From Actinocorallia herbida (GTDB lineage Bacteria; Actinomycetota; Actinomycetes; Streptosporangiales; Streptosporangiaceae): a DNA stretch of 64,000 nt. Both the position numbers and the translations under genes were made by a program. Shown piece after piece: positions 1 to 64,000 of this stretch (position 1 is its first letter; each line of letters opens with the position of its first letter). The DNA lies in the NCBI RefSeq assembly GCF_003751225.1, contig NZ_RJKE01000001.1, positions 1,736,001 through 1,800,000 of the forward strand, written 5' to 3'. The notes beneath the pieces were generated by a model. It saw nothing but the letters and a program-made list of their open reading frames with translations, searched no databases and had not been told where the DNA came from.

Positions 1-570
1 CAGCAGCCGGGTCGCCCCCCTGACGGGCGGCGCGACGAGGACGCGGACGGGGCCGTCGCCCTCGCCGACCCGGACGTACAGCAGGAACGCGGCGAAGATC
101 AGGGCCGAGGAGCACAGGTAGTGGATGGAGACCGTCGACGGGTTCAGCTTCGTGAGCACGGTGATGCCGCCGATCCCGGCCTGGAGCAGCACCCCGAGCG
201 GCTGGAGCAGGGCCAGTACGACGAGCTCGCGGCGCTGCGGGCGCAGCCGCCGGGCCGCGACGAAGACGGAGACCGCGACCGCGAGCACCAGGAAGGTGAG
301 CATCCGGTTGCCGAACTCGATGAGCATGTTGAACAGCGAGTGCGAGGGGTGCGCGGAGGGCACGAGGCTCTCTCCGGTGCACTTCGGCCAGGTCGGGCAG
401 CCGAGGCCGGAGGAGGTGAGCCGGACCACCCCGCCGGTGAGGATGATCCCGGCGTTCACCACGACGGCCGCGAGCGCCAGCAGGCGCAGCGATGCGGTGG
501 AGGGGTTCCAGACCGCGTCGCGCGCCCTGGCCAGCGGATTCTTGCTCTTGTCAACGGTCGTCACAGCCAC
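1..570 (-). CDS. ctaA: Heme A synthase CtaA/COX15, N-terminal part (runs off window)
   Basis: Converts heme O to heme A for aa3-type cytochrome oxidase; an integral membrane enzyme. About 190 N-terminal residues are visible on the minus strand and the rest lies before base 1. After the first membrane segment comes TGGVVRLTSSGLGCPTWPKC, the COX15 signature with the family's cysteine pair, followed by IEFGNRM, whose Glu and Arg are conserved. Further membrane segments follow. I chose the GTG at 570; another in-frame GTG lies at 564, and a GGAGG about 18 bases upstream supports neither firmly. It reads in the same direction as the ABC exporter pair next to it, an arrangement also found beside suf in mycobacteria as I recall. 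Confidence 0.93.
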   Translation of the reverse strand, partial: MAVTTVDKSKNPLARARDAVWNPSTASLRLLALAAVVVNAGIILTGGVVRLTSSGLGCPTWPKCTGESLVPSAHPSHSLFNMLIEFGNRMLTFLVLAVAVSVFVAARRLRPQRRELVVLALLQPLGVLLQAGIGGITVLTKLNPSTVSIHYLCSSALIFAAFLLYVRVGEGDGPVRVLVAPPVRGATRLL

Positions 571-611
571 GGCCTCATCGTAGGACGGCCTCCGCAGTGG
601 CCCGACCCGGG

Positions 612-1517
612 TCAGGTTCTGGCGTTCCGGGTCGCTCCGGCGCAGGCCAGCATGACCGCGAGGATCGCCGCCCACTGGACCGGCGACAGGTGCTCGCCGA
701 GCAGCAGCACCCCGACGAGCGCGGCGACGGCGGGCTCCAGGCTCATGAGGATGCCGAAGACGCCCTGGGGGATGCGCCGCAGCGCCTCGAGCTCCAGCGT
801 GTAGGGCACCACGGACGACAGCAGCCCGACCCCGACGCCCAGCGCGACCAGTTCGGGGGTGAGCACCGACCAGCCGGCGTCGGCCAGGGCGGCCATCCCG
901 GGCGGGAGGACGAGGACCGTCGCCACCACACTGGCCAGCGCGAGGCCCGTGGCGCCCGGAAGGCGCCGTCCCGCGGCCGCCGCGGCGAAGATGTACAGGG
1001 CCCAGCCGAGGCCCGCCAGCAGCGCCCACAGGACGCCGGGCACGTTGACGTCGCCGCCGTCCCTGGCGAGGGCGACGACCCCGCCGAAGGCCAGCGCGGC
1101 CCACAGCAGGTCCAGCGGCCGCCGCGACGCCAGGACCGCCACGCACAGCGGCCCGAGGAACTCGATGGTCACCGCGATGCCGAGCGGGATGTGCTGGAGC
1201 GACTGGTAGATCGAGAAGTTCATCAGCGCGAGTGACCCGCCGAGCGCGGCCGCCGCGCCCAGGTCCCGCCGGGACGCCCCGCGCAGCACCCGCCACAGCC
1301 GCTTGCGCACCATGAACCCGACCACGACCGCCGAGGTCACCAGCCGCAGCACCACGATCCACGACGGCGGCAGCCGGTCGAACATCCCCTTGGCCAGGCC
1401 CGCCCCGAGCTGCACCGACAGGATCCCGAACAGCACGAGGACCGACGGCGGCACGGACCCGAGCCCGGGAATCCCCCCGGCCCTGGCCTCGTCGGCCTGC
1501 GCCGCGCTCACTCCCAA
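612..1517 (-). CDS. EamA/DMT-family exporter
   Basis: A 301-residue multi-spanning membrane protein with two tandem EamA halves, about ten predicted helices, similar in build to the RhtA/YdcZ metabolite exporters. The segment ending SVVPYTLELEALRRIPQGVFGILMS is typical of the second repeat of RhtA-like carriers, which export amino acids such as threonine or homoserine. The substrate here cannot be read from sequence. Its ATG lies inside the end of the upstream ABC permease gene (10-base overlap), which suggests translational coupling and one transcript with the exporter genes. It separates ctaA from the ABC pair, which are direct neighbours in the mycobacterial arrangement I recall. Confidence 0.88.
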   Translation of the reverse strand: MGVSAAQADEARAGGIPGLGSVPPSVLVLFGILSVQLGAGLAKGMFDRLPPSWIVVLRLVTSAVVVGFMVRKRLWRVLRGASRRDLGAAAALGGSLALMNFSIYQSLQHIPLGIAVTIEFLGPLCVAVLASRRPLDLLWAALAFGGVVALARDGGDVNVPGVLWALLAGLGWALYIFAAAAAGRRLPGATGLALASVVATVLVLPPGMAALADAGWSVLTPELVALGVGVGLLSSVVPYTLELEALRRIPQGVFGILMSLEPAVAALVGVLLLGEHLSPVQWAAILAVMLACAGATRNART

Positions 1518-2275
1518 CGGAAGAAGCGGGCGGCGAGCGCGAGGCCGGCGACCGCCCAGCCGGCGAGGATCAGCAGCTGGGCGCCAGGCAGGGCGGTGCC
1601 GTCGGCGAGGATCGCGCGCAGGGCGCCGGACAGCGCCGAGATCGGCAGCAGCTCCAGCACGGAGGCGAAGCCCGCGGGGAACTTGTCCAGCGGGAAGACC
1701 ACGCCGCCGAGAACGAGCAGCAGCAGGTAGACGAGGTTGGCCGCGGCGAGGGTGGCCTCGGCCCGCAGGGTCCCGGCCATGAGCAGGCCGAACCCGCTGA
1801 ACGCCGCGGTGCCCAGCAGGACGGCCAGGACCGCCGCGGCGGGGTTGCCCGCGGGGCTCCAGCCGAGCGCCAGCGCCACCGCGATGATCACGACGGCCTG
1901 GATCAGCTCGACCAGCACGACCGTCAGCGTCTTGGCGAGGATCAGCCCGGAACGCGGCAGCGGCGTCGCGCCGAGCCGCTTGAGCACCCCGTACCGGCGC
2001 TCGAAGCCCGTCCCGATCGCCTGCCCGGTGAACGCCGTCGACATGACGGCCAGGGCCAGCACGCCGGGCGTGAGGAAGTCCACCCGCTCGCCCTCCCCGA
2101 GGTCGAGCAGCGAAGTGAGGCTGAACACCACGAGCAGCAGCACCGGAATGATCAGCGTCAGCAGCAGCTGCTCGCCGTTCCGCAGCACCGCCTTCAACTC
2201 GTACGCGGCCTGCGCCCCCACCATCCGGGGCAACGACGCGGCCACCGGCCGAGGACTGAAATCCAGAACGGTCAT
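1508..2275 (-). CDS. ABC-2 type transporter permease
   Basis: A 255-residue membrane subunit of an ABC exporter, with about six hydrophobic segments and the ABC-2 fold typical of DrrB-like drug or lipid exporters. Start chosen at the ATG at 2275 because it overlaps the stop of the upstream ATPase gene by four bases (ATGA). A longer reading frame upstream has no ribosome site and lies entirely within the ATPase gene. It works with the ATPase encoded just before it; substrate unknown. The pair sits next to ctaA, as the homologous exporter does in mycobacteria, so a link to heme or respiratory maturation is possible but unproven. Confidence 0.9.
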   Translation of the reverse strand: MTVLDFSPRPVAASLPRMVGAQAAYELKAVLRNGEQLLLTLIIPVLLLVVFSLTSLLDLGEGERVDFLTPGVLALAVMSTAFTGQAIGTGFERRYGVLKRLGATPLPRSGLILAKTLTVVLVELIQAVVIIAVALALGWSPAGNPAAAVLAVLLGTAAFSGFGLLMAGTLRAEATLAAANLVYLLLLVLGGVVFPLDKFPAGFASVLELLPISALSGALRAILADGTALPGAQLLILAGWAVAGLALAARFFRWE

Positions 2276-3186
2276 CCGCGAAGCTCCCTGCCGGTCAGTT
2301 CCAGGAAGACGTCTTCCAGGGTGCGGCGTTCGATCCGCAGGTCTTCGGCGAGGACGCCGTGGGAGGCGCACCAGGCGGTGACGGTGGCCAGGAGTTCGGG
2401 GCCGACCTCGCCCTCGATGAGGTAGTGGCCGGCGGGGGACTCCTTGGCGGCGCTGCCCGCGGGGAGCGCGTTGAGCAGTTCGTCGAGGCCGAGTCCGGCG
2501 CGGGCGCGGAACCTGAGCTGGTGCTCGGCGCCGGTCAGCGCGGCGGGCGCGCCCTCGGCGACGACCCTGCCCCGGTCGATGATGACGATCTGGTCGGACA
2601 GCTGCTCGGCCTCGTCCATGAAGTGGGTGGTGAGCAGCACCGAGACCCCGGCGGCGCGCAGGTCGGCGATGAGCTCCCAGGTGGCGCGGCGCGCCTGAGG
2701 GTCGAGGCCCGCGGTCGGCTCGTCGAGGAACACCAGCTCGGGCCTGCCGACGATCGCCGCGGCCAGCGAAAGCCGCTGCTGCTGGCCGCCGGACAGCCGC
2801 CGGTAGGGCGTGCGGGCGTGCTCGGTGAGGCCGAGCCGGTCCATCAGCGCGGCGGGATCGAGCGGGTGGGTGTGGAAGGAGGCCATGAGGCGCAGGAACT
2901 CCCCGGCCTTGGCCGTGCCCGGCACCCCGCCCGTCTGCGGCATCACCCCGACCCGGGCGCGCAGCGCCCGGTCGCCGGGCTCGAGGCCGAGGACGCGGAC
3001 GGTCCCGCCGTCGTGCGCCCGGTACCCCTCGCAGATCTCCAAGGTGCTCGTCTTGCCCGCCCCGTTGGGTCCGAGCAGCGCGGTCACCTCACCGCGGCGG
3101 GCCGTGAACGACAGGTCCGCCACCGCGGTGGCCCGCCCATAGCGCTTGACCAGGCCGGTGATCTCCAGTGCGGGGGGTGCTGCCAT
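2272..3186 (-). CDS. ABC transporter ATP-binding protein (DrrA-like)
   Basis: A 304-residue nucleotide-binding subunit. Visible motifs are Walker A GPNGAGKTS near residue 40, signature LSGGQQQR, Walker B LVFLDEPTAGLD and the switch histidine in TTHFMDEAE. The C-terminal 80 residues form the extra domain usual in DrrA/CcmA-type exporters, with RTLEDVFLELTGRELRG at the end. Start chosen at the ATG at 3186, where similarity to the family begins. No Shine-Dalgarno sequence precedes it, but a TAGACT hexamer sits seven bases upstream, as in leaderless actinobacterial genes. Forms the exporter with the downstream permease. Confidence 0.94.
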   Translation of the reverse strand: MAAPPALEITGLVKRYGRATAVADLSFTARRGEVTALLGPNGAGKTSTLEICEGYRAHDGGTVRVLGLEPGDRALRARVGVMPQTGGVPGTAKAGEFLRLMASFHTHPLDPAALMDRLGLTEHARTPYRRLSGGQQQRLSLAAAIVGRPELVFLDEPTAGLDPQARRATWELIADLRAAGVSVLLTTHFMDEAEQLSDQIVIIDRGRVVAEGAPAALTGAEHQLRFRARAGLGLDELLNALPAGSAAKESPAGHYLIEGEVGPELLATVTAWCASHGVLAEDLRIERRTLEDVFLELTGRELRG

Positions 3187-3193
3187 GCAGGGA

Positions 3194-3199
3194 AGTCTA
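3194..3199 (-). promoter_or_regulatory. Candidate -10 element of a leaderless promoter
   Basis: TAGACT on the minus strand fits the actinobacterial TANNNT -10 pattern and lies seven bases before the ATG of the ABC ATPase gene, which lacks a ribosome-binding site. That spacing would put the transcript start at the ATG. No clear -35 is visible. Confidence 0.4.
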
Positions 3200-3323
3200 G
3201 ATGCGGGCTTTGCGGGCTCCGGCACGGGCCACGGGTAAAGAAGAACGTCGGAGGGGTGCTGGACACGGCCAATTCCGCGGTGGGGGCGGTTCCGGGGGAC
3301 GTCCGGTCTGGCACGGTCGGAGT

Positions 3324-4232
3324 ATGGGGGCTGAACTGAGGAAGCTGCGGGGGCGGATCCGGTCGATCAGCGCGACCGCGAAGATCACTCGCGCGCAGGA
3401 GCTGATCGCGGCGTCGCGCATCTCGCGGGCGCAGGCCCGGCAGGCGGCGTCACGGCCCTACGCGAGACAGATCACACGGGCGGTCAGCGCGCTGCTGACG
3501 CACAACGTGACCGAGGACCACGCGCTGCTGAACCGCGCGCCGGACACCTCCCGGGTCGCGATCCTCATGATCACCGGGGACCGGGGGTTCTGCGGCGCCT
3601 ACAACGCCAACGTCCTGCGGCACGGCAACGCCCTGGAGAAGCTGCTGCGCGGCCAGGGCAAGGAGGTCGTGTTCTACCTCTGCGGCACCAAGGGCGTCGA
3701 CAACTTCCGGTACAACCACCGGCCGATCGAGAAGTCCTGGCTGGGGCAGTCCGGCGAGCCGTCCTACGCCACCGCGGCCGACATCGGGCGGACCCTCGTC
3801 GAACGGTTCGACACCCCGACGGTCGAGGGCGGCGTGGGCGAGGTGCACGTCATCTACACCCGGTTCGTCTCGATGATCAACCAGGAGATGACGGTCCGGC
3901 GCATCCTGCCGCTGGCGGTCGAGGACGTCGAGGGGGAGCCCGGCGAGGGCCCGTCCGCCACCTACGACTTCGAGCCGACGGTCGGGGACGTCCTCGACGT
4001 CGTCATCCAGCAGTACGTGCGCGGCAGGATGTGGAACATGCTCCTGGAGTCCGCGGCGTCCGAGCACGCCGCCCGCCGCCAGGCGATGATGTCGGCCACC
4101 GACAACGCCAACGACCTGATCTTCAAGCTGACCCGCCGTGCCAACGAGGCCCGTCAGGCCGAGGTCACCAATGAGCTGATCGACATCGTCAGCGGCGCCA
4201 ACGCCCTCACCGACCAGCGGGCCGAAGACTGA
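3324..4232 (+). CDS. atpG: Orphan F1 ATP synthase gamma subunit
   Basis: A 302-residue gamma-subunit homolog, the rotor shaft of F1 ATP synthase. The N-terminal helix MGAELRKLRGRIRSIS leads into KITRAQELIAASRI, where most family members have AMEMIAASRI. The central domain carries GDRGFCGAYNANVLR, and the C-terminal helix is RRANEARQAEVTNELIDI. Length is normal and nothing looks broken. A GGAG sits only one base before the ATG, so the ribosome site is poor, but family alignment fixes the start. No other atp gene is in this window, whereas gamma normally lies between atpA and atpD. It may be a second copy for a modified or hydrolysis-controlled F1, or a relocated gene. Confidence 0.9.
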   Translation: MGAELRKLRGRIRSISATAKITRAQELIAASRISRAQARQAASRPYARQITRAVSALLTHNVTEDHALLNRAPDTSRVAILMITGDRGFCGAYNANVLRHGNALEKLLRGQGKEVVFYLCGTKGVDNFRYNHRPIEKSWLGQSGEPSYATAADIGRTLVERFDTPTVEGGVGEVHVIYTRFVSMINQEMTVRRILPLAVEDVEGEPGEGPSATYDFEPTVGDVLDVVIQQYVRGRMWNMLLESAASEHAARRQAMMSATDNANDLIFKLTRRANEARQAEVTNELIDIVSGANALTDQRAED

Positions 4233-4403
4233 CCGGGCACGGCCTTCCGCGCGGAGGCGCCGGGACTGGAAACGCCCGGTCACCGCTTTGCCGGAGGAGC
4301 CTTCAAGCGTTTGGAAAAGTTCCCCAGCTTCGGGTAAACCGGTCGGGCGTCTCCCGGTTCGCGGTGCGGCGCGAGCCGTTCGGGACTATGCGGGGGAACA
4401 GCG

Positions 4404-4700
4404 ATGGACCAGGAGCGCGCGCCGGAGAAGGCGCACGAGGAGACGTCCCTCAGCGCTGCGGAGAGCGCGGCGGCGGCCGCGCTGGCGCGCCGGTTCGCGT
4501 CCGACGACCCCGAGCTCGCCCGGCGGCTCGACACCCTCGGCGGCTACGAGACCAGCCCGCTCGGCCTGCCGTCGCGCTGGACCGCGGTGCCCGCGGCCCT
4601 GGTCGCGGCGCTGATCGCGATCGGCGCGCTCTTCGGCATGACGGTCTCGGCCGACGAGACCCCCGTGCCGGGGACGATGAACTCCCTTCATCTGAAGTAG
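4404..4700 (+). CDS. Small single-span membrane protein, unknown function
   Basis: Encodes 98 residues. The first 57 are charged and alanine-rich, and residues about 58-80 (AVPAALVAALIAIGALFGM) form one membrane helix followed by a short tail. A good GGGGGA ribosome site precedes the ATG. I recognise no named domain; the layout recalls small actinobacterial DUF3040-like membrane proteins, but that is not established. It lies between the orphan gamma gene and the arginine deiminase operon, with untranslated gaps on both sides, so co-transcription with either is uncertain. Confidence 0.65.
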   Translation: MDQERAPEKAHEETSLSAAESAAAAALARRFASDDPELARRLDTLGGYETSPLGLPSRWTAVPAALVAALIAIGALFGMTVSADETPVPGTMNSLHLK

Positions 4701-4919
4701 CGGGTCGCCAGGGCGCGGCCCCGGGTCAACGGGGCTCCCCGGCAGCATAAAAAGACCAGCAATTCGGGTATTACTCCCAGATCTTCATCCTCTTTGTCGG
4801 ATTTCGGAAAGAGTTTCGGTTCCGAACCCTCCGGGGAGGCAGAGTCTTGTCGGGAATCTTGTCCACCGGAACCCGTTTTCGGGGGACTTGATAGGGGCTC
4901 TGGTAGTTCGGGGGGCGAC
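4701..4919 (+). other. Intergenic leader of the arginine deiminase operon
   Basis: About 219 bases before the first permease gene, clearly richer in A and T than the surroundings (for example around 4745-4800). I see no convincing -35/-10 pair or operator. Its position makes it the likely control region of the arginine deiminase operon. An in-frame extension of the permease into this stretch lacks a ribosome site, whereas the ATG at 4920 has a G-rich one. Confidence 0.4.
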
Positions 4920-6353
4920 ATGGGGGACCCGCGTGGTCACACGGGAGCGCCCACGTCCGGAGCGACGGCGCTGGGTCCCGAGGACACCGTCGGCGGAGAC
5001 GTCTCCGCGGGCGGGAGACTCGGACTGCCGGGCGCGATCGCGCTGGTCATCGGAAACATCGTCGGCACCGGGATCTTCCTGCTGCCGACCTCGCTGGCGG
5101 CCATCGGGTCGGTGAGCATCCTCGTCCTGCTGCTGGTCACGATCGGCGCGATCGCCCTGGCGATCGTCTTCGGCAGGCTCGGCAGCCGGATCCCGGCAGG
5201 CGGTGGCCCCTACGCCTACGCCCGCGACGCGTTCGGCGAGTTCGCGGGCTTCTGGGTCGCCTGGTCGTTCTGGCTGACGGCCTGGATCGGCAACGCCGGC
5301 ATCGCGTTCGCCTGGGTCGGCTACGTCAACTCCCTCTTCGGCTGGCGCGCCGACAACCCGCTCCAGAACATCGCCATCGGCCTCGTCGGCCTGTGGATCC
5401 CGGCGTTCGTCAACCTCAGCGGCGTGAAGAACATCGGCCTGTTCCAGATGGTCACCACGATCCTGAAGTTCGCGCCGCTGCTCTTCGTCGGCCTCGTCGG
5501 CCTGTTCTTCGTCAACGGCGCCAACTTCCCCGCCTGGAACGCCAGCGGCGGCTCCCTGTGGGCGGCCATCGCGCTCGCCGCGGGCCTCATCCTCTTCGCC
5601 TACTCCGGCATGGAGAGCGTGACGATCGTCGCCGAGCGGCTCAAGGACCCGGTCCGCAACATCGGCAAGGCCAGCATCTACGGCGTGCTCGCCTGCGCCG
5701 CGATGTACCTGCTCGCCACCATCGCCATCTTCGGCACCGTGCCCGCGGGCCAGCTGACGAACTCCACCGCCCCGTTCGCCGACGCCATCAACAACATGTT
5801 CGGCGGCGGCATCTGGGGCAAGGTGATGGCCGCGTGCGCCGTCGTCTCCGGCATCGGCGCCCTGAACGGCTGGACGATGCTGGTCGCCGAGATGCCGATG
5901 GCCGCCGCCCAGGACCGGATGTTCCCGACCCCGTTCGCCCGGCTCTCGCGGCGCGGCGCCCCGGTGTTCGGCATCCTCCTCGGCACGATCCTCACCTCGA
6001 TCATGCTGGTGTACGCCTACCTGGGCTCCGAGCAGGGCTTCGACACGATCCTGCTGCTCGCGTCGTTCACCACCGCGCTGCCGTACTTCTTCTCCGCGGC
6101 GGCCCAGCTGTACTGGCTGGTCACCGGAGGCCGCGACGTCAACCGGGGCAGGCTCGTGCGCGACCTCGCCATCACCTGCCTCGCCCTGCTGTTCGGCGCG
6201 TGGATCGTCTACGGCGCGGGCGCGGACGCCGCCCTCCTGGGGATGCTCATGATGCTGGTCGGCGTCCCCGTCTACATCTGGGTCAAGGCCAAGCGCGGCG
6301 AGTACGGGCCGAACGAGCGCCGCGGCGTCGCCGCCCGCAACGAGACCGTCTAA
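4920..6353 (+). CDS. arcD: APC-family amino acid permease, probable arginine/ornithine exchanger
   Basis: A 477-residue permease of the amino acid-polyamine-organocation superfamily, with about twelve membrane helices. The first helix contains [12 protein letters not shown], the conserved glycine-rich substrate-binding break of APC carriers such as AdiC. As first gene of an arginine deiminase operon, with the arcA start 13 bases past its stop, it most likely swaps external arginine for ornithine; that role rests on context. Start chosen at the ATG at 4920 with GGGGGG just upstream; an upstream extension lacks a ribosome site and looks non-coding. The symbol arcD is by role, and some arcD genes belong to another carrier family. 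Confidence 0.85.
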
Positions 6354-6366
6354 GGGAGGGAACCCC

Positions 6367-7611
6367 ATGACTTTCCACGTCGATTCCGAGGTCGGCCGGC
6401 TCAAGCAGGTCCTGCTGCACAAGCCCGAGCTGGCGCTCCAGCGGCTGACCCCGTCCAACAAGGACGAGCTGCTCTTCGACGACGTGCTCTGGGTGGAGCG
6501 CGCCAAGGAGGAGCACGACGAGTTCCGCGGCCTCCTGGAGAGCCGCGGCATCCGGGTCCACATGCTCGCCGACCTGCTGCGCGAGACCATCGGCATCCCC
6601 GAGGCCAAGAAGTACATCCTCGACCACATCATCGACGACCGCTTCTTCGGCCCGCTGGCCACCGACGGGATCCGCAACACCCTCGACGCGATGGACGACG
6701 TGTTCCTCGGCCGGACCCTGACGGGCGGCATCACCAAGCGCGAGATGCTCCAGCGGATGTCGGAGCCGAAGTCCATCGCGTTCCACTCGATGGACATGGA
6801 CGGGTTCGTGCTCCCGCCGCTGCCCAACCACCTGTTCACCCGCGACACCTCGTGCTGGGTGTACGACGGCGTGTCCATCAACGCGATGCGCAAGAAGGCG
6901 CGCATGCGCGAGACCACGAACATGGAGGCCATCTACCGCTTCCACCCGATGTTCGCCGCCGGGTACGACCGTCCCGAGGCCGACGGGTACCACATCTGGA
7001 ACCACGGCTCGGTGTCCGCGCCCGCCACCCTGGAGGGCGGCGACGTGCTCGTCATCGGCGAGGGCGCGGTGCTCATCGGGATGAGCGAGCGATCCCAGCC
7101 GCAGTCGGTGGAGATGCTCGCCAGGAACCTGTTCAAGCACGGGTCCGCCAAGAAGATCGTCGCGCTGAACATGCCGAAGGCCCGCGCGTTCATGCACCTG
7201 GACACGGTGATGACGAACGTCAGCCCCGGCGTGTTCACCAAGTACGCGGGCATGGGGATGCTCGCGTCCTACACGATCGAGCCGGGCGACACCGACAAGG
7301 AGCTCAAGGTCACCGACCACGCTCCGGAGGACATGCACAAGGCCATCGGCCGGGCCATCGGCATGGACGAGGTCAAGATGCTCACCGCCACCCAGGACGT
7401 CATGGCGGCCGAGCGCGAGCAGTGGGACGACGGGTGCAACGTGCTCACCCTGGAGCCCGGCGTGGTCGTCGCCTACGAGCGCAACACCACCACCAACAAC
7501 TTCCTGCGCCGTAACGGCGTGGAGGTCCTCACCATCAAGGGCAGCGAGCTGGGCCGCGGCCGGGGCGGCCCGCGGTGCATGTCCTGCCCGATGGAGCGCG
7601 AAGCGAACTAG
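6367..7611 (+). CDS. arcA: Arginine deiminase
   Basis: Hydrolyses arginine to citrulline and ammonia, the first step of the arginine deiminase pathway. The 414 residues match the usual length. Family hallmarks are FTRDTS with the catalytic Asp, EGGDV with the catalytic Glu, HLDTVMT with the catalytic His, and the C-terminal nucleophile Cys in RCMSCPMER. All active-site residues are present. The ATG follows AGGGAGGG. It is the second gene of the operon, between the permease and ornithine carbamoyltransferase. Ammonia release can protect from acid and feeds ATP production through arcB and arcC. Confidence 0.97.
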
Positions 7612-7654
7612 GGCGAGGGGAGCTCGCCGTACGAGATCTCGGGGGAGACACACC

Positions 7655-8659
7655 ATGGGGTTCAACCTGAAAGGCCGCTCCTTCCTGCGGGAGCTGGACT
7701 TCACGCCGAAGGAATGGCGGTTCCTGCTCGACCTGTCGGCCGATCTGAAGGCCGCCAAGTACAGCGGGTCCGAGCAGCGCAGGCTCCGGGGCAAGAACAT
7801 CGCCCTGATCTTCGAGAAGACCTCGACCCGCACCCGCTGCGCGTTCGAGGTCGCCGCGCACGACGAGGGCGCGCACACCACCTACCTCGACCCGACGGGC
7901 TCGCAGATCGGGCACAAGGAGTCGATGAAGGACACCGCGCGCGTCCTCGGCCGGATGTTCGACGCGATCGAGTATCGCGGCAGCAAGCAGATGCTGGTGG
8001 AGGAGCTCGCCGAGTACGCGGGGGTGCCCGTCTACAACGGGCTCACCGACGAGTGGCACCCGACCCAGATGCTCGCCGACCAGCTCACCATGATGGAGCA
8101 CTGCGACAAGCCGCTCCGCGAGATCACCTTCGCCTACCTCGGCGACGCCAGGTTCAACATGGCGAACTCCTACATCGCGGCGGCGGCGGTCACCGGGATG
8201 AACTGCCGGATCGTCGCGCCCAAGGAGCTGTGGCCCGACAAGGACTTCGTGGTCAAACCGGCCAAGGAGGTCGCCGCGAAGACCGGCGCCGACATCAAGA
8301 TCACCGAGAAGGTGGACGAGGGCGTCAAGGGCGCCGACTTCGTCATCACCGACGTGTGGGTCTCCATGGGCGAGCCCAAGGAGGTCTGGAAGGACCGCGT
8401 GAAGATGCTGCGGCCCTACCAGGTCAACGCCGCGGTGATGAAGAAGACCGGGAACCCGATGGTGAAGTTCATGCACTGCCTCCCGGCCTTCCACAACCGG
8501 GAGACCACGGTCGGCGAGGACATCTTCGCCAAGACCGGGATGGACGGCCTCGAAGTCACCGAGGAGGTCTTCGAGTCCGACGCCTCGATCGTCTTCGACG
8601 AGGCGGAGAACCGGATGCACACGATCAAGGCCGTCATGGTCGCCACCCTGGGGCAGTGA
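7655..8659 (+). CDS. arcB: Ornithine carbamoyltransferase (catabolic)
   Basis: In this operon it would split citrulline with phosphate into ornithine and carbamoyl phosphate, the reverse of the anabolic ArgF reaction. The 334 residues contain STRTR, the carbamoyl-phosphate-binding motif near residue 57, HPTQ around residue 135, and the ornithine/catalytic motif HCLPAFH near residue 275. Sequence alone does not separate catabolic from anabolic enzymes. The catabolic assignment follows from its place between arcA and arcC. The stop of this gene is two bases from the arcC start, so the two are translationally linked. Confidence 0.95.
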
Positions 8660-8661
8660 CG

Positions 8662-9597
8662 ATGCGCGTCGTCGTCGCCCTCGGAGGCAACGCCCTGCTG
8701 AAGCGGGGCCAGAAACCCGACGCCGACATCCAGCGGGACAACGTGATGACGGCCGTCCGGTCGCTCTCGCCGCTGGCCGCCGAGCACGAGCTGATCATCA
8801 CCCACGGCAACGGCCCCCAGGTCGGCGTCCTGGCGCTGGAGAGCGCCAGCGACCCCAACCTCACCAGGCCGTACCCGTTCGACACGCTCGGCGCGATGAC
8901 CGAGGGCATGATCGGCTACTGGATGCTCCAGGCGCTCCAGAACGCGCTGCCCGGCCGGCAGATCGTCTCGATGGTCAACCAGACGCTCGTGTCGGTCACC
9001 GATCCGGCGTTCCAGAACCCGACGAAGTTCGTCGGCGAGGTCTACACCAGGGACGAGGCGGAGAAACTGGCGCAGGCCAACGGGTGGACCGTCAAACCCG
9101 ACGGCGAGCACTACCGGCGGGTCGTCCCGTCACCGGTGCCGCAGCGCGTCGTGGAGACCAGGCTCATCCGAGGGCTCGTGCGCCAGGGCGTCATCGTCAT
9201 CTGCGCCGGAGGCGGCGGCGTGCCCGTCGTCCGCAACGAGAAGGGCCAGCTCGAGGGAGTCGAGGCGGTCATCGACAAGGACCTCACCGGCTCCCTGCTC
9301 GCCGAGGCGCTGGAAGCCGACGCCTTCCTCATCCTCACCGACGTGCCCGAGGTGCTGCGGCACTACGGCACGCCCGGCCAGGAGGCGATCCGGCACACCA
9401 CCCCGCACGAGCTGCGGGCCGAGGAGTTCCCCGCGGGCTCGATGGGGCCCAAGGTCGAGGCCGCGTGCGGGTTCGTCGAGCGCACCGGCGACATGGCCGC
9501 GATCGGCAGCCTCGACCAGTGCATGGAGATCCTGGCCGGCGCCCGGGGCACGATCATCACGCCCAACGCCACCTGGCCGCTCGCCAGCACGCTTTGA
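8662..9597 (+). CDS. arcC: Carbamate kinase
   Basis: Transfers the phosphate of carbamoyl phosphate to ADP, giving ATP, carbon dioxide and ammonia; this is the energy-yielding last step of the arginine deiminase pathway. The 311 residues belong to the amino acid kinase fold and start with VVALGGNALL, then ITHGNGPQVG and CAGGGGVPVV, all carbamate kinase motifs. The ending MGPKVEAACGFVE...AAIGSL is also typical. Its ATG is two bases after the arcB stop. With the two genes before it, it completes the ATP-forming route. Confidence 0.96.
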   Translation: MRVVVALGGNALLKRGQKPDADIQRDNVMTAVRSLSPLAAEHELIITHGNGPQVGVLALESASDPNLTRPYPFDTLGAMTEGMIGYWMLQALQNALPGRQIVSMVNQTLVSVTDPAFQNPTKFVGEVYTRDEAEKLAQANGWTVKPDGEHYRRVVPSPVPQRVVETRLIRGLVRQGVIVICAGGGGVPVVRNEKGQLEGVEAVIDKDLTGSLLAEALEADAFLILTDVPEVLRHYGTPGQEAIRHTTPHELRAEEFPAGSMGPKVEAACGFVERTGDMAAIGSLDQCMEILAGARGTIITPNATWPLASTL

Positions 9598-9682
9598 CGC
9601 CGGAGCCGCCGGTGGGGGCGCGACGTGCTCTGCGCGCGCTCCCATCGGCCACATCCCTTCCCTCTCTTCCCTGGGAGACCGC

Positions 9683-11113
9683 GTGGAGACGTCCTTCTGG
9701 CGCAGCCTGTGGCGCACCAAACCCGTCGACGAGATCGTGCGCGAGGGCGGCGGCGGCGAGGGCGGCGAGCTCAAGCGCTCGATGACGCTCATCCAGCTGA
9801 CGTTCTTCAGCGTCGGCGCCACCCTCGGCACCGGGATCTTCGTCGTCATGGGCGAGGCGACCCCGCTGGCCGGGCCCGCGGTAGTCCTGGCGTTCCTGCT
9901 CTCGGCGATCACCGCGCTGTTCTCCGCGCTGTCCTACGCGGAACTCGCCGGGACCATCCCGGTGTCCGGATCGTCGTACTCCTACACGTACGCCACCATG
10001 GGCGAGCTCGTCGCCTGGGTCTGCGGCTGGTGCCTGATCCTCGAATACGGCGTGTCGGTGTCGGCCGTCGCCGTCGGGTGGGCGCAGTACCTCAACGACT
10101 TCCTCGACAAGGCCTTCGGCGTCAAGATCCCCGACGCGTGGTCGCAGGCGCCCGACAAGGGCGGCGTCATCAACATCACCGCGGTCCTCATCGTCGCCGC
10201 GATGACGTTCCTGCTCATGCGGGGCGCCTCCGAGAGCGCCAAGGTCAACACCGCGATGGTGTTCTTCAAGCTCGGCCTGCTCATCTTCTTCATCGTCGTC
10301 GGGTTCACCGGCTTCAACTCCGGCAACCTCAGCCCGTTCATGCCGCTCGGGTTCGCCGGGGTCAGCGCCGCGGCGTCCCAGGTGTTCTTCTCCTACATCG
10401 GCTTCGACGCCGCCTCCACCGCGGGCGAGGAGGCCAAGAACCCCAAACGGGACCTGCCGCTGGCCATCATCCTGTCGCTCGCGATCGTCACGATCGTCTA
10501 CGTGCTCGTCGCGCTCGTCGCCGTCGGCGCGCTGCCCTGGACCGAGCTCGACAGCGACACCGAGGCGTCCCTGTCCGCGATCCTCACCGACGTCACCGGC
10601 GCCACCTGGCCCGCGCTGCTGCTGTCGGCGGGCGCCGTCATCGCCATCACCAGCGTCGTCCTGACCGTGCTGTACGGGCAGACCCGCATCCTGTTCGCGA
10701 TGTCCCGCGACGGGCTCGTGCCGCCGCTGTTCCAGAAGATCAACCGGCGGACCTCGGTCCCGGTCGCCAACACCCTCGTCGTCGGCGGGTTCGTCTCGCT
10801 CCTCGCCGCGCTCGTCCCGCTCGACCATCTCACCGACGCGACGAGCATCGGCACGCTCTTCGCGTTCGCGCTGGTCAACCTCGGCGTCATCGTGCTCCGG
10901 CGGACCAAGCCGCACCTGCCGCGCAGCTTCAAGACACCGCTCTACCCGCTCACCCCGCTCCTCGGCGTCTTCTTCTGCCTGTACGTCATGCAGGGGCTCC
11001 GCCCCGTCACCTGGCTCGTCTTCGCCCTGTGGACCCTCGCAGGGCTCGTCTTCTACTTCGGCTACAGCCGCAGGCACTCGCGCCTGCTCCGCGCCCAGAG
11101 GGAGATGCGCTGA
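9683..11113 (+). CDS. APC-family (cationic amino acid) permease
   Basis: A 476-residue permease with about twelve membrane helices, closest in style to the CAT/YfnA group of APC carriers. Key parts are SVGATLGTGIFVVMGEA in helix 1 and FFSYIGFDAASTAGEEAKNP in helix 6, the CAT-type signature. It starts at GTG after GGGAGA, 85 bases downstream of arcC, and its stop overlaps the start of the Usp gene (TGATG). It is a second transporter in the same operon, different in type from the first. It may import arginine or export ornithine or another amine; the substrate is inferred from context only. Confidence 0.88.
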   Translation: METSFWRSLWRTKPVDEIVREGGGGEGGELKRSMTLIQLTFFSVGATLGTGIFVVMGEATPLAGPAVVLAFLLSAITALFSALSYAELAGTIPVSGSSYSYTYATMGELVAWVCGWCLILEYGVSVSAVAVGWAQYLNDFLDKAFGVKIPDAWSQAPDKGGVINITAVLIVAAMTFLLMRGASESAKVNTAMVFFKLGLLIFFIVVGFTGFNSGNLSPFMPLGFAGVSAAASQVFFSYIGFDAASTAGEEAKNPKRDLPLAIILSLAIVTIVYVLVALVAVGALPWTELDSDTEASLSAILTDVTGATWPALLLSAGAVIAITSVVLTVLYGQTRILFAMSRDGLVPPLFQKINRRTSVPVANTLVVGGFVSLLAALVPLDHLTDATSIGTLFAFALVNLGVIVLRRTKPHLPRSFKTPLYPLTPLLGVFFCLYVMQGLRPVTWLVFALWTLAGLVFYFGYSRRHSRLLRAQREMR

Positions 11114-12021
11114 TGCCCGCTGAAAGAGTCCTCGTCGGCTACGTCGACGACCGGCGGGGCGCCGACGCCGTCGCCCTCGCCGCCTGCGCGGCGAGCGAAC
11201 CCGGCACCGAACTCGTGCTCGGGCACATCCGGATCGACGCGTGGCCGGACGTGCCCGGACCCGGGAACGTCGACGCCGAATGGGAGCGGTTCCTCGACGA
11301 CCAGGCCCGGGAGGTCCTCGCGCACGGCGCCCGGCGCGCCGAGGAGTGCGGGGTCGAACCCGCCGAGCAGCGCGTCTTCACCCGGCGCGGCAGCGGACGG
11401 GGCCTCGCCGCCCTCGCCGGGAAGGTGAAGGCCCGGGTCGTCGTCATCGGCTCCGCGCCGGGCGGGCCGCGCACGGGCATCTCCCTCGGCAGCACCGCCG
11501 ACCAGCTCCTGCACGGTTCGTCCGTGCCGGTGATGATCGCGCCGAAGGGGTTCGCCGACCGGGGCGTCCGGACCTTCGACCGCGTCACCTGCGCCTACCT
11601 GCGGGTCCCCGAATCGACCCCGGCCGTCGCCGCGGCCGCCGCGATCGCCGCGCGGCGCAAGATCCCGCTGCGGCTGCTCACCTTCGCCGTCGACTCGCCG
11701 GTGCGCGGCAAGGGCTCGGCCGTCCTGGCCGAACAGCAGCTCCGCCGTCTCGTCGACGCGCTGGAGACCGACCTGGCCGCCGCCGCCAAGGAGGCCGCCG
11801 CAGGCAGCACCCTCACTAAACGCGACGTCATCACCCAGGTCGCCGAAGGCCGCGACGCCGCCCACGCCGTCCACGCCGCAGGCTGGACCGAAGGCGACCT
11901 CCTCGTCTGTGCCTCCAGCACCTCAGGCCCCCTCCGCCGGGTCTTCATGGGCGACATGTCCATGAAGATCCTCCGCACCATCCCCTGCCCGGCCATGGTC
12001 CTCCCCAGAACCATCAAATGA
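11113..12021 (+). CDS. Universal stress protein, two Usp domains
   Basis: A 302-residue cytoplasmic protein of two tandem Usp folds, the common actinobacterial form. The first domain (residues about 3-145) ends with VIGSAPGGPRTGISLGSTAD and SSVPVMIAP, matching the ATP-binding G-2X-G-9X-G(S/T) loop of UspA-type proteins. The second domain (about 155-300) keeps the end of this loop less well. It overlaps the permease stop by one base, so it is translated with the arginine deiminase operon. In mycobacteria, two-domain Usp proteins are induced by hypoxia (known for the family), which suits an operon for fermentative ATP production. Confidence 0.88.
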   Translation: MPAERVLVGYVDDRRGADAVALAACAASEPGTELVLGHIRIDAWPDVPGPGNVDAEWERFLDDQAREVLAHGARRAEECGVEPAEQRVFTRRGSGRGLAALAGKVKARVVVIGSAPGGPRTGISLGSTADQLLHGSSVPVMIAPKGFADRGVRTFDRVTCAYLRVPESTPAVAAAAAIAARRKIPLRLLTFAVDSPVRGKGSAVLAEQQLRRLVDALETDLAAAAKEAAAGSTLTKRDVITQVAEGRDAAHAVHAAGWTEGDLLVCASSTSGPLRRVFMGDMSMKILRTIPCPAMVLPRTIK

Positions 12022-12169
12022 GACCGGGCGATCGCGCCACCGCGTCGCGCCGAGGCTTACCGCACCGCGACGAAACGGCGCAGCCGATCAATGTCGTGCT
12101 ATCCACCGCGACGGGAGTACACCCAAGTACGATGCGGGCACCAGCCTTCGTGAGATTCCCGGGGGACGG

Positions 12170-12748
12170 ATGGCCAGGGTCCGACCGCTGCGTCCCGACG
12201 ACCCCGGCGAGATCGGCGGTTTCCGCCTGAGGGGCCGGCTCGGAAGCGGAGGCCAGGGCGTCGTCTACCTGGCGGACTCCTCCTCCGGACCGGTCGCGGT
12301 GAAGTGCCTGCACCCCCACGTCCTCGCCGAAGGCCAAGAGCGGAAGATCCTCCGGCGGGAGCTGCGCGCCGCCGGCCGTGTCCACCCGTTCTGCACGGCC
12401 CCGGTCCTGACCGCCGACGTCGAAGGCGGCCGGCCCTACATCGTCAGCGAGTACGTCGAGGGCCCGACGTTGCGCGAGCTCGTGGAAGAGGACGGCCCGC
12501 TCTCCGCGGACGGCCTCGGCAGGCTCGCCATCGGGACCGCGACCGCGCTCACGGCCATCCACCGGGCCGGGATCGTCCACCGGGACTTCAAGCCGGGCAC
12601 CATCGTGCTCGGGGCCGACGGGCCGCGCGTCATCGACGTCGGCATCGCCCGGATCCTGGACGTGAGCTCGTCGCTGTCGTCCGGTCTGGTCGGCACGCCC
12701 GCGTTCCTCGCGCCCGATGGTCTCCGGACGGGTCGCGGATCCTCCTGA
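12170..12748 (+). pseudogene. Ser/Thr protein kinase, truncated in the activation loop
   Basis: The first 185 residues are a Hanks-type kinase: glycine loop GSGGQGVVY, VAVKCL with the ATP-anchoring Lys, HRDFKPGTIV with the catalytic Asp, then VIDVGIAR where DFG is expected (DVG). Similarity runs to GTPAFLAPD, the place of the APE motif, and then stops abruptly; the frame ends ten codons later. The whole C-lobe, normally more than 100 further residues, is missing. The base sequence continues in another frame into a beta-propeller remnant, so an internal deletion probably fused the two parts. An active kinase is unlikely. The start ATG has GGGGGACGG before it. Confidence 0.82.
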
Positions 12749-12948
12749 CGGCGGTGCCGGAGAAGATCGAGGGACCCGTTCCGGCGATTCTGAGTCCCGG
12801 GTTCGTGGTGGTGACCGCCGCGACGGCCAAGGCCGTCTTCGTCGCCGGAGACGCGTCCCCTGGCGGCACCCGGGTGCCCGTGGAGCGCCGCCGGGACGGC
12901 AACACCAGGGACTACGCCCGCCTGTGCCTGCTGGACGCGCGCACCGGC
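12715..12948 (+). pseudogene. Remnant of a C-terminal beta-propeller (PD40/WD40-like)
   Basis: In a different frame from the kinase, overlapping its last codons, the DNA reads WSPDGSRILLTAVPEK and then GFVVVTAATAKAVFVAGDAS and RLCLLDARTG. WSPDG is the hallmark of PD40/TolB-type propeller blades. Kinases with such sensor domains occur in actinomycetes. I read this as the far end of the same original gene, joined out of frame. No clear natural stop is seen, so the right boundary is arbitrary. Confidence 0.6.
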
Positions 12949-13074
12949 CTCCTCCTTCGCCCCGATCCCCGCCGGCTGACTGCGGGCCGGGGCTCCAAGC
13001 GGGTGGTCCGGTGGGGGTGGAGTAGGGTCTGCGGGCGGCGGCCGGGGATTCTACTGGACAACACCGGGCAAAAG

Positions 13075-13093
13075 TTAGGTAAGGCTTGCCTGT
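13075..13093 (+). promoter_or_regulatory. Iron-box-like sequence (DtxR/IdeR/DmdR type)
   Basis: TTAGGTAAGGCTTGCCTGT matches 14 of 19 positions of the DtxR-family iron box TTAGGTTAGGCTAACCTAA (consensus from memory). The left half and centre match best. It lies 70 bases before the chosen sufR start, so an iron-dependent regulator could act on the suf promoter. Binding is inference. Confidence 0.5.
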
Positions 13094-13141
13094 GTGAGTG
13101 GGATTACCTTCTTTCGTTTGGCTGCATGGAAGGAATTACGG

Positions 13142-13157
13142 CACACTGGCGTTGTGA
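13142..13157 (+). promoter_or_regulatory. Candidate SufR operator
   Basis: CACA-N7-TGTG is a perfect inverted repeat ending six bases before the sufR ATG. It can also be read as ACACT-N5-TGTGA, which is the form I recall as reported for mycobacterial SufR. Its position fits autorepression of the suf operon by SufR. The recollection of the motif should be verified. Confidence 0.5.
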
Positions 13158-13162
13158 AAAAC

Positions 13163-13900
13163 ATGCCCGAGAACGCGTCGCAGGTCGGGGCCGGTGCGCC
13201 GGCCGCGTCAGGCGTGCCACGGGCCGAGCGGGACACCCGTGCGCGGGTGGCCCGGCTCATCCTGGAGAACGGGCCGGTGGCGGCGTCCGCCCTGGGGGAG
13301 CGGCTGGGGCTCACGCCCGCGGCCGTCCGCAGGCATCTGGACGCGCTGCTGGCCGAAGGCATGATCGAGGTCGAGGTCAAGCGCGCCCGTCCCGCCGCGA
13401 CCCGCGGCAGGGGCCGTCCGGCGAAGCTGTTCGCCATCACCGACAGGGGCCGCAACACCTTCGTCCACGCCTATGACGATCTCGCGGCCAACGCGCTGCG
13501 CTTCCTCGCGGAGGCGGCAGGACCGCAGGCCGTCTCGGAGTTCGCGCGCCGCCAGCTCGCGGGCCTGGAGGGGCGCATCGGCCCCCGACTGCGCGCGCTG
13601 CCCCCGGATCAACGGGTGCGCGCGCTGGTGGAGGCCCTCTCGGCCGAGGGCTACGCGGCCTCGTCGAGCCAGGCGCCCCATGTCCTGGGCGGATTCCAGG
13701 TGTGCCAGCACCACTGCCCGGTCGCACACGTGGCCGCGCGGTTCCCCCAGCTGTGCGAGGCCGAGACCGAGGCGTTCGCGCGCATGCTCGACACCCCGGT
13801 GCAGCGGCTGGCGACGATCGCCCATGGCGACGGCGTCTGCACCACCCACGTGTCACCGGTAAAAGCAGGTAACGAGGAGTCCGGAGGGATCTCCCTATGA
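13163..13900 (+). CDS. sufR: SufR, Fe-S-sensing repressor of the suf operon
   Basis: A 245-residue regulator. Residues about 25-90 form a winged helix-turn-helix ([20 protein letters not shown], then [14 protein letters not shown]). The C-terminal half has the cysteines and histidines expected to hold a [4Fe-4S] cluster: [21 protein letters not shown] and a later GVCTTH. In other bacteria the clustered form represses suf. Start chosen at ATG 13163; GTGs at 13154 and 13094 are in frame but would run through the operator-like repeat and the iron-box edge. None has a good ribosome site, so a leaderless transcript is possible. Its end overlaps sufB by four bases. Confidence 0.92.
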
Positions 13901-15309
13901 CTACGGCAGCCAACCCCGAACTAGAGGGTCTCGGCAACTACAAGTACGGCTGGTCCGACTCGGACGCGGCGGGTGCCACGGCCAAGCGCGGACTGTCGGA
14001 AGCGGTCGTCCGCGACATCTCAGGGAAGAAGAGCGAGCCCGAGTGGATGCTCGACCTTCGCCTGAAGGGGCTGCGGCTGTTCGACCGCAAGCCGATGCCC
14101 AACTGGGGATCGGATCTGTCGGAGATCGACTTCGACAACATCAAGTACTTCGTGCGCTCCACGGAGAAGCAGGCCGAGTCCTGGGAAGAGCTCCCCGAGG
14201 ACATCAAGAACACCTACGACAGGCTGGGCATCCCCGAAGCGGAGAAGCAGCGGCTGATCGCGGGTGTGGCGGCGCAGTACGAGTCCGAGGTCGTCTACCA
14301 CAAGATCCGTGAGGACCTTGAGGAGAAGGGCGTCATCTTCCTGGACACCGACACGGGCCTGCGCGAGCACCCCGAGCTGTTCCAGGAGTACTTCGGCTCC
14401 GTGATCCCGGTCGGCGACAACAAGTTCGCCGCGCTGAACACCGCGGTGTGGTCCGGCGGCTCGTTCATCTACGTGCCGAAGGGCGTGCACGTGGAGATCC
14501 CGCTCCAGGCCTACTTCCGGATCAACACCGAGAACATGGGCCAGTTCGAGCGGACCCTGATCATCGTCGACGAGGACGCCTACGTCCACTACGTCGAGGG
14601 TTGTACCGCGCCGATCTACAAGTCGGACTCGCTGCACTCGGCCGTCGTGGAGATCATCGTGAAGAAGGGCGGCCGCTGCCGCTACACGACGATCCAGAAC
14701 TGGTCGAACAACGTGTACAACCTGGTCACCAAGCGGGCCGTGGCCTACGAGGGCGCGACCATGGAGTGGGTCGACGGCAACATCGGCTCCAAGGTCACCA
14801 TGAAGTACCCGGCGATCTACCTGATGGGCCCGCACGCCAAGGGCGAGACCCTGTCGATCGCCTTCGCCGGCGCCGGCCAGCACCAGGACGCGGGCGCCAA
14901 GATGGTGCACTGCGCCCCGCACACGTCCTCGTCGATCATCTCCAAGTCCGTCGCCCGTGGCGGCGGCCGCACCTCCTACCGCGGCCTGGTCCAGGTCCAG
15001 GAGGGCGCCGAGCACAGCAAGTCCACCGTCAAGTGCGACGCGCTGCTGGTCGACCAGATCTCACGTTCCGACACCTACCCCTACGTCGACGTCCGCGAGG
15101 ACGACGTGGAGATGGGCCACGAGGCCACCGTCTCCAAGGTGTCGGAGGACCAGCTCTTCTACCTCATGAGCCGCGGCATGACCGAGGACGAGGCCATGGC
15201 GATGATCGTCCGCGGATTCGTGGAGCCGATCGCGCGGGAGCTGCCCATGGAATACGCGCTTGAGCTCAACCGGCTCATCGAACTTCAGATGGAAGGAGCC
15301 GTCGGCTGA
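13897..15309 (+). CDS. sufB: SufB, Fe-S scaffold subunit
   Basis: A 470-residue core subunit of the SufBC2D scaffold on which Fe-S clusters are assembled from sulfide supplied by SufS-SufU. A right-handed beta-helix core includes [19 protein letters not shown] and [20 protein letters not shown]; the C-terminal helical part with [17 protein letters not shown] binds SufC. No intein interrupts it, unlike SufB of M. tuberculosis. The ATG overlaps the sufR stop (ATGA), so regulator and scaffold are translated together. Its stop overlaps the sufD start (TGATG). Confidence 0.98.
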
Positions 15310-16433
15310 TGGGCGTGGAAGTCAAGCCTGTCTCGACCCTGTCGGAGCGGGCGTCCTACGACGTCGCGGACTTCGCCGTCCCCACGGGCCGCGAGGAGGA
15401 GTGGCGGTTCACCCCGCTGCGCCGCCTGCGCGGCCTGCACGACGGCTCGGCCAAGGCCGACGGCAAGATCGTGCTGGAGGTCGACGCGGCCCCCGAGGTG
15501 ACGGTCGAGACCGTCGACCGCGAGGACCCGCGCGTCGGCTCGGGCTACGTCCCGACCGACCGGATCTCCGCGCAGGCCTACAGCGCGTTCACCACCGCCA
15601 CCGTGATCACCGTGCCGCGCGAGGCCGTCGCCTCCGCGCCGACGATCGTGCGGCTGCGCGGCGAGGACGCGGGCCACGCGGCCTACGGCCACACCACGGT
15701 GATCGTGGAGCCGTTCGGCAAGGCGACCATCGTGCTCGACCACTCCGGTTCGGCCACCTACGCCGACAACGTCGAGTTCGTCGTCGGCGAGCAGGCGCAG
15801 CTGACCGTCGTCTCGGTCCAGGAATGGGCCGACGACGCCGTGCACGTCTCGCACCAGCACGCCAGCCTCGCCAAGGACGCGAAGTTCACCGGCTTCAACA
15901 TCACCCTCGGCGGCGACCTCGTGCGGGTCCGCCCGTCGGTCTCCTACCGTGGCCCCGGCGGCGACGCCGAGCTGAACGGCGTCTACTTCGTGGACGCCGG
16001 CCAGCACCTGGAGCACCGCCTCCTGGCCGACCACAGCGTGCGCAACTGCCGTTCGCGGGTCGACTACCGCGGCGCCCTCCAGGGCGAGGACGCGCACGCC
16101 GTGTGGATCGGCGACGTGGTCATCCGGGCCGAGGCCGAGGGCACCGACACCTACGAGCTGAACCGCAACCTCGTCCTCACCGACGGCACGCGGGTCGACT
16201 CGGTGCCGAACCTGGAGATCCTCACCGGCGAGGTCGCCGGCGCGGGCCACGCCTCGGCGTCCGGCCGCCTGGACGAGGAGCACCTGTTCTACCTCCAGGC
16301 CCGCGGCATCCCCGCCGACGAGGCCAAGCGGATGGTCGTGCGCGGCTACCTCAACCAGATCGTCCAGCGGATCGAGATCGACGAGCTGCGCGAGCGGGTG
16401 GAGGCCAAGATCGACGCGGAGCTCGCCCTGTGA
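15309..16433 (+). CDS. sufD: SufD, Fe-S scaffold subunit
   Basis: A 374-residue partner of SufB in the SufBC2D complex. The N-terminal part contains the PTGREEEWRFTPL element typical of SufD. The beta-helix core follows, with SYRGPGGDAELNGVYFVD and a conserved HSVRNCRSRVDYRG containing His and Cys. The C-terminal SufC-binding region has ARGIPADEAKRMVVRGY. Start at ATG 15309 overlaps the sufB stop by one base. It ends in a four-base overlap with the Rieske gene (GTGA). Confidence 0.97.
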   Translation: MGVEVKPVSTLSERASYDVADFAVPTGREEEWRFTPLRRLRGLHDGSAKADGKIVLEVDAAPEVTVETVDREDPRVGSGYVPTDRISAQAYSAFTTATVITVPREAVASAPTIVRLRGEDAGHAAYGHTTVIVEPFGKATIVLDHSGSATYADNVEFVVGEQAQLTVVSVQEWADDAVHVSHQHASLAKDAKFTGFNITLGGDLVRVRPSVSYRGPGGDAELNGVYFVDAGQHLEHRLLADHSVRNCRSRVDYRGALQGEDAHAVWIGDVVIRAEAEGTDTYELNRNLVLTDGTRVDSVPNLEILTGEVAGAGHASASGRLDEEHLFYLQARGIPADEAKRMVVRGYLNQIVQRIEIDELRERVEAKIDAELAL

Positions 16434-16765
16434 GCGGATACGTCGACATCGGCGCCGTCGCCGAGATCGCCGAGGACACGCCGGTCGTCGTCGAGATCGA
16501 CGACGTGCCCGTCGTGGTCGTCAAGACCGGCGGCGAGGTGTTCGCGATCAACGACACCTGCTCGCACGCCGAGGTCTCGCTCTCCGAGGGCGAGGTCTAC
16601 AACGGAACACTGGAGTGCTGGCTGCACGGGTCCTGCTTCGACCTGCGCACCGGCAAGCCCACCAACCCGCCCGCGACGAGGGCGGTGCCCACCTACCGAG
16701 TGAAGATCGAGGACGGCAAGGTGCTCGTCAACGTCGCCGAGCCGTCCGAATATGGGGAGTCCTGA
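16430..16765 (+). CDS. Rieske-type ferredoxin, non-heme iron oxygenase ferredoxin family
   Basis: A 111-residue soluble protein with the Rieske [2Fe-2S] ligands: CSHAEVSL for the first Cys-X-His pair and CWLHGSCFD for the second Cys-X2-His pair. It resembles the small ferredoxins of ring-hydroxylating dioxygenases but sits inside the suf operon, as in many actinobacteria. It may donate electrons for cluster assembly or be an early cluster acceptor; this is inference. It begins at GTG, overlapping the sufD stop, and ends one base before the sufC ATG. Confidence 0.93.
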   Translation: MSGYVDIGAVAEIAEDTPVVVEIDDVPVVVVKTGGEVFAINDTCSHAEVSLSEGEVYNGTLECWLHGSCFDLRTGKPTNPPATRAVPTYRVKIEDGKVLVNVAEPSEYGES

Positions 16766-16766
16766 C

Positions 16767-17513
16767 ATGGCCACGCTGGAGATCCGCGACCTGCATGTGA
16801 CGGTCGCCGACAAGGAGATCCTGAAGGGCGTCAACCTGACGGTGAAGGCTGGGGAGACCCACGCCATCATGGGCCCGAACGGATCGGGCAAGTCCACCCT
16901 GGCGTACGCCATCGCGGGGCACCCCAAGTACACCGTCACCTCTGGCACCGTCACCCTGGACGGCGAGTCCGTCCTGGACATGAGCGTCGACGAGCGGGCG
17001 CGCGCCGGGCTGTTCCTGGCGATGCAGTACCCGGTCGAGGTTCCGGGCGTGTCGGTCGCGAACTTCCTGCGCACCGCCGTCACCGCGGTCAAGGGCGAGG
17101 CGCCCAAGCTCCGGGTCTTCTCCAAGGACCTCAAGGAGGCCATGGCCCAGCTCCAGATGGACCCGGCCTTCGCGCAGCGCAACGTGAACGAGGGCTTCTC
17201 CGGCGGCGAGAAGAAGCGCCACGAGATCCTCCAGCTCGAGCTGCTCAAGCCGAAGATCGCGGTGCTCGACGAGACCGACTCCGGCCTCGACGTCGACGCG
17301 CTCAAGGTCGTCTCCGAGGGCGTCAACCGGTTCAGCGCCGCGGGCGAGACCGGCGTGCTGCTGATCACCCACTACACCCGGATCCTGCGGTACGTGAAGC
17401 CGGACTTCGTCCATGTCTTCGCGCACGGCAAGGTCGTCGAAGAGGGCGGGCCCGAGCTCGCCGAGATCCTCGAGTCCGAGGGTTACGAGAAGTACGTGAA
17501 GGCGGGCGTCTGA
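16767..17513 (+). CDS. sufC: SufC, ATPase of the Fe-S assembly complex
   Basis: A 248-residue ABC-type ATPase that dimerises on SufBD and opens the scaffold during cluster formation. Motifs: Walker A GPNGSGKST near residue 36, signature FSGGEKKRHEI, Walker B IAVLDETDSGLD with the SufC-specific ETDSGLD, and ITHYTRIL for the switch His. It is cytoplasmic and not a transporter despite the fold. ATG chosen one base after the ferredoxin stop, preceded by GGGGAG; a slightly longer frame starts within the ferredoxin gene. Confidence 0.97.
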   Translation: MATLEIRDLHVTVADKEILKGVNLTVKAGETHAIMGPNGSGKSTLAYAIAGHPKYTVTSGTVTLDGESVLDMSVDERARAGLFLAMQYPVEVPGVSVANFLRTAVTAVKGEAPKLRVFSKDLKEAMAQLQMDPAFAQRNVNEGFSGGEKKRHEILQLELLKPKIAVLDETDSGLDVDALKVVSEGVNRFSAAGETGVLLITHYTRILRYVKPDFVHVFAHGKVVEEGGPELAEILESEGYEKYVKAGV

Positions 17514-18779
<1,266 letters not shown>

Positions 18780-18781
18780 CA

Positions 18782-19237
18782 GTGCAGCTTGAATCGATGT
18801 ACCAGGAGATCATCCTGGACCACTACCGCAACCCGCAGCACCGCGGGCTGCGGGAGCCGTACGGCGCCGAGGTCCACCACATCAACCCGACCTGCGGTGA
18901 CGAGATCACCCTGCGGGTCGCGTTGGAGGGCTCCGGCGACGACGCCGTGATCAAGGACGTCTCCTACGAGAACCAGGGGTGCTCGATCAGCCAGGCCAGT
19001 GCCTCGGTGATGAGCGACATGATCATCGGCCGGACGGTGAAGGACGCGATGCGGCTCGGCGACGAGTTCCTCGCCCTCATGCAGTCGCGGGGCGAGATCG
19101 AGCCGGACGAGGAGGTGCTGGAGGACGCGGTCGCGTTCGCCGGCGTCTCCAAGTACCCCGCCCGCGTCAAGTGCGCCCTGCTCGGCTGGATGGCCTGGAA
19201 GGACGCGACAGCCCAGACCCTGGAGAAGGCATCATGA
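18782..19237 (+). CDS. sufU: SufU, zinc-dependent sulfurtransferase
   Basis: A 151-residue IscU-fold protein that takes the persulfide from SufS. The three cysteines are in place: NPTCGDE (about residue 38), NQGCSISQAS with the sulfur-accepting Cys, and RVKCALLGW near the C-terminus; together with Asp they bind zinc in the family. An insertion between the second and third Cys marks it as SufU rather than IscU. It begins at GTG, giving the usual (M)QLESMYQEIILDHYR start. Its end overlaps the next gene by four bases. Confidence 0.96.
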   Translation: MQLESMYQEIILDHYRNPQHRGLREPYGAEVHHINPTCGDEITLRVALEGSGDDAVIKDVSYENQGCSISQASASVMSDMIIGRTVKDAMRLGDEFLALMQSRGEIEPDEEVLEDAVAFAGVSKYPARVKCALLGWMAWKDATAQTLEKAS

Positions 19238-19635
19238 CCGAAGTGAACTCCGAGGCTCCGTCCTCTGAGGCTCTGCCCGCGGGGGAGGAGGCAGTCCTCG
19301 ACGCCCTCACCGGTGGATCGGACGAGGAAGAGCAGATCCTCGAGGCCCTGCGCGACGTCGTCGACCCCGAACTGGGCATCAACGTCGTCGACCTCGGCCT
19401 CATCTACGGCATCAACGTCGACACCACCGAGGACAAGAAGCTCCTCACCGTCGACATGACCCTGACGAGCGCGGCCTGCCCCCTCACCGACGTCATCGAG
19501 GACCAGGCCCAGTCCGCCACGGCCGACCTCGTCGACGAGTTGAAGATCAACTGGGTCTGGCTGCCGCCGTGGGGCCCCGACAAGATCACCGAAGACGGCC
19601 GCGAACAGCTCCGCGCCCTGGGCTTCAACGTCTGA
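19234..19635 (+). CDS. sufT: SufT, MIP18/DUF59 Fe-S maturation factor
   Basis: A 133-residue protein. The first 35 residues are acidic and probably disordered; the rest is a MIP18-like (DUF59) domain with VVDPELGINVVDLGLIYG and MTLTSAACPLTDVIEDQ, including the conserved Cys. Such proteins help mature or deliver Fe-S clusters and usually end actinobacterial suf operons. The ATG overlaps the sufU stop (ATGA). A strong hairpin begins 19 bases after its stop, marking the operon end. Confidence 0.93.
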   Translation: MTEVNSEAPSSEALPAGEEAVLDALTGGSDEEEQILEALRDVVDPELGINVVDLGLIYGINVDTTEDKKLLTVDMTLTSAACPLTDVIEDQAQSATADLVDELKINWVWLPPWGPDKITEDGREQLRALGFNV

Positions 19636-19653
19636 CACCCGTTTCCAGAGAAG

Positions 19654-19681
19654 AGCCCGGTCCCCCAGAGGGGGCCGGGCT
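19654..19681 (+). terminator. Hairpin after the suf operon
   Basis: AGCCCGG and CCCCC pair with GGGGG and CCGGGCT around a three-base loop, with a single T bulge. No T-run follows, as is common in actinobacteria. Position directly after sufT makes it the likely operon terminator. Confidence 0.8.
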
Positions 19682-19699
19682 GTTCTCGTAGGAGCCCGC

Positions 19700-20227
19700 C
19701 TACGCCCGCCCCCGCGCGCTGAACCGGTAGCGGCGGAAGCCCTGGTGCAGGACGCCGTCCGCCGCGGCGGCGGGCCGGTAGATGCCGGACCGGTGCCCTT
19801 CGGTGCGGGGACCGAAGGCGCCGAGGCACAGCGAGCCATCGAACGACAGAATCCGCGGATTCGCCGACCTCGGCGGCACGCTCGGCCGCCTCCGGACCCC
19901 GGGGCGCGAGCAGCGGCACCCTCACCCGGACGGGCCGGGTCCGGTCGGCGAGGGTGCCGCGAAGGAGTGAGTCGTTCAGCGCGATCAGGCCCAGCCCGCG
20001 CACCGCGAGCACGCACGCCTGGTCGGCGGTCGCGGCGTGCCGCCGCAGTTCACCGGCGGCATCGGCCTGCCTGCCGTACACCTGCGCGATCTCGGCTTGC
20101 CCCGCGAGGCCGCCGCGCGACGCGGCGTGGGCAGGGGCGAGCCCGAGCATCACGCTCGCAGGGCGTCGCGAGCCGGTGCCCACATCTCGGGCGGTGGGCG
20201 CATAGGGCCGTAGCGCTCGGTTTCCAT
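19700..20227 (-). pseudogene. Eroded XRE-type regulator with internal deletions
   Basis: Three pieces of one family can be read in different minus-strand frames. The N-terminus METERYGPMRPPPEMWAPA starts at 20227 and stops after 25 codons. From about 20150 follow MLGLAPAHAASRGG and CVLAVRGLGLIALNDSLLRG to AAERAAEVGESADS near 19845. The tail FDGSLCLGAFGPRTEGHRSG leads to a stop at 19700. This order matches actinomycete proteins with an N-terminal HTH and a C-terminal sensor-like domain (family from memory). The HTH itself and about 40 residues before the tail are missing, so at least two deletions are needed. Certainly not functional as the parent protein. Confidence 0.68.
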
Positions 20228-20258
20228 CTCACGATGAGAGCCGATCTCGCCGTGAGAT
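20226..20258. repeat. 8-bp inverted repeat at the start of the eroded regulator
   Basis: ATCTCACG at 20226-20233 pairs with CGTGAGAT at 20251-20258. One arm covers the ATG of the decayed regulator, so it may be that gene's old operator. No function is proven. Confidence 0.4.
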
Positions 20259-20277
20259 ACCAGCAACGCCCGCCCCC

Positions 20278-20306
20278 GAAAGCCCGGCCCCCGCGGCCGG
20301 GCTTTC
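20278..20306. terminator. 12-bp hairpin
   Basis: GAAAGCCCGGCC pairs perfectly with GGCCGGGCTTTC around a five-base loop. It lies upstream of both the eroded regulator (minus) and the lipoprotein (plus), and could end transcription coming from either side. The rest of 20307-20435 shows nothing I can name. Confidence 0.6.
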
Positions 20307-20435
20307 GCCTCTTCCGGACAGGCGCGGCCGCCCCGCCCCGAGCGCGGGGCCGCAGGTGCCGGGAGTGCCGGTGGGGTTGAGGGGCGGGGCTTGGAGGGGG
20401 CGAACGTTTTGGGCGGGGCGGGCGTCTCAGGGGGC

Positions 20436-20861
20436 ATGGGGATCTTGAGGTGGGCTGGTTCGGTGGGGTTGGCCGCCGGGGTGCTGGTCGGGGTGGGCGG
20501 GTGCACGCCCTGGGCAGGGGAGAAGGAGGTGCCTCCGCTGGTGCCGAGTGACATCGTGGTGAGCGGGGTCATCGAGCTCTCCGAAGGGGAGGCGCGGCAC
20601 CTGTGCCCGGCCGAGAATCCGGGAGGGCACCGGTTCACCGCGGAGATCCTCTACGGGAACTACTCCCTCGCCATCTACGACGAGTACGGCGAGCGCGGCG
20701 CCGTCTTCATCGACCACCGGGTCAGCGAGCACTACTACACCGGAGCCAAGGGCGTCTTCATCGACGCCGCCGCGGGCACCGCCACCGTGGACGCCGATCT
20801 GGTCCAGAGCGACGAGGCGGATGAGATCGTTCACGTCAAGGGCACCATCACCTGCCCCTGA
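20436..20861 (+). CDS. Small lipoprotein, unknown function
   Basis: Encodes 141 residues. Residues 1-23 are a lipoprotein signal (basic start, hydrophobic core, lipobox VGGC), followed by a mature domain of mostly beta pattern with VPSDIVVSGVIELSEGEARHLCP and a closing VHVKGTITCP. Two cysteines in the mature part could form a disulfide. A GGGGG ribosome site precedes the ATG chosen; an earlier in-frame ATG would bury the signal peptide. No known family is recognised. It is convergent with the trkA gene. Confidence 0.7.
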   Translation: MGILRWAGSVGLAAGVLVGVGGCTPWAGEKEVPPLVPSDIVVSGVIELSEGEARHLCPAENPGGHRFTAEILYGNYSLAIYDEYGERGAVFIDHRVSEHYYTGAKGVFIDAAAGTATVDADLVQSDEADEIVHVKGTITCP

Positions 20862-20886
20862 CCGCGCCGATGCGGGCCCGGAGGGC

Positions 20887-21540
20887 CTAGAGGTCGGTGA
20901 AGCGTTCCACCTTGGTGGTGGGGCCCGCGATGAGGATGAGGTCGTCGTACTGGAGGACGGTCTCCTCGGTGGCGTAGGTGTAGGACTCGCCCTGGGGTTT
21001 GACGCTGACGATGGTGACGCCGTGTTTGCGGCGCAGGTTCGTCTCGCCGAGGGGGACGCCGACGAGTTCGCGGGGTGGACGGGTCTTGGCGAGGGCGTAG
21101 TCGCGGTCGATCTGGACGTAGTCGAGCATGCGGCCGCTGACGAGGTGGGCGACGCGTTCGCCCATGTCGTGCTCGGGCAGGACGACGTGGTTGGCGCCGA
21201 TGCGCTCCAGGATGCGGCCGTGCTGGCGGCTGATGGCCTTGGCCCAGATCTTCTCCACGCCGAGCTCGACCAGGAGCGAGGTGGTGAGGATGCTCGCCTC
21301 GATGTCGCTGCCGATGGCGACGACGGCCCGGTAGAAGTCGGGCACGCCGAGCTGGCGGAGCGCCTGGATGTCGGTGGCGTCGGCGGTGACGATCTGGGTG
21401 AGCTCGCCGGCGAGGGCCTGGACGGTCTTGGGCCGCTGGTCGATCGCGAGCACCTCGGTGCCGAGCCGCGTCAGTTCCAGCGCGATGGAGCTGCCGAACC
21501 GGCCCATGCCGATGACGACGACGGGGGTGTTCTCAGCCAA
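20887..21540 (-). CDS. trkA: TrkA/KtrA potassium-channel regulatory subunit
   Basis: A 217-residue cytoplasmic gating subunit. Residues 1-125 form the RCK_N Rossmann domain, with nucleotide-binding GMGRFGSSIALEL and the acidic AIDQRPKTV. Residues about 135-217 form RCK_C, a site for c-di-AMP in KtrA relatives. Its length shows one RCK pair (KtrA type), half of E. coli TrkA. The ATG lies eight bases inside the upstream transporter gene, so the two subunits are translated together. Binding of NAD(H) or ATP would gate K+ uptake. Confidence 0.95.
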   Translation of the reverse strand: MAENTPVVVIGMGRFGSSIALELTRLGTEVLAIDQRPKTVQALAGELTQIVTADATDIQALRQLGVPDFYRAVVAIGSDIEASILTTSLLVELGVEKIWAKAISRQHGRILERIGANHVVLPEHDMGERVAHLVSGRMLDYVQIDRDYALAKTRPPRELVGVPLGETNLRRKHGVTIVSVKPQGESYTYATEETVLQYDDLILIAGPTTKVERFTDL

Positions 21541-22867
21541 CGATCGGTCGCTCCTCCGGTAGTTCGTACAGTCGGGTCCGTTCCCGCAGGGCGAGCGCGG
21601 TGAACAGGGTGACGGGGCCGACGCGGCCGATGAACATCAGGAAGATGATCAGCAGTTGCCCTGCCGCGGGGAGCGTCGAGGTGATGCCGGTGGACAGGCC
21701 GACGGTCGCGAAGGCCGAGATGACCTCGAACAGTACCTGGTCCAGGGTGTGCGGCACGATCGAGAGCAGCGCGAAGGTGCTGGTGGCCACGACGCCGACG
21801 CCGATGAGCGCGATGGTGAGGGCCTGCCGCTGGGTGTCGTGCGGGATCTTGCGGTTGCCGACGTTGACGCTGGTCTCGCCGCGCAGTTCGGCGAGGAGCA
21901 CGAACGCCAGCAGCCCGAAGGTGGTGACCTTGATGCCCCCGCCGGTGCCCGCGCTGCCCGCGCCGATGAACATGAGGATGTCGGTGGCGAGCCAGCTCTC
22001 CGGCCGCATCGCGCCGATGTCGACGCTGTTGAAGCCGCCGGAGCGGGGCATGACCGCGGCGAAGAACCCGGCGAGGAGCCTGCCGCCGCCGTCGAGGGCG
22101 CCCAGGGTGCGCGGGTTGTTCCACTCGAAGACGGTGAGGACGACGGTCCCCGCGCCGAGGAGCAGCGCCGTCATCCCGACGGTGATCTTGGTGAGCACCG
22201 ACCAGCGGACCGGCCGCCGCCAGGAGCGGGCGAGTTCGAACACGACGGGGAAGCCGAGTCCGCCGACGATCACGCCGAAGCACAGGGGCAGGCAGATCCA
22301 GGGGTCGGCGGCGAATCGGACGACGCTGTCGCCCCACAGGGCGAGCCCGCCGTTGTTGAAGGCCGAGACCGAGTGGAACAGGCCTAGGTAGGCCCCGTAC
22401 CCGACGCTCTCGCCGTAGTGGAGGACGAACCGCGTGGCGAGGACGGCGGCGAGCACCGCCTCCGTCGCGAGGCTGAAGATCACCACGTTCCGGATGACCC
22501 GCCGCAGGTCGCTGCCCGAAAGCGTCTTGTTCTCCGTGGCGGCCAGCAGTCGGGCGCGCAGGCCGAGCCGGCCGGACAGCAGCAGCGCGAAGAGCGTCGC
22601 CAGCGTCATGATGCCGAGGCCGCCCGCCTGGAGGAGCAGCATGATCACGACCTCGCCGAAGATCGACCAGTGCGTGTCGGTGGCGACGACCGCGAGCCCG
22701 GTCAGGCAGATCGACGAGGTGGCCGTGAACAGCGCGGTGAGGATCCCGGCGCCCTCGCCCTCCGCGGACGCGATCGGCAGCGAGAGCAGGCCCGTGCCCA
22801 CCGCCACGGCAGCCCCGAAGCCGCCGACGATGACCTGGGTCGGATGACGAAATCCCTTGCGCATCAT
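21533..22867 (-). CDS. trkH: TrkH/KtrB potassium uptake protein
   Basis: A 444-residue membrane pore protein with four repeated M1-P-M2 units. The four selectivity-filter segments are visible: TATSSICLTGLAV, HSVSAFNNGGLA, GSAGTGGGIKVTT and ISAFATVGLSTG, each with the central glycine. Length suits KtrB. It is cotranscribed with the regulatory subunit downstream. It is divergent from a dehydrogenase gene across 156 bases, in which I saw no riboswitch such as a ydaO element. Confidence 0.95.
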   Translation of the reverse strand: MMRKGFRHPTQVIVGGFGAAVAVGTGLLSLPIASAEGEGAGILTALFTATSSICLTGLAVVATDTHWSIFGEVVIMLLLQAGGLGIMTLATLFALLLSGRLGLRARLLAATENKTLSGSDLRRVIRNVVIFSLATEAVLAAVLATRFVLHYGESVGYGAYLGLFHSVSAFNNGGLALWGDSVVRFAADPWICLPLCFGVIVGGLGFPVVFELARSWRRPVRWSVLTKITVGMTALLLGAGTVVLTVFEWNNPRTLGALDGGGRLLAGFFAAVMPRSGGFNSVDIGAMRPESWLATDILMFIGAGSAGTGGGIKVTTFGLLAFVLLAELRGETSVNVGNRKIPHDTQRQALTIALIGVGVVATSTFALLSIVPHTLDQVLFEVISAFATVGLSTGITSTLPAAGQLLIIFLMFIGRVGPVTLFTALALRERTRLYELPEERPIVG

Positions 22868-23023
22868 GCTCCCCTGCGGGGTTCAGGTGTCCCCGTTCAA
22901 GCGACCGACGGTACCAACATCGCGGCGCGGGTCGACGCGGCCGCGCCAGACGTTCACCTGTTCCGGGGGATTTGGACTGGGGTGGTCGGGGAAGGTCGGA
23001 AATTGACCTTGAGGAGGGGCACG

Positions 23024-23881
23024 ATGGACGTGGCGGTGCTGGGGACGGGGATCATGGGCGAGCCGATGGCCCGCAACCTGCTCAAGGCCGGGCACCGGGT
23101 CCGGGTCTGGAACCGGACGAAGGAGAAGACCGAGGCGCTGGCCAAGGAGGGCGCTTATGCGGCGCCGACACCGCCCGAGGCGGTCGCGGGGGCCGAGATC
23201 GTGTTCACGGTCCTGTACGACGGCGACGCGGCCCTGGACGTCATGCGGCAGGCCGCGCCGGGGCTGCGGCCGGGCGCGCTGTGGGTGCAGTCATCGACGG
23301 CCTCCCTGGACGACGTGGACCTGCTCTCCGGGTTCGCCAACGACAACGGCCTGGTCTATGTGGACGCGCCCGTGCTGGGCACCAGGGCCCCGGCAGAGGC
23401 GGGCCAGCTGACGGTCCTGTGCGCCGCGCCCGACACCGTCTGGACGACGCTGGAGCCGGTGTTCGAGGCGATCGGCTCGCGCACGATCTGGATCGACGAC
23501 CACGTGGGGGCCGCGACCCGGCTCAAACTCGTCATCAACTCCTGGGTGCTGGCGCTGAACAACGCGGTGGGGGAGACCCTCGCCCTCGCCAAGGGCCTGG
23601 GCGTCGAGCCCCGGCAGTTCCTCGACGCGATCGCCGGGGGCGGCCTGGACGCCGGCTACCTGCGGATGAAGGCCGACGTGATCATGCGCGGGGAGTTGTC
23701 ACCGCCGAGCTTCGCGGTGGAGACCGCGGCCAAGGACAACCGGCTCATCCTCGCCGCCGCCGAGGAGGCAGGGGTCAAGCTCGACCTCGCCGAGGCGGGC
23801 GCCGAGCGGTTCCGCCGCGCCGCGGATCAGGGACACGGCCGCGACGACATGGCCGCGTCCTACTTCGCGTCCTTCTCCTGA
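23024..23881 (+). CDS. NAD(P)-dependent beta-hydroxyacid dehydrogenase
   Basis: A 285-residue member of the 3-hydroxyisobutyrate/6-phosphogluconate dehydrogenase family. The N-terminal Rossmann fold starts VAVLGTGIMGEPMARNLL, with WNRTKEK after strand 2 suggesting NADPH preference. The substrate loop is VDAPVLGTRAPAEAGQLTVL and the catalytic Lys is in ATRLKLVINSW. Substrates vary (3-hydroxyisobutyrate, tartronate semialdehyde, glyoxylate), and some relatives are imine reductases. GAGGAGGGG precedes the ATG. Its last 22 bases overlap the convergent doxX gene. Confidence 0.9.
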   Translation: MDVAVLGTGIMGEPMARNLLKAGHRVRVWNRTKEKTEALAKEGAYAAPTPPEAVAGAEIVFTVLYDGDAALDVMRQAAPGLRPGALWVQSSTASLDDVDLLSGFANDNGLVYVDAPVLGTRAPAEAGQLTVLCAAPDTVWTTLEPVFEAIGSRTIWIDDHVGAATRLKLVINSWVLALNNAVGETLALAKGLGVEPRQFLDAIAGGGLDAGYLRMKADVIMRGELSPPSFAVETAAKDNRLILAAAEEAGVKLDLAEAGAERFRRAADQGHGRDDMAASYFASFS

Positions 23882-24540
23882 CCGCCGCGCGCCCGGCCGC
23901 GCCGCGCCCGCGCGACCACCACATCACCCGAAGCGGCACCCGAAGAAGCCGCACCCGAAGGCGCGGCGGGAGCCGACGGGGCGGGAATCTCCGGCACGGT
24001 GTCGCGAGCCGATGCCGGGACGTCCGCCACGGCCTCCGGCTCGGGGGCCTCGGAGGGCCCGGCCCGCTTCGGCAGGTACGGCGCGGGCCCGTCCGGCCCG
24101 TCCTCCGGCGGCAGGAACTCCGCGATCTCCTCCTTGCGCGCCCGCCGCACGCCCAGCGCCCGGTCCAGGGTGAGCCCCCCGCCCCCGCCCGCCGCGAACA
24201 GCAGGCTCGCCAGCCCGAGGACGATGACCAGCTCGAAGCCCGCCGGCGCGCTCAGCCCCTGGTCGACATGGACGAACACGAACGCGCCCGCCATGTCGAG
24301 GAACAGCGCGATCCCGACGACGGGCAGCCCGAGGCCGACGATGAGGGCGGCCCCGCCGAGGAGCTCGGCGAACGTCGAGTAGACGGCGGCGGCCTTGGCC
24401 AGCGGCACGCCCATCCGGTCGAACTCGGCCGCGGTCGCGGTGACCCCGTCCTCGATCTTCAGCCAGCCGTGCGCCACGAAGACGACGCCGACGGCGGTCC
24501 GGGCGAGCAGGGCGGCCAGGTCGTGCAGACGGCTCGGCAT
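23860..24540 (-). CDS. DoxX-family membrane protein with long disordered tail
   Basis: A 226-residue protein. Residues 1-130 are a DoxX domain with four membrane helices (LARTAVGVVFVAHGWLKI, FAELLGGAALIVGLGLPVVG). The remaining 95 residues are rich in Pro, Ala, Glu and Ser and end in a basic stretch; they are probably cytoplasmic and unstructured. DoxX proteins are linked to redox stress, for example as part of a mycobacterial thiol-stress membrane complex. Its 3' end overlaps the convergent dehydrogenase gene by 22 bases, so the tail may have been extended by loss of an older stop. Confidence 0.85.
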   Translation of the reverse strand: MPSRLHDLAALLARTAVGVVFVAHGWLKIEDGVTATAAEFDRMGVPLAKAAAVYSTFAELLGGAALIVGLGLPVVGIALFLDMAGAFVFVHVDQGLSAPAGFELVIVLGLASLLFAAGGGGGLTLDRALGVRRARKEEIAEFLPPEDGPDGPAPYLPKRAGPSEAPEPEAVADVPASARDTVPEIPAPSAPAAPSGAASSGAASGDVVVARARRGRARGGQEKDAK

Positions 24541-24562
24541 GATGCCGGGTCCTTCCCGTTAT

Positions 24563-24596
24563 CCGGTGTTCACCCGATCTTCGGTGTTCGCCCGAT
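24563..24596 (-). repeat. Direct repeat upstream of doxX, possible operator
   Basis: Two copies of a 15-base word, CGGTGTTCACCCGAT and CGGTGTTCGCCCGAT, start 19 bases apart, just before the doxX ribosome site. A tandem repeat in this position may bind a regulator. No repressor is assigned. Confidence 0.45.
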
Positions 24597-24620
24597 TCTC
24601 GGAGAAGGACCCCGCATAGG

Positions 24621-25568
24621 TCAATCGTGCCGCTGCTCCGCCGCGAGCCGCTGGGCGATGACCTGCTGCATCCGCTGGAGCCCGCCGACGCCCAGCAGCC
24701 CGAGCTGGCCCTCGAGTTCGCGCAGCTGGGCGGGCGACTCGGTGACCTTCTCCGAGGACTGCATGAGCACGGTGCCCGCCCCGCTGAACTCGAACTGGTG
24801 CTCCTCGCCGGAGGACGGCCGCATCCCGAACACCGCGCGCGCCTGGCCGAGCACGCCGCGCACCGCGCCGTGGTCGTAGTGGTGGAACGGGGTGGGCACG
24901 TCGGCCCAGCCGAGCACCGCCTGCGGGTCGACCCGGATCGGCGGCTCGACGAAGTGCACCGGCCCGTTGGAGGACGCGATGAACTTGCCGGAGCCGACGA
25001 GGGTGAGGAACCCGGGGATGATCGACTGCTTGAGGCTCAGCGACGGGTCGAACGCCAGCAGGTTGGCGGCCCGGACCGTCAGGTTGCCGTCCTCCAGGTC
25101 GTAGGAGTTGAGGTCGAACCCCCGGTCGCCGAGCAGGAGCTTGCCCTGGCCCTCGGCGACGACCCAGTCGTGCGCGTACAGCGGCGAGTGGAAGTGCCCG
25201 GCGACGAGCGCGTCCAGCGGCCCGGCGGAGAGCGCCGCGAACCTGATCTGCCCGTAGTAGGCGATCATCTTGCCCTTCTGGATGAACCACTTGCCGTTGA
25301 GGTTCACCGAGAAGGCGTAGGGGTTGACGTTGTCGTCGCTCGGGAGGGTCGCGGCGTTGAAGGTCGCGACCGAGGGGAGCGGGCCGCCGACCGCGCCCCC
25401 CTGCGGCGGGACCGCGCCGGGCGGCGGGTACTGGGCCGGGTATCCGGGCTGCTGCCCGTAGGGCGCGGGCTGCCCGTACCCGGGCTGGCCCGGCTGGCCG
25501 TAAGGCTGCTGGCCGTATCCGGGCTGCTGGCCGTACGGGTCGTACGGGGGCTGAGGCGGGTAGCCCAT
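24621..25568 (-). CDS. AIM24-family protein with Pro/Gln/Tyr/Gly-rich N-terminus
   Basis: A 315-residue protein. The first 60 residues are low-complexity repeats of PYGQQPGYG type, a prion-like or disordered segment. Residues about 75-290 are an AIM24 (DUF124) beta domain, with KWFIQKGKMIAYYGQIRF and GKFIASSNGPVHFVE. AIM24 proteins have no proven biochemical role in bacteria; the yeast namesake affects mitochondrial inner membrane organisation. It is the third gene of an AIM24 trio, one base after the second. The low-complexity arm sets it apart from the other two. Confidence 0.88.
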   Translation of the reverse strand: MGYPPQPPYDPYGQQPGYGQQPYGQPGQPGYGQPAPYGQQPGYPAQYPPPGAVPPQGGAVGGPLPSVATFNAATLPSDDNVNPYAFSVNLNGKWFIQKGKMIAYYGQIRFAALSAGPLDALVAGHFHSPLYAHDWVVAEGQGKLLLGDRGFDLNSYDLEDGNLTVRAANLLAFDPSLSLKQSIIPGFLTLVGSGKFIASSNGPVHFVEPPIRVDPQAVLGWADVPTPFHHYDHGAVRGVLGQARAVFGMRPSSGEEHQFEFSGAGTVLMQSSEKVTESPAQLRELEGQLGLLGVGGLQRMQQVIAQRLAAEQRHD

Positions 25569-25569
25569 G

Positions 25570-26220
25570 TCAGATCTTCCTCTCGCTGGCCTGGACGTAC
25601 ACCACGCCCTGGCCGGACAGCTCGAGCTGGAAACCCTCGCCCGAGCCGCGCCCGATGAGGTCGCGCACGCCGACGGAGGTCTTGAGCCGGTTCTGGATCT
25701 GGCCGCGGTGCCCGACGTAGGCCTGCGGGTCGACGTAGACGGGGCGGCCCGGCTGCACCGGGAGCTGGATGACGCCGCCGTGCGACAGCAGCGCGAGCGA
25801 GCCCTGCCCGGTGAGGGTCGTGGTGAACAGGCCCTGCCCGGTCATCTGGCCGCGGATGACGCCCGACAGCCCGCCCTGCTCGCCGAGGAACATCGTGCCG
25901 CGCTGGAGCGAGGCGTCGTGGACCAGCAGCCGGTCGGCCTCGGCGTACAGGGTGTCGCCCTGGAGCTCGACGACCTCCACGTACAGGCCGTGGTGGCCGA
26001 ACATGGCGCTGCCCTGGCCCGTCACGTGCATCATGCCGGTGTTCTCGCCCGCGAGGGTGCGGCCGAGCATCCCGCCGACGCCCGCCCCCGCCGTCACCGA
26101 GCCGGTGAAGGTGACCGCGCCGACGTAGGCGAGCATCGCGCCGCGCTTGGAGTACACCTCGTGGCCGGGTCCGATCGGGACCTGGATCATCTTCTTGTTG
26201 ATCGCGCTGTAGCCGGGCAT
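25570..26220 (-). CDS. AIM24-family protein (second of three)
   Basis: A 216-residue AIM24/DUF124 protein without added domains. It carries VYSKRGAMLAYVGAVTFTGS near the N-terminus, then repeated short beta strands with MHVTGQGSAMFGHHG and ELSGQGVVYVQASER at the end. Its ATG overlaps the stop of the preceding AIM24 gene by one base, so the trio is translated as a unit. Divergence from its neighbours suggests an old duplication and perhaps a hetero-oligomer. Confidence 0.9.
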   Translation of the reverse strand: MPGYSAINKKMIQVPIGPGHEVYSKRGAMLAYVGAVTFTGSVTAGAGVGGMLGRTLAGENTGMMHVTGQGSAMFGHHGLYVEVVELQGDTLYAEADRLLVHDASLQRGTMFLGEQGGLSGVIRGQMTGQGLFTTTLTGQGSLALLSHGGVIQLPVQPGRPVYVDPQAYVGHRGQIQNRLKTSVGVRDLIGRGSGEGFQLELSGQGVVYVQASERKI

Positions 26221-26864
26221 CAGACCTCCGCCGCCAGTCCGCCGCTGCGCTCGGCGGGCTGGATGTAGACCAGCCCGTGGCCGGTGAAGCGCAGTTGGAA
26301 GCTCTCGCCCGAGCCCTGCCCGAGCACGGTGCGCCAGTTCACGTCGGTCACGAACTCCTGCTGGAGCTGCCCGCGGTGCGCCACGTACGCCTGCGGGTCC
26401 ACGTGCAGGGGCTGCTGCGCCGTCACCTCGAGCGCGATCGCGGGCCCGTCGGAGAGGATCGCGACGGTCCCGTGGCCCTCGACCTTGGTGGTGGCCAGAC
26501 CCTGCCCGGTGCTCATCCCGCGCAGCCCGGTGAACTGCACGCCGGTCTGGAGCTGCCCGTCGAGGGCGAGCAGGCTGGTCGACTCCACGAGCAGCGTGTC
26601 GCCCTGGAGCGGCACGAGATTGATCTCGGTCGCCTCGTGGGCCAGGTAGACCGTGCCCTGGCCGGTGATCTCCATGAGGGTGATGGACTCGCCGGCGACC
26701 CTGCGGCGCACCGCGCCCATCAGGCCCTCGCCGCCGGTCATGCCCTGCCGTTTGAACGTCATCTGGCCCTCGTAGGCGACCATCGACCCGTTCAGGGCGC
26801 GGATCGTCTCGCCCCTGAGGTCGACGGCCAGCATGTTGGAGCCGCTCATCCGATACTGCGCCAC
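26220..26864 (-). CDS. AIM24-family protein (first of three)
   Basis: A 214-residue AIM24/DUF124 protein and first gene of the trio. It starts MAQYRMSGSNMLAVDL and has the same strand pattern, with MEITGQGTVYLAHEATEI and QLRFTGHGLVYIQPAERS. The closing VYIQPAER parallels the VYVQASER of the second copy. There are no membrane helices or catalytic motifs. It is divergent from a small membrane protein gene about 110 bases away; the promoter must lie in that gap. Confidence 0.9.
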   Translation of the reverse strand: MAQYRMSGSNMLAVDLRGETIRALNGSMVAYEGQMTFKRQGMTGGEGLMGAVRRRVAGESITLMEITGQGTVYLAHEATEINLVPLQGDTLLVESTSLLALDGQLQTGVQFTGLRGMSTGQGLATTKVEGHGTVAILSDGPAIALEVTAQQPLHVDPQAYVAHRGQLQQEFVTDVNWRTVLGQGSGESFQLRFTGHGLVYIQPAERSGGLAAEV

Positions 26865-26977
26865 GCCATGACCCTAACCAGCCGGGAGCGGTGGTCGCAC
26901 CTGCAGGTCGGACGAAGACCCGCGACAGGCCAGGAAAGATCTACGCGCGGAGCCCCGCTCTGCGCAAGGATGGGGGC

Positions 26978-27370
26978 ATGTGGCTTGCTCCGGAACGCCG
27001 TGGTCGGCATGGATGGCTGGTACCGGTCTTCGCGATACTCGCGGGCGTGGGCGTCGCGGCCTTCCTGGCGTACCGCGACCAGATGACCGCCGGGCTGATC
27101 GCGGGCGGGGTGCTCCTCGCCTATGGCGTCCAGCTCGCTTACCGCAGGGACGAGCGGGGGCTCGCGCTCAGCGAGTCGTTCGGCCGGGGCCGCCGCGGCG
27201 GCGCCCATCTGCGGGCCGCCGCGATGACCGGCGACGTGCTGGTCGCCGGGCTGGTCGCGGCGGTGGTGGTGCAGGCGCTGCGCGGCGCGGAACTCGGCCC
27301 GCTGCCCTATCTCGCGGCGGTCGCCGGGGGCACCTATCTCGTCTCGGTCGTCGTCGCACGAGACTTCTGA
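26978..27370 (+). CDS. Small multi-span membrane protein (DUF3017-like layout)
   Basis: A 130-residue protein with about four hydrophobic segments: WLVPVFAILAGVGVAAFLA, TAGLIAGGVLLAYGVQLAY, VLVAGLVAAVVVQAL and PYLAAVAGGTYLVSVVVAR. The basic loop RRDERGLALSESFGR lies between the second and third. GGGGGC precedes the chosen ATG; an earlier in-frame ATG lacks one. The layout recalls small actinobacterial DUF3017 proteins, but I cannot confirm the family. Confidence 0.7.
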   Translation: MWLAPERRGRHGWLVPVFAILAGVGVAAFLAYRDQMTAGLIAGGVLLAYGVQLAYRRDERGLALSESFGRGRRGGAHLRAAAMTGDVLVAGLVAAVVVQALRGAELGPLPYLAAVAGGTYLVSVVVARDF

Positions 27371-27421
27371 GTCTCGCGGAGGTGACGTCCTGGGCGACTT
27401 GGGCGAAATCTGGGTGAACGT

Positions 27422-28594
27422 GTGGCCGGACCAGTGGATCGGCGGCCGGTGCAGCGGGATGATGCCGCTGTGGCAGTACTGGACACCCCGCTTTCGGCCG
27501 GTGTCGCCGGAGGCGCCCTCTTCGAACCCGTCGTCGACCTCGACGCGGGGGCGGTCATCGCCGTCACCGCGCACACCGGGCCGCCCGGTCCGGCCGAGCT
27601 CAGCGCCGACCCCGCGGCCGAGGACGTGCGCAGGGCGGTCGAAGGGGCGCGCGCGCTCGGCGGCGTGCCGCTGCCTCTGCGCGTCACCCTGCGGGCCGAG
27701 ACCCTCGCGCTCGGCCGCGGCCCGCTGACCCGGCTCCACCACGGGCTGCACGAGGCGGGGCGGCAGCCCAGGGACGTGATCGTGTGCGTCGCCGGGGGCT
27801 TCCCGCCCGCGGTGCGCGCCGCCGTCGCCGCCGGGGTCTCCGACCTGCGCCACGCGGGCTATCCCGTGGCGTTCGCCGGGCTCGGCGCCGCGCACGCGCC
27901 GCTCGACCTGCTCCTGGACGGCACCCCGTCGCTGGTGGAGATCGACCGCGACCTCGCCCGCCGCGCGGTCGCCGACCCGCGCCGGGCCGCCCTCGTCGCC
28001 GGCCTCGTCACCGTGGCGCACCGGGTCGGCACCCGGGTGCTCGCGCCCGGCGTGCAGACCGAGGAGCAGCTCGCCAAGCTGCGCGCCCTGGGCGTCCGCC
28101 TGGTGCAGGGCCCGTTCCTCACGCCGCGGGACTGGCGGCCGGGCCAGCCGGTCCCGGTGCCGGTCCCGGCGGTCGAGGAGACCTACGGCACCGCCGACCT
28201 CGGGCCGCGCGTCTCGGAGTTCACGCTGCCCGCGGTGACGATGCCCGACACCGCGAGCGCGGGCGAGGTGCTCGACGCGCTCGCCGGCGCCGACGGCACG
28301 GGCAGCATCGTGCTCGTCGACGCCAGGCACCGGCCGCGCGCGACGGTCAACAAGTCCCGGTTCCTGCTCACCCTGTCCGGCCCGTTCGGGCACGCCCTGC
28401 ACGCCAGCAAGCCCGCAGTCCGCCTCGCCGACGAGCCCCGGCTCGTGCCGCGCACCGTCCCGGCGGTCGCGGCGCTGCGCGCGGCCGGCCGGGACGAGGA
28501 GCGGGTCTACGACGACCTCGTCGTCATCGACGAGATCGGCAGGTGCCAGGGCGTCGTGCGGGTGGCCGACCTGATCAGGGCCCTGTCGCGCTGA
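27422..28594 (+). CDS. Degenerate EAL-domain protein with C-terminal CBS pair
   Basis: A 390-residue cytoplasmic protein. Residues about 25-235 follow an EAL phosphodiesterase fold: FEPVVDLDAG at strand 1, LVEIDRDLAR in place of the KID motif, and APGVQTEEQLAKLRALGV matching the AEGVET helix. The ExL motif is absent (VTAHT there) and DDFGTG is FAGLGA, so c-di-GMP hydrolysis is unlikely; ligand binding or a structural role remains possible. Residues about 250-390 look like two CBS-type repeats ending VVRVADLIRALS. The start is uncertain: GTG 27422 is the earliest, while GTG 27449 and 27470 are also in frame. Confidence 0.8.
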   Translation: MAGPVDRRPVQRDDAAVAVLDTPLSAGVAGGALFEPVVDLDAGAVIAVTAHTGPPGPAELSADPAAEDVRRAVEGARALGGVPLPLRVTLRAETLALGRGPLTRLHHGLHEAGRQPRDVIVCVAGGFPPAVRAAVAAGVSDLRHAGYPVAFAGLGAAHAPLDLLLDGTPSLVEIDRDLARRAVADPRRAALVAGLVTVAHRVGTRVLAPGVQTEEQLAKLRALGVRLVQGPFLTPRDWRPGQPVPVPVPAVEETYGTADLGPRVSEFTLPAVTMPDTASAGEVLDALAGADGTGSIVLVDARHRPRATVNKSRFLLTLSGPFGHALHASKPAVRLADEPRLVPRTVPAVAALRAAGRDEERVYDDLVVIDEIGRCQGVVRVADLIRALSR

Positions 28595-28606
28595 CCGCCC
28601 GCCGCG

Positions 28607-29386
28607 CTACTGCGGCCGGCCGGGGTTCAGCGCGATCGCGGCGAACTCCGCGCCCAGCGGGTCGGTGAGGACCGCGAACCTGCCGAACGGCGAGTCCACC
28701 GGCGGCTGGACGACCCGGCCGCCGTGCGCCGCCGCGGTCTTGGCGGCCGCCTCGGCGCTCGCGACGGCGAAGTAGGTCTTCCAGGTCGCCTTGCCGCCCA
28801 GCGCGGCGTCCACCTGCGCCCTGGGCACCCCGAAGACCCCGCAGACGGGCCTGCCGCCGACCGTCAGGGTCAGGTAGTCCACGCCCTCCTGGATCGGGTT
28901 GTCCGCCACGCCCAGGACCGTGCCGTAGAAATCGGCGGACCCCCGGGTGTCGGGGGTCACCAGCTCGTTCCAGGTGAACGCGCCGGGCTCGTTGACGAGC
29001 TCGGCCCCCGTGTGCGCCCGGCCCTGCCAGAGCCCGAACACCGCGCCCTCCGGGTCGGTGAGGACCGCCCTGCGCCCGAGGTCGCGGATGTCCTCCGGCG
29101 GAGTGAGCACCCCGGCTCCGGCGCCGGTCGCGCGCCCGGCCGCCGCGTCGCAGTCGTCGACCGCGAAGTAGATCCCCCAGAAGGCGGGGCCGGGGGCGCC
29201 GCCCGTGATGCCCGCCACCTTCTTGCCGCCGAGTGTCGCGGTGACGTAGCCGCCGTGCTCGTCCCCGCGCTGGAACTCCCAGCCCAGCAGCGGCCCGTAG
29301 AAGGCCTCGGCGGTGCCCGCGTCCGGGCCGACCAGGGTCATCCAGCAGGGCGTGCCCTGGGCCGCGTTGCCCGTGGTCTCGGGCAT
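28607..29386 (-). CDS. Tandem VOC/glyoxalase-fold protein
   Basis: A 259-residue protein with two vicinal-oxygen-chelate domains (about 10-125 and 135-255). Repeated elements are DAGTAEAFYGPLLGWEF and TRGSADFYGTVLGVADN, then VLTDPEGAVFGLWQ and VLTDPLGAEFAAIAL, with metal-ligand-like acidic residues. The family includes glyoxalases, dioxygenases and antibiotic-binding proteins such as bleomycin resistance; no precise role can be given. An AGAGGGGG site precedes the ATG. The much longer open frame upstream is ordinary GC-rich read-through. Its end is convergent with the EAL-CBS gene, 12 bases apart. Confidence 0.88.
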   Translation of the reverse strand: MPETTGNAAQGTPCWMTLVGPDAGTAEAFYGPLLGWEFQRGDEHGGYVTATLGGKKVAGITGGAPGPAFWGIYFAVDDCDAAAGRATGAGAGVLTPPEDIRDLGRRAVLTDPEGAVFGLWQGRAHTGAELVNEPGAFTWNELVTPDTRGSADFYGTVLGVADNPIQEGVDYLTLTVGGRPVCGVFGVPRAQVDAALGGKATWKTYFAVASAEAAAKTAAAHGGRVVQPPVDSPFGRFAVLTDPLGAEFAAIALNPGRPQ

Positions 29387-29710
29387 GTCATCCCCCTCTT
29401 CCTCGAGTTCTTCGGGCGCTCCCGCCGCACCGGGGCCCGGCGCCGCGGGTCCCTCCATGATCCTCGCCGCCCGGAGCGCCCCCTGAACCCCCCGGACCGA
29501 GAAGCCACCGCAAAAAGCGCCGGGCGGCCCGCGCCCCCGCGCCCCGGGGCCAAGAGAGTCCGGCGAAAAGGCCGTGGGAGCCGAATCTTGTTCGCGGCCC
29601 ATAACGCCCGCCACGTAGACTGTGGGCTGCTCCCGTGCCTCCGCCGCGTCCAGTGTGATGGTGCCGCAGGCGTCGAGCGGAGCCGTCGAACGTCCCCGGG
29701 GAGTCTTCAC
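29387..29710 (+). other. Divergent intergenic region before the ABC-F gene
   Basis: About 320 bases separate the VOC gene (minus) from the ABC-F gene (plus). It holds the candidate -10 at 29616 and a leader ORF from 29658. The part 29387-29600 is GC-rich and I see no gene or clear structure in it. Confidence 0.5.
29616..29621 (+). promoter_or_regulatory. Candidate -10 element of the ABC-F promoter
   Basis: TAGACT fits TANNNT and lies about 90 bases before the ABC-F start, leaving a leader of roughly 83 bases that contains a short ORF. No clear -35 is found at standard spacing. The same hexamer precedes the ABC ATPase gene at 3194. Confidence 0.35.
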
Positions 29711-29714
29711 TTGA
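29658..29714 (+). CDS. Possible 18-codon leader peptide of the ABC-F gene
   Basis: ATG at 29658 opens a frame reading MVPQASSGAVERPRGVFT and then TGA. This stop (29712-29714) overlaps the TTG start of the ABC-F gene (29711-29713). Such an arrangement can couple translation or let drug-stalled ribosomes control the next gene, as leader ORFs do for several ABC-F resistance genes (known for the class). No good ribosome site precedes it, so translation is uncertain. Confidence 0.4.
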   Translation: MVPQASSGAVERPRGVFT

Positions 29715-31309
29715 TCATCGCTAAAGACATCGAGCTGCGCGCCGGAGCCCGGCTGCTGATCGACAACGTCACGTTCCGGATCAACCCGGGCGACCGGGTC
29801 GGCCTGGTCGGCCGCAACGGCGCGGGCAAGACCACGCTGACCAAGGTGCTGGCGGGCGAGGGCCTGCCCGCGGCGGGCGAGGTCACCCGCTCGGGCACCC
29901 TGGGCTACCTGCCGCAGGACCCGCGCTCGGGCGACCTCGAGGTCCTCGCGCGCGACCGCATCCTGGCCGCCCGCGGCCTGGACGAGGTCTTCCGGCAGCT
30001 CCGCGCCGCCGAGGAGGCGATGTCCACCCAGACGGGCGCGGCCCGCGACAAGGCGGTGCGCAAGTACGGCAGGGCCGAGGACCGCCTGCACGTGCTGGGC
30101 GGCTACGCGGCCGAGTCCGAGGCCGCCGCCATCTCCTCCAGCCTCGGCCTGCCCGACCGGGTCCTGGGGCAGCCGCTGAGCACCCTGTCCGGCGGCCAGC
30201 GCCGCCGGGTGGAGCTGGCCCGCATCCTGTTCTCCAACGCCGACACGCTGCTCCTGGACGAGCCCACCAACCACCTGGACGCCGACTCGATCGTCTGGCT
30301 GCGGGACTTCCTGAAGAACCACCAGGGCGGCCTGGCGATCATCAGCCACGACGTGGGCCTGCTGGAGGCCGTGGTGAACCGGGTCTTCCACCTGGACGCC
30401 AACCGCTCGGTGATCGACGTCTACAACGTCGGCTGGAAGAAGTACCTGGACACCCGCGAGACCGACGAGAAGCGGCGCAAGCGCGAGTACGCCAACGCCG
30501 CGAGGCAGGCCGGCGCGCTCCAGTCGCAGGCCGACAAGATGCGCGCCAAGGCCACCAAGGCCAAGGCGGCCCAGCAGATGCTGAAGCGCGCCGACCGGCT
30601 GCTGGCGGGCGTCGAGGGCGAGCGGCAGAGCGACCGGGTGGCCAAGCTGCGCTTCCCGGAACCGGCACCGTGTGGCAAAACCCCCCTCACCGCGGAGGGT
30701 TTGTCTAAATCGTACGGTTCTTTGGAGATCTTCACAGATGTCGGACTCGCCATCGACCGCGGTAGCCGGGTGGTCGTGCTTGGACTGAACGGAGCGGGGA
30801 AAACGACGCTGCTCCGCCTGCTCGGTGGCGTCGAAAAGCCCGATACAGGAAGTGTTGTACCGGGTCATGGACTTCGCCTGGGTTACTACGCCCAGGAGCA
30901 TGAAACTCTCGATCACGACCGTTCCGTCTTGGACAACATGAAGTCCGCGGCGCCCGATCTTCCGGAGGTCGAGGCGCGCAAGGTCCTCGGGTCGTTCCTG
31001 TTCGTCGGAGACGATGTCGACAAGCCCGCGGGGGTCCTGTCCGGAGGTGAGAAGACCAGGCTGGCACTGGCCACGCTGGTGGTCTCCCGGGCCAATGTGC
31101 TGCTGCTCGACGAGCCCACGAACAACCTCGATCCGGCGAGCCGCGAGGAGATCCTCGGGGCCATCAACACCTTCGCCGGTGCCATAGTCATGGTCACTCA
31201 CGACGAAGGCGCGGTGACCGCACTCCAACCGGAACGCGTGATTTTGCTCCCCGATGGTGTCGAAGACATCTGGAGTGACGAATTCGCCGATCTGGTGGCT
31301 CTGGCTTGA
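29711..31309 (+). CDS. ABC-F family ATPase (ribosome-associated type)
   Basis: A 532-residue soluble protein with two ABC domains and no membrane part. Domain 1 has Walker A GRNGAGKTT, signature LSGGQRRR and LLLDEPTNHLD; domain 2 has GLNGAGKTT, LSGGEKTR and LLLDEPTNNLD. Between them a charged linker (about residues 240-310, rich in Lys, Arg and Ala) reaches the ribosomal P-site region in this family. ABC-F proteins act on stalled ribosomes or protect against ribosome-binding antibiotics. Start is TTG with GGGGAG seven bases upstream. Composition changes near 30660: the second half is clearly lower in GC. The mycobacterial homolog sits near echA12 and a small HTH gene, as here. Confidence 0.93.
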   Translation: MIIAKDIELRAGARLLIDNVTFRINPGDRVGLVGRNGAGKTTLTKVLAGEGLPAAGEVTRSGTLGYLPQDPRSGDLEVLARDRILAARGLDEVFRQLRAAEEAMSTQTGAARDKAVRKYGRAEDRLHVLGGYAAESEAAAISSSLGLPDRVLGQPLSTLSGGQRRRVELARILFSNADTLLLDEPTNHLDADSIVWLRDFLKNHQGGLAIISHDVGLLEAVVNRVFHLDANRSVIDVYNVGWKKYLDTRETDEKRRKREYANAARQAGALQSQADKMRAKATKAKAAQQMLKRADRLLAGVEGERQSDRVAKLRFPEPAPCGKTPLTAEGLSKSYGSLEIFTDVGLAIDRGSRVVVLGLNGAGKTTLLRLLGGVEKPDTGSVVPGHGLRLGYYAQEHETLDHDRSVLDNMKSAAPDLPEVEARKVLGSFLFVGDDVDKPAGVLSGGEKTRLALATLVVSRANVLLLDEPTNNLDPASREEILGAINTFAGAIVMVTHDEGAVTALQPERVILLPDGVEDIWSDEFADLVALA

Positions 31310-31423
31310 CCTTCTGAGGAAGCAGGCAGATCTTTTCTGGCCTACCGGGTAGCCGTGACGGCGAAGATGTCTGATCATGGGGGCAGATACGCAGCGGTCA
31401 CCACATCACTACGGGAGGTACTC

Positions 31424-31636
31424 GTGGCAGAAACCCTGAAGAAGGGCACCCGCGTGACCGGTGCCGAGCGCGACAAGCTCGCCGGCGAGCTCAAGAAGCG
31501 GTACGACGCCGGAGAGAGCATCCGCGCCCTGGCAGCCGCCACCGGCCGTTCCTACGGATTCATCCACCGGATACTCACGGAGTCGGGAGTGAACCTTCGG
31601 GGCCGCGGCGGCGCCACCCGGGGCAAGAAGGCCTGA
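31424..31636 (+). CDS. Small helix-turn-helix protein
   Basis: A 70-residue protein that is nearly all HTH: KKRYDAGESIRALAAATGRSYGFIHRILTESGV, with a basic glycine-rich tail RGRGGATRGKKA. The HTH resembles a short Sigma70 region 4-like or resolvase-like fold used for DNA binding. GTG start with GGGAGG at good spacing. It lies 115 bases after the ABC-F gene and shares its moderate GC. In M. tuberculosis a like-sized HTH gene (Rv1473A, from memory) follows the ABC-F gene, so the pair is probably conserved. Confidence 0.82.
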   Translation: MAETLKKGTRVTGAERDKLAGELKKRYDAGESIRALAAATGRSYGFIHRILTESGVNLRGRGGATRGKKA

Positions 31637-31805
31637 TCCACCGGGCCGCCCCCGCATCGGACGACCCGGCCGCCCGCCACGACGACATCGAACCGCTACA
31701 CCCGAGTAACATTCGGTTCGGTCGCGGTGGCGGGCCCGGGGTCCGCGCCCGCACTTCGGGCACCGGTCTGGCCGTCAGGCCGGGCCCCGCGGAGGAAGGC
31801 GTGAG

Positions 31806-32573
31806 ATGACGGATCTCGAACGGGCCGGGTTGCGGCTCGAGTACAACCACGACGGTGCGGTGGCGGAGATCGCCCTGAACCGCCCGGAGCGGCGCAACGC
31901 GCAGTCTCCGGCCATGTGGGCCGGGCTCGCCTCCCTCGGCGAGGAGCTGCCCGACACCGTCCGCGTCGTGGTCCTGCGCGGCGAGGGGCCCTCGTTCTCC
32001 GCGGGGCTCGACATCCGCGCGTTCACCGCCGAAGGCATCCCCGGCGAGGGTCCGGCGTTGCCGCCCGGCATCTCCCGCCCGGACCTCGCCGATCTGATCG
32101 GCGTCTACCAGGAGGGCTTCCGCTGGCTGCGCGACCCGCGGTTCACCACCATCGCCGCGGTGCACGGCCACGCGATCGGCGCGGGCTTCCAGCTCGCCCT
32201 GTCCTGCGATCTGCGCGTCGCCGCCGAGGACGTCAGGTTCTGCATGAAGGAGCCCGCGCTCGGCCTCGTGCCCGACCTCACCGGCACCAAGCCGCTGGTC
32301 GACATCGTCGGCCTGCCGCGCGCGCTGGAGCTGTGCCTGACGGCCCGCGACATCCACGCCGAGGAGGCCCGCGAGCTGGGCCTGGTGGAGAAGATCGTCA
32401 AGAACGAGGATCTGGACGGGGCGGTCGCCGAACTCGTCGCCGCCCTGCTCAAGATCGACGCGGGGGCCGCGCGGGCCACCAAGGCCCTGCTCCAGAAGGC
32501 GCCGGGCAACAGCCTCGACGACCAGTGCCGCGCGGAGCGCGAAGCCCAGGTGCTGCGTATGGTGCGCGACTAG
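31806..32573 (+). CDS. Enoyl-CoA hydratase/isomerase family protein
   Basis: A 255-residue crotonase-fold protein. The oxyanion-hole segments are SFSAGLDIRAF and HGHAIGAGFQLALSCDLRVA. At the first catalytic Glu of rat enoyl-CoA hydratase (E144) it has Gln (GAGFQLAL); the second is kept in MKEPALGLVPD. One-Glu members are often isomerases or other crotonase enzymes, so plain hydration is uncertain. It is related by neighbourhood to mycobacterial echA12. GAGGAAGG precedes the ATG. An exporter gene follows after 64 bases. Confidence 0.88.
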   Translation: MTDLERAGLRLEYNHDGAVAEIALNRPERRNAQSPAMWAGLASLGEELPDTVRVVVLRGEGPSFSAGLDIRAFTAEGIPGEGPALPPGISRPDLADLIGVYQEGFRWLRDPRFTTIAAVHGHAIGAGFQLALSCDLRVAAEDVRFCMKEPALGLVPDLTGTKPLVDIVGLPRALELCLTARDIHAEEARELGLVEKIVKNEDLDGAVAELVAALLKIDAGAARATKALLQKAPGNSLDDQCRAEREAQVLRMVRD

Positions 32574-32637
32574 GAATAACAGGCATGATCGTCGGATTCC
32601 CCTTAGGGATGACGAAAAGCCTCTAGGAGTTGACTGC

Positions 32638-34548
32638 ATGGGCATGCCCGGCAACGGATTCGCGACGATGAGCTCCTACCGCAGGGACCCATCGGTGAAG
32701 CACGCGCGACTGAAGCCCGGCACCGTCCGCCGCATCGTCTCCTACGCCCGCCCCTACAAGCGGGACATGGCGTGGTTCCTCGGTCTGAACGCGCTGTCCG
32801 CCACGATCGTGGTGGCCGGACCGCTGATGATCCAGCGGATCATCGACAAGGGCGTCGTCCCGGGGAACCTCACCGTCGTCGTCTGGCTGTCGGTCGGGCT
32901 CGCGGTGCTGGCGCTGGTCGACGCCGTCCTGTCGCTCGGCCAGCGCTGGTTCTCCGCGCGGGTGGGGGAGGGGCTGATCTACGACCTGCGCACCCAGGTC
33001 TTCGACCACGTCCAGCGGATGCCGGTCGCCTTCTTCGTCCGCGCCCAGACCGGAGCCCTGGTGTCCCGGCTCAACAACGACGTGATCGGCGCCCAGCGCG
33101 CGCTGACGACCACGCTCTCCTCGGTCGTCTCCAATGTGATCAGCCTGGTGCTGGTCCTCGTCGCGATGCTCTACCTGTCGTGGCCGATCACGCTCATCTC
33201 GCTGCTCCTGCTGCCCGTCTTCATCATCCCGGCCAAGCTCGTCGGGCGGCGGCTCCAGCGGATCAGCCGCGAGCAGATGGTGCTGGACGCCGAGATGGGC
33301 TCGCTCATGACCGAGCGGTTCAACGTCGCGGGCGCGATGCTCGCCAAGCTGTACGGGCGCCCCGCCGACGAGTCCGAGGGCTTCTCCGGCCGGGCCGGAA
33401 GGGTTCGCGACGTCGGCGTCGCCGCCGCGATGTACGGCCGGGTGATCTTCACCGCGCTGACCCTGGTGTCCGCCCTGGCGACCGCCGCGATCTACGGCGT
33501 CGGCGGAGCGCTGACCGTCTCGGGGGCCATGCAGATCGGCACCCTCGTGGCGCTCGCCGCCCTGCTCAACCGCATGTACGGCCCGCTGACGGCGCTGTCG
33601 AACGTGCAGGTCGACGTGATGACCGCGCTGGTCAGCTTCGACCGGGTGTTCGAGGTGCTGGACCTGGAGCCGATGGTCCGGGAGCGGCCCGGCGCCCGTC
33701 CGCTGGCCGCGCCGAAGGAGGGGGAGCCCGCCGCTCCGCGGGTGGAGTTCGACCACGTGGTGTTCAGGTACCCCTCGGCGGAGGAGGTGTCGCTGGCCTC
33801 GCTGGAGTCGATCGCGCGGTCCGACACCGCCCCGTCGCGCGAGGTGCTGCACGACGTGTCCTTCACCGCCGAGCCCGGCCAGATGATCGCGCTCGTCGGG
33901 CACTCGGGCGCGGGCAAGAGCACGATGACCCAGCTCGCCTCCCGGCTCTACGACGTCACCGAGGGCGAGGTCCGGATCGGCGGGACCGATGTGCGGGACC
34001 TGACCCTGGCGTCCCTGTCGGACACCGTCGGCGTGGTCACCCAGGAGGCCCATCTGTTCCACGCGACGATCGGCGACAACCTCCGGTACGCCAGGCCCGA
34101 CGCGACCGATGCGGAGCTCTGGGCGGCCCTGGGCGACGCGCAGATCCGGGAGCTGGTCGAGGACATGCCCGACGGCCTGGACACGGTGGTCGGCGACCGC
34201 GGCCACCGCCTGTCCGGCGGGGAGAAGCAGCGGATGGCGATCGCGCGGCTGCTGCTCAAGGCCCCGGCCGTGGTGGTGCTGGACGAGGCCACCGCGCACC
34301 TGGACTCCGAGTCGGAGGCCGCGGTGCAGAAGGCGCTGGCCACCGCCCTCGCGGGCCGCACCTCGCTGGTGATCGCGCACCGGCTGTCCACGATCCGCGA
34401 GGCCGACGAGATCCTCGTCGTCTCCGACGGCAGGATCGCCGAGCGCGGCGGCCACGACGAGCTGCTGGCCGCGAACGGCCTTTACGCCGAGCTGTACCGC
34501 ACCCAGTTCGCCCGCCAGGAGGACCAGGATTCCACTCCGCTAGGATGA
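32638..34548 (+). CDS. ABC exporter, fused membrane and ATPase domains
   Basis: A 636-residue half-transporter of the MsbA/LmrA type that should work as a homodimer. Residues about 35-330 form the six-helix membrane domain (AFFVRAQTGALVSRLNNDV is a coupling region). Residues about 365-620 form the ATPase: Walker A GHSGAGKST, signature LSGGEKQR, Walker B VVVLDEATAHLD and IAHRLST. An insert of about 20 residues (SAEEVSLASLESIARSDTAP) lies between the A-loop Tyr region and the first strands, which is uncommon. The substrate is unknown; drug or lipid export is usual for the class. TAGGAG lies upstream of the ATG. Confidence 0.93.
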   Translation: MGMPGNGFATMSSYRRDPSVKHARLKPGTVRRIVSYARPYKRDMAWFLGLNALSATIVVAGPLMIQRIIDKGVVPGNLTVVVWLSVGLAVLALVDAVLSLGQRWFSARVGEGLIYDLRTQVFDHVQRMPVAFFVRAQTGALVSRLNNDVIGAQRALTTTLSSVVSNVISLVLVLVAMLYLSWPITLISLLLLPVFIIPAKLVGRRLQRISREQMVLDAEMGSLMTERFNVAGAMLAKLYGRPADESEGFSGRAGRVRDVGVAAAMYGRVIFTALTLVSALATAAIYGVGGALTVSGAMQIGTLVALAALLNRMYGPLTALSNVQVDVMTALVSFDRVFEVLDLEPMVRERPGARPLAAPKEGEPAAPRVEFDHVVFRYPSAEEVSLASLESIARSDTAPSREVLHDVSFTAEPGQMIALVGHSGAGKSTMTQLASRLYDVTEGEVRIGGTDVRDLTLASLSDTVGVVTQEAHLFHATIGDNLRYARPDATDAELWAALGDAQIRELVEDMPDGLDTVVGDRGHRLSGGEKQRMAIARLLLKAPAVVVLDEATAHLDSESEAAVQKALATALAGRTSLVIAHRLSTIREADEILVVSDGRIAERGGHDELLAANGLYAELYRTQFARQEDQDSTPLG

Positions 34549-34589
34549 TGACACTGCGCGTTCGGTGCGTGACTCGATGTGGTCATCAT
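34545..34589. repeat. 8-bp inverted repeat across the exporter stop codon
   Basis: ATGATGAC at 34545 pairs with GTCATCAT at 34582-34589; the loop is 29 bases. The left arm contains the TGA of the exporter. It may be a weak terminator or a protein-binding site. Confidence 0.3.
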
Positions 34590-34626
34590 TGAAGGCGGTC
34601 AGGTCATCGGTCTCGGGGGAGAAGCC

Positions 34627-35058
34627 ATGATCAAGACGGTGGGGGTCGGGCTCGCCGCGTGCCTCGCGCTCGCGGGCTGCGGGAGCGACGTGCCGGGCGG
34701 CAGGTCGTCCCCGAACAGCTTCACCGGGCCGGTCAAGACCCCGTCGCCGACGGTCACCGTGACCGTCGCGGGCAAGACCGTCACCGTCACGCCCAAGGCG
34801 ACCGGGCCCGCCACCGCGGGCCAGGTCTGCGAGATCGAGGGCTTCGTCGCCAAGAACTCCGCGGGCCGCCAGGTGCGGTGCGTGAAGAAGACCGGCGAGA
34901 AGAAGACCCTGTGGGTGATCGACGCCGGCGCCGACCCCGACGGCACCGTCCGGCCCGGGGAGCAGTGCCCGGCCGCGGGCGCGACCGGCCACGACGGCGG
35001 CGTCAACTACACCTGCACGAGGGGGGCCGGCGGCCAGAACCGCTGGCGTCCCGCCTGA
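34627..35058 (+). CDS. Small lipoprotein, unknown function
   Basis: A 143-residue protein with a lipoprotein signal MIKTVGVGLAACLALAGC (lipobox LAGC), so it should be anchored outside the cell membrane. A linker rich in Thr, Val and Pro (TVTVTVAGKTVTVTPK) precedes a C-terminal domain of about 80 residues with four cysteines (QVCEIEG, QVRCVKK, EQCPAAG, YTCTRG), probably two disulfides. The ATG was chosen because the signal peptide begins there. No family is recognised. Confidence 0.75.
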   Translation: MIKTVGVGLAACLALAGCGSDVPGGRSSPNSFTGPVKTPSPTVTVTVAGKTVTVTPKATGPATAGQVCEIEGFVAKNSAGRQVRCVKKTGEKKTLWVIDAGADPDGTVRPGEQCPAAGATGHDGGVNYTCTRGAGGQNRWRPA

Positions 35059-35224
35059 CCGCGGTCCCGATCTTTTCGCGCACCGCGCTGTTCAACTGCT
35101 GTTCTGTCCGGTTTCCGGGGAGTTCTTCGGTCCGCGTGCCCGTGTTGGCGCGGCGGCCACCGGGAAGGCCGACCCTGGCCCCATCGGCGCCTTCCAGGCG
35201 TCCAGGCATGACGTGGAGATCTCC

Positions 35225-35341
35225 TTGCACCGGTTCCTTGTCCGTCTCACCGCCCTCGTCGTCGGCGCGGCCGCGACCGGCATGGCCATCGGCTGGCTGG
35301 CCGACGACCTTCGGCCCGGCGGCGCTCGGTCGTCTCAGTAG
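35225..35341 (+). CDS. Possible 38-residue membrane peptide
   Basis: A TTG preceded six bases upstream by GGAG opens a frame with one hydrophobic stretch, LVRLTALVVGAAATGMAIGW, and a charged tail. It ends inside the 3' end of the convergent sulfotransferase gene. Composition and ribosome site make it plausible, but it is short and I know no family. The stretch 35059-35224 before it shows nothing else. Confidence 0.3.
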   Translation: MHRFLVRLTALVVGAAATGMAIGWLADDLRPGGARSSQ

Positions 35342-36276
35342 CCCAGCCGTTCGAGCTCCCGCCCGGCGATCTTGTGCACCTGCGCGATCTGCCGGGCGGT
35401 GAGCCTTTCACGCCATCCCCCGGCCGGGTCCGCGCCGGACACCGCGGGCAGCAGCCCGCTCCCGCCGCCGTGGCGGTGCCGCGCGGCGGCCGCGGTGAGC
35501 GCCTCGCCGGAGACGTCCTCGCCGAGGTAGGCCGCGAGCCGGGCGGCGGTGGCCGCCGGATCGGCGACGATCTCCTCCATCCGCAGGGTGAGCAGCTGCT
35601 CCTCCGGGACCTGCGCGCGCAGCGCGGCGCTGAGCCGGACCGAGCCCCGCCACCGCAGCGCGCACTTGATCGCGGTCGACGACTCCGCCCAGCGCGACCG
35701 CCAGGCCGGCTCGTCCACCCCGAGGAACGGGTGCGGGAAGACGTGGTCGATGTTGAAGATGCCGGGCTTGAACCAGGCGAGGCACCGCTCGTCGGCCATC
35801 ATGTCGGCGACGACGTCGCGGCCGTCCCGGATCACCTGGACGAGCTGGGCGTCGGGGAACGCGTCGAGCAGGACGTCGGTGCTGTAGATGAGGTCGGGGG
35901 TGGCGTCGGCGAACCTGCGGACCTCGGCCGCGTCGGCGCACGGCCGCCCGGTGCGCGGCCCGGCGGGCCCGGACAGGACCCGGCACTCGGCGGGGCACTC
36001 CCCGCACGACCCGGGGGCGAGCCGCCACGCCTCGGCGAACGCGTCGCGCAGCACGCGGGCGGCGCCCCTGCCGCTCTCGGCCGCCATCGACGGCCGCCGC
36101 GCGAACGCGTAGATCATCTTGGTCACCGACGGCCTGCCGCGGGTGAGGTGGAAGCCGAAGGACCGCTTGACGGCCCGGGCCACCATGCCGGTACCGGAAT
36201 GGGGGGCGCCCATGATGAACACCGGCCGCCGGACCTTGGTGCCGTTGACCACGAGAATGTGCGGGGTCTGTCTCAT
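35335..36276 (-). CDS. Sulfotransferase-family protein (PAPS-dependent)
   Basis: A 313-residue protein with the two PAPS-binding motifs of sulfotransferases: MGAPHSGTGMVARAV near residue 20 (5'-phosphosulfate loop) and VIRDGRDVVADM in the middle (3'-phosphate motif). A region with several cysteines, GSCGECPAECRVLSG, lies between them and is unusual; it could bind a metal. Start chosen at ATG 36276, as earlier codons have no support. The acceptor (lipid, sugar or small molecule) is not deducible. Divergent from the next gene. Confidence 0.82.
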   Translation of the reverse strand: MRQTPHILVVNGTKVRRPVFIMGAPHSGTGMVARAVKRSFGFHLTRGRPSVTKMIYAFARRPSMAAESGRGAARVLRDAFAEAWRLAPGSCGECPAECRVLSGPAGPRTGRPCADAAEVRRFADATPDLIYSTDVLLDAFPDAQLVQVIRDGRDVVADMMADERCLAWFKPGIFNIDHVFPHPFLGVDEPAWRSRWAESSTAIKCALRWRGSVRLSAALRAQVPEEQLLTLRMEEIVADPAATAARLAAYLGEDVSGEALTAAAARHRHGGGSGLLPAVSGADPAGGWRERLTARQIAQVHKIAGRELERLGY

Positions 36277-36421
36277 GACTGCCCCCAGTGTCCCACTCGA
36301 ACCCGCGCCGACGCGCCCCGGATGTGCGCGACCTGCGCGGGATCGGTGCCCGGTGGGGTCTTCCGCCCGGGTGCCCTTGCTGTCAAGCTGCCTGGGTGAC
36401 CGTGTGTGGGAGGAGGGGCCC

Positions 36422-37291
36422 ATGAGCGGGAGCCGTCGGGACGGCGATGAGGCCGCCCTGGACTCCCTGGTGGTGCTGGTGGCGGAGAGCCTGGGCTACT
36501 CCTGCACCCGGGTCCCCGGCGACGTCATGCTGCTCGAGGGCATCGGGCGCCTGCACGTCGGGATGCGCAACCTGCGGCAGCTCGCCCGGCTCGTGCCGCG
36601 CGACGACTGGCCCGCGGTCGTCGCCGACCATGTCACCACGATCGTCACCGCGGTCGAGGAGCCCCTGGACCTCAGCGACTTCTCCCTGGCCCGGCATCTG
36701 CTGCGCACCCGCGTCTACCCGGCCGAGGCCGACAACGGCGTCCTGGCGGCCCGGCCGTTCGCGCCCGGCCTGATCGAGGTCGTGGTCGTCGACACCCCGA
36801 CGACGGTCCGGACCGTCACCCGCGAGGAGACCGAGGGGTGGGGCGTCCCGGCCGCCGAGCTGTTCGCCCTGGGCCGCGAGGGCGTGCACTCCGACGGCGC
36901 GCTCCAGTGCGAGGGCCAGGAGATCGGCGGGGTGCGCGTCCGGCTGCTGCACGGCTGGACGTTCTACGCCGCGACCCATCTGGGGTGGTTGGAGGAGTAT
37001 CTGGACCTGGGCCCGCGCGGCGCCCTCGTGGTCGCGCCGAACCGCAGCACGATCATCGCGTTCCCGCTCGGCGACGCCGTCGGCCCGGACGCCGCGGTGA
37101 ACGCGGCGGCCGTGCTCCAGGACCAGGCGCGGGTGGGGTACGAGGAGGGGCCGGGCTCGCTCAGCGACGCGCTGTTCTGGTGGCGCGACGGCGACCTCGC
37201 GCTGCTGGAGACCCGCGGCGACGGTCCCGGCCTGGTGCTGCCCCGGGAGTTCCTCGCGGTGATGGCCGGGGCACGGAGTCCCCGCGACTGA
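36422..37291 (+). CDS. Uncharacterised protein resembling DUF1444
   Basis: A 289-residue soluble protein. The middle carries LLRTRVYPAEADNGVLAARPFAPGLI and VVDTPTTVRTVTREETEGWGV, a pattern that recalls the DUF1444 (YtpQ) family; this match is from memory and should be tested. The end SDALFWWRDGDLALLETRGDGPGLVLP may be a mixed alpha/beta domain. GGAGGGG precedes the ATG. No catalytic motif is seen. Confidence 0.65.
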   Translation: MSGSRRDGDEAALDSLVVLVAESLGYSCTRVPGDVMLLEGIGRLHVGMRNLRQLARLVPRDDWPAVVADHVTTIVTAVEEPLDLSDFSLARHLLRTRVYPAEADNGVLAARPFAPGLIEVVVVDTPTTVRTVTREETEGWGVPAAELFALGREGVHSDGALQCEGQEIGGVRVRLLHGWTFYAATHLGWLEEYLDLGPRGALVVAPNRSTIIAFPLGDAVGPDAAVNAAAVLQDQARVGYEEGPGSLSDALFWWRDGDLALLETRGDGPGLVLPREFLAVMAGARSPRD

Positions 37292-37367
37292 GTAAAGGCG
37301 CCCCTGGGGGCCCTATCGGCCGCGTCCGGAAAATGCGACCGTGTGCGGGAGAGGAGGCTGCCGAGCG

Positions 37368-37793
37368 ATGCGTATCTCTGACATTCTCCGCAGAAAAGGA
37401 CATCAGGTGGCGACGGTGACGCCCGACACCACGGTGCGGGACCTGCTCGCCGTGCTGGCCGAGCGGAACATCGGCGCCGTGGTCGTGGTCGCGGGCGGTG
37501 AGATCGCCGGCATCGCCTCAGAGCGCGACGTCGTGCGCCGTCTGCACGAGCGCGGTACCGGCCTGCTGGCCGACCCGGTCGACTCGATCATGACCCGCGA
37601 GGTGCGCACCTGTGCCCCGAGCGACCACATCGAATGGCTCCGCCCGGTCATGACCGAACACCGCATCCGCCACGTCCCCGTCGTCGACGAAGGCCGTCTC
37701 GTCGGCATCGTCAGCATCGGCGACGTCGTCAAAAGCGCCATCGACCAACTCGAAACAGAGCGCGAGGCCCTCGTCGCCTACGTCCAGAGCTGA
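37368..37793 (+). CDS. CBS-domain pair protein
   Basis: A 141-residue protein made of two CBS repeats (about 8-60 and 72-130). The first is TVRDLLAVLAERNIGAVVVV...IAGIASERDVV and the second LRPVMTEHRIRHVPVVDEGRLVGIVSIGDVV. This is the common stand-alone Bateman module, usually binding adenosine nucleotides (AMP, ATP, SAM or c-di-AMP) and regulating a partner. Mycobacterial hypoxic-response protein Hrp1 has this form. No partner is identified. ATG chosen with GAGG upstream. Confidence 0.88.
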   Translation: MRISDILRRKGHQVATVTPDTTVRDLLAVLAERNIGAVVVVAGGEIAGIASERDVVRRLHERGTGLLADPVDSIMTREVRTCAPSDHIEWLRPVMTEHRIRHVPVVDEGRLVGIVSIGDVVKSAIDQLETEREALVAYVQS

Positions 37794-37825
37794 CCCACCC
37801 CCGCACCCGCGGCCCCGCCGCGGGT

Positions 37826-38152
37826 GCCGAGTGCGGCACCGCGACCATCTGCGCGGCCCTTCTCCACGACGTCGTCGAGGACACCGACGCGGCCCTCGCG
37901 GACGTCGCGCGCGCGTCCGGCGCCGAGGTGGCGGCGCTGGTCGACGGCCTGCCGGCGCTCGACGGGACGGGGAGATCCCCGGCCGATCGGCGGATCCTGC
38001 GCCTGAAGCTCTTCGACCGGCTGCACAACATGCGGACCATCGGGCACGTCGACCCGGCGAAGCGGATCGCCAGGTCCCGCGAGACCCTCGAGATCCTCGT
38101 GCCGACCGCCCGGGTGCTCGGCCTCGGCCTCGTCGAGCGTGACGACGGCTGA
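37826..38152 (+). pseudogene. N-terminally truncated HD-domain fragment (RelA/SpoT-like)
   Basis: Reads AALLHDVVEDTDAALADV, LVDGLPAL and LKLFDRLHNMRTIGHVD, then ETLEILVPTARVLGLGLVE and a stop. This is the HD hydrolase core of (p)ppGpp enzymes and relatives (HDxxED and KLxDRLHNMRT). The helix with the first metal-binding His is missing, and no start codon exists in frame before the similarity begins. It follows the CBS gene directly in another frame. I take it as a remnant of a larger gene, truncated at its 5' side. Confidence 0.7.
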
Positions 38153-38162
38153 CGGGAGCCGG

Positions 38163-39092
38163 TCAGTACGGGTCGTATCCGGCGGCTCGGGCGGCGGGGG
38201 AGCGCATGAGGTAGTCGAGGGCCTGGGGGGTGCTGCCTATGCGGGAGGGGTGGTGGCCCGGCTTGAGGTAGATGAGGCCTTCCACGACGAGGAGGCGGAA
38301 GAGGCCGGGGACGAGATTCGCCTTGGCGGCGCGGCGGTACTCGCGGTACATCCAGCGCAGGGTGGGCTTGCGGGTGAGGGTGGGGTCGCGGTCCAGGAGG
38401 AACTTGGCGCCGCCGATGAGGGCCCAGTACAGGAAGGTCAGGGAGACGAGCCAGCCCGCGACGCGGGTGAGGTAGCCGCCGCCGACGGCCTGGTAGACGT
38501 CGAAGACGACCGAGCGGTGCTCGACCTCCTCGGCGCCGTGCCAGCGCAGCAGGTCGAGCATCGTGGGGTCGACGCCGGCCTTGTCGAGTTCGTCGTTGTC
38601 GAGGATCCACTGGCCGAGCACGGCGGTGTAGTGCTCGATCGCCGAGACCGCGGCGAGCTCGAAGCGCAGCATGCGGCGGAAGGCGCGGGGGGAGAGCTTG
38701 GCACGCTCTGCGGGGCGCGACTCGTTGCCCGCCTTGGCCGTCTCGGTGATCTTGCGGTGGTCGATGCCGTGGGTGTCCAGCAGTTCGGCGAGGAAGCTGC
38801 CGTGCGCGCGGGCGTGCACCATCTCCTGGCCGATGAAGCCCTTGATCTCCTCCTGCAGCCGCTGGTCGGAGATCCGCGGTTTGGCGTCCTGGACGCACTG
38901 GATGAACCAGCGCTCGCCCTCGGGCAGCACGAGGTGGAAGGAGTTGATCATGTGGGTGGCGACGGGGTTGCCGGGGATCCAGTGCAGCGGCGTCTTCTCC
39001 CAGTCGAAGCTGACGCGCCGCGGCTTGATCGGCGGATGCCGCTCGTCGACCTCGAAGTCGGGCATGCGGTCCTCCAGCATCACACGGGTCAC
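38163..39092 (-). CDS. Predicted metal-dependent hydrolase (PF10118 family)
   Basis: A 309-residue helical protein. The motifs FIGQEMVHARAHGSF, FELAAVSAIEHYTAVLGQW and HGAEEVEHRSVVFDVYQAVGG provide Glu and His ligands in an arrangement like a ferritin-type dimetal site, matching the metal-dependent hydrolase family PF10118. A hydrophobic segment LVSLTFLYWALIGGAKFLL suggests membrane association. The reaction is unknown for the family. An ATG nine codons inside (MPDFEV) is an alternative start. Confidence 0.8.
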   Translation of the reverse strand: MTRVMLEDRMPDFEVDERHPPIKPRRVSFDWEKTPLHWIPGNPVATHMINSFHLVLPEGERWFIQCVQDAKPRISDQRLQEEIKGFIGQEMVHARAHGSFLAELLDTHGIDHRKITETAKAGNESRPAERAKLSPRAFRRMLRFELAAVSAIEHYTAVLGQWILDNDELDKAGVDPTMLDLLRWHGAEEVEHRSVVFDVYQAVGGGYLTRVAGWLVSLTFLYWALIGGAKFLLDRDPTLTRKPTLRWMYREYRRAAKANLVPGLFRLLVVEGLIYLKPGHHPSRIGSTPQALDYLMRSPAARAAGYDPY

Positions 39093-39170
39093 GACAGACT
39101 CCGCACTATGCCGAACGGCACCGGGGCGGGACCACTGCGGATCATGACAAACGGCCCGCCGAATCCCTCT

Positions 39171-40691
39171 TCACTCTGACAATTTCCCCGGGTGGCCCGT
39201 CCCGGGACGCAGGCCGGCGCCGGGGTGCTCGTTCATCACCCGGCGGAGTCCCGGCACGCACAGGAACAGCACGACGCCGACGGCGATCGCGAACACCCCG
39301 GACCACAGGAAGTAGACGGGGCTGGTGCCGCCGTTCGACAGCCGGGCGACCTGGCCGCCGATGGAGTCCCCGACGGACACGGCGAGGAACCACACGCCCA
39401 TCATCTGGGAGCTGAACATCGCGGGCGCGAGCCGGGTCGTCACCGACAGGCCGACGGGGCTGAGGCACAGCTCGCCGCAGGTCTGCATGAGGTAGACCAG
39501 CACCAGCCACAGGATCGACACCTTGACGCCGGTCGAGGCGATCGAGGCCGCCGCCGACATCGCGACGAAGCTGAGCCCGGCGAGGACCAGCGCGATGGCG
39601 AACTTCAGCGGGGTGCTCACCCGGTCGCCGAGCCTCACCCACAGGGCGGCGAAGACCGGCGCCAGGATGATGATGAAGATCGGGTTGATGTTCTGGGTCC
39701 AGCTCGACGGCATCTCCCAGCCGAAGACGCTCAGATCCGTGGACGTGGCGGCGAACGTCGTCAGGGTGGTGGCGGCCTGGTCGAAGATCATCCAGAACAC
39801 CGCGGCGGCGGCGAACAGCGCGAGGTAGACCTTCATCCGGCTCTTCTCGTCCGCGGTCAGGCCGTGGTCGCCGAGCAGGATGTAGCAGAAGTACGCGATC
39901 GGGACGGCGACCGCGACGATCGTCAGGAAGACGGTCGCCGCGTCGAGGGTGAGGAACCCGGCGAGCGCGGCGACGACCGCGAGCAGCACCAGCGCGAGCA
40001 GCGCGATCCCGACGACCTTCATCGCCCGGTTCCGCTCGTGCGGGGTGAGCGGGTGCGTCGGCCGCGCGCCGATCCCGCGCAGTCCCTTGCCGCCGGCGAC
40101 GTACTGCACGATGCCGAGGAACATGCCGACGGCCGCGCACGCGAACCCCAGGTGGTAGTTGACGTTCTGGCCCAGCCAGCCGACCACGAACGGGGCGAGG
40201 GAGCCGATGTTGATGCCCATGTAGAAGAGCGAGAAGCCCGCGTCGCGGTGCGCCGCGTCCCTGTCGTCGTACAGGTGGCCGACCATCGTGGAGATGTTCG
40301 GCTTGAGCAGGCCGGTCCCGGCGACGATGAGGGCGAGGCCCAGGTAGATCCAGCCGGCTCCGCCGGGCACCGCCATCGCGAGGTGACCGACCATGATGAT
40401 GATCGCGCCGATGAGGACGGCCCGCTGCGGGCCGAGGATCCGGTCGGCGATCCAGCCGCCGGGCAGGGCGGCGAGGTAGACCATCGCGTTGTAGACGCCG
40501 ACGACGGCCGCCGCGGTGCCCGTGCTCAGGCCGAGGCCGCCGTCGATGATCGCCGTCGACAGGAACAGGGCGAGGATGGCCCGCATCCCGTAGAAGCTGA
40601 ACCGCTCCCACAGTTCGGTCATGAACAGGGTGGCGAGCGGTCGCGGATGCCCGAAGAACGTCTTCTCGCGCGGCTGGTCTGTCGACGTCAC
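39171..40691 (-). CDS. POT/PTR-family proton-coupled oligopeptide transporter
   Basis: A 506-residue carrier with about fourteen membrane helices. Helix 1 has ELWERFSFYGMRAILALFL, the ExxERFxYYG proton-coupling motif, and later come GTGLLKPNISTMVG and FYMGINIGSLAPF, the POT signatures. Di- and tripeptides are the usual substrates. Start set at GTG 40691; the frame reads further up but similarity begins here (TSTDQPREKTFFGHPRPLA). It is divergent from the acyl-CoA ligase gene. Confidence 0.92.
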   Translation of the reverse strand: MTSTDQPREKTFFGHPRPLATLFMTELWERFSFYGMRAILALFLSTAIIDGGLGLSTGTAAAVVGVYNAMVYLAALPGGWIADRILGPQRAVLIGAIIIMVGHLAMAVPGGAGWIYLGLALIVAGTGLLKPNISTMVGHLYDDRDAAHRDAGFSLFYMGINIGSLAPFVVGWLGQNVNYHLGFACAAVGMFLGIVQYVAGGKGLRGIGARPTHPLTPHERNRAMKVVGIALLALVLLAVVAALAGFLTLDAATVFLTIVAVAVPIAYFCYILLGDHGLTADEKSRMKVYLALFAAAAVFWMIFDQAATTLTTFAATSTDLSVFGWEMPSSWTQNINPIFIIILAPVFAALWVRLGDRVSTPLKFAIALVLAGLSFVAMSAAASIASTGVKVSILWLVLVYLMQTCGELCLSPVGLSVTTRLAPAMFSSQMMGVWFLAVSVGDSIGGQVARLSNGGTSPVYFLWSGVFAIAVGVVLFLCVPGLRRVMNEHPGAGLRPGTGHPGKLSE

Positions 40692-40876
40692 GCACCGTGC
40701 GTACCCTTGGTGATCTCCGGTGACGGCCGGTGTGCGGCAAGTGTTCGGCAATGGGCGTTCGCCCTGTCCCGGACGACGCCCGGTGGGCATCCGGCCACGA
40801 TCGGGCGCAAATCAGGAAACAGGTCTTGTCTGTCGTGGCCGTCCGTGGTCCGATAGACGCTCTCCCCTCGCCATAA

Positions 40877-40888
40877 GTAAAGATTTAC
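40877..40888. promoter_or_regulatory. Short palindrome next to the ligase ribosome site
   Basis: GTAAAGATTTAC is a 5-2-5 inverted repeat in an AT-rich patch directly before GGAGG of the ligase gene. It could be an operator or part of a transcript leader. The rest of 40692-40906 shows no clear promoter pair. Confidence 0.35.
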
Positions 40889-40906
40889 GACGGAGGCGCG
40901 CCACCC

Positions 40907-42742
40907 ATGAGCACCACCACGGCCATCCAGGAGGAGCGGGCCGCGTTCGACGCTCAGATCGCGGGACGGACCATTTGCACGGTCCTCAGCGAGACCGCCG
41001 CCAAGCACGGCGACCTGCCCGCGTACACCGACCTCGGTGGCGCGACCCTCTCCTGGGCCGACGTCCGGGAACGCACCCTCAGGATCGCGGCCGGTTTCGC
41101 CGCCCTCGGCCTCCAGCAGGGCGAGGTCGTCGCCCTCATGCTGTCCAACAGGTCCGAGCACATCCTCGCCGACCTGGGCACGGTGCACGCGGGCGGCGTG
41201 CCCAGTACCGTGTACGCGACCCTCGCGCCCGACCAGGTGCAGTACGTCGCCGACAACTCCTCGGCCGCCTACGCGGTCCTGGAAGGCGCCGACCAGCTCG
41301 CGCGCTGGCAGCCGGTCATCGACCAGCTGCCCAAGCTGCGGAAGGTCATCGTCCTCGACGACGTGCCCGAAGGCGACCTGTACGTCTCCTGGGCGGACTT
41401 CCTCGCCCTCGGCGAGAGCACCTACGCGGCCGAGCCCCAGATCGTCGAGGACCGGATCAAGGCGGTCAAGGACACCGACACCCTGACGCTGCTGTACACG
41501 TCCGGCACGACGGGCAACCCCAAGGGCGTCCTCATCACGCACCGCATGGCGCTGTACGAGGCCCTGTGCTCGGAGGAGACCGCGGACCTGCCGCCGCACA
41601 ACGTCGGCGTCTCCTACCTGCCGTTCGCGCACATCGCAGACCGCGTCATCTCCTACTACCTCGCCATCTACCGGGCCGGGCACGTGCACTTCTGCCCCGA
41701 CCCGTCCCAGCTCACCGCGAAGCTGCGCGAAGTCCGCCCGAACGGCTTCTTCGGCGTCCCGCGGATCTGGGAGAAGATCATGGCGGGCATCCAGGCGTTC
41801 CTGTCCATGGAGACCGACGAGGCCAAGAAGGCGGGCATCGAGGGCGCCATGGCCGTCGGCCGCGAGTACATGGCGGCCCGCGAGTTCGGCGGCACCCTCA
41901 CGCCCGAGCTCGAAGCGAAGTTCAAGGCCGTCGACGAGGCGGTGCTGTCGCAGATCCGGGCGCTGCTCGGCCTCGACCGCGTCGTGCACGCGATGAGCGC
42001 CGCGGCCCCGCTGCCGATCGAGGTCGCCCGCTTCTTCTCCGGCCTCGGCCTGGCGATCCTCGACGTCTACGGCATGACCGAGACGACGGGCGCGGCCACC
42101 GCCAACACCAACGCCTCCTTCAAGCTCGGCACCGTCGGGCGCGCCTTCCCCGGGGTCGAGCTCAGGCTCGCCGAGGACGGCGAGGTGCTGTTCCGCGCGA
42201 CCACCTGCACGCCGGGCTACCTCGGCCGCCCGGACGCGACCGCCGACCTGTACGACGCCGACGGCTGGCTGGCCACCGGCGACATCGGCGTCCTGGACGC
42301 CGACGGCTTCCTGTCCATCGTCGACCGCAAGAAGGAGCTCCTCATCACCGCCGGCGGCGAGAACATCGCCCCGTCGCTGATCGAGAACCACCTCAAGGAG
42401 CACCCGCTCATCGGCCAGGCGCTGGCGTTCGGCGACCGCAAGCCGTTCGTCGTCGCGCTGCTCACCCTGGACGGCGAGGTCGCGCCGGTGTGGGCGCAGG
42501 CCCGCGGCATCGAGGACGTCTCCCTCGAGGCGCTCGCCGCGCACCCCCTGGTGCTGGAGGAGGTCGGCAAGGCGGTCGGCGACGCCAACACCCGGCTCGC
42601 CCGCGTCCAGCAGGTCAAGAAGTGGGCGCTGCTCCGCGCCGAGTGGACCGCCGAGACCGAGGAGCTGACGCCCACGCTGAAGCTCAAGCGGCGCGTCATC
42701 CACGACAAGTACACCGGCGAGATCGACGGCCTCTACACCTGA
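40907..42742 (+). CDS. fadD: Long-chain fatty-acid-CoA ligase
   Basis: A 611-residue AMP-forming ligase that activates fatty acids with ATP and CoA. The P-loop-like motif is LLYTSGTTGNPKGV near residue 197, the adenylate motif YGMTETTG, and the C-terminal hinge WLATGDIGVLDADGFLSIVDRKKELLIT is complete, with the catalytic Lys near the end (LTPTLKLKRR). Size and motifs match FadD15-type ligases of mycobacteria. A CGGAGG site lies upstream. A strong hairpin follows the stop, so it is a single-gene unit. Confidence 0.95.
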   Translation: MSTTTAIQEERAAFDAQIAGRTICTVLSETAAKHGDLPAYTDLGGATLSWADVRERTLRIAAGFAALGLQQGEVVALMLSNRSEHILADLGTVHAGGVPSTVYATLAPDQVQYVADNSSAAYAVLEGADQLARWQPVIDQLPKLRKVIVLDDVPEGDLYVSWADFLALGESTYAAEPQIVEDRIKAVKDTDTLTLLYTSGTTGNPKGVLITHRMALYEALCSEETADLPPHNVGVSYLPFAHIADRVISYYLAIYRAGHVHFCPDPSQLTAKLREVRPNGFFGVPRIWEKIMAGIQAFLSMETDEAKKAGIEGAMAVGREYMAAREFGGTLTPELEAKFKAVDEAVLSQIRALLGLDRVVHAMSAAAPLPIEVARFFSGLGLAILDVYGMTETTGAATANTNASFKLGTVGRAFPGVELRLAEDGEVLFRATTCTPGYLGRPDATADLYDADGWLATGDIGVLDADGFLSIVDRKKELLITAGGENIAPSLIENHLKEHPLIGQALAFGDRKPFVVALLTLDGEVAPVWAQARGIEDVSLEALAAHPLVLEEVGKAVGDANTRLARVQQVKKWALLRAEWTAETEELTPTLKLKRRVIHDKYTGEIDGLYT

Positions 42743-42759
42743 TCCTCGCAGGATCTTTA

Positions 42760-42784
42760 CCCCGTCCGCCGGAGGCGGACGGGG
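42760..42784 (+). terminator. 11-bp hairpin after the acyl-CoA ligase
   Basis: CCCCGTCCGCC pairs perfectly with GGCGGACGGGG around a GGA loop, 17 bases after the stop. A likely terminator without a T-run. Confidence 0.85.
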
Positions 42785-42872
42785 CCTGGCGGCTAGCGTT
42801 CGGCGGCGGGACCGGCCCCCTGTTCCGGGGGTCTTCGGGGGTCCCGCCGCTCAACGACCAGGGAGCCCGCCT

Positions 42873-43616
42873 TTGTTCTCCGCCACGACGGACCACGCCC
42901 GCATCGCCGCCGCCGCACTGCTGGCGCTGCCCCTCGGCCTCGTCGGCACCCTCCCCGCCGAGGCGGCCCGCCGGGCCGCGACGGTCGAGGCCATCGCGGT
43001 GACGCCGGAGGAGCCCGTCCTGTACGACACCAGGACCACGAAGCTCACCGCCCGGATCCGGGCCACCGGCGCGTCCTCGGTGACCGTCGACTTCGGCCCG
43101 CAGGACGGGGCGAAGGAGAAGGTCGACGCGGTCCGCCTCAGCACCTCCGGGGCCGTCCAGCAGTGGGAGGCGTCCCTCACCCTCGACCGCGGCCGCCCGA
43201 CCGGTTTGTGGGACGTCCGGGTGAACGCCTGGGACGGCGTCGCGGGCACCGCGGTTCGCAGCGAGCAGGTGTACGTGCGCCGCGAGACCCGCTTCACCCG
43301 GTTCGACGCGGGACCCGAGCCGGTCCGCCGGAGCGGAAGGCTCCGCCTCGAAGGGCGGATCACCCGGCTCGACCCCCTCACCACCCCGGACGGCATGGTC
43401 CGCTACGCGGGGGCCCGGGTCCGGCTGTACTTCAGCGACGGCGTCCAGGAGCCCCGCAGGTGGGTCCATGTCGCCAACGCGACGACCGACTCCCTCGGCC
43501 GCTTCACCAGGACCGTCTACGCCCGCAGGACCGGCTACTGGCGCGCGGGGCTCACCGGCACGGCCGACTACGCGCCCGTCTACTCCTGGCCGGACCACGT
43601 GCGCCTGACGCGCTGA
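42873..43616 (+). CDS. Secreted protein, unknown function
   Basis: A 247-residue protein with a signal peptide (AAAALLALPLGLVGTLPAEAA, cleavage probably after AEA near residue 31) and no lipobox, so released or wall-bound. The mature part is beta-rich and looks like two Ig-like or fibronectin-type domains: VTPEEPVLYDTRTTKLTARI...VRVNAWDGVAGT and ARVRLYFSDG...WVHVANATTDSLGRFTRTV. Start is TTG with AGGGAG upstream. No enzyme motif is seen. Confidence 0.75.
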   Translation: MFSATTDHARIAAAALLALPLGLVGTLPAEAARRAATVEAIAVTPEEPVLYDTRTTKLTARIRATGASSVTVDFGPQDGAKEKVDAVRLSTSGAVQQWEASLTLDRGRPTGLWDVRVNAWDGVAGTAVRSEQVYVRRETRFTRFDAGPEPVRRSGRLRLEGRITRLDPLTTPDGMVRYAGARVRLYFSDGVQEPRRWVHVANATTDSLGRFTRTVYARRTGYWRAGLTGTADYAPVYSWPDHVRLTR

Positions 43617-43716
43617 CGTCCGTACGTTTTTGGTCAGCACTTCGCCGTATTCGTGTTGTTCTGCCAGGTCAGGGGGTAACTGGACCGTGAGAACGTCGCA
43701 CGGGAAGGAAGCGCCC

Positions 43717-44019
43717 ATGACCGTCACGGGCATCATCAGCGCCATCATCTTCGGCGCCATCATCGGCGCCCTGGGACGGCTCATCGTCCCGGGCAAGCAG
43801 AACATGCCGATCTGGCTCACGGTGCTCGTCGGCATCGTCGCCGCCTTCGCCGGCACCGGCCTGGCCCGGCTGCTCAACCTCTCGACGCACGGCTTCAACT
43901 TCTGGGAGCTGCTCTTCCAGATCGTCATCGCCGCGCTCGCCGTCTTCATCGTCTCGGCCCTCTGGCCCAAGGGAGGCGCCACCGGCGCCGGACCCGGCCG
44001 TCCGAACACGATGCGATGA
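43717..44019 (+). CDS. GlsB/YeaQ/YmgE-family membrane protein
   Basis: A 100-residue protein with three hydrophobic helices: ISAIIFGAIIGALGRLIVPG, IWLTVLVGIVAAFAGTGLARLL and LLFQIVIAALAVFIVSALW. The glycine zipper and GRLIVPG turn are typical of the family PF04226 of stress-induced small membrane proteins; their function is unknown. GGAAGGAAG precedes the chosen ATG. A perfect 18-bp hairpin follows. Confidence 0.9.
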   Translation: MTVTGIISAIIFGAIIGALGRLIVPGKQNMPIWLTVLVGIVAAFAGTGLARLLNLSTHGFNFWELLFQIVIAALAVFIVSALWPKGGATGAGPGRPNTMR

Positions 44020-44041
44020 CGCGAGCGCCGCGCCGGCCCGT

Positions 44042-44081
44042 CCCTTGAGGTGGAACCCCGACCGGGGTTCCACCTCAAGGG
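44042..44081. terminator. Perfect 18-bp hairpin
   Basis: CCCTTGAGGTGGAACCCC at 44042-44059 pairs without mismatch with 44064-44081 around GACC. It lies 22 bases after the GlsB-type gene. Its length and perfection are above what a terminator needs. Confidence 0.85.
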
Positions 44082-44122
44082 CGTTCCCGGGGGTTTTCGG
44101 TCCCGGCATGACGTGTGTCACA

Positions 44123-44150
44123 GCCGCGGTCCCCGATCGGGGACCGCGGC
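44123..44150. terminator. Perfect 12-bp palindrome
   Basis: GCCGCGGTCCCC pairs with GGGGACCGCGGC around GATC, so all 28 bases are self-complementary. It comes 41 bases after the first hairpin and has a similar core (CCCC-GAYC-GGGG). A second terminator or a binding site. Confidence 0.7.
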
Positions 44151-44335
44151 CCTTACCTGTGGGGATTCCGGGGCATGGACGGGAATTGACCAGGGGCAAC
44201 GATCCGTTATCGAACCCTGGGAGGGGCCGAACCTTATGGCAACCTCACCCGTCTTAGACGTTAATGTCTCTCGTACGTGCCTTTGATCGATGGGGTCGGG
44301 GTGCACGTCCGGGGCCGGAGTACGGAGGTGGGGGC

Positions 44336-45589
44336 GTGCGGGTCATGCGGGGGTCGACGCGGTCTGCGGGAGTAGTGGGTCTTGTCGTCGCGGCGCTGGT
44401 GGCCGCGGGATGCAGCGGCAACCCGATCACGGGCGAGGAGGCCGAGCCGCCCGTCGTCACGATCACGCCGGCGGACGGGACGGGCGAGGTGAAGCCCGAG
44501 GACGGTGTCACCGTCAAGGCCGCCGACGGCACCCTCACCAGCGTGAAGGTGCAGGTGAAGGGCAAGGACGTCAAGGGTGCGCTGTCCGCCGACGGCACCA
44601 CCTGGACGGCCGAGCGCGCCCTGGTCCCGAACGCCTCCTACACCGTCGAGGCCACGGCCACCGGTGAGGAGTCCAAGACCACCACCGCGACGAGCGCCTT
44701 CACCACCCTGAAGCCGGAGAGCACCTTCGGGCTCCAGGCGAACATCCCGCTGTCCAACTGGACGGTCGGGGTCGGGATGCCGATCCTCATCACCTTCACC
44801 GACGACATCAAGGACAAGAAGGCCGTCGAGAGCGCGCTCAAGGTCAAGAGCGACGAGCCGGTCGAGGGCGCCTGGTACTGGTACACCGACAACCAGGTGA
44901 TCTTCCGCGGTAAGAAGTACTGGAAGGCCCACCAGAAGGTGAAGGTCACCGGCAGCCTCGCCGGGGTGAAGTCCGCCGACGGCACCTACGGGACCAAGGA
45001 CTTCGAGATCAACTTCAAGGTCGGCTCGGCCAACATCAGCAAGGTGAACACCGACACCCACCGGATGGTCGTCGAGATCGACGGCGAGAAGGTCAGGGAC
45101 GTCGGCATCAGCGCGGGCAACGAGACCGCCTACAAGTACACGACGACGAGCGGCGTCCACGTCACGCAGGAGAAGGAGAACCCGGTCAAGATGACCGCGC
45201 CGGGTCTCAACCCCGGTGACAGCGGCTACTACGAGGAGATCGTCGACCACGCGGTCCGGATCTCCAACAGCGGCGAGTACGTCCACTCCGCGCCGTGGTC
45301 GGTCGGCTCCCAGGGCAACGCCAACGTGAGTCACGGTTGTATCAATGCCGGGCCGGAGTTCGCGGAATGGTACTACAACCAGTCAAAGTGGGGCGATATT
45401 GTCACTGTGACGGGTACGAATCGCGAGCTCGAGTACGACAACGGCTACGGCTACTGGCAGAAGTCGTGGAAGGACTGGGTGCTCGGCAGCGCGTTCGACG
45501 CGCCCGTCACGACCGACGGGGCGACGCCCGGCACCGCCGCCGGCACCGCCGAGACCCCCGCGCCCGCCGCCACCTCCACCGCCCCCTGA
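44336..45589 (+). CDS. L,D-transpeptidase lipoprotein (first copy)
   Basis: A 417-residue exported lipoprotein that should form 3-3 peptidoglycan crosslinks or attach proteins. The lipoprotein signal ends AALVAAGC. Two Ig-like domains (about 40-140 and 140-240; PADGTGEVKPEDGVTV, GVGMPILITFTDDI) precede the YkuD catalytic domain (about 250-380), with HAVRISNSGEYVHS and the active-site SHGCIN. The tail is Pro/Thr/Ala-rich. It resembles mycobacterial LdtMt2 in layout. GTG start with GGAGG upstream; ATG 44345 is also possible. The next gene is a paralog 37 bases on. Confidence 0.94.
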   Translation: MRVMRGSTRSAGVVGLVVAALVAAGCSGNPITGEEAEPPVVTITPADGTGEVKPEDGVTVKAADGTLTSVKVQVKGKDVKGALSADGTTWTAERALVPNASYTVEATATGEESKTTTATSAFTTLKPESTFGLQANIPLSNWTVGVGMPILITFTDDIKDKKAVESALKVKSDEPVEGAWYWYTDNQVIFRGKKYWKAHQKVKVTGSLAGVKSADGTYGTKDFEINFKVGSANISKVNTDTHRMVVEIDGEKVRDVGISAGNETAYKYTTTSGVHVTQEKENPVKMTAPGLNPGDSGYYEEIVDHAVRISNSGEYVHSAPWSVGSQGNANVSHGCINAGPEFAEWYYNQSKWGDIVTVTGTNRELEYDNGYGYWQKSWKDWVLGSAFDAPVTTDGATPGTAAGTAETPAPAATSTAP

Positions 45590-45626
45590 CCCCCTTCCCC
45601 ACGACACCCGCGGAGAGCAAGACCCC

Positions 45627-46934
45627 ATGACCCGCCGTACGACCGCCGCCCTGACCGGAGCGGCCCTGCTGCTGACCGCCGCGTGCTCCGGGGACCCCGT
45701 CAAGGAGCAGGCCGAGGCCGAGCCGATCGTGCCGCAGGTCACGATCACGCCCACCGACGGGACAGGTCAGGTCAAGCCGGACAGCAAGATCACGGTGACC
45801 GTCGTCGACGGGACCCTCCAGACCGTCACCGCCAAGTCCGGCAAGAAGGCGGTCGAGGGCGAGCTGTCGGCCGACGGCAAGACCTGGACCTCCACGGCCA
45901 ACCTCAAGCCGAGCGCCACCTACTCGGTCGCGGTGACGGCCGCGGGCGGCGAGACGCCGGTCAACGCGACGAGCACGTTCAAGACGCTCAAGCCCAAGGG
46001 CACCTTCGGGGTCGCCGACATCACCCCGATGCCCGGCGAGACCGTCGGCGTGGGCATGCCGATCACCGTCACCTTCGACCGGGACATCGACGACAAGAAG
46101 TCGGTGGAGAAGGCGCTCAAGGTCTACTCCGAGAAGCCCGCGGTCGGCGCCTGGTACTGGACCGCCGACAACCAGGCGATCTTCCGGACGAAGAACGACG
46201 CGTACTGGAAGGCCAACCAGGACATCAGGTTCGAGGCCGACCTCACCGGGGTGAAGGCCGCGAGCGGCGTCTACGGCACCGCCGACAAGACCCAGAAGTG
46301 GAAGATCGGCGACTCGCAGATCAGCACGGTCGACACCAAGAAGAAGTACATCACCGTCGTCCGCAACGGCAAGAAGGTCAAGCACGAGCCGATCAGCGCG
46401 GGCAAGGGCGGCCGGGTCGTCAACGGCATCGACACCTACCTGACGACCAGCGGCACCCACCTGACGATGTCCGCCCACCGGGTGGAGGTCATGACCTCGG
46501 AGTGGATGGGCGTCGACCCCAAGGACACCAAGAACGGCGGCTACAAGGAGGTCATCCCCTTCGCCGTCCGGATCTCCAACTCCGGCGAGTACGTGCACTC
46601 GATGGCCGCCCGGGTGTGGGCCATGGGCCGCTACAACCTCAGCCACGGCTGCGTGAACTCCCCGCCGGCGTTCGCGGAGTGGTTCTTCAACAACTTCCAG
46701 CGCGGCGACGTCGTGGAGATCACCGGCACGAAGCGCCGGGTGGAGTGGAACAACGGCTGGTCGTACTACGAGATGCCGTGGAAGCAGTGGGTCAAGGGCG
46801 GCGCCCTCGACAAGGAGATCACCACGGGTCCGGTGGACGCGCCCGCCGAAGGGGCCCCCACCGCCCCGACGGGCGCACCCACCGCCCCGTCTCCCACCGC
46901 GCCCGTCACCACGGCGCCCGCCACGGCGGGCTGA
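45627..46934 (+). CDS. L,D-transpeptidase lipoprotein (second copy)
   Basis: A 435-residue paralog of the preceding protein, with the same order: lipoprotein signal ending LLLTAAC, Ig-like domains, YkuD domain and a Pro/Thr/Ala tail. The catalytic motif is SHGCVN, with HLTMSAHRVEVMTSEWMG and HSMAARVWAMG around the substrate cap. Compared with the first copy it differs in the cap and linker, so they may act on different sites or growth phases. The short gap suggests one transcript. Beta-lactam response may differ from penicillin-binding proteins, since these enzymes are mainly inhibited by carbapenems (known for the family). Confidence 0.94.
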   Translation: MTRRTTAALTGAALLLTAACSGDPVKEQAEAEPIVPQVTITPTDGTGQVKPDSKITVTVVDGTLQTVTAKSGKKAVEGELSADGKTWTSTANLKPSATYSVAVTAAGGETPVNATSTFKTLKPKGTFGVADITPMPGETVGVGMPITVTFDRDIDDKKSVEKALKVYSEKPAVGAWYWTADNQAIFRTKNDAYWKANQDIRFEADLTGVKAASGVYGTADKTQKWKIGDSQISTVDTKKKYITVVRNGKKVKHEPISAGKGGRVVNGIDTYLTTSGTHLTMSAHRVEVMTSEWMGVDPKDTKNGGYKEVIPFAVRISNSGEYVHSMAARVWAMGRYNLSHGCVNSPPAFAEWFFNNFQRGDVVEITGTKRRVEWNNGWSYYEMPWKQWVKGGALDKEITTGPVDAPAEGAPTAPTGAPTAPSPTAPVTTAPATAG

Positions 46935-47024
46935 CCCGTCGGCGGGGAGGAGCAGGGCCCGCGACACCGAACCACATCGTGGTTGCGGGCGCATCCATCC
47001 CCGAATTCCGGTAGAACTCCGGAG

Positions 47025-47975
47025 ATGGACATCCGCGAGCTGGTCGAACCGGAGGACGCCGACCTCGACGCCTGGCACACCCTGGTGTCGGCCGCGCACC
47101 TGCACGACCTCCCGGGCGACCCCGCCCCCGACTCCACCCAGACCATAGGGCGGATCTTCGGCGGGGGCGCCCGGCGCCTGTGGGCGGTGCCCTACCGCGA
47201 GGGGTTCGGCGCGGTGGCGTCGGTCTGGCTGCCGGGTGATCCGGCGGTGCGGGCCGCGGAGGTCGACGTCCATGTGCTGCCCGAGCTGCGCCGCCGCGGC
47301 CTGGGCACCCGGCTGCTGCGCCTGGCCGCCGAGGCGGCCCGCGCGAACGGCCGCTCGGCGGCGCTGGCCCAGGCGCTGGCCGGGACCCCCGCGGTGCCCT
47401 TCCTGGAGCGGCACGGCTTCCGCTGCCTGCTCATCACCCGCAGCCTCGTCCTGCGCCCCGCCGAGACCGACGTGTCCGCGCACGCCGCCCTGAACCCCGA
47501 GGGCTACCGGCTGATCCGCTGGACGGGCACCGTGCCCGACCACCTCGCCGTGCAGTTCGCCCTGGCCAAGAGCGCCATGGCCGACCACGACGAGGGCGAC
47601 TCCGCCTGGACCGCCGACGTGGTCAGGGACACCGCCGACCACGTCGCCAAGCGCGGCGACGACCTGTACACGGTCGCGGCCCTGCACGGCCCCCGGATCG
47701 TCGGGTTCACCGAGGTCGTCGTGCCGGGCGACGTGCCCGTGCGGGCCTTCCAGTACGACACCGCGGTGGTGCCCGGGCACCGGGGCCGCCGGATCGGCCT
47801 GTGGGTCAAGGCGGCCATGCTGGAGTGGCTGGCCGACGAGCGGCCCGAGGTCGTGGAGATCGAGACCGACAACGCCGGCGACAACGCGCACATGCTCGCC
47901 GTCAACGAGGCGCTGGGATACCGGCCACTGCGCGAGTTCCGGGAGTACCTGGCGCAGGCCGCCGACCTTCCGTGA
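47025..47975 (+). CDS. Double-GNAT acetyltransferase
   Basis: A 316-residue protein with two GNAT folds. The first (about 1-150) has VHVLPELRRRGLGTRLLRLA, the acetyl-CoA motif A. The second (about 165-312) has TAVVPGHRGRRIGLWVKAAM and EIETDNAGDNAHMLAVNEALGYRP, equally well kept. Such pairs include mycothiol synthase MshD and Eis-like enzymes, but neither is clearly matched here, so the substrate is open. ATG 47025 has GGAG directly adjoining it, an odd spacing. Tandem hairpin repeats follow the stop. Confidence 0.85.
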   Translation: MDIRELVEPEDADLDAWHTLVSAAHLHDLPGDPAPDSTQTIGRIFGGGARRLWAVPYREGFGAVASVWLPGDPAVRAAEVDVHVLPELRRRGLGTRLLRLAAEAARANGRSAALAQALAGTPAVPFLERHGFRCLLITRSLVLRPAETDVSAHAALNPEGYRLIRWTGTVPDHLAVQFALAKSAMADHDEGDSAWTADVVRDTADHVAKRGDDLYTVAALHGPRIVGFTEVVVPGDVPVRAFQYDTAVVPGHRGRRIGLWVKAAMLEWLADERPEVVEIETDNAGDNAHMLAVNEALGYRPLREFREYLAQAADLP

Positions 47976-47980
47976 CGGTC

Positions 47981-48114
47981 CGGTGGCGGGCTCCCCGGCG
48001 AAGCCGGGCCCTCCAAGAGCCCTCCACCGGACCCGGTGGGTACAGCCCGGTGGCGGGCTCCCCGGCGGAGCCGGGTTCTTCGAGAGCGCGTCACCGGACC
48101 CGGTGAGTTACGGT
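47981..48114. repeat. Tandem 67-bp repeat with internal hairpins
   Basis: Two copies with a period of 67 bases, from 47981 and 48048. Each starts CGGTGGCGGGCTCCCCGGC, contains a CCCGGC-N3-GCCGGG hairpin, and ends with CACCGGACCCGGTG. The flanking arms (CGGTGG and CCACCG in the first copy) can also pair. A duplicated terminator is the simplest reading. Confidence 0.7.
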
Positions 48115-48131
48115 CCGGCTCCCGTGCGATC

Positions 48132-48137
48132 TACGAT
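48132..48137 (+). promoter_or_regulatory. -10 element of a leaderless promoter for the tricorn gene
   Basis: TACGAT fits TANNNT and lies six bases before the GTG start; no ribosome-binding site is present. The spacing places the transcript start on the start codon, a common actinobacterial pattern. Confidence 0.5.
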
Positions 48138-48143
48138 GGACGG

Positions 48144-51100
48144 GTGACTTCGGGTGAGTATCTGAGGTATCCGCATCTGCGGGGTGACCTGCTGACGTTC
48201 GTGGCCGAGGACGACGTGTGGCTCGCGGGCCTGGACGGCGGCCGTGCCTGGCGGCTGAGCGCCGACCGGGCGCCGGTCAGCCATCCCCGGCTGTCCGCCG
48301 ACGGCGGCAAGATCGCCTGGACGAGCTGGCGCGACGGCGACCCGGAGGTCCATCTCGCGCCGACCGACGGCGGGGTGGGGGAACGGATCACCTACTGGGG
48401 ATCGCCCACCACCCGCGTGCGCGGCTGGACGCCGGGCGGCAGGGTCCTGGCCACGAGTTCCACCGGCCAGCCCTTCTCGCACTTCACCTGGGCCTACGCG
48501 GTCCCCGTGGACGGCAGCACGGCCGCCCGGCTGCCCTACGGGCCCGTCGAGGACCTGGCCCTGGCCGGCGCGCACCGGTCGGACCGGGCCGCGCTGATCA
48601 CCGGAGGGGCGAGCGAGCCCGCGCGCTGGAAGCGCTACCGGGGCGGCGGCACCGGGCGGCTGTGGACGGGCGCGGCGGTGGAGCCCGCCGAGTACCGCAC
48701 CGAGGCCGACGGTCCGCTGCACCTCGACGAGCGGCACTTCAGCCGGATCCTCGCCGAGCTGGGCGGCCATCTCGACTGCGTCATGATCGTCGGCGAGCGG
48801 GTGGCGTTCCTGTCCGACCACGAGGGCGTCGGCGCGCTGTACTCCTGCGGCTTCGACGGCGCCGACCTGCGCCGCCACGGCCCGGCCGAGCAGCACGGCT
48901 TCTACGCCAGGCACGCCTCCACCGACGGCGAGCGGGTCGTCTACTCCAGCGCGGGACGCCTGTGGCTCGTGGAGGACCTGGAGGCGGCCGAGGCCCGGCC
49001 GCTGGAGGTCGTCCTCGGCGGGTCCGGCACCGCCCGGCGGCCCTACCAGATCACCGGCGAGGACAGCCTCGGCGGCTTCTCCTGCGACGCCACGGGCCGC
49101 GCGAGCGCCGTGGAGGTCGCCGGGACCATCCACTGGGTGACGCACCGGGACGGCCCGGCCCGCGCGCTGGCCGCCGACCCCGGAGCCCGCGCAAGGCTCC
49201 CCACCGTCCTCGGCGACGACGCGGGCGTGGCCTGGATCATCGACGCGGGCACCGACCTGCCCGGCGACGCCCTGGAGATCGCCCCGCTCGGCGGTCTGGA
49301 GCCCGGCTCGACCCCGCGCCGCCTCGCCGCGGGCCGCCTCGGCTGGGCCACCGAACTGGTGTCGGCGCCCGACGGCAAGACCGTCGCGGTGACGACCAGG
49401 GACGGCCGCCTCATGCTCGTCGAGATCGAGTCGGGGGAGGCCACGGAACTCGCGGTCTCGGCCGCGGGCCCGATCGAGGACGCGGTGTTCTCACCGGACT
49501 CGGCTTGGCTCGCCTGGTCGGAGCCGACCGCCGACCCGCTGCGCCGGGTCCGGCTGGCCCGCCTCGGCGACCGGACGATCGTGGACGTCACCGACGGCCG
49601 TTTCGAGGACACCTCGCCGTGCTTCACCCAGGACGGGAAGTTCCTGGCGTTCCTGTCGTGGCGGGGCTTCGACCCGGTCTACGACCAGCACGTGTTCGAC
49701 CTGTCCTTCCCGTTCGGCTGCCGTCCCTACCTGGTGCCGCTGGCCGCCGGGACCCCGTCGCCGTTCGCCCCGTCCGTCGAGGGCCGCTCGCCGAACGGGA
49801 CCGACGACGACAAGGACGACGCCAAGGACGAGAACCACGCGAACGTCGACCTCGAAGGGCTGTCGTCCCGGGTCGTCCCGTTCCCGGTGGAGGCGTCCCG
49901 GTACGACGGGATGAGCGCCGTCAAGGGCGGCGTGGTGTGGCTGAAGCTGCCGCTGTCGGGCTCCCTCGGCGAGAGCGGCCCGCAGCCGGACGCGGCCCCG
50001 CTGCGGCCGACCCTGGAGCGGTTCGATCTGGGCACCCGCAAGTGCGAGGAGATCATCGACCCGATCGACGGCTACACCGTCAGCGGGGACGGTGAGCGCC
50101 TCGTCGTCCGGGACCGGGGGCGGCTGCGGGTGGTCCCGTCGGCGTCGGGGTCCGACGACGACGCGGTCAAGGTGGACCTGGCCAAGGCGCGCACGGTGTT
50201 CGACCCCGCCGCGCGCTGGGCGCTGGCGTTCGCCGAGGCGGGGCGGCTGGTCCGGCACGAGTTCTGGAGCGAGGCCGCGCTCGGCGCGCTCGGCTGGGCC
50301 GAGGTCCAGGAGCGCTACCGGCCGCTGCTGGAGCGGGTCGCCACCCCCGACGACTTCGCCGACCTGCTGTGGGAGGTCTTCGGCGAACTCGGCACCTCGC
50401 ACGCCTACGTGGCCCGCGCGCGGTACCGCAGCGAGGGCGACTGGCTGGGCATGCTCGGCGCCGACCTGCGCCGCGACGGCGACGTCTGGCGGTTCACCCG
50501 GATCCTGCCGGGCGAGTCCTCCGACCCGCGCGCCCGCGCCCCGCTGGCCGCGCCCGGCATCGTGGTGCGCCCCGACGACGTGCTGCTGGAGATCGACGGC
50601 CGTCCGGTCGACCCGGTGACGGGTCCGGGCCCGCTGCTCGCGGGCATGTCCGACACGCCGGTCGAACTGACCATCGGCCCGCGCGACGGGGGCGCCCCGC
50701 GCCGCGTCGCGGTGATGCCGCTGGGCGACGACGAGCGGCTGCGCTACCAGGACTGGGTCACCGACCGCCGCAGGCACGTCCGTGAGGCGTCGGGAGGCCG
50801 CCTGGGCTACCTGCACATCCCGGACATGGTCGGCTTCGGCTGGGCCCAGCTGCACCGCGACCTGCGGGTCGAGATGGCCCGCGAGGGCATCGTGGTGGAC
50901 CTGCGCGGCAACCGCGGCGGCCACACCTCCCAGCTCGTCGTGGAGAAGCTGGCCCGGCGCATCATCGGCTGGGACGTCCCGCGCGGCAAGCAGGCGTCCC
51001 CCTACCCCGAGAACGCCCCGCGCGGCCCCATCGTCGCGGTCGTGGACGAGCGGGCGGGCTCCGACGGCGACATCATCTCCGCGGCCATCAAGACCCTCGG

Positions 51101-51383
51101 ACTCGGCGAGGTCGTCGGCACCCGCACCTGGGGCGGCGTCATCGGCATCGACGGCTGGCACCGCCTGGCCGACGGCACCTCGGTGACGGTCCCCAAGTAC
51201 GCCACCTGGTTCGACGACCACGGCTGGAATCTCGAGAACCACGGCGTGGACCCCGACCTCGAAGTCGTCATGACCCCCGAGGACTGGGTCAACCGCCGCG
51301 ACCCCCAGCTCGACACCGCCATCGCCCGAGCCCTCGCCACCCTGGAGGACACCCCCGCCGCGGGCCCCCCGACCCGCCCCTGA
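48144..51383 (+). CDS. Tricorn-type peptidase (S41 family)
   Basis: A 1079-residue cytoplasmic protease relative. Residues about 1-330 and 340-670 are two beta-propellers with repeated elements such as RLSADRAPVSHPRLSADGGKIAW and FSPDSAWLAWSE. An acidic linker of low complexity (DDDKDDAKDENHANV) is near residue 560. A C1 helix bundle, PDZ (about 790-870) and the S41 core follow. Catalytic elements are ELGTSHAYVARA with the His and ERAGSDGDIISAA with the nucleophile Ser. It should degrade peptides from the proteasome or other proteases. GTG start; end convergent with the ROK gene. Confidence 0.93.
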   Translation: MTSGEYLRYPHLRGDLLTFVAEDDVWLAGLDGGRAWRLSADRAPVSHPRLSADGGKIAWTSWRDGDPEVHLAPTDGGVGERITYWGSPTTRVRGWTPGGRVLATSSTGQPFSHFTWAYAVPVDGSTAARLPYGPVEDLALAGAHRSDRAALITGGASEPARWKRYRGGGTGRLWTGAAVEPAEYRTEADGPLHLDERHFSRILAELGGHLDCVMIVGERVAFLSDHEGVGALYSCGFDGADLRRHGPAEQHGFYARHASTDGERVVYSSAGRLWLVEDLEAAEARPLEVVLGGSGTARRPYQITGEDSLGGFSCDATGRASAVEVAGTIHWVTHRDGPARALAADPGARARLPTVLGDDAGVAWIIDAGTDLPGDALEIAPLGGLEPGSTPRRLAAGRLGWATELVSAPDGKTVAVTTRDGRLMLVEIESGEATELAVSAAGPIEDAVFSPDSAWLAWSEPTADPLRRVRLARLGDRTIVDVTDGRFEDTSPCFTQDGKFLAFLSWRGFDPVYDQHVFDLSFPFGCRPYLVPLAAGTPSPFAPSVEGRSPNGTDDDKDDAKDENHANVDLEGLSSRVVPFPVEASRYDGMSAVKGGVVWLKLPLSGSLGESGPQPDAAPLRPTLERFDLGTRKCEEIIDPIDGYTVSGDGERLVVRDRGRLRVVPSASGSDDDAVKVDLAKARTVFDPAARWALAFAEAGRLVRHEFWSEAALGALGWAEVQERYRPLLERVATPDDFADLLWEVFGELGTSHAYVARARYRSEGDWLGMLGADLRRDGDVWRFTRILPGESSDPRARAPLAAPGIVVRPDDVLLEIDGRPVDPVTGPGPLLAGMSDTPVELTIGPRDGGAPRRVAVMPLGDDERLRYQDWVTDRRRHVREASGGRLGYLHIPDMVGFGWAQLHRDLRVEMAREGIVVDLRGNRGGHTSQLVVEKLARRIIGWDVPRGKQASPYPENAPRGPIVAVVDERAGSDGDIISAAIKTLGLGEVVGTRTWGGVIGIDGWHRLADGTSVTVPKYATWFDDHGWNLENHGVDPDLEVVMTPEDWVNRRDPQLDTAIARALATLEDTPAAGPPTRP

Positions 51384-51397
51384 CCCGCCCCGCGGCC

Positions 51398-51421
51398 TCC
51401 TGGACGGCTAGCCGTCCAGGA
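51398..51421. terminator. Perfect 24-bp palindrome covering the ROK stop
   Basis: TCCTGGACGGCT and AGCCGTCCAGGA are exact complements with no loop, sitting between the convergent tricorn and ROK genes and containing the stop codon of the latter. A two-way terminator is likely. Confidence 0.7.
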
Positions 51422-52635
51422 AGCGCTCCAGGGGGAGGGTGGCGGCGCCCAGGGCGACGGCGTCCGGGCCCAGCCGGCACAGCTCGATCGCGGTGCTGGC
51501 GAACAGGTGGCGCAGGCTGTGCCTGGCCGCGGCCTCGCGCAGCTCGCCGAGGTAGCGGTCGCCCAGCAGGAGGCCGGCCCAGCCGCCGAGGATGATGCGC
51601 TCGGGGGCGAGCAGGTTGATGAGGCCGCCGAGGCTCGCGCCCAGGTACCGGACCGTCTCGTCCACGACGCGGGCGGCGGTCGTGCCCGGTGCGGAGGCGG
51701 CGAGGACGAGGTGGGCCAAGGCGGTCTCCTGGTCCGCGGGCAGCGGGTCGCCGCCGGCCTCGGCGTAGCGTTCCAGCATCGCCTCGGCGCCGACATAGGC
51801 CTCCAGGCAGCCGACATTGCCGCAGCGGCAGCGCCGCCCGTCCACGATGATGGGGCGTGTGGCCCCATTCCCCGGCGCTGGCGTCCGCGCCGTTGTCGGG
51901 GTTGCCGTCGGAGATGACCGCGGCGCCGACGCCCGAGCCGATGAGGCCGATGACCGCGTTGCGCGCGCCGCGGCCCGAGCCGAACCACAGCTCGGCGCGG
52001 CCCATGGTGTTGGCGCCGTTGTCGATGAGCAGGGGCAGGCCGGTGCCCGCGGGGCCGCCGGGCAGGCCCGCCCGCAGCAGCCGCTCCAACGGGACCGACG
52101 CCCAGCCGAAGGTCTGCGCGTCCACGATGACCTCGGGCCGCTGGCGCACCACGCCGGGCACGCCGATGCCGACGCCGAGGACCGAGGACGGGTCGGCGCC
52201 TCCGTCGGCGAGGACGGCGTCGATGCCCGCGAGGACGCGGGCGACCACCCGGTCGGCGTCATGGCCGTGATCGAGGGGGTAGTCGGCCTTGGCCCGCTCG
52301 GCCATCGCCAGGTCGAACAGCTCGACCTGCACACGTGTCTCGCCGACGTCCACGCCGATGACGTGCCCGTGGCCCGGGTCGACGCGCAGCAGCACCCGGG
52401 GCCGCCCGCCGTCGGACTCCACCGAGCCGACCTCCACCACGATGCCCTCGGCGATGAGGTCGCGCATCACGTTGCTGACCGAGGCCGGACTGAGCCCGGT
52501 GGCCGCGCTCAGTTCCTGCCTGCTGCGCGGCTCGCCGAAGTACAGCGCCCGCAGCAGCACCGCACGGTTGTCCCGGCGCAGGTCGCGCACCGTGCCCCGC
52601 TTGCGCTCGGCCATCGTCCGCCCTTCTCGCGTCAC
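51408..52635 (-). pseudogene. ROK-family sugar repressor, broken by +1 frameshift
   Basis: Two frames together make a complete ROK protein of about 408 residues. Frame one has the winged HTH (SRQELSAATGLSPASVSNVM) and the first ROK half to ASAGEWGHTP; frame two continues PIIVDGRRCRCGNVGCLEAY, the zinc motif, to LERFLDG. The switch falls on four C in a row at 51852-51855 (GGGG on the plus strand), where three would keep the frame. In the given sequence the product loses the zinc site and gains unrelated residues to 51289. GTG 52635 was chosen for its AGGAGG; ATG 52614 is also possible. It is divergent from the sugar operon it should repress. Confidence 0.85.
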
Positions 52636-52679
52636 CGGTCGATCCTCCTGCACTCGCGGTGCGGAAGCATGCCGGACTG

Positions 52680-52708
52680 TTGACGCCCCAGTGTATCGCG
52701 AGTTAAAT
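52680..52708 (+). promoter_or_regulatory. Candidate sigma-70 promoter of the sugar/beta-glucosidase operon
   Basis: TTGACG at 52680 and TTAAAT at 52703 are 17 bases apart, ending 76 bases before the binding-protein ATG. The AT-rich bases that follow (to about 52735) are unusual here and are likely to hold the ROK operator. Confidence 0.55.
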
Positions 52709-52784
52709 CAAGCCATGAAATAAGTCGTGTCGTAAGTGGCGCGGCGTGCTCCACCCCCGTTTCCCCACCCCCCGAAGGATCCCC

Positions 52785-54092
52785 ATGCGCTTCGGAAAGC
52801 TCGCGTCCGCGGTCGCCCTGACGCTGATCGCCGCCACCGCCGCCGGTTGCGGCGGCGGCGAGGACGACGCCGCCGCGTCCGAGAAGCTCGTCTACTGGGC
52901 CTCCAACCAGGGCACCAGCATCGACCACGACAAGCAGGTGCTCCAGCCCCAGCTCGACGCGTTCGAGCAGCAGACCGGCATCGAGGTCGAACTCGAGGTC
53001 GTCGGCTGGCCCGACCTGCTCAACCGCATCCTCGCGGCCACCACCTCGGGTGAGGGCCCCGACGTGCTCAACATCGGCAACACCTGGTCGGCCTCGCTCC
53101 AGGCCACCGGCGCGTTCCTGCCCTTCGAGGACTCCGTGCTCGAGGAAGTGGGCGGCCGGCAGCGGTTCCTCGGCCCGTCCCTCGCCGCGACCGGCGCGGA
53201 AGGGAAGCCGCCCGCCGCCATCCCGCTCTACGGGCAGGCCTACGGCCTCTACTACAACAAGAAGATGTTCGCCGAGGCGGGCATCGACGGTCCGCCCGCG
53301 ACGTGGGAGGAGCTGATCGAGGACGGCAAGAAGCTGACCAAGGCCGGGCAGTGGGGGCTGACCCTCCAGGCCGGCCAGGTCACCGAGAACGCCCATCACG
53401 CCTCGATCCTCGGCGCCCAGCACGGCGCGACCTTCTTCGCGCCCGACGGGACCCCGCAGCTCGCCTCCGACCCCGCGGTGAACGCCGTCCAGCAGTACCT
53501 GGACCTCATGCAGAAGCACAAGATCGTCGACCCGGGCAACGCCGAGTACACCGACACGGCCAAGTCGCTCAAGGACCTCGCCGACGGCAGGGCCGCGATG
53601 TTCATGAACCAGGCCTCGGCCGGCTCCTTCGAGCTCGCCGGGATGGACATGGCGAACCTCGGCGTCGCGCCGATCCCGCTGCCGGCGGCCCCGCCCGCGG
53701 GCAGCCGCAAGGTGACCAGCTTCGTCGCCGGGATCAACCTCGCGGTGTTCGACAACACCGACAACCGCGCGGGCGCGCTGGAGTTCGCGAAGTTCATGAC
53801 GAGCACCCCGGTCCAGGTGGCGCTCAACCAGGCTTACGGCTCCCTGCCCGTCGTCACCGACGCCTACGCCGACCCCGCCTTCCAGGGCCCCGACGTCAAG
53901 GTCTTCCAGGACGTGCTCAGCACCACCGCCGAGCCCATGCCGCAGGTGCCGCAGGAGTCGCAGTTCGAGACGCTCATCGGCACCGCGATGAAGGAGATGT
54001 TCGCCGACGCCGCCGCGGGCGACCCCGTGGACGCGGCATCGATCAAGGACAGGCTCGTCCAGGCCGACGAGCAGCTGGCCGCGGGCAGCTGA
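52785..54092 (+). CDS. Sugar ABC importer, substrate-binding lipoprotein
   Basis: A 435-residue lipoprotein of extracellular solute-binding family 1. The signal ends ATAAGC (lipobox) and the mature part starts GGGEDDAA. Conserved parts are VVGWPDLLNRILAATTSGEGPDVLNIGNTW and YGLYYNKKMFAEAGI, typical of CUT1 oligosaccharide binders. The beta-glucosidase two genes further suggests cellobiose or another beta-glucoside as the ligand. AAGGA precedes the ATG; an earlier in-frame ATG would spoil the signal peptide. Confidence 0.92.
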   Translation: MRFGKLASAVALTLIAATAAGCGGGEDDAAASEKLVYWASNQGTSIDHDKQVLQPQLDAFEQQTGIEVELEVVGWPDLLNRILAATTSGEGPDVLNIGNTWSASLQATGAFLPFEDSVLEEVGGRQRFLGPSLAATGAEGKPPAAIPLYGQAYGLYYNKKMFAEAGIDGPPATWEELIEDGKKLTKAGQWGLTLQAGQVTENAHHASILGAQHGATFFAPDGTPQLASDPAVNAVQQYLDLMQKHKIVDPGNAEYTDTAKSLKDLADGRAAMFMNQASAGSFELAGMDMANLGVAPIPLPAAPPAGSRKVTSFVAGINLAVFDNTDNRAGALEFAKFMTSTPVQVALNQAYGSLPVVTDAYADPAFQGPDVKVFQDVLSTTAEPMPQVPQESQFETLIGTAMKEMFADAAAGDPVDAASIKDRLVQADEQLAAGS

Positions 54093-54165
54093 CAGGCCGG
54101 AGCGGTCCCGGCCCGAGCACGGGCCGTACCGACCGGGCCGGGACCGCGCGCCGGAAAGGACCCTG

Positions 54166-55152
54166 ATGACGACACTCACCGAGCCCGCGCCCGAGGTGGC
54201 GCCGGACCCCGGCCCGCCCTCCCGCACCCGCCTCCGGCGGCGCCTGCGCGGCGTGCCCCTGCCCTACCTGCTGCTGCTCCCCGCGGTCGCGCTGGAACTG
54301 CTCATCCACCTCGTGCCGATGCTCGTCGGCGTCGGGATGAGCTTCCTCAAACTCACCCAGTTCTTCATCCGCGACTGGTCGGCCGCGCCCGGCGCCGGAC
54401 TGGACAACTACCGGTTCGTCCTGGACTTCGACACCGCGGCGGGCAGGGCCCTGCTGGCCTCCTTCTGGGTGACGGTGCGGTACACGGCCGCCTCCGTCGC
54501 GCTGGCCTGGCTGCTCGGCACCGCGGGCGCCGTCCTCATGCAGCGGGAGTTCCGCGGCAGGGGCTGGCTGCGGACCCTGTTCCTCGTGCCCTACGCGCTG
54601 CCGATGTACGCCGCGGTCATCACCTGGGCGTTCATGTTCCAGCGCGACACCGGCATGGTGAACAGCGTCCTCGGCGACACCCTCGGCCTCGTCGGCACCG
54701 GCGGGGACGCGCCCTTCTGGCTCATCGGCGACAACAGCTTCTGGGCGCTGGTCGTGGTGTCGGTCTGGCGGAACTGGCCCTTCGCGTTCCTCATCATCAT
54801 GGCCGGGCTGCAGAACATCCCGCGCGACCTGTACGAGGCGGCCGCGATCGACGGCGCGGGCTGGTGGCGCCAGTTCCGGTCGGTCACCCAGCCGATGCTG
54901 CGGCCGGTGAACCAGGTGCTGTTCCTCGTGCTGTTCCTGTGGACCTTCAACGACTTCAACACCCCGTACGTGCTGTTCGGGGAGTCGCCGCCCAAGGAGG
55001 CGTCGCTGATCTCGCTGCACATCTACCAGAGCTCGTTCAAGACCTGGAACTTCGGCCTCGGCTCGGCGATGTCGGTGCTGCTGCTGCTGTTCCTGCTGCT
55101 GGTCACCGCGGGGTACCTCGCGGTGTCGTCCCGGAGGAGGACGGTTGTCTGA
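54166..55152 (+). CDS. Sugar ABC importer permease (MalF type)
   Basis: A 328-residue inner-membrane subunit with six helices in the CUT1 pattern. The cytoplasmic EAA loop is DLYEAAAIDGAGWWRQFRSVTQPML, the site that docks the ATPase. No ATPase gene is in the operon; actinomycetes commonly share one MsiK-type ATPase among such importers, which probably applies here. AAAGGA precedes the ATG. The last eight bases overlap the next permease gene. Confidence 0.94.
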   Translation: MTTLTEPAPEVAPDPGPPSRTRLRRRLRGVPLPYLLLLPAVALELLIHLVPMLVGVGMSFLKLTQFFIRDWSAAPGAGLDNYRFVLDFDTAAGRALLASFWVTVRYTAASVALAWLLGTAGAVLMQREFRGRGWLRTLFLVPYALPMYAAVITWAFMFQRDTGMVNSVLGDTLGLVGTGGDAPFWLIGDNSFWALVVVSVWRNWPFAFLIIMAGLQNIPRDLYEAAAIDGAGWWRQFRSVTQPMLRPVNQVLFLVLFLWTFNDFNTPYVLFGESPPKEASLISLHIYQSSFKTWNFGLGSAMSVLLLLFLLLVTAGYLAVSSRRRTVV

Positions 55153-55984
55153 GCCCCGCTGGGTCTCCTGGGCCCGCCGTCTCGTCCTCGGGTTCCTCGC
55201 GCTGTTCACCCTGCTGCCGCTGTACGCGATGCTCGCCTCGGCGCTGAAGCCGCTGCGCGACGTGCAGGGCGACTGGCACTGGATCCCGACCCGCCTCACG
55301 GTGGAGCCGTTCGTCGAGATCTGGTCGACGATCCCGCTCGCCGACTACTTCGTGAACAGCCTCATCGTGTCCGGCGCCGCGACGGTGCTGTCGGTCACCA
55401 TCGCGATCTTCGCCGCCTACGCCGTCAGCAGGTTCGAGTTCCGCGGCCGGAACCTGTTCTCGGTCACGGTCCTGTCGACCCAGATGTTCCCCGGCATCCT
55501 TTTCCTGCTGCCGCTGTTCCTCATCTTCGTCAACATCGGCAACAGCACGGGCGTCGTGCTCTACGGCTCGCGGCTCGGCCTCGTCATCACCTACCTCACC
55601 TTCTCGCTGCCCTTCGCCATCTGGATGCTGGCCGGGTACTTCGCCTCGATCCCGAAGGAGCTCGACGAGGCGGCGAAGGTGGACGGCTGCGGCCCGCTCG
55701 GCGCGCTGCTGCGGATCGTCGTCCCGGCCTCGACGCCCGGCATCGTCGCCGTCGCCATCTACGCCTTCATGACGGCGTGGGGCGAGGTGCTGTTCGCCTC
55801 CGTCATGACCGACTCCGACACCCGGACGCTCGCCGTCGGCCTCCAGGAGTACTCCACGCAGGTGGACGTCTACTGGAACCAGGTGATGGCCGCCTCCCTC
55901 GTCGTCTCGGTGCCCGTCGTCGCCGGATTCCTGCTGCTCCAGCGCTATCTGGTGGCCGGCCTGACCGCCGGCGCCGTCAAGTGA
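55145..55984 (+). CDS. Sugar ABC importer permease (MalG type)
   Basis: A 279-residue second permease subunit with six helices. The EAA loop reads ELDEAAKVDGCGPLGALLRIVVP and NSLIVSGAATVLSVTIAIFAAYAVSRF is the typical MalG N-terminal domain. TTG start with AGGAGG six bases upstream, overlapping the first permease gene by eight bases. Together they form the membrane channel for the sugar caught by the lipoprotein. Confidence 0.94.
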   Translation: MSEPRWVSWARRLVLGFLALFTLLPLYAMLASALKPLRDVQGDWHWIPTRLTVEPFVEIWSTIPLADYFVNSLIVSGAATVLSVTIAIFAAYAVSRFEFRGRNLFSVTVLSTQMFPGILFLLPLFLIFVNIGNSTGVVLYGSRLGLVITYLTFSLPFAIWMLAGYFASIPKELDEAAKVDGCGPLGALLRIVVPASTPGIVAVAIYAFMTAWGEVLFASVMTDSDTRTLAVGLQEYSTQVDVYWNQVMAASLVVSVPVVAGFLLLQRYLVAGLTAGAVK

Positions 55985-56021
55985 CAGGCGTGCAACGCCA
56001 CTTCCGTAGGAGAGGTCTGCC

Positions 56022-57380
56022 TTGAACACCCCCCTTCCCGAAGGTTTCCTGTGGGGCGCGGCCACCGCCGCCTACCAGATCGAGGGCGCCGTCGACGTGG
56101 ACGGCCGGCGCCCCTCCATCTGGGACGACTTCTGCCGCGTGCCCGGCGCGATCGACGACGGCGACACCGGCGACGTGGTCTGCGACCACTACCGGCGCTG
56201 GCCGCAGGACGTCGCGCTGATGCGGGACCTGGGCCTGGAGGCCTACCGGTTCTCCGTCGCCTGGCCGCGGGTGGTGCCGACCGGGCGCGGCGCCGTCAAC
56301 GCCAAGGGACTGGACTTCTACGACCGGCTGGTGGACGCGGTCATGGCGGAGGGCATCAGGCCGTTCGTCACCCTGTACCACTGGGACCTGCCTTCGGCGC
56401 TTCAGGACAAGGGCGGATGGCCCGAACGCGACACCGCCTACGCCTTCGCGGAGTTCGCCGAGGCGGTCGCGCGCAGGCTGGGCGACCGAGTCCAGGACTG
56501 GACGACGGTCAACGAGCCGCTGTGCTCGGCGTGGATCGGCCACCTGGAGGGCAGGTTCGCGCCCGGCGAGCGGGACCTCACCCGTGCCGTGCGCGCCTCG
56601 CACCACCTGCTGCTCGCGCACGGCCTCGGCATGCAGGCCGTGCGCGCGAACGCCGCGAAGCCCGCGCGCGTGGGCCTCGTGCTCAACCCGAGCGGGATCG
56701 CGCCCGCCACCGACCGGCCCGAGGACGTCGCCGCCGCGCACCGTATGGACGGCCACGTGAACCGCTGGTGGCTCGACCCGACGAACGGTCGCGGCTACCC
56801 GGCCGACATGGTCGAGGTGTACGGGGTGGAGCCGCCCGTCCGCGAGGGCGACCTCGAGCTCATCGGCGCGCCCGCCGACTACCACGGCGTGAACTTCTAC
56901 TTCCGCCAGTTCGTCGAGGACGACCCCGAGGGCCCCGCCCCGTTCGCCCGGCAGGTCCCGGTCGAGGGCGCGGAGACGACCGCGATGGGCTGGGAGGTCC
57001 ACGCGCCCGGCCTCACCGACGTCATCCTGCGCTGCAGCGAGGACTACGGGGCCCGCAGCATCTACGTCACCGAGAACGGCGCGGCCTATGCCGACACCGT
57101 CGCGCCCGACGGCTCGGTGCACGATCCCGAGCGCACCGCCTACCTGGAGGGCCATCTGGCGGCCGTCGCCGCCGCCGTCGCCCAGGGCGCGCCCGTCGAC
57201 GGCTACTTCGCCTGGTCCCTCCTGGACAACTTCGAGTGGGCCAACGGCCTGGCCAAGCGCTTCGGCCTGATCCACGTCGACTTCGACACCCAGCGCCGCA
57301 CCGTCAAGTCGAGCGGCCACCGCTACGCCGCCCTCATCGCCGCCCACCGCGCCGCCCGCGCGCAATCGCCCTCCCGCTGA
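56022..57380 (+). CDS. GH1 beta-glucosidase
   Basis: A 452-residue cytoplasmic glycoside hydrolase of family 1, complete in length. The acid/base Glu is in [11 protein letters not shown] near residue 165 and the nucleophile Glu in [10 protein letters not shown] near residue 352. The N-terminal [21 protein letters not shown] is the GH1 signature. It would split imported cellobiose or other beta-glucosides to glucose. TTG start with TAGGAGAGG upstream, 37 bases after the permease; last gene of the operon. Confidence 0.96.
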
Positions 57381-57410
57381 GACCGGGCGCCGGAAGAGCC
57401 GGGATCCGTC

Positions 57411-57435
57411 GGCCGCGACCCCCGGGGTCGCGGCC
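57411..57435 (+). terminator. Hairpin after the beta-glucosidase gene
   Basis: GGCCGCGACC pairs with GGTCGCGGCC around five bases (CCCGG), 31 bases after the stop. A likely operon terminator. Downstream, 57436-57777 is a control region with the sites listed next and no gene. Confidence 0.8.
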
Positions 57436-57536
57436 GGGCGTGCCGGAGATCCGAGTGCCAGGTCATGTGTACGGGTGATGACAGGCCGTCGTCCCTCTGT
57501 GGGGCGGCGGTTTCGTCGTTTTTGGGAGGATTTTTC

Positions 57537-57548
57537 TGGTCTAGACCA
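57537..57548. promoter_or_regulatory. DasR-site-like (dre) palindrome
   Basis: TGGTCTAGACCA is a perfect 12-bp palindrome identical to the core of the DasR-responsive element of streptomycetes (from memory). DasR is a GntR-family repressor that responds to glucosamine phosphates and controls chitin/GlcNAc use. The site is 80 bases upstream of the xylF-like promoter, so it may add GlcNAc control to this operon. Binding is inference. Confidence 0.6.
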
Positions 57549-57616
57549 TGTCCTCGCAGGTAACGGGCGGGTTTCCTGATTGTTATCTCAGACAACAAAA
57601 TCATGGGTTCGGGTGG

Positions 57617-57645
57617 TTGTCGGGAGCGTTGCGGTGGATTAAGTT
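57617..57645 (+). promoter_or_regulatory. Candidate sigma-70 promoter of the xylFGH-like operon
   Basis: TTGTCG at 57617 and TAAGTT at 57640 are separated by 17 bases. TTGCAGCAA, a nine-base palindrome at 57644-57652, covers the expected start point and could be the ROK operator. The leader would be about 125 bases long. Confidence 0.55.
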
Positions 57646-57698
57646 GCAGCAAACAACATTCAAACCAGGTCGAAAGTTCGCGATCCGGACCTAAGCCT

Positions 57699-57714
57699 GG
57701 TTCAGCGCTGAACC
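57699..57714. promoter_or_regulatory. Perfect 16-bp palindrome in the xyl leader
   Basis: GGTTCAGCGCTGAACC is fully self-complementary and lies 63 bases before the xylF-like start, in the transcribed leader. Either a DNA-binding site or a hairpin that affects the transcript. CCAGG/CCTGG arms nearby (57665, 57696) add structure. Confidence 0.5.
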
Positions 57715-57777
57715 CACCCCATATCCCCCAGGCCCGGCCCTCTCCGGCGCCTTCCCCCTCGAAAGGACCCACGCATC

Positions 57778-58875
57778 ATGCGCAAGGGGATCCTCACGCT
57801 GACCGCCACCCTGGCCCTGCTCGGCAGCACCGTCGCGGCGTGCGGCGACGACGCCGCCGACACCGCGGCGCCCAGCGCCGACAAGGCCGTCGGCAAGATC
57901 GGCGTCATCCTGCCCGACAGCAAGTCCTCCGCCCGCTGGGAGGGCGCGGACCGCAAGTACCTCAAGGAGGCGTTCGACGCCGCCGGGGTCGAGTCGGACA
58001 TCCAGAACGCCCAGGGTGACAAGTCCGCGTTCCAGACCATCGCCGACCAGATGATCACCAACGGCGCGACCGTGCTGCTGATCGTCAACCTGGACTCCGG
58101 CACCGGCAAGGCCGTCATCGAGAAGGCCAAGACCCAGGGCGTCGCGGTCATCGACTACGACCGGCTCACCCTCGGCGGCGGCGCGGAGTACTACGTCTCC
58201 TTCGACAACACCGCCGTGGGCAAGCTCCAGGGCGAGGGCCTCGTCAAGTGCCTCACCGACCAGAAGGCCGAGAAGCCGATCATCGCCGAGCTCAACGGCT
58301 CGCCGACCGACAACAACGCCACCCTGTTCAAGAACGGCTACGACGGCGTCCTCCAGGCCAAGTACGACTCCGGTGACTACACCAAGGGCCCGGACCAGTC
58401 GGTCCCGGACTGGGACAACACCAAGGCCGGCACCATCTTCGAGCAGATGCTGACCAGCGAGCCGAAGATCGGCGGCGTCCTCGCCGCCAACGACGGCCTG
58501 GGCAACGCCGCCATCGCGGTGCTCAAGAAGCAGAAGCTGAACGGCCAGGTCCCGGTGACCGGCCAGGACGCCACCGTGCAGGGTCTCCAGAACATCCTCG
58601 CGGGCGACCAGTGCATGACGGTCTACAAGGCCATCAAGAAGGAGGCCGACGCGGCCGCCTCCCTCGCCATCTCGCTCGCCAAGGGCGAGAAGGGCACCAC
58701 CAACGGCACCACCAAGGACTCCGAGACCGGCGCCGAGGTCCCCTCGGTCCTGCTCGAGCCGCAGGCCATCTTCAAGGACAACGTCAAGGACGTCGTCACG
58801 GACGGCTTCGTGACCAAGGAAGAGCTCTGCACCGGTGACTTCGCGAAGGCGTGCACCGAGGCGGGCATCCAGTAG
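57778..58875 (+). CDS. xylF: Xylose-type sugar-binding lipoprotein
   Basis: A 365-residue periplasmic-binding-protein-type lipoprotein (family 4, ribose/xylose group). Signal peptide ends STVAAC. The fold starts KIGVILPDSKSSARWEGADRKYL, then IDYDRLTLGGGAEYYVSFDN and LNGSPTDNNATLFKNGYDG, all close to XylF. AAAGGA precedes the ATG by about ten bases. A strong hairpin separates it from the ATPase gene, which fits much higher expression of the binding protein than of the membrane subunits. Xylose is the likely ligand by family, though not proven. Confidence 0.9.
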   Translation: MRKGILTLTATLALLGSTVAACGDDAADTAAPSADKAVGKIGVILPDSKSSARWEGADRKYLKEAFDAAGVESDIQNAQGDKSAFQTIADQMITNGATVLLIVNLDSGTGKAVIEKAKTQGVAVIDYDRLTLGGGAEYYVSFDNTAVGKLQGEGLVKCLTDQKAEKPIIAELNGSPTDNNATLFKNGYDGVLQAKYDSGDYTKGPDQSVPDWDNTKAGTIFEQMLTSEPKIGGVLAANDGLGNAAIAVLKKQKLNGQVPVTGQDATVQGLQNILAGDQCMTVYKAIKKEADAAASLAISLAKGEKGTTNGTTKDSETGAEVPSVLLEPQAIFKDNVKDVVTDGFVTKEELCTGDFAKACTEAGIQ

Positions 58876-58892
58876 CAGCCGATCCGGCTTCA

Positions 58893-58920
58893 CCCCGGCC
58901 GCCCGCGAGGGCGGCCGGGG
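58893..58920 (+). terminator. Intercistronic hairpin between xylF and xylG
   Basis: CCCCGGCCGCCC at 58893-58904 pairs perfectly with 58909-58920 around GCGA. It sits between the binding-protein stop and the ribosome site of the ATPase gene. Likely an attenuator or a 3' stabiliser that lets xylF outnumber the later gene products. Confidence 0.75.
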
Positions 58921-58939
58921 CTCAGTTGAGGAGACCCCC

Positions 58940-59740
58940 ATGACCGCGTCTGAGAACCCGGCCGACGGCCCGGTGATCGAACTGCGTGGGATCGACAAGA
59001 GTTTCGGTCCCGTCCAGGTGCTGCACGGCGTCGACTTCGAGGTCCACGCAGGTGAGGTCACCGCGCTCGTCGGTGACAACGGCGCCGGCAAGTCCACCCT
59101 CGTCAAGTGCATCGGCGGCATCCACCCGTTCGACTCCGGCGAGTACCTTTTCGACGGCAGTCCCGTGCACGTCGGCAGCCCTCGTGACGCGGCGGCGCTG
59201 GGCGTCGAGATCGTCTACCAGGACCTCGCCCTGGCCGACAACCTCGACATCGTGCAGAACATGTTCCTCGGCCGCGAGAAGAAGCGCGGCCTCATCCTCG
59301 ACGAGTACGCGATGGAGGAACTGGCCGCCGAGACCCTCGCGGGCCTGTCCGTCCGGACGGTCAAGTCGGTCCGCCAGCAGGTGTCGAGCCTGTCCGGCGG
59401 CCAGCGGCAGACCGTCGCCATCGCCAAGGCCGTGCTGTGGAACAGCAAGGTCGTCATCCTGGACGAGCCGACCGCCGCCCTCGGCGTCGCGCAGACCCAG
59501 CAGGTGCTGGAGCTCGTGCGCCGCCTCGCCGACAAGGGCCTGGCCGTCGTGCTCATCTCGCACAACATGAACGACGTCTTCGCGGTGTCCGACCGGATCG
59601 CCGCGCTGTACCTGGGCCGGATGGCCGCACAGGTGAAGACCCGCGACGTCACGCACGCGCAGGTGGTCGAGCTCATCACCGCCGGCCGCAGCGGCGACCT
59701 GGGCATTCAGCAAGCCAACGGGAACGGAGCCAAGGCATGA
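58940..59740 (+). CDS. xylG: Sugar ABC importer ATPase, single domain
   Basis: A 266-residue ATPase. Walker A GDNGAGKST near residue 43, signature LSGGQRQTVAIA, Walker B VVILDEPTAALGV and switch His in ISHNMNDV are complete. XylG and RbsA of enterobacteria have two fused ATPase domains (about 500 residues); here there is one, as in some actinobacterial sugar importers, so it should act as a homodimer. TTGAGGAG precedes the ATG; the longer frame upstream is non-coding. Overlaps the permease gene by four bases (ATGA). Confidence 0.92.
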   Translation: MTASENPADGPVIELRGIDKSFGPVQVLHGVDFEVHAGEVTALVGDNGAGKSTLVKCIGGIHPFDSGEYLFDGSPVHVGSPRDAAALGVEIVYQDLALADNLDIVQNMFLGREKKRGLILDEYAMEELAAETLAGLSVRTVKSVRQQVSSLSGGQRQTVAIAKAVLWNSKVVILDEPTAALGVAQTQQVLELVRRLADKGLAVVLISHNMNDVFAVSDRIAALYLGRMAAQVKTRDVTHAQVVELITAGRSGDLGIQQANGNGAKA

Positions 59741-60981
59741 GCGCCGTCGCGACCAAGCGGCCGGCCGAGGAGAGCACCGGGTCGCCGGTGAAGGAGATGG
59801 TCGGCGGCTACTTCGGCCGGGTCAAGGGCGGCGACATGGGAGCGCTGCCCGCCCTCATCGCCCTCATCGCCCTCTGCGTGTTCTTCTGGGCGGCCCAGCC
59901 GACCTTCATGAGCACCGGCAACCTCGCCAACCTGTTCACGCAGGGCGCGGCGGGCATCGTCATCGCCATGGGCCTGGTCTTCGTCCTGCTGCTCGGCGAG
60001 ATCGACCTGTCGGCGGGCTTCACCAGCGGCGTCTGCGCCGCCGTGCTCGCGGTGACCCTCACCCAGCACGGCTGGCCCTGGTACGCCTCGGTCGGCGCCG
60101 CGCTCATCGTCGGCGCCCTCATCGGCACCCTGCTCGGCACGATCGTGGTGAAGATCGGCATTCCGTCGTTCGTCGTGACGCTCGCGGCGTTCCTCGCCCT
60201 CCAGGGCGTGGCGCTGAAGATCATGGACAACGGCACCAACATCTCCATCCAGGACAAGACGATCCTGTCGGTGTCCAACGACAACGTGCCGATCACCCTG
60301 GGCTGGGTGATCTTCGCGATCGGCATCATCGGGTTCGGCATCGTCCAGTTCCTGCAGTACTCCTCCCGCCGCAAGCGCGGGCTGGTCGGGCAGAGCCTGA
60401 CGACCGTGCTGTTCAAGGTCGGCGGCCTCGCCGTCGTCTGCGGCATCGGCGTCTACCTGCTCAGCCTGGAGCGCAGCCGGAACCCGGCGTTCGCGTCGCT
60501 CAAGGGCATGCCGATCGTCGTGCCGCTCATCCTGATCCTGCTCGTCGTGTTCACCTTCGTGCTGAACCGGACGTCCTTCGGCCGGCACATCTACGCGGTC
60601 GGCGGCAACCAGGAGGCGGCCCGCCGCGCGGGCATCAACGTCGACCGGATCCGGGTCACCGCGTTCGTGCTGTGCTCGGCGATGGCCGCGATCGGCGGCA
60701 TCATCGCCGCGTCGCGCGCCAACTCCGTCGACCCGAACACCGGCGGCAGCGACGTGCTGCTGAAGGCGGTCGGCGCGGCGGTCATCGGCGGCACCAGCCT
60801 CTTCGGCGGCCGGGGCCGGATGATGGACGCGATCCTCGGTGGCATGGTCATCGCGGTCATCGACAACGGCATGGGCCTCATGGGGTACAGCGCGGGAACG
60901 AAGTTCATCGTGACAGGATTGGTGCTGCTGCTGGCGGCGGGCGTCGACGCCCTGTCCAGACGGCGTTCCCTGAGCACGTGA
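59737..60981 (+). CDS. xylH: Sugar ABC importer permease (XylH type)
   Basis: A 414-residue membrane subunit with about ten to twelve helices of the BPD_transp_2 family. Recognisable parts are AMGLVFVLLLGEIDLSAGF, VVKIGIPSFVVTLAAFLALQGVAL and RTSFGRHIYAVGGNQEAARRAGINVDRIR, the cytoplasmic coupling segment. The length suits XylH rather than the shorter RbsC. ATG overlaps the ATPase stop. A ROK regulator gene follows after 35 bases on the same strand. Confidence 0.93.
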   Translation: MSAVATKRPAEESTGSPVKEMVGGYFGRVKGGDMGALPALIALIALCVFFWAAQPTFMSTGNLANLFTQGAAGIVIAMGLVFVLLLGEIDLSAGFTSGVCAAVLAVTLTQHGWPWYASVGAALIVGALIGTLLGTIVVKIGIPSFVVTLAAFLALQGVALKIMDNGTNISIQDKTILSVSNDNVPITLGWVIFAIGIIGFGIVQFLQYSSRRKRGLVGQSLTTVLFKVGGLAVVCGIGVYLLSLERSRNPAFASLKGMPIVVPLILILLVVFTFVLNRTSFGRHIYAVGGNQEAARRAGINVDRIRVTAFVLCSAMAAIGGIIAASRANSVDPNTGGSDVLLKAVGAAVIGGTSLFGGRGRMMDAILGGMVIAVIDNGMGLMGYSAGTKFIVTGLVLLLAAGVDALSRRRSLST

Positions 60982-61016
60982 CCAGCCTCCGCCCCTCCCG
61001 GTAAGGACCCCCACCC

Positions 61017-62228
61017 ATGCGAGCCGCGCCCTCACCCGAGGAGATCCGCCGGCACAATCTGGGAACTCTGCTCAGGCACGTCCATCTGTCCGGCCCGGCG
61101 TCGCGTGCGGCGCTGGCCGAGCGGATGGGCCTCAACCGCAGCACCATCATGGCGCTGACCTCGGATCTCACCGCCGCCGGCCTGGTGACCGAGGAACTGC
61201 CGAAGACGGTGCGCAAGGCCGGACGGCCGTCGCTGGTCGTCCGGCCGGAGTCCGACCGCGTCTACGTCCTCGCCCTGGACGTAGGCGCGGACCGGCTCGT
61301 CGTCGCCCGGGTCGGGCTCGGCGGCACGGTTCTGGACCGTGCCGATGTGGCGAGGCCCGGCGGCACCCACAACGCCGACGACCTCATCTCCGCGCTCGCG
61401 GCGGTCGGGCGGCGCCTCGTGCGCGGCACCGAGGCCGGCGCGCTGTGCGTCGGCGTCGGCGTCGCCTTCTCCGGCATCGTCCGGCAGGAGGACGGCGTGG
61501 TCCGGCACGGCCCGAACATCGGCTGGGTCGACGTGCCGCTCGGCACCGAGCTGACCCGGCGGATGGCGCTGGGCCTGCGCGTCTCCGTCGGCAACGACGC
61601 GAACCTCGCCGCGCTGGCGGAACGCGCCAGGGGCGCGGGCGCGGGCCTCGACGACATCATCTACCTGCACGGCGACGTCGGGATCGGCGGCGGCGTCATC
61701 GTCGGCGGCCGACTGCTCGGCGGCGAGGGCGGCTACGGCGGCGAGATCGGCCACATGGTCGTCAATCCCGGCGGCCGGCCCTGCGGCTGCGGGTCGCGCG
61801 GCTGCCTGGAGTCCGAGGCGGGCGAGCTGGCGCTCATCGCGCTCGCCGGACGCTCGGGCGAGGGCGCCTCGGGCCGCCGCGCGGTGGAGCAGATCGTGGA
61901 CGCCGCCGACCGCGGCGACGCCACCGCGCGGAGCGCGCTGCACCAAGTGGGCGACTGGCTCGGCTACGGCGTCGCCAACCTCATCAACATCTTCAACCCG
62001 TCGATGGTGATCTTCGGCGGGGTCATGCGCGAGATCTACATGGGCTCCGCGGCACAGGTCCGCAGCCGCCTCGCCATCGACGGCCTGACGGCCGCCCGCG
62101 AGTCCGTCCGCCTGCGCACCTCCTCGCTCGGCGAGGAGGCCACCCTGATGGGCGCCGCGGAACTCGCCTTCAGCGACGTCCTCACCGACCCCCTCGAAAC
62201 CCTCGCCCGGGTCCGCAACGCGGACTGA
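61017..62228 (+). CDS. ROK-family transcriptional regulator (XylR/Rok7B7-like)
   Basis: A 403-residue regulator. The winged HTH is at residues about 15-70 (SRAALAERMGLNRSTIMALTSDL) and the ROK sugar-kinase-like domain follows, with VGVAFSGIVRQEDG, GGYGGEIGHMVVNPGG and the zinc motif CGCGSRGCLESE; all are intact. By position next to a xylFGH set it resembles Rok7B7 of Streptomyces coelicolor (SCO6008, from memory), which affects carbon control and antibiotic production. AAGGA is upstream of the ATG. It probably binds the palindromes before xylF. Confidence 0.9.
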   Translation: MRAAPSPEEIRRHNLGTLLRHVHLSGPASRAALAERMGLNRSTIMALTSDLTAAGLVTEELPKTVRKAGRPSLVVRPESDRVYVLALDVGADRLVVARVGLGGTVLDRADVARPGGTHNADDLISALAAVGRRLVRGTEAGALCVGVGVAFSGIVRQEDGVVRHGPNIGWVDVPLGTELTRRMALGLRVSVGNDANLAALAERARGAGAGLDDIIYLHGDVGIGGGVIVGGRLLGGEGGYGGEIGHMVVNPGGRPCGCGSRGCLESEAGELALIALAGRSGEGASGRRAVEQIVDAADRGDATARSALHQVGDWLGYGVANLINIFNPSMVIFGGVMREIYMGSAAQVRSRLAIDGLTAARESVRLRTSSLGEEATLMGAAELAFSDVLTDPLETLARVRNAD

Positions 62229-62252
62229 CCGAGCCCGCCACGCGGAATGATG

Positions 62253-62360
62253 GAGCCCGCCGAGGTTCTCCAGGGAGCGCCGCCAGCGCGGCCGCCCACG
62301 CGAGGTGAGCCCACCGACGGTCTTCCAGGGAGCGCCGCCAGGCGCGGCTGCGCACGTGAT
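62253..62360. repeat. Imperfect tandem repeat, period 54 bases
   Basis: Two copies begin with GAGCCCGCCGA (62253) and GAGCCCACCGA (62307) and share TCCAGGGAGCGCCGCCAG. A third GAGCCCGCC starts at 62231. Located between the convergent ROK and aldolase genes; probably duplicated non-coding DNA. Confidence 0.5.
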
Positions 62361-62434
62361 CGGGCGCCCCTGGGCCGCCCCGTAGGCCCCCAAGGGCCGA
62401 AGGGGCGGCCCAGGGCGCGAAAGCGCCCGATCAC
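62356..62434. terminator. Triple nested hairpin, 79 bases
   Basis: Outer arms GTGATCGGGCGC (62356) and its complement (62423-62434), middle arms of 13 bases from 62369 and 62402, and an inner GGCCC-N4-GGGCC pair, all perfect. It lies between convergent genes. Such length exceeds a normal terminator. Confidence 0.7.
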
Positions 62435-62437
62435 CAG

Positions 62438-62472
62438 CCCGACCGCAGGCCCCCTAGGGCCGGAGGTCGGGC
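62438..62472. repeat. Second nested hairpin with the same core
   Basis: Outer arms CCCGACC and GGTCGGG enclose AGGCCCCCTAGGGCC, nearly the same core as in the neighbouring hairpin (AGGCCCCCAAGGGCC). It ends 15 bases before the aldolase stop codon. Confidence 0.6.
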
Positions 62473-62486
62473 CAGCAAACACAGCG

Positions 62487-63281
62487 CTACTCGAACACGT
62501 CGGGGTTCTCGCGGATGGTGTGGTCGGCGATCGGCTGGTAGTTCACCCAGGCGACCAGGTCGTTGCCGAGCTGGCCCTGGGTGAGCACGGCGTTCTCGTG
62601 CTCGATGGGCACGGGGGTGCCCGCGGCTTCGGCGAGGAGCTGGACCTGGGCCGAGCGCTCCATGGTGACGAACCACCAGGCGGCGGCGTCGACGGTGTCG
62701 CCGACGGTGAGCAGCCCGTGGTTGCGCAGGATGACGGCCTTGGTGTCGCCGAGGGCGGCGGCGATCCGCTTGCCCTCCTCCAGGTCGGTGACGACGCCGG
62801 TGTAGTCGTCGAACAGGCCGTGGTCCTGGTAGAAGGCGCACGCGTCCTGGGTGATCGGCTCCAGCTTGCGGCCGAGGGCCGACAGCGCCCGGCCGTGGGT
62901 GGAGTGGCTGTGCGCGGCGGCGACGACGTCGGGCCTGGCCTGGTGGACCTGGGAGTGGATGGCGAACGCCGCCTCGTTGACGGGGTAGCGCCCCTCGACG
63001 ACCTGGCCCTGGTGGTTGACCAGGATGAGGTCGCTGACCCGGATGTGCTTGAAGGACATCCCGAACGGGTTCACCCAGAAGTGGTCGGTGTGCTCGGGGT
63101 CGCGGGCGGTGATGTGCCCGGCGACGCCCTCCTCGAAGCCGAACCTGCCGAAGGTCCGCAGCGCCACCGCGAGCCGCTCCTTGCGGTGCCGCCGCTCCTC
63201 CTCGAGGGTCGGGAAGCTCGGCGGGAACCGGTAGATCAGGTCCGTGGCCAGCTTGTTGAGGAAGTCTTCCTCTTGCGACAT
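62487..63281 (-). CDS. Class II aldolase/adducin-family protein
   Basis: A 264-residue cytoplasmic enzyme of the fuculose-1-phosphate aldolase/AraD group. Zinc ligands are in AAAHSHSTHGRALS and in the C-terminal RNHGLLTVGD; VAGHITARDPEHTDHFWVNP is the N-terminal signature. The catalytic acidic residue is less clear, so aldolase or epimerase activity is not certain; many bacterial homologs are unassigned. ATG 63281 was taken, since the longer frame upstream lacks support. It is divergent from an oxidoreductase gene. Confidence 0.9.
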   Translation of the reverse strand: MSQEEDFLNKLATDLIYRFPPSFPTLEEERRHRKERLAVALRTFGRFGFEEGVAGHITARDPEHTDHFWVNPFGMSFKHIRVSDLILVNHQGQVVEGRYPVNEAAFAIHSQVHQARPDVVAAAHSHSTHGRALSALGRKLEPITQDACAFYQDHGLFDDYTGVVTDLEEGKRIAAALGDTKAVILRNHGLLTVGDTVDAAAWWFVTMERSAQVQLLAEAAGTPVPIEHENAVLTQGQLGNDLVAWVNYQPIADHTIRENPDVFE

Positions 63282-63348
63282 CACCGGACTCCTTCGTCTG
63301 CTGGGGTGGCGGGCCGCCCGCGGGCCGGGGTCCGCAGGCCGGACATCC

Positions 63349-63390
63349 ATTGTCCGACGCACCGCATCCTCCGACAAGGGACAATCCCTT
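63349..63390. promoter_or_regulatory. Overlapping inverted repeats in the divergent control region
   Basis: ATTGTCC (63349) and GGACAAT (63379) form a 7-bp inverted repeat; AAGGGACAATCCCTT (63376-63390) is a second, tighter one; TCCGAC occurs twice 17 bases apart. A regulator of either flanking gene may bind here. Confidence 0.45.
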
Positions 63391-63445
63391 GATCTCCCAC
63401 CGAATCCGAAACTTTTTCTGAATCTGGGTCTGCGATGATGGACCG

Positions 63446-64000
63446 ATGAACGTCGGGGTGGTGCTCTGGCCGATCGAGACGTGGCCGGAGATGGGTGCGG
63501 TGTGGCGGCGGGCCGAGGAGCTCGGGTTCCACACCGGGTGGCTTTACGATCATCTGGCCTGGCGCGGGCACAGCCCGTGGGACGAGGCGTACACGTCGCT
63601 GGCGGCCGCCGCGGCGGTCACCTCGAAGATCCGGCTCGGCACCCTGGTGACCTCGCCGAACTTCCGGCACCCGCTGCCCACCGCGCACGCCGTGAAGACG
63701 CTCGACCGGATCAGCAACGGGCGGATCACCCTCGGCGTCGGCGCGGGCGGCACCGCCCACACCTCCGACGGGGACGTGCTGGACGCCGAGCGGAGCCCCC
63801 GTGAGCGCGCCGACAGGTACGCCGAGTGGGTCGGGCAGCTCGACGCGCTGCTGACCGAGGCGCCCGTCACCGTGCGCGGCGAGCACTGGGCGGCCCGGGA
63901 CGTCACCGTCGCGCCGGGGCTGGTCCAGCGGCCGCGCCCGCCGTTCTACATCGCGGGGGAGGGGCCGCGCGGCCTGCGCCTCGCGGTCCGGCACGGGCAG
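63446..64000 (+). CDS. LLM-class flavin-dependent oxidoreductase, N-terminal part
   Basis: The first 185 residues of a luciferase-like monooxygenase; the gene continues past the window end. It starts MNVGVVLWPIETWPEMG and shows YDHLAWRG, IRLGTLVTSPNFRHP and LDRISNGRITLGVGAGG, the usual TIM-barrel elements of F420- or FMN-dependent members. Actinobacterial relatives often use F420. No ribosome site is clear before the ATG; the transcript may be leaderless. Confidence 0.9.
   Translation, partial: MNVGVVLWPIETWPEMGAVWRRAEELGFHTGWLYDHLAWRGHSPWDEAYTSLAAAAAVTSKIRLGTLVTSPNFRHPLPTAHAVKTLDRISNGRITLGVGAGGTAHTSDGDVLDAERSPRERADRYAEWVGQLDALLTEAPVTVRGEHWAARDVTVAPGLVQRPRPPFYIAGEGPRGLRLAVRHGQ

Follow-up and report, generated by a model that had tools for sequence, protein, structure and literature searches.

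In Arabidopsis, one ATP synthase is served by two gamma paralogues, ATPC1 and ATPC2, and with the gamma2 isoform the chloroplast enzyme is described as keeping its activity in the dark (PMC5522872). In mycobacteria, a C-terminal extension of the alpha subunit is described to dock on gamma, resulting in a latent enzyme (PMC11672644, PMC8698299). ATP from the arginine pathway has been described as available for proton extrusion through the H+-ATPase (PMC6942593). An account of Nonomuraea gerenzanensis counts ATP-synthase genes among the duplicated ones and places the arginine deiminase (ADI) pathway under pH homeostasis; the portions of that account considered here do not name atpG and do not link the duplication with the ADI pathway (PMC5431353). 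A search of titles and abstracts in the open-licence PMC literature found none that joined atpG with arginine deiminase.

The locus compared here lies in the window, a 64-kb stretch of DNA (C1:1736001-1800000) from the 9.8-Mb, one-contig genome of Actinocorallia herbida. It contains an arginine deiminase cassette that is long established in Streptosporangiales and includes a second gamma subunit gene of its own, atpG2. The cassette resembles the arginine deiminase (arcDABC) operon in having arcA, arcB, arcC and permeases in order, but adds the gamma subunit, a universal stress protein (Usp) and often also a DUF3040 protein, and some relatives are without arcB or arcC. A pair of gamma paralogues alongside a single ATP synthase recalls Arabidopsis; however, the isoforms described there belong to a plant plastid, are tied to redox regulation and have no arginine genes, and the claim of homology is limited to gamma itself. 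Nonomuraea gerenzanensis, with its described duplication of ATP-synthase genes, belongs to the same bacterial order.

Gene content of the cassette

The frame around the block begins with ctaA, whose reading is cut at base 1 of the window, followed by an EamA-like transporter (612-1517, minus strand; family named by eye) that is kept between ctaA and the ABC pair. The left border of the block is the ABC ATPase (2272-3225, minus strand), a conserved member of the frame, and the right border is sufR (13163-13900, plus strand; HTH matches), with sufB directly after it. All genes from atpG2 to the kinase fragment lie on the plus strand. The first, atpG2 (3324-4232), encodes a second ATP-synthase gamma subunit matching PF00231 with 296 bits over profile positions 2-285 of 285. 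A small membrane protein of 98 aa (4404-4700) and an APC permease (4794-6353, with an uncertain start, perhaps at 4920; PF13520) come next. The latter may be called ArcD-like by its position; both permeases of the window are assigned to the APC family, and the first adjoins arcA in most loci compared. The arginine deiminase gene arcA (6367-7611; PF02274, 371 bits), arcB for the catabolic ornithine carbamoyltransferase (7655-8659; PF00185 and PF02729) and arcC for carbamate kinase (8662-9597; PF00696) are found together, making the arginine deiminase gene set complete, and arcC is the single carbamate kinase match in the genome. Downstream lie the second APC permease (9683-11113; PF13520, PF13906), a universal stress protein with two Usp stretches (11113-12021; PF00582) and a truncated Ser/Thr kinase (12170-12748; PF00069, 170 of 263 positions), which is outside the conserved cassette. 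The GC content within the block is 0.665-0.740, and the first 24 kb of the window spans 0.646-0.749.

The genes that the sequence-only reading had named for the block, namely a gamma subunit, a membrane protein, an arc operon, a Usp gene and a kinase remnant, are all present. What it had called an orphan atpG is an extra gamma. The housekeeping atp operon sits elsewhere, at C1:8184294, and the atpG of the window is thus a second copy. First listed as one item among several, atpG2 is the conserved and unusual part of the block.

The small membrane protein appears to be a diverged DUF3040 protein. The window copy scores 19.6 bits against PF11239 (E 0.0011), below the Pfam cut-off of 24.7, and the four relatives' copies scanned score above it. 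In 19 of 27 loci, the gap separating atpG2 from the following arc gene encodes a DUF3040-like protein; four of these 19 copies had belonged to the search model.

The truncated kinase between usp and sufR had been taken as the right edge of the block. No match to it was found in the corresponding stretches of two congeners, and it was seen in the genome of the window only; it marks no shared edge. Its closest paralogue in the genome is 58% identical, and kinase-domain matches there number 74. The remnant was therefore rejected as a right edge.

Position and age of the cassette

The mycobacterial neighbourhood cited in the sequence-only reading holds outside mycobacteria: the order ctaA-eamA-ABC-sufR recurs across a family-wide set of 69 suf loci (59 of 60 fetched stretches plus 10 others; the 60th stretch, an arc locus of G037, lacks sufB and was left out). 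The ABC genes are present with no arc gene there in 38 of the 69 loci and are absent from view in two. From the end of the ABC ATPase to sufR, these 38 arc-less loci measure at most 0.7 kb in 13 cases and at most 1.5 kb in 21, so that loci with the ABC genes close to sufR, which were sought, were found. Two arc-less loci have wide gaps of 8.4 kb (G002) and 12.5 kb (G013). In six loci (G000, G016, G075, G109, G085 and G098), the arginine cassette separates the ABC ATPase from sufR, and this placement was seen in all three genomes examined from the genus of the window. Lone cassette genes occupy the same interval in three loci (G119, G067 and G091). In another 20 of the 69 loci, the cassette instead separates eamA from the ABC permease; in 19 of these, no more than 0.7 kb lies between the end of the ABC ATPase and sufR. 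Some or all of the block recurs in 26 further genomes that carry atpG2.

In the arcA tree (41 rows, including 13 of the 20 eamA-ABC loci), the eamA-ABC rows form one group (100/100), and the ABC-sufR rows together with other rows form a second (100/100). The ABC-sufR rows are not a single group, and two rows from other settings, L115 of Bailinhaonella and L240, fall among them. Trees of arcA, arcB, arcC and atpG had been proposed as a check on horizontal gain; those of arcA and atpG were built, and arcA and atpG2 group largely by lineage, which argues against recent gain.

Because the frame recurs, arc-less loci exist and the genus shares the placement, the block is an old addition to the frame. 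The proposal that it was added to an older arrangement is thus borne out by the arc-less loci. The opposing expectation, that close relatives carry the same block, holds within the genus. The place of the cassette beside the iron-sulfur genes is old and common to relatives, and the content of the block fits the suggested role in low-oxygen or acid survival.

The second gamma subunit and its linkage to arginine genes

Genome contigs were scanned for gamma subunits with 13 atpG2 proteins, and the best 80 of 194 relatives were kept. Among these best 80 loci, 54 have atpA and atpD adjoining gamma and are ordinary atp operons, and the remaining 26 all lie within the arginine cassette. No atpA or atpD match was found beside atpG2 in any of the 26, and arcA is in view in 25 (the contig of L105 ends after arcD). 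Upstream of atpG2 are the ABC/suf frame in 11 loci and a divergent pyrB-like gene in 12; the other three are on short contigs. This split between suf and pyr surroundings indicates that the cassette has at least two chromosomal homes, with atpG2 travelling along. Two loci of the pyr home viewed by eye (L109 and L115) have pyrR, pyrB and pyrC, with carA also in L109. The cassette there is divergent from the pyrR-pyrB-pyrC operon, whose ATCase product also consumes carbamoyl phosphate.

Within a 120-genome sample of the family, atpG2 was found in 14 genomes, each time beside arcA (including G071, with pieces on contig ends, and G087 and G111, where arcA is cut by a contig end). Carriers named in the contig scan belong to Actinocorallia, Actinomadura, Streptosporangium, Nonomuraea, Planobispora, Sinosporangium and Bailinhaonella. 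An arcA match of at least 69% is present in 42 of the 120 genomes, plus two cut by contig ends. The carriers of arcA thus far outnumber those of atpG2, indicating that the arginine cassette works without atpG2. A search of the class sampled 394 genomes, 353 of them outside the family, and no outside-family gamma closer than 56% was among the matches listed.

The two gammas of the host genome are 56% identical, and its epsilon and c genes are single. Epsilon is likewise single in 10 of 10 atpG2 genomes and c in 9 of 10. As these subunits are not duplicated, a working AtpG2 would need housekeeping partners. An exact-arm search with count thresholds, which is a weak test, found no shared palindromic operator in the 14 regions upstream of atpG2.

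Some cassettes carry additional genes. An extra permease follows usp in L130, L154 and L159, with 43-46% identity to the first permease of the window. In Actinocorallia sp. API 0066, 4.8 kb separate atpG2 from arcD (L061:4180-8942); by eye, the minus strand of this insert encodes an ATP-grasp protein and a methyltransferase resembling PCMT, and the plus strand a regulator of the XRE type; the insert is perhaps a graspetide-type peptide cluster within the cassette.

The reading frames are open in all 13 atpG2 genes examined, with products of 299-307 aa as extracted. In the gamma tree, atpG2 forms a single clade (100/100) apart from 29 other gammas, and the six outside-family gammas included fall among the operon gammas. 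Simple counting on few pairs gave dN/dS values of 0.27-0.42 for atpG2, 0.10-0.23 for operon atpG and 0.15 for arcA (one pair). Judged by its sequence, atpG2 is an intact gamma paralogue under purifying selection, less tightly held and faster evolving than its operon sister.

Residues were compared between 27 atpG2 and 79 operon gammas among the fetched sequences, near relatives included. R277, Q278, T282 and E284 of the gamma C-terminal helix, which we take to have a role in the catch loop, are unchanged in all sequences of both sets. Six other residues (E100, P229, E233, R253, K256 and Q283) are present in 76-79 of the 79 operon gammas and absent from all 27 atpG2. In addition, W237 is fixed in atpG2, and I174 is replaced by V in 27 of 27. 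K256 is not universal among gammas, being G in Caldalkalibacillus. The predicted AtpG2 model (pLDDT 76) has helices at 2-59 and 220-301 and shows the coiled-coil and central domain of gamma, the nearest PDB chains being mycobacterial gammas (TM 0.82-0.83). W237 and five of the six lost residues map to the C-terminal helix of this model; from these positions, we infer that the lost residues and W237 may face the alpha-beta bearing. Neither gamma of Actinocorallia herbida has the mycobacterial gamma loop, which was rejected as a difference between AtpG and AtpG2. Taken together, AtpG2 resembles the operon-type AtpG (PF00231) in full length, fold and core residues but is coded outside the atp operon, beside arc genes, with the six conserved residues gone. 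Residence in the atp operon does not itself define a gamma protein.

Possible roles of AtpG2

The alpha subunit of the host aligns with the mycobacterial tail up to M. smegmatis residue 540, and a similar tail was seen in 11 of 12 main loci viewed, its own included (L162 gave no alpha). By analogy with mycobacteria, an alpha subunit with this type of C-terminal extension suggests that the housekeeping ATP synthase is probably latent. A latent enzyme would be poor at proton extrusion; a dedicated gamma in the cassette could relieve latency.

The linkage to arc genes at two homes, the intact frames, the single clade, the gamma fold and the residue signature favour AtpG2 as an alternative shaft for the housekeeping ATP synthase. 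Under low oxygen, acid or energy stress, AtpG2 would be produced along with ArcA and would take the place of the usual gamma in some of the F1Fo complexes, working with the ordinary alpha, beta, epsilon and c. In the boldest form of this reading, Streptosporangiales swap the rotor shaft of F1Fo, and the gamma of the arginine cassette would turn the enzyme into an ATP-driven pump, or retune it in another way, when arginine replaces respiration; we regard this tentatively, as a possibility that falls short of an even chance. The exchanged shaft would then ease the latent, synthesis-only enzyme into ATP-driven proton pumping, and ammonia and ATP from arginine would support internal pH and membrane potential. 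That AtpG2 lets a latent enzyme pump protons is the preferred mechanism, yet it is unproven, the least certain step and, taken by itself, doubtful. As a whole, the picture of a long-established cassette that supplies some of the F1Fo complexes with a gamma isoform in place of the ordinary one seems to us evenly poised between right and wrong.

Variation in the cassette bears on the source of ATP. Of 22 relatives' loci with enough sequence to judge, 16 have arcA, arcB and arcC, three are missing arcB alone, and three are missing both arcB and arcC. Three genomes with atpG2 (G016, G070 and G004) have no close arcB and no ordinary arcC, and G001 has no close arcB. ATP from carbamoyl phosphate therefore cannot be the general partner of atpG2, and arginine-pathway ATP as its obligatory partner is not supported. 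What remains at the loci of G016, G070 and G004 is a core of arcA, atpG2 and a permease, to which two of the three add Usp, and citrulline may be the end product in these genomes, given the missing arcB and carbamate kinase. For the reduced loci, acid protection through ammonia is at least as good a fit as the supply of ATP. A different state was seen in G051, where arcA and arcC are separated by a 46-aa remnant of arcB that contains a stop codon (L065, G051:C40:349604-349747); arcB is decaying at this locus, and a separate arcB-like gene is on C90.

AtpG2 largely retains the residues at which the alpha extension is reported to dock: H175, R193 and Y231 in all 27, and L104 and R235 in 25 of 27. 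AtpG2 thus does not escape the brake in an obvious way, and loss of the docking site is not supported as a mechanism. The kept residues would also suit an AtpG2 that itself acts as a brake, slowing or blocking ATP hydrolysis and sparing ATP in dormancy or hypoxia. Such a brake would fit the adjoining Usp, through dormancy, and would have no need for the carbamate kinase that three carriers are without; however, an extra brake seems less needed on a housekeeping enzyme that is probably latent, with the alpha extension already in place, which leaves this explanation rather unlikely.

A further explanation is that AtpG2 no longer turns in F1Fo and is a passenger or moonlighting duplicate kept by its arc linkage. 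The faster evolution of atpG2, the many arc cassettes without it and the pieces on contig ends in G071 are in line with such a duplicate, but the 13 intact frames, the purifying selection, the constant position beside arcA across two chromosomal homes and the signature common to all 27 sequences make it unlikely. The recent horizontal gain suggested in the sequence-only reading was rejected as extremely improbable: related genera do include loci without the block, but its placement is common to the three genus genomes and several Actinomadura, its GC is ordinary, the arcA and atpG2 trees largely follow lineages, and no insertion signature was seen, with no tRNA found in the 64-kb window and no mobile-element gene among 10 scanned products.

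The shaft swap touches an open question, the one-way running of some ATP synthases, actinobacterial ones included. As a naturally occurring paralogue of gamma with ties to fermentative ATP production, AtpG2 would offer a ready variant with which to probe the gamma residues that set coupling and direction. If AtpG2 assembles, it would be a case of a bacterium that changes one F1Fo subunit instead of encoding a second enzyme, and the shaft swap, if true, would be a bacterial counterpart of the plant gamma isoforms. The second gamma in an arginine cassette hints that this group of soil bacteria refits its ATP synthase under stress.
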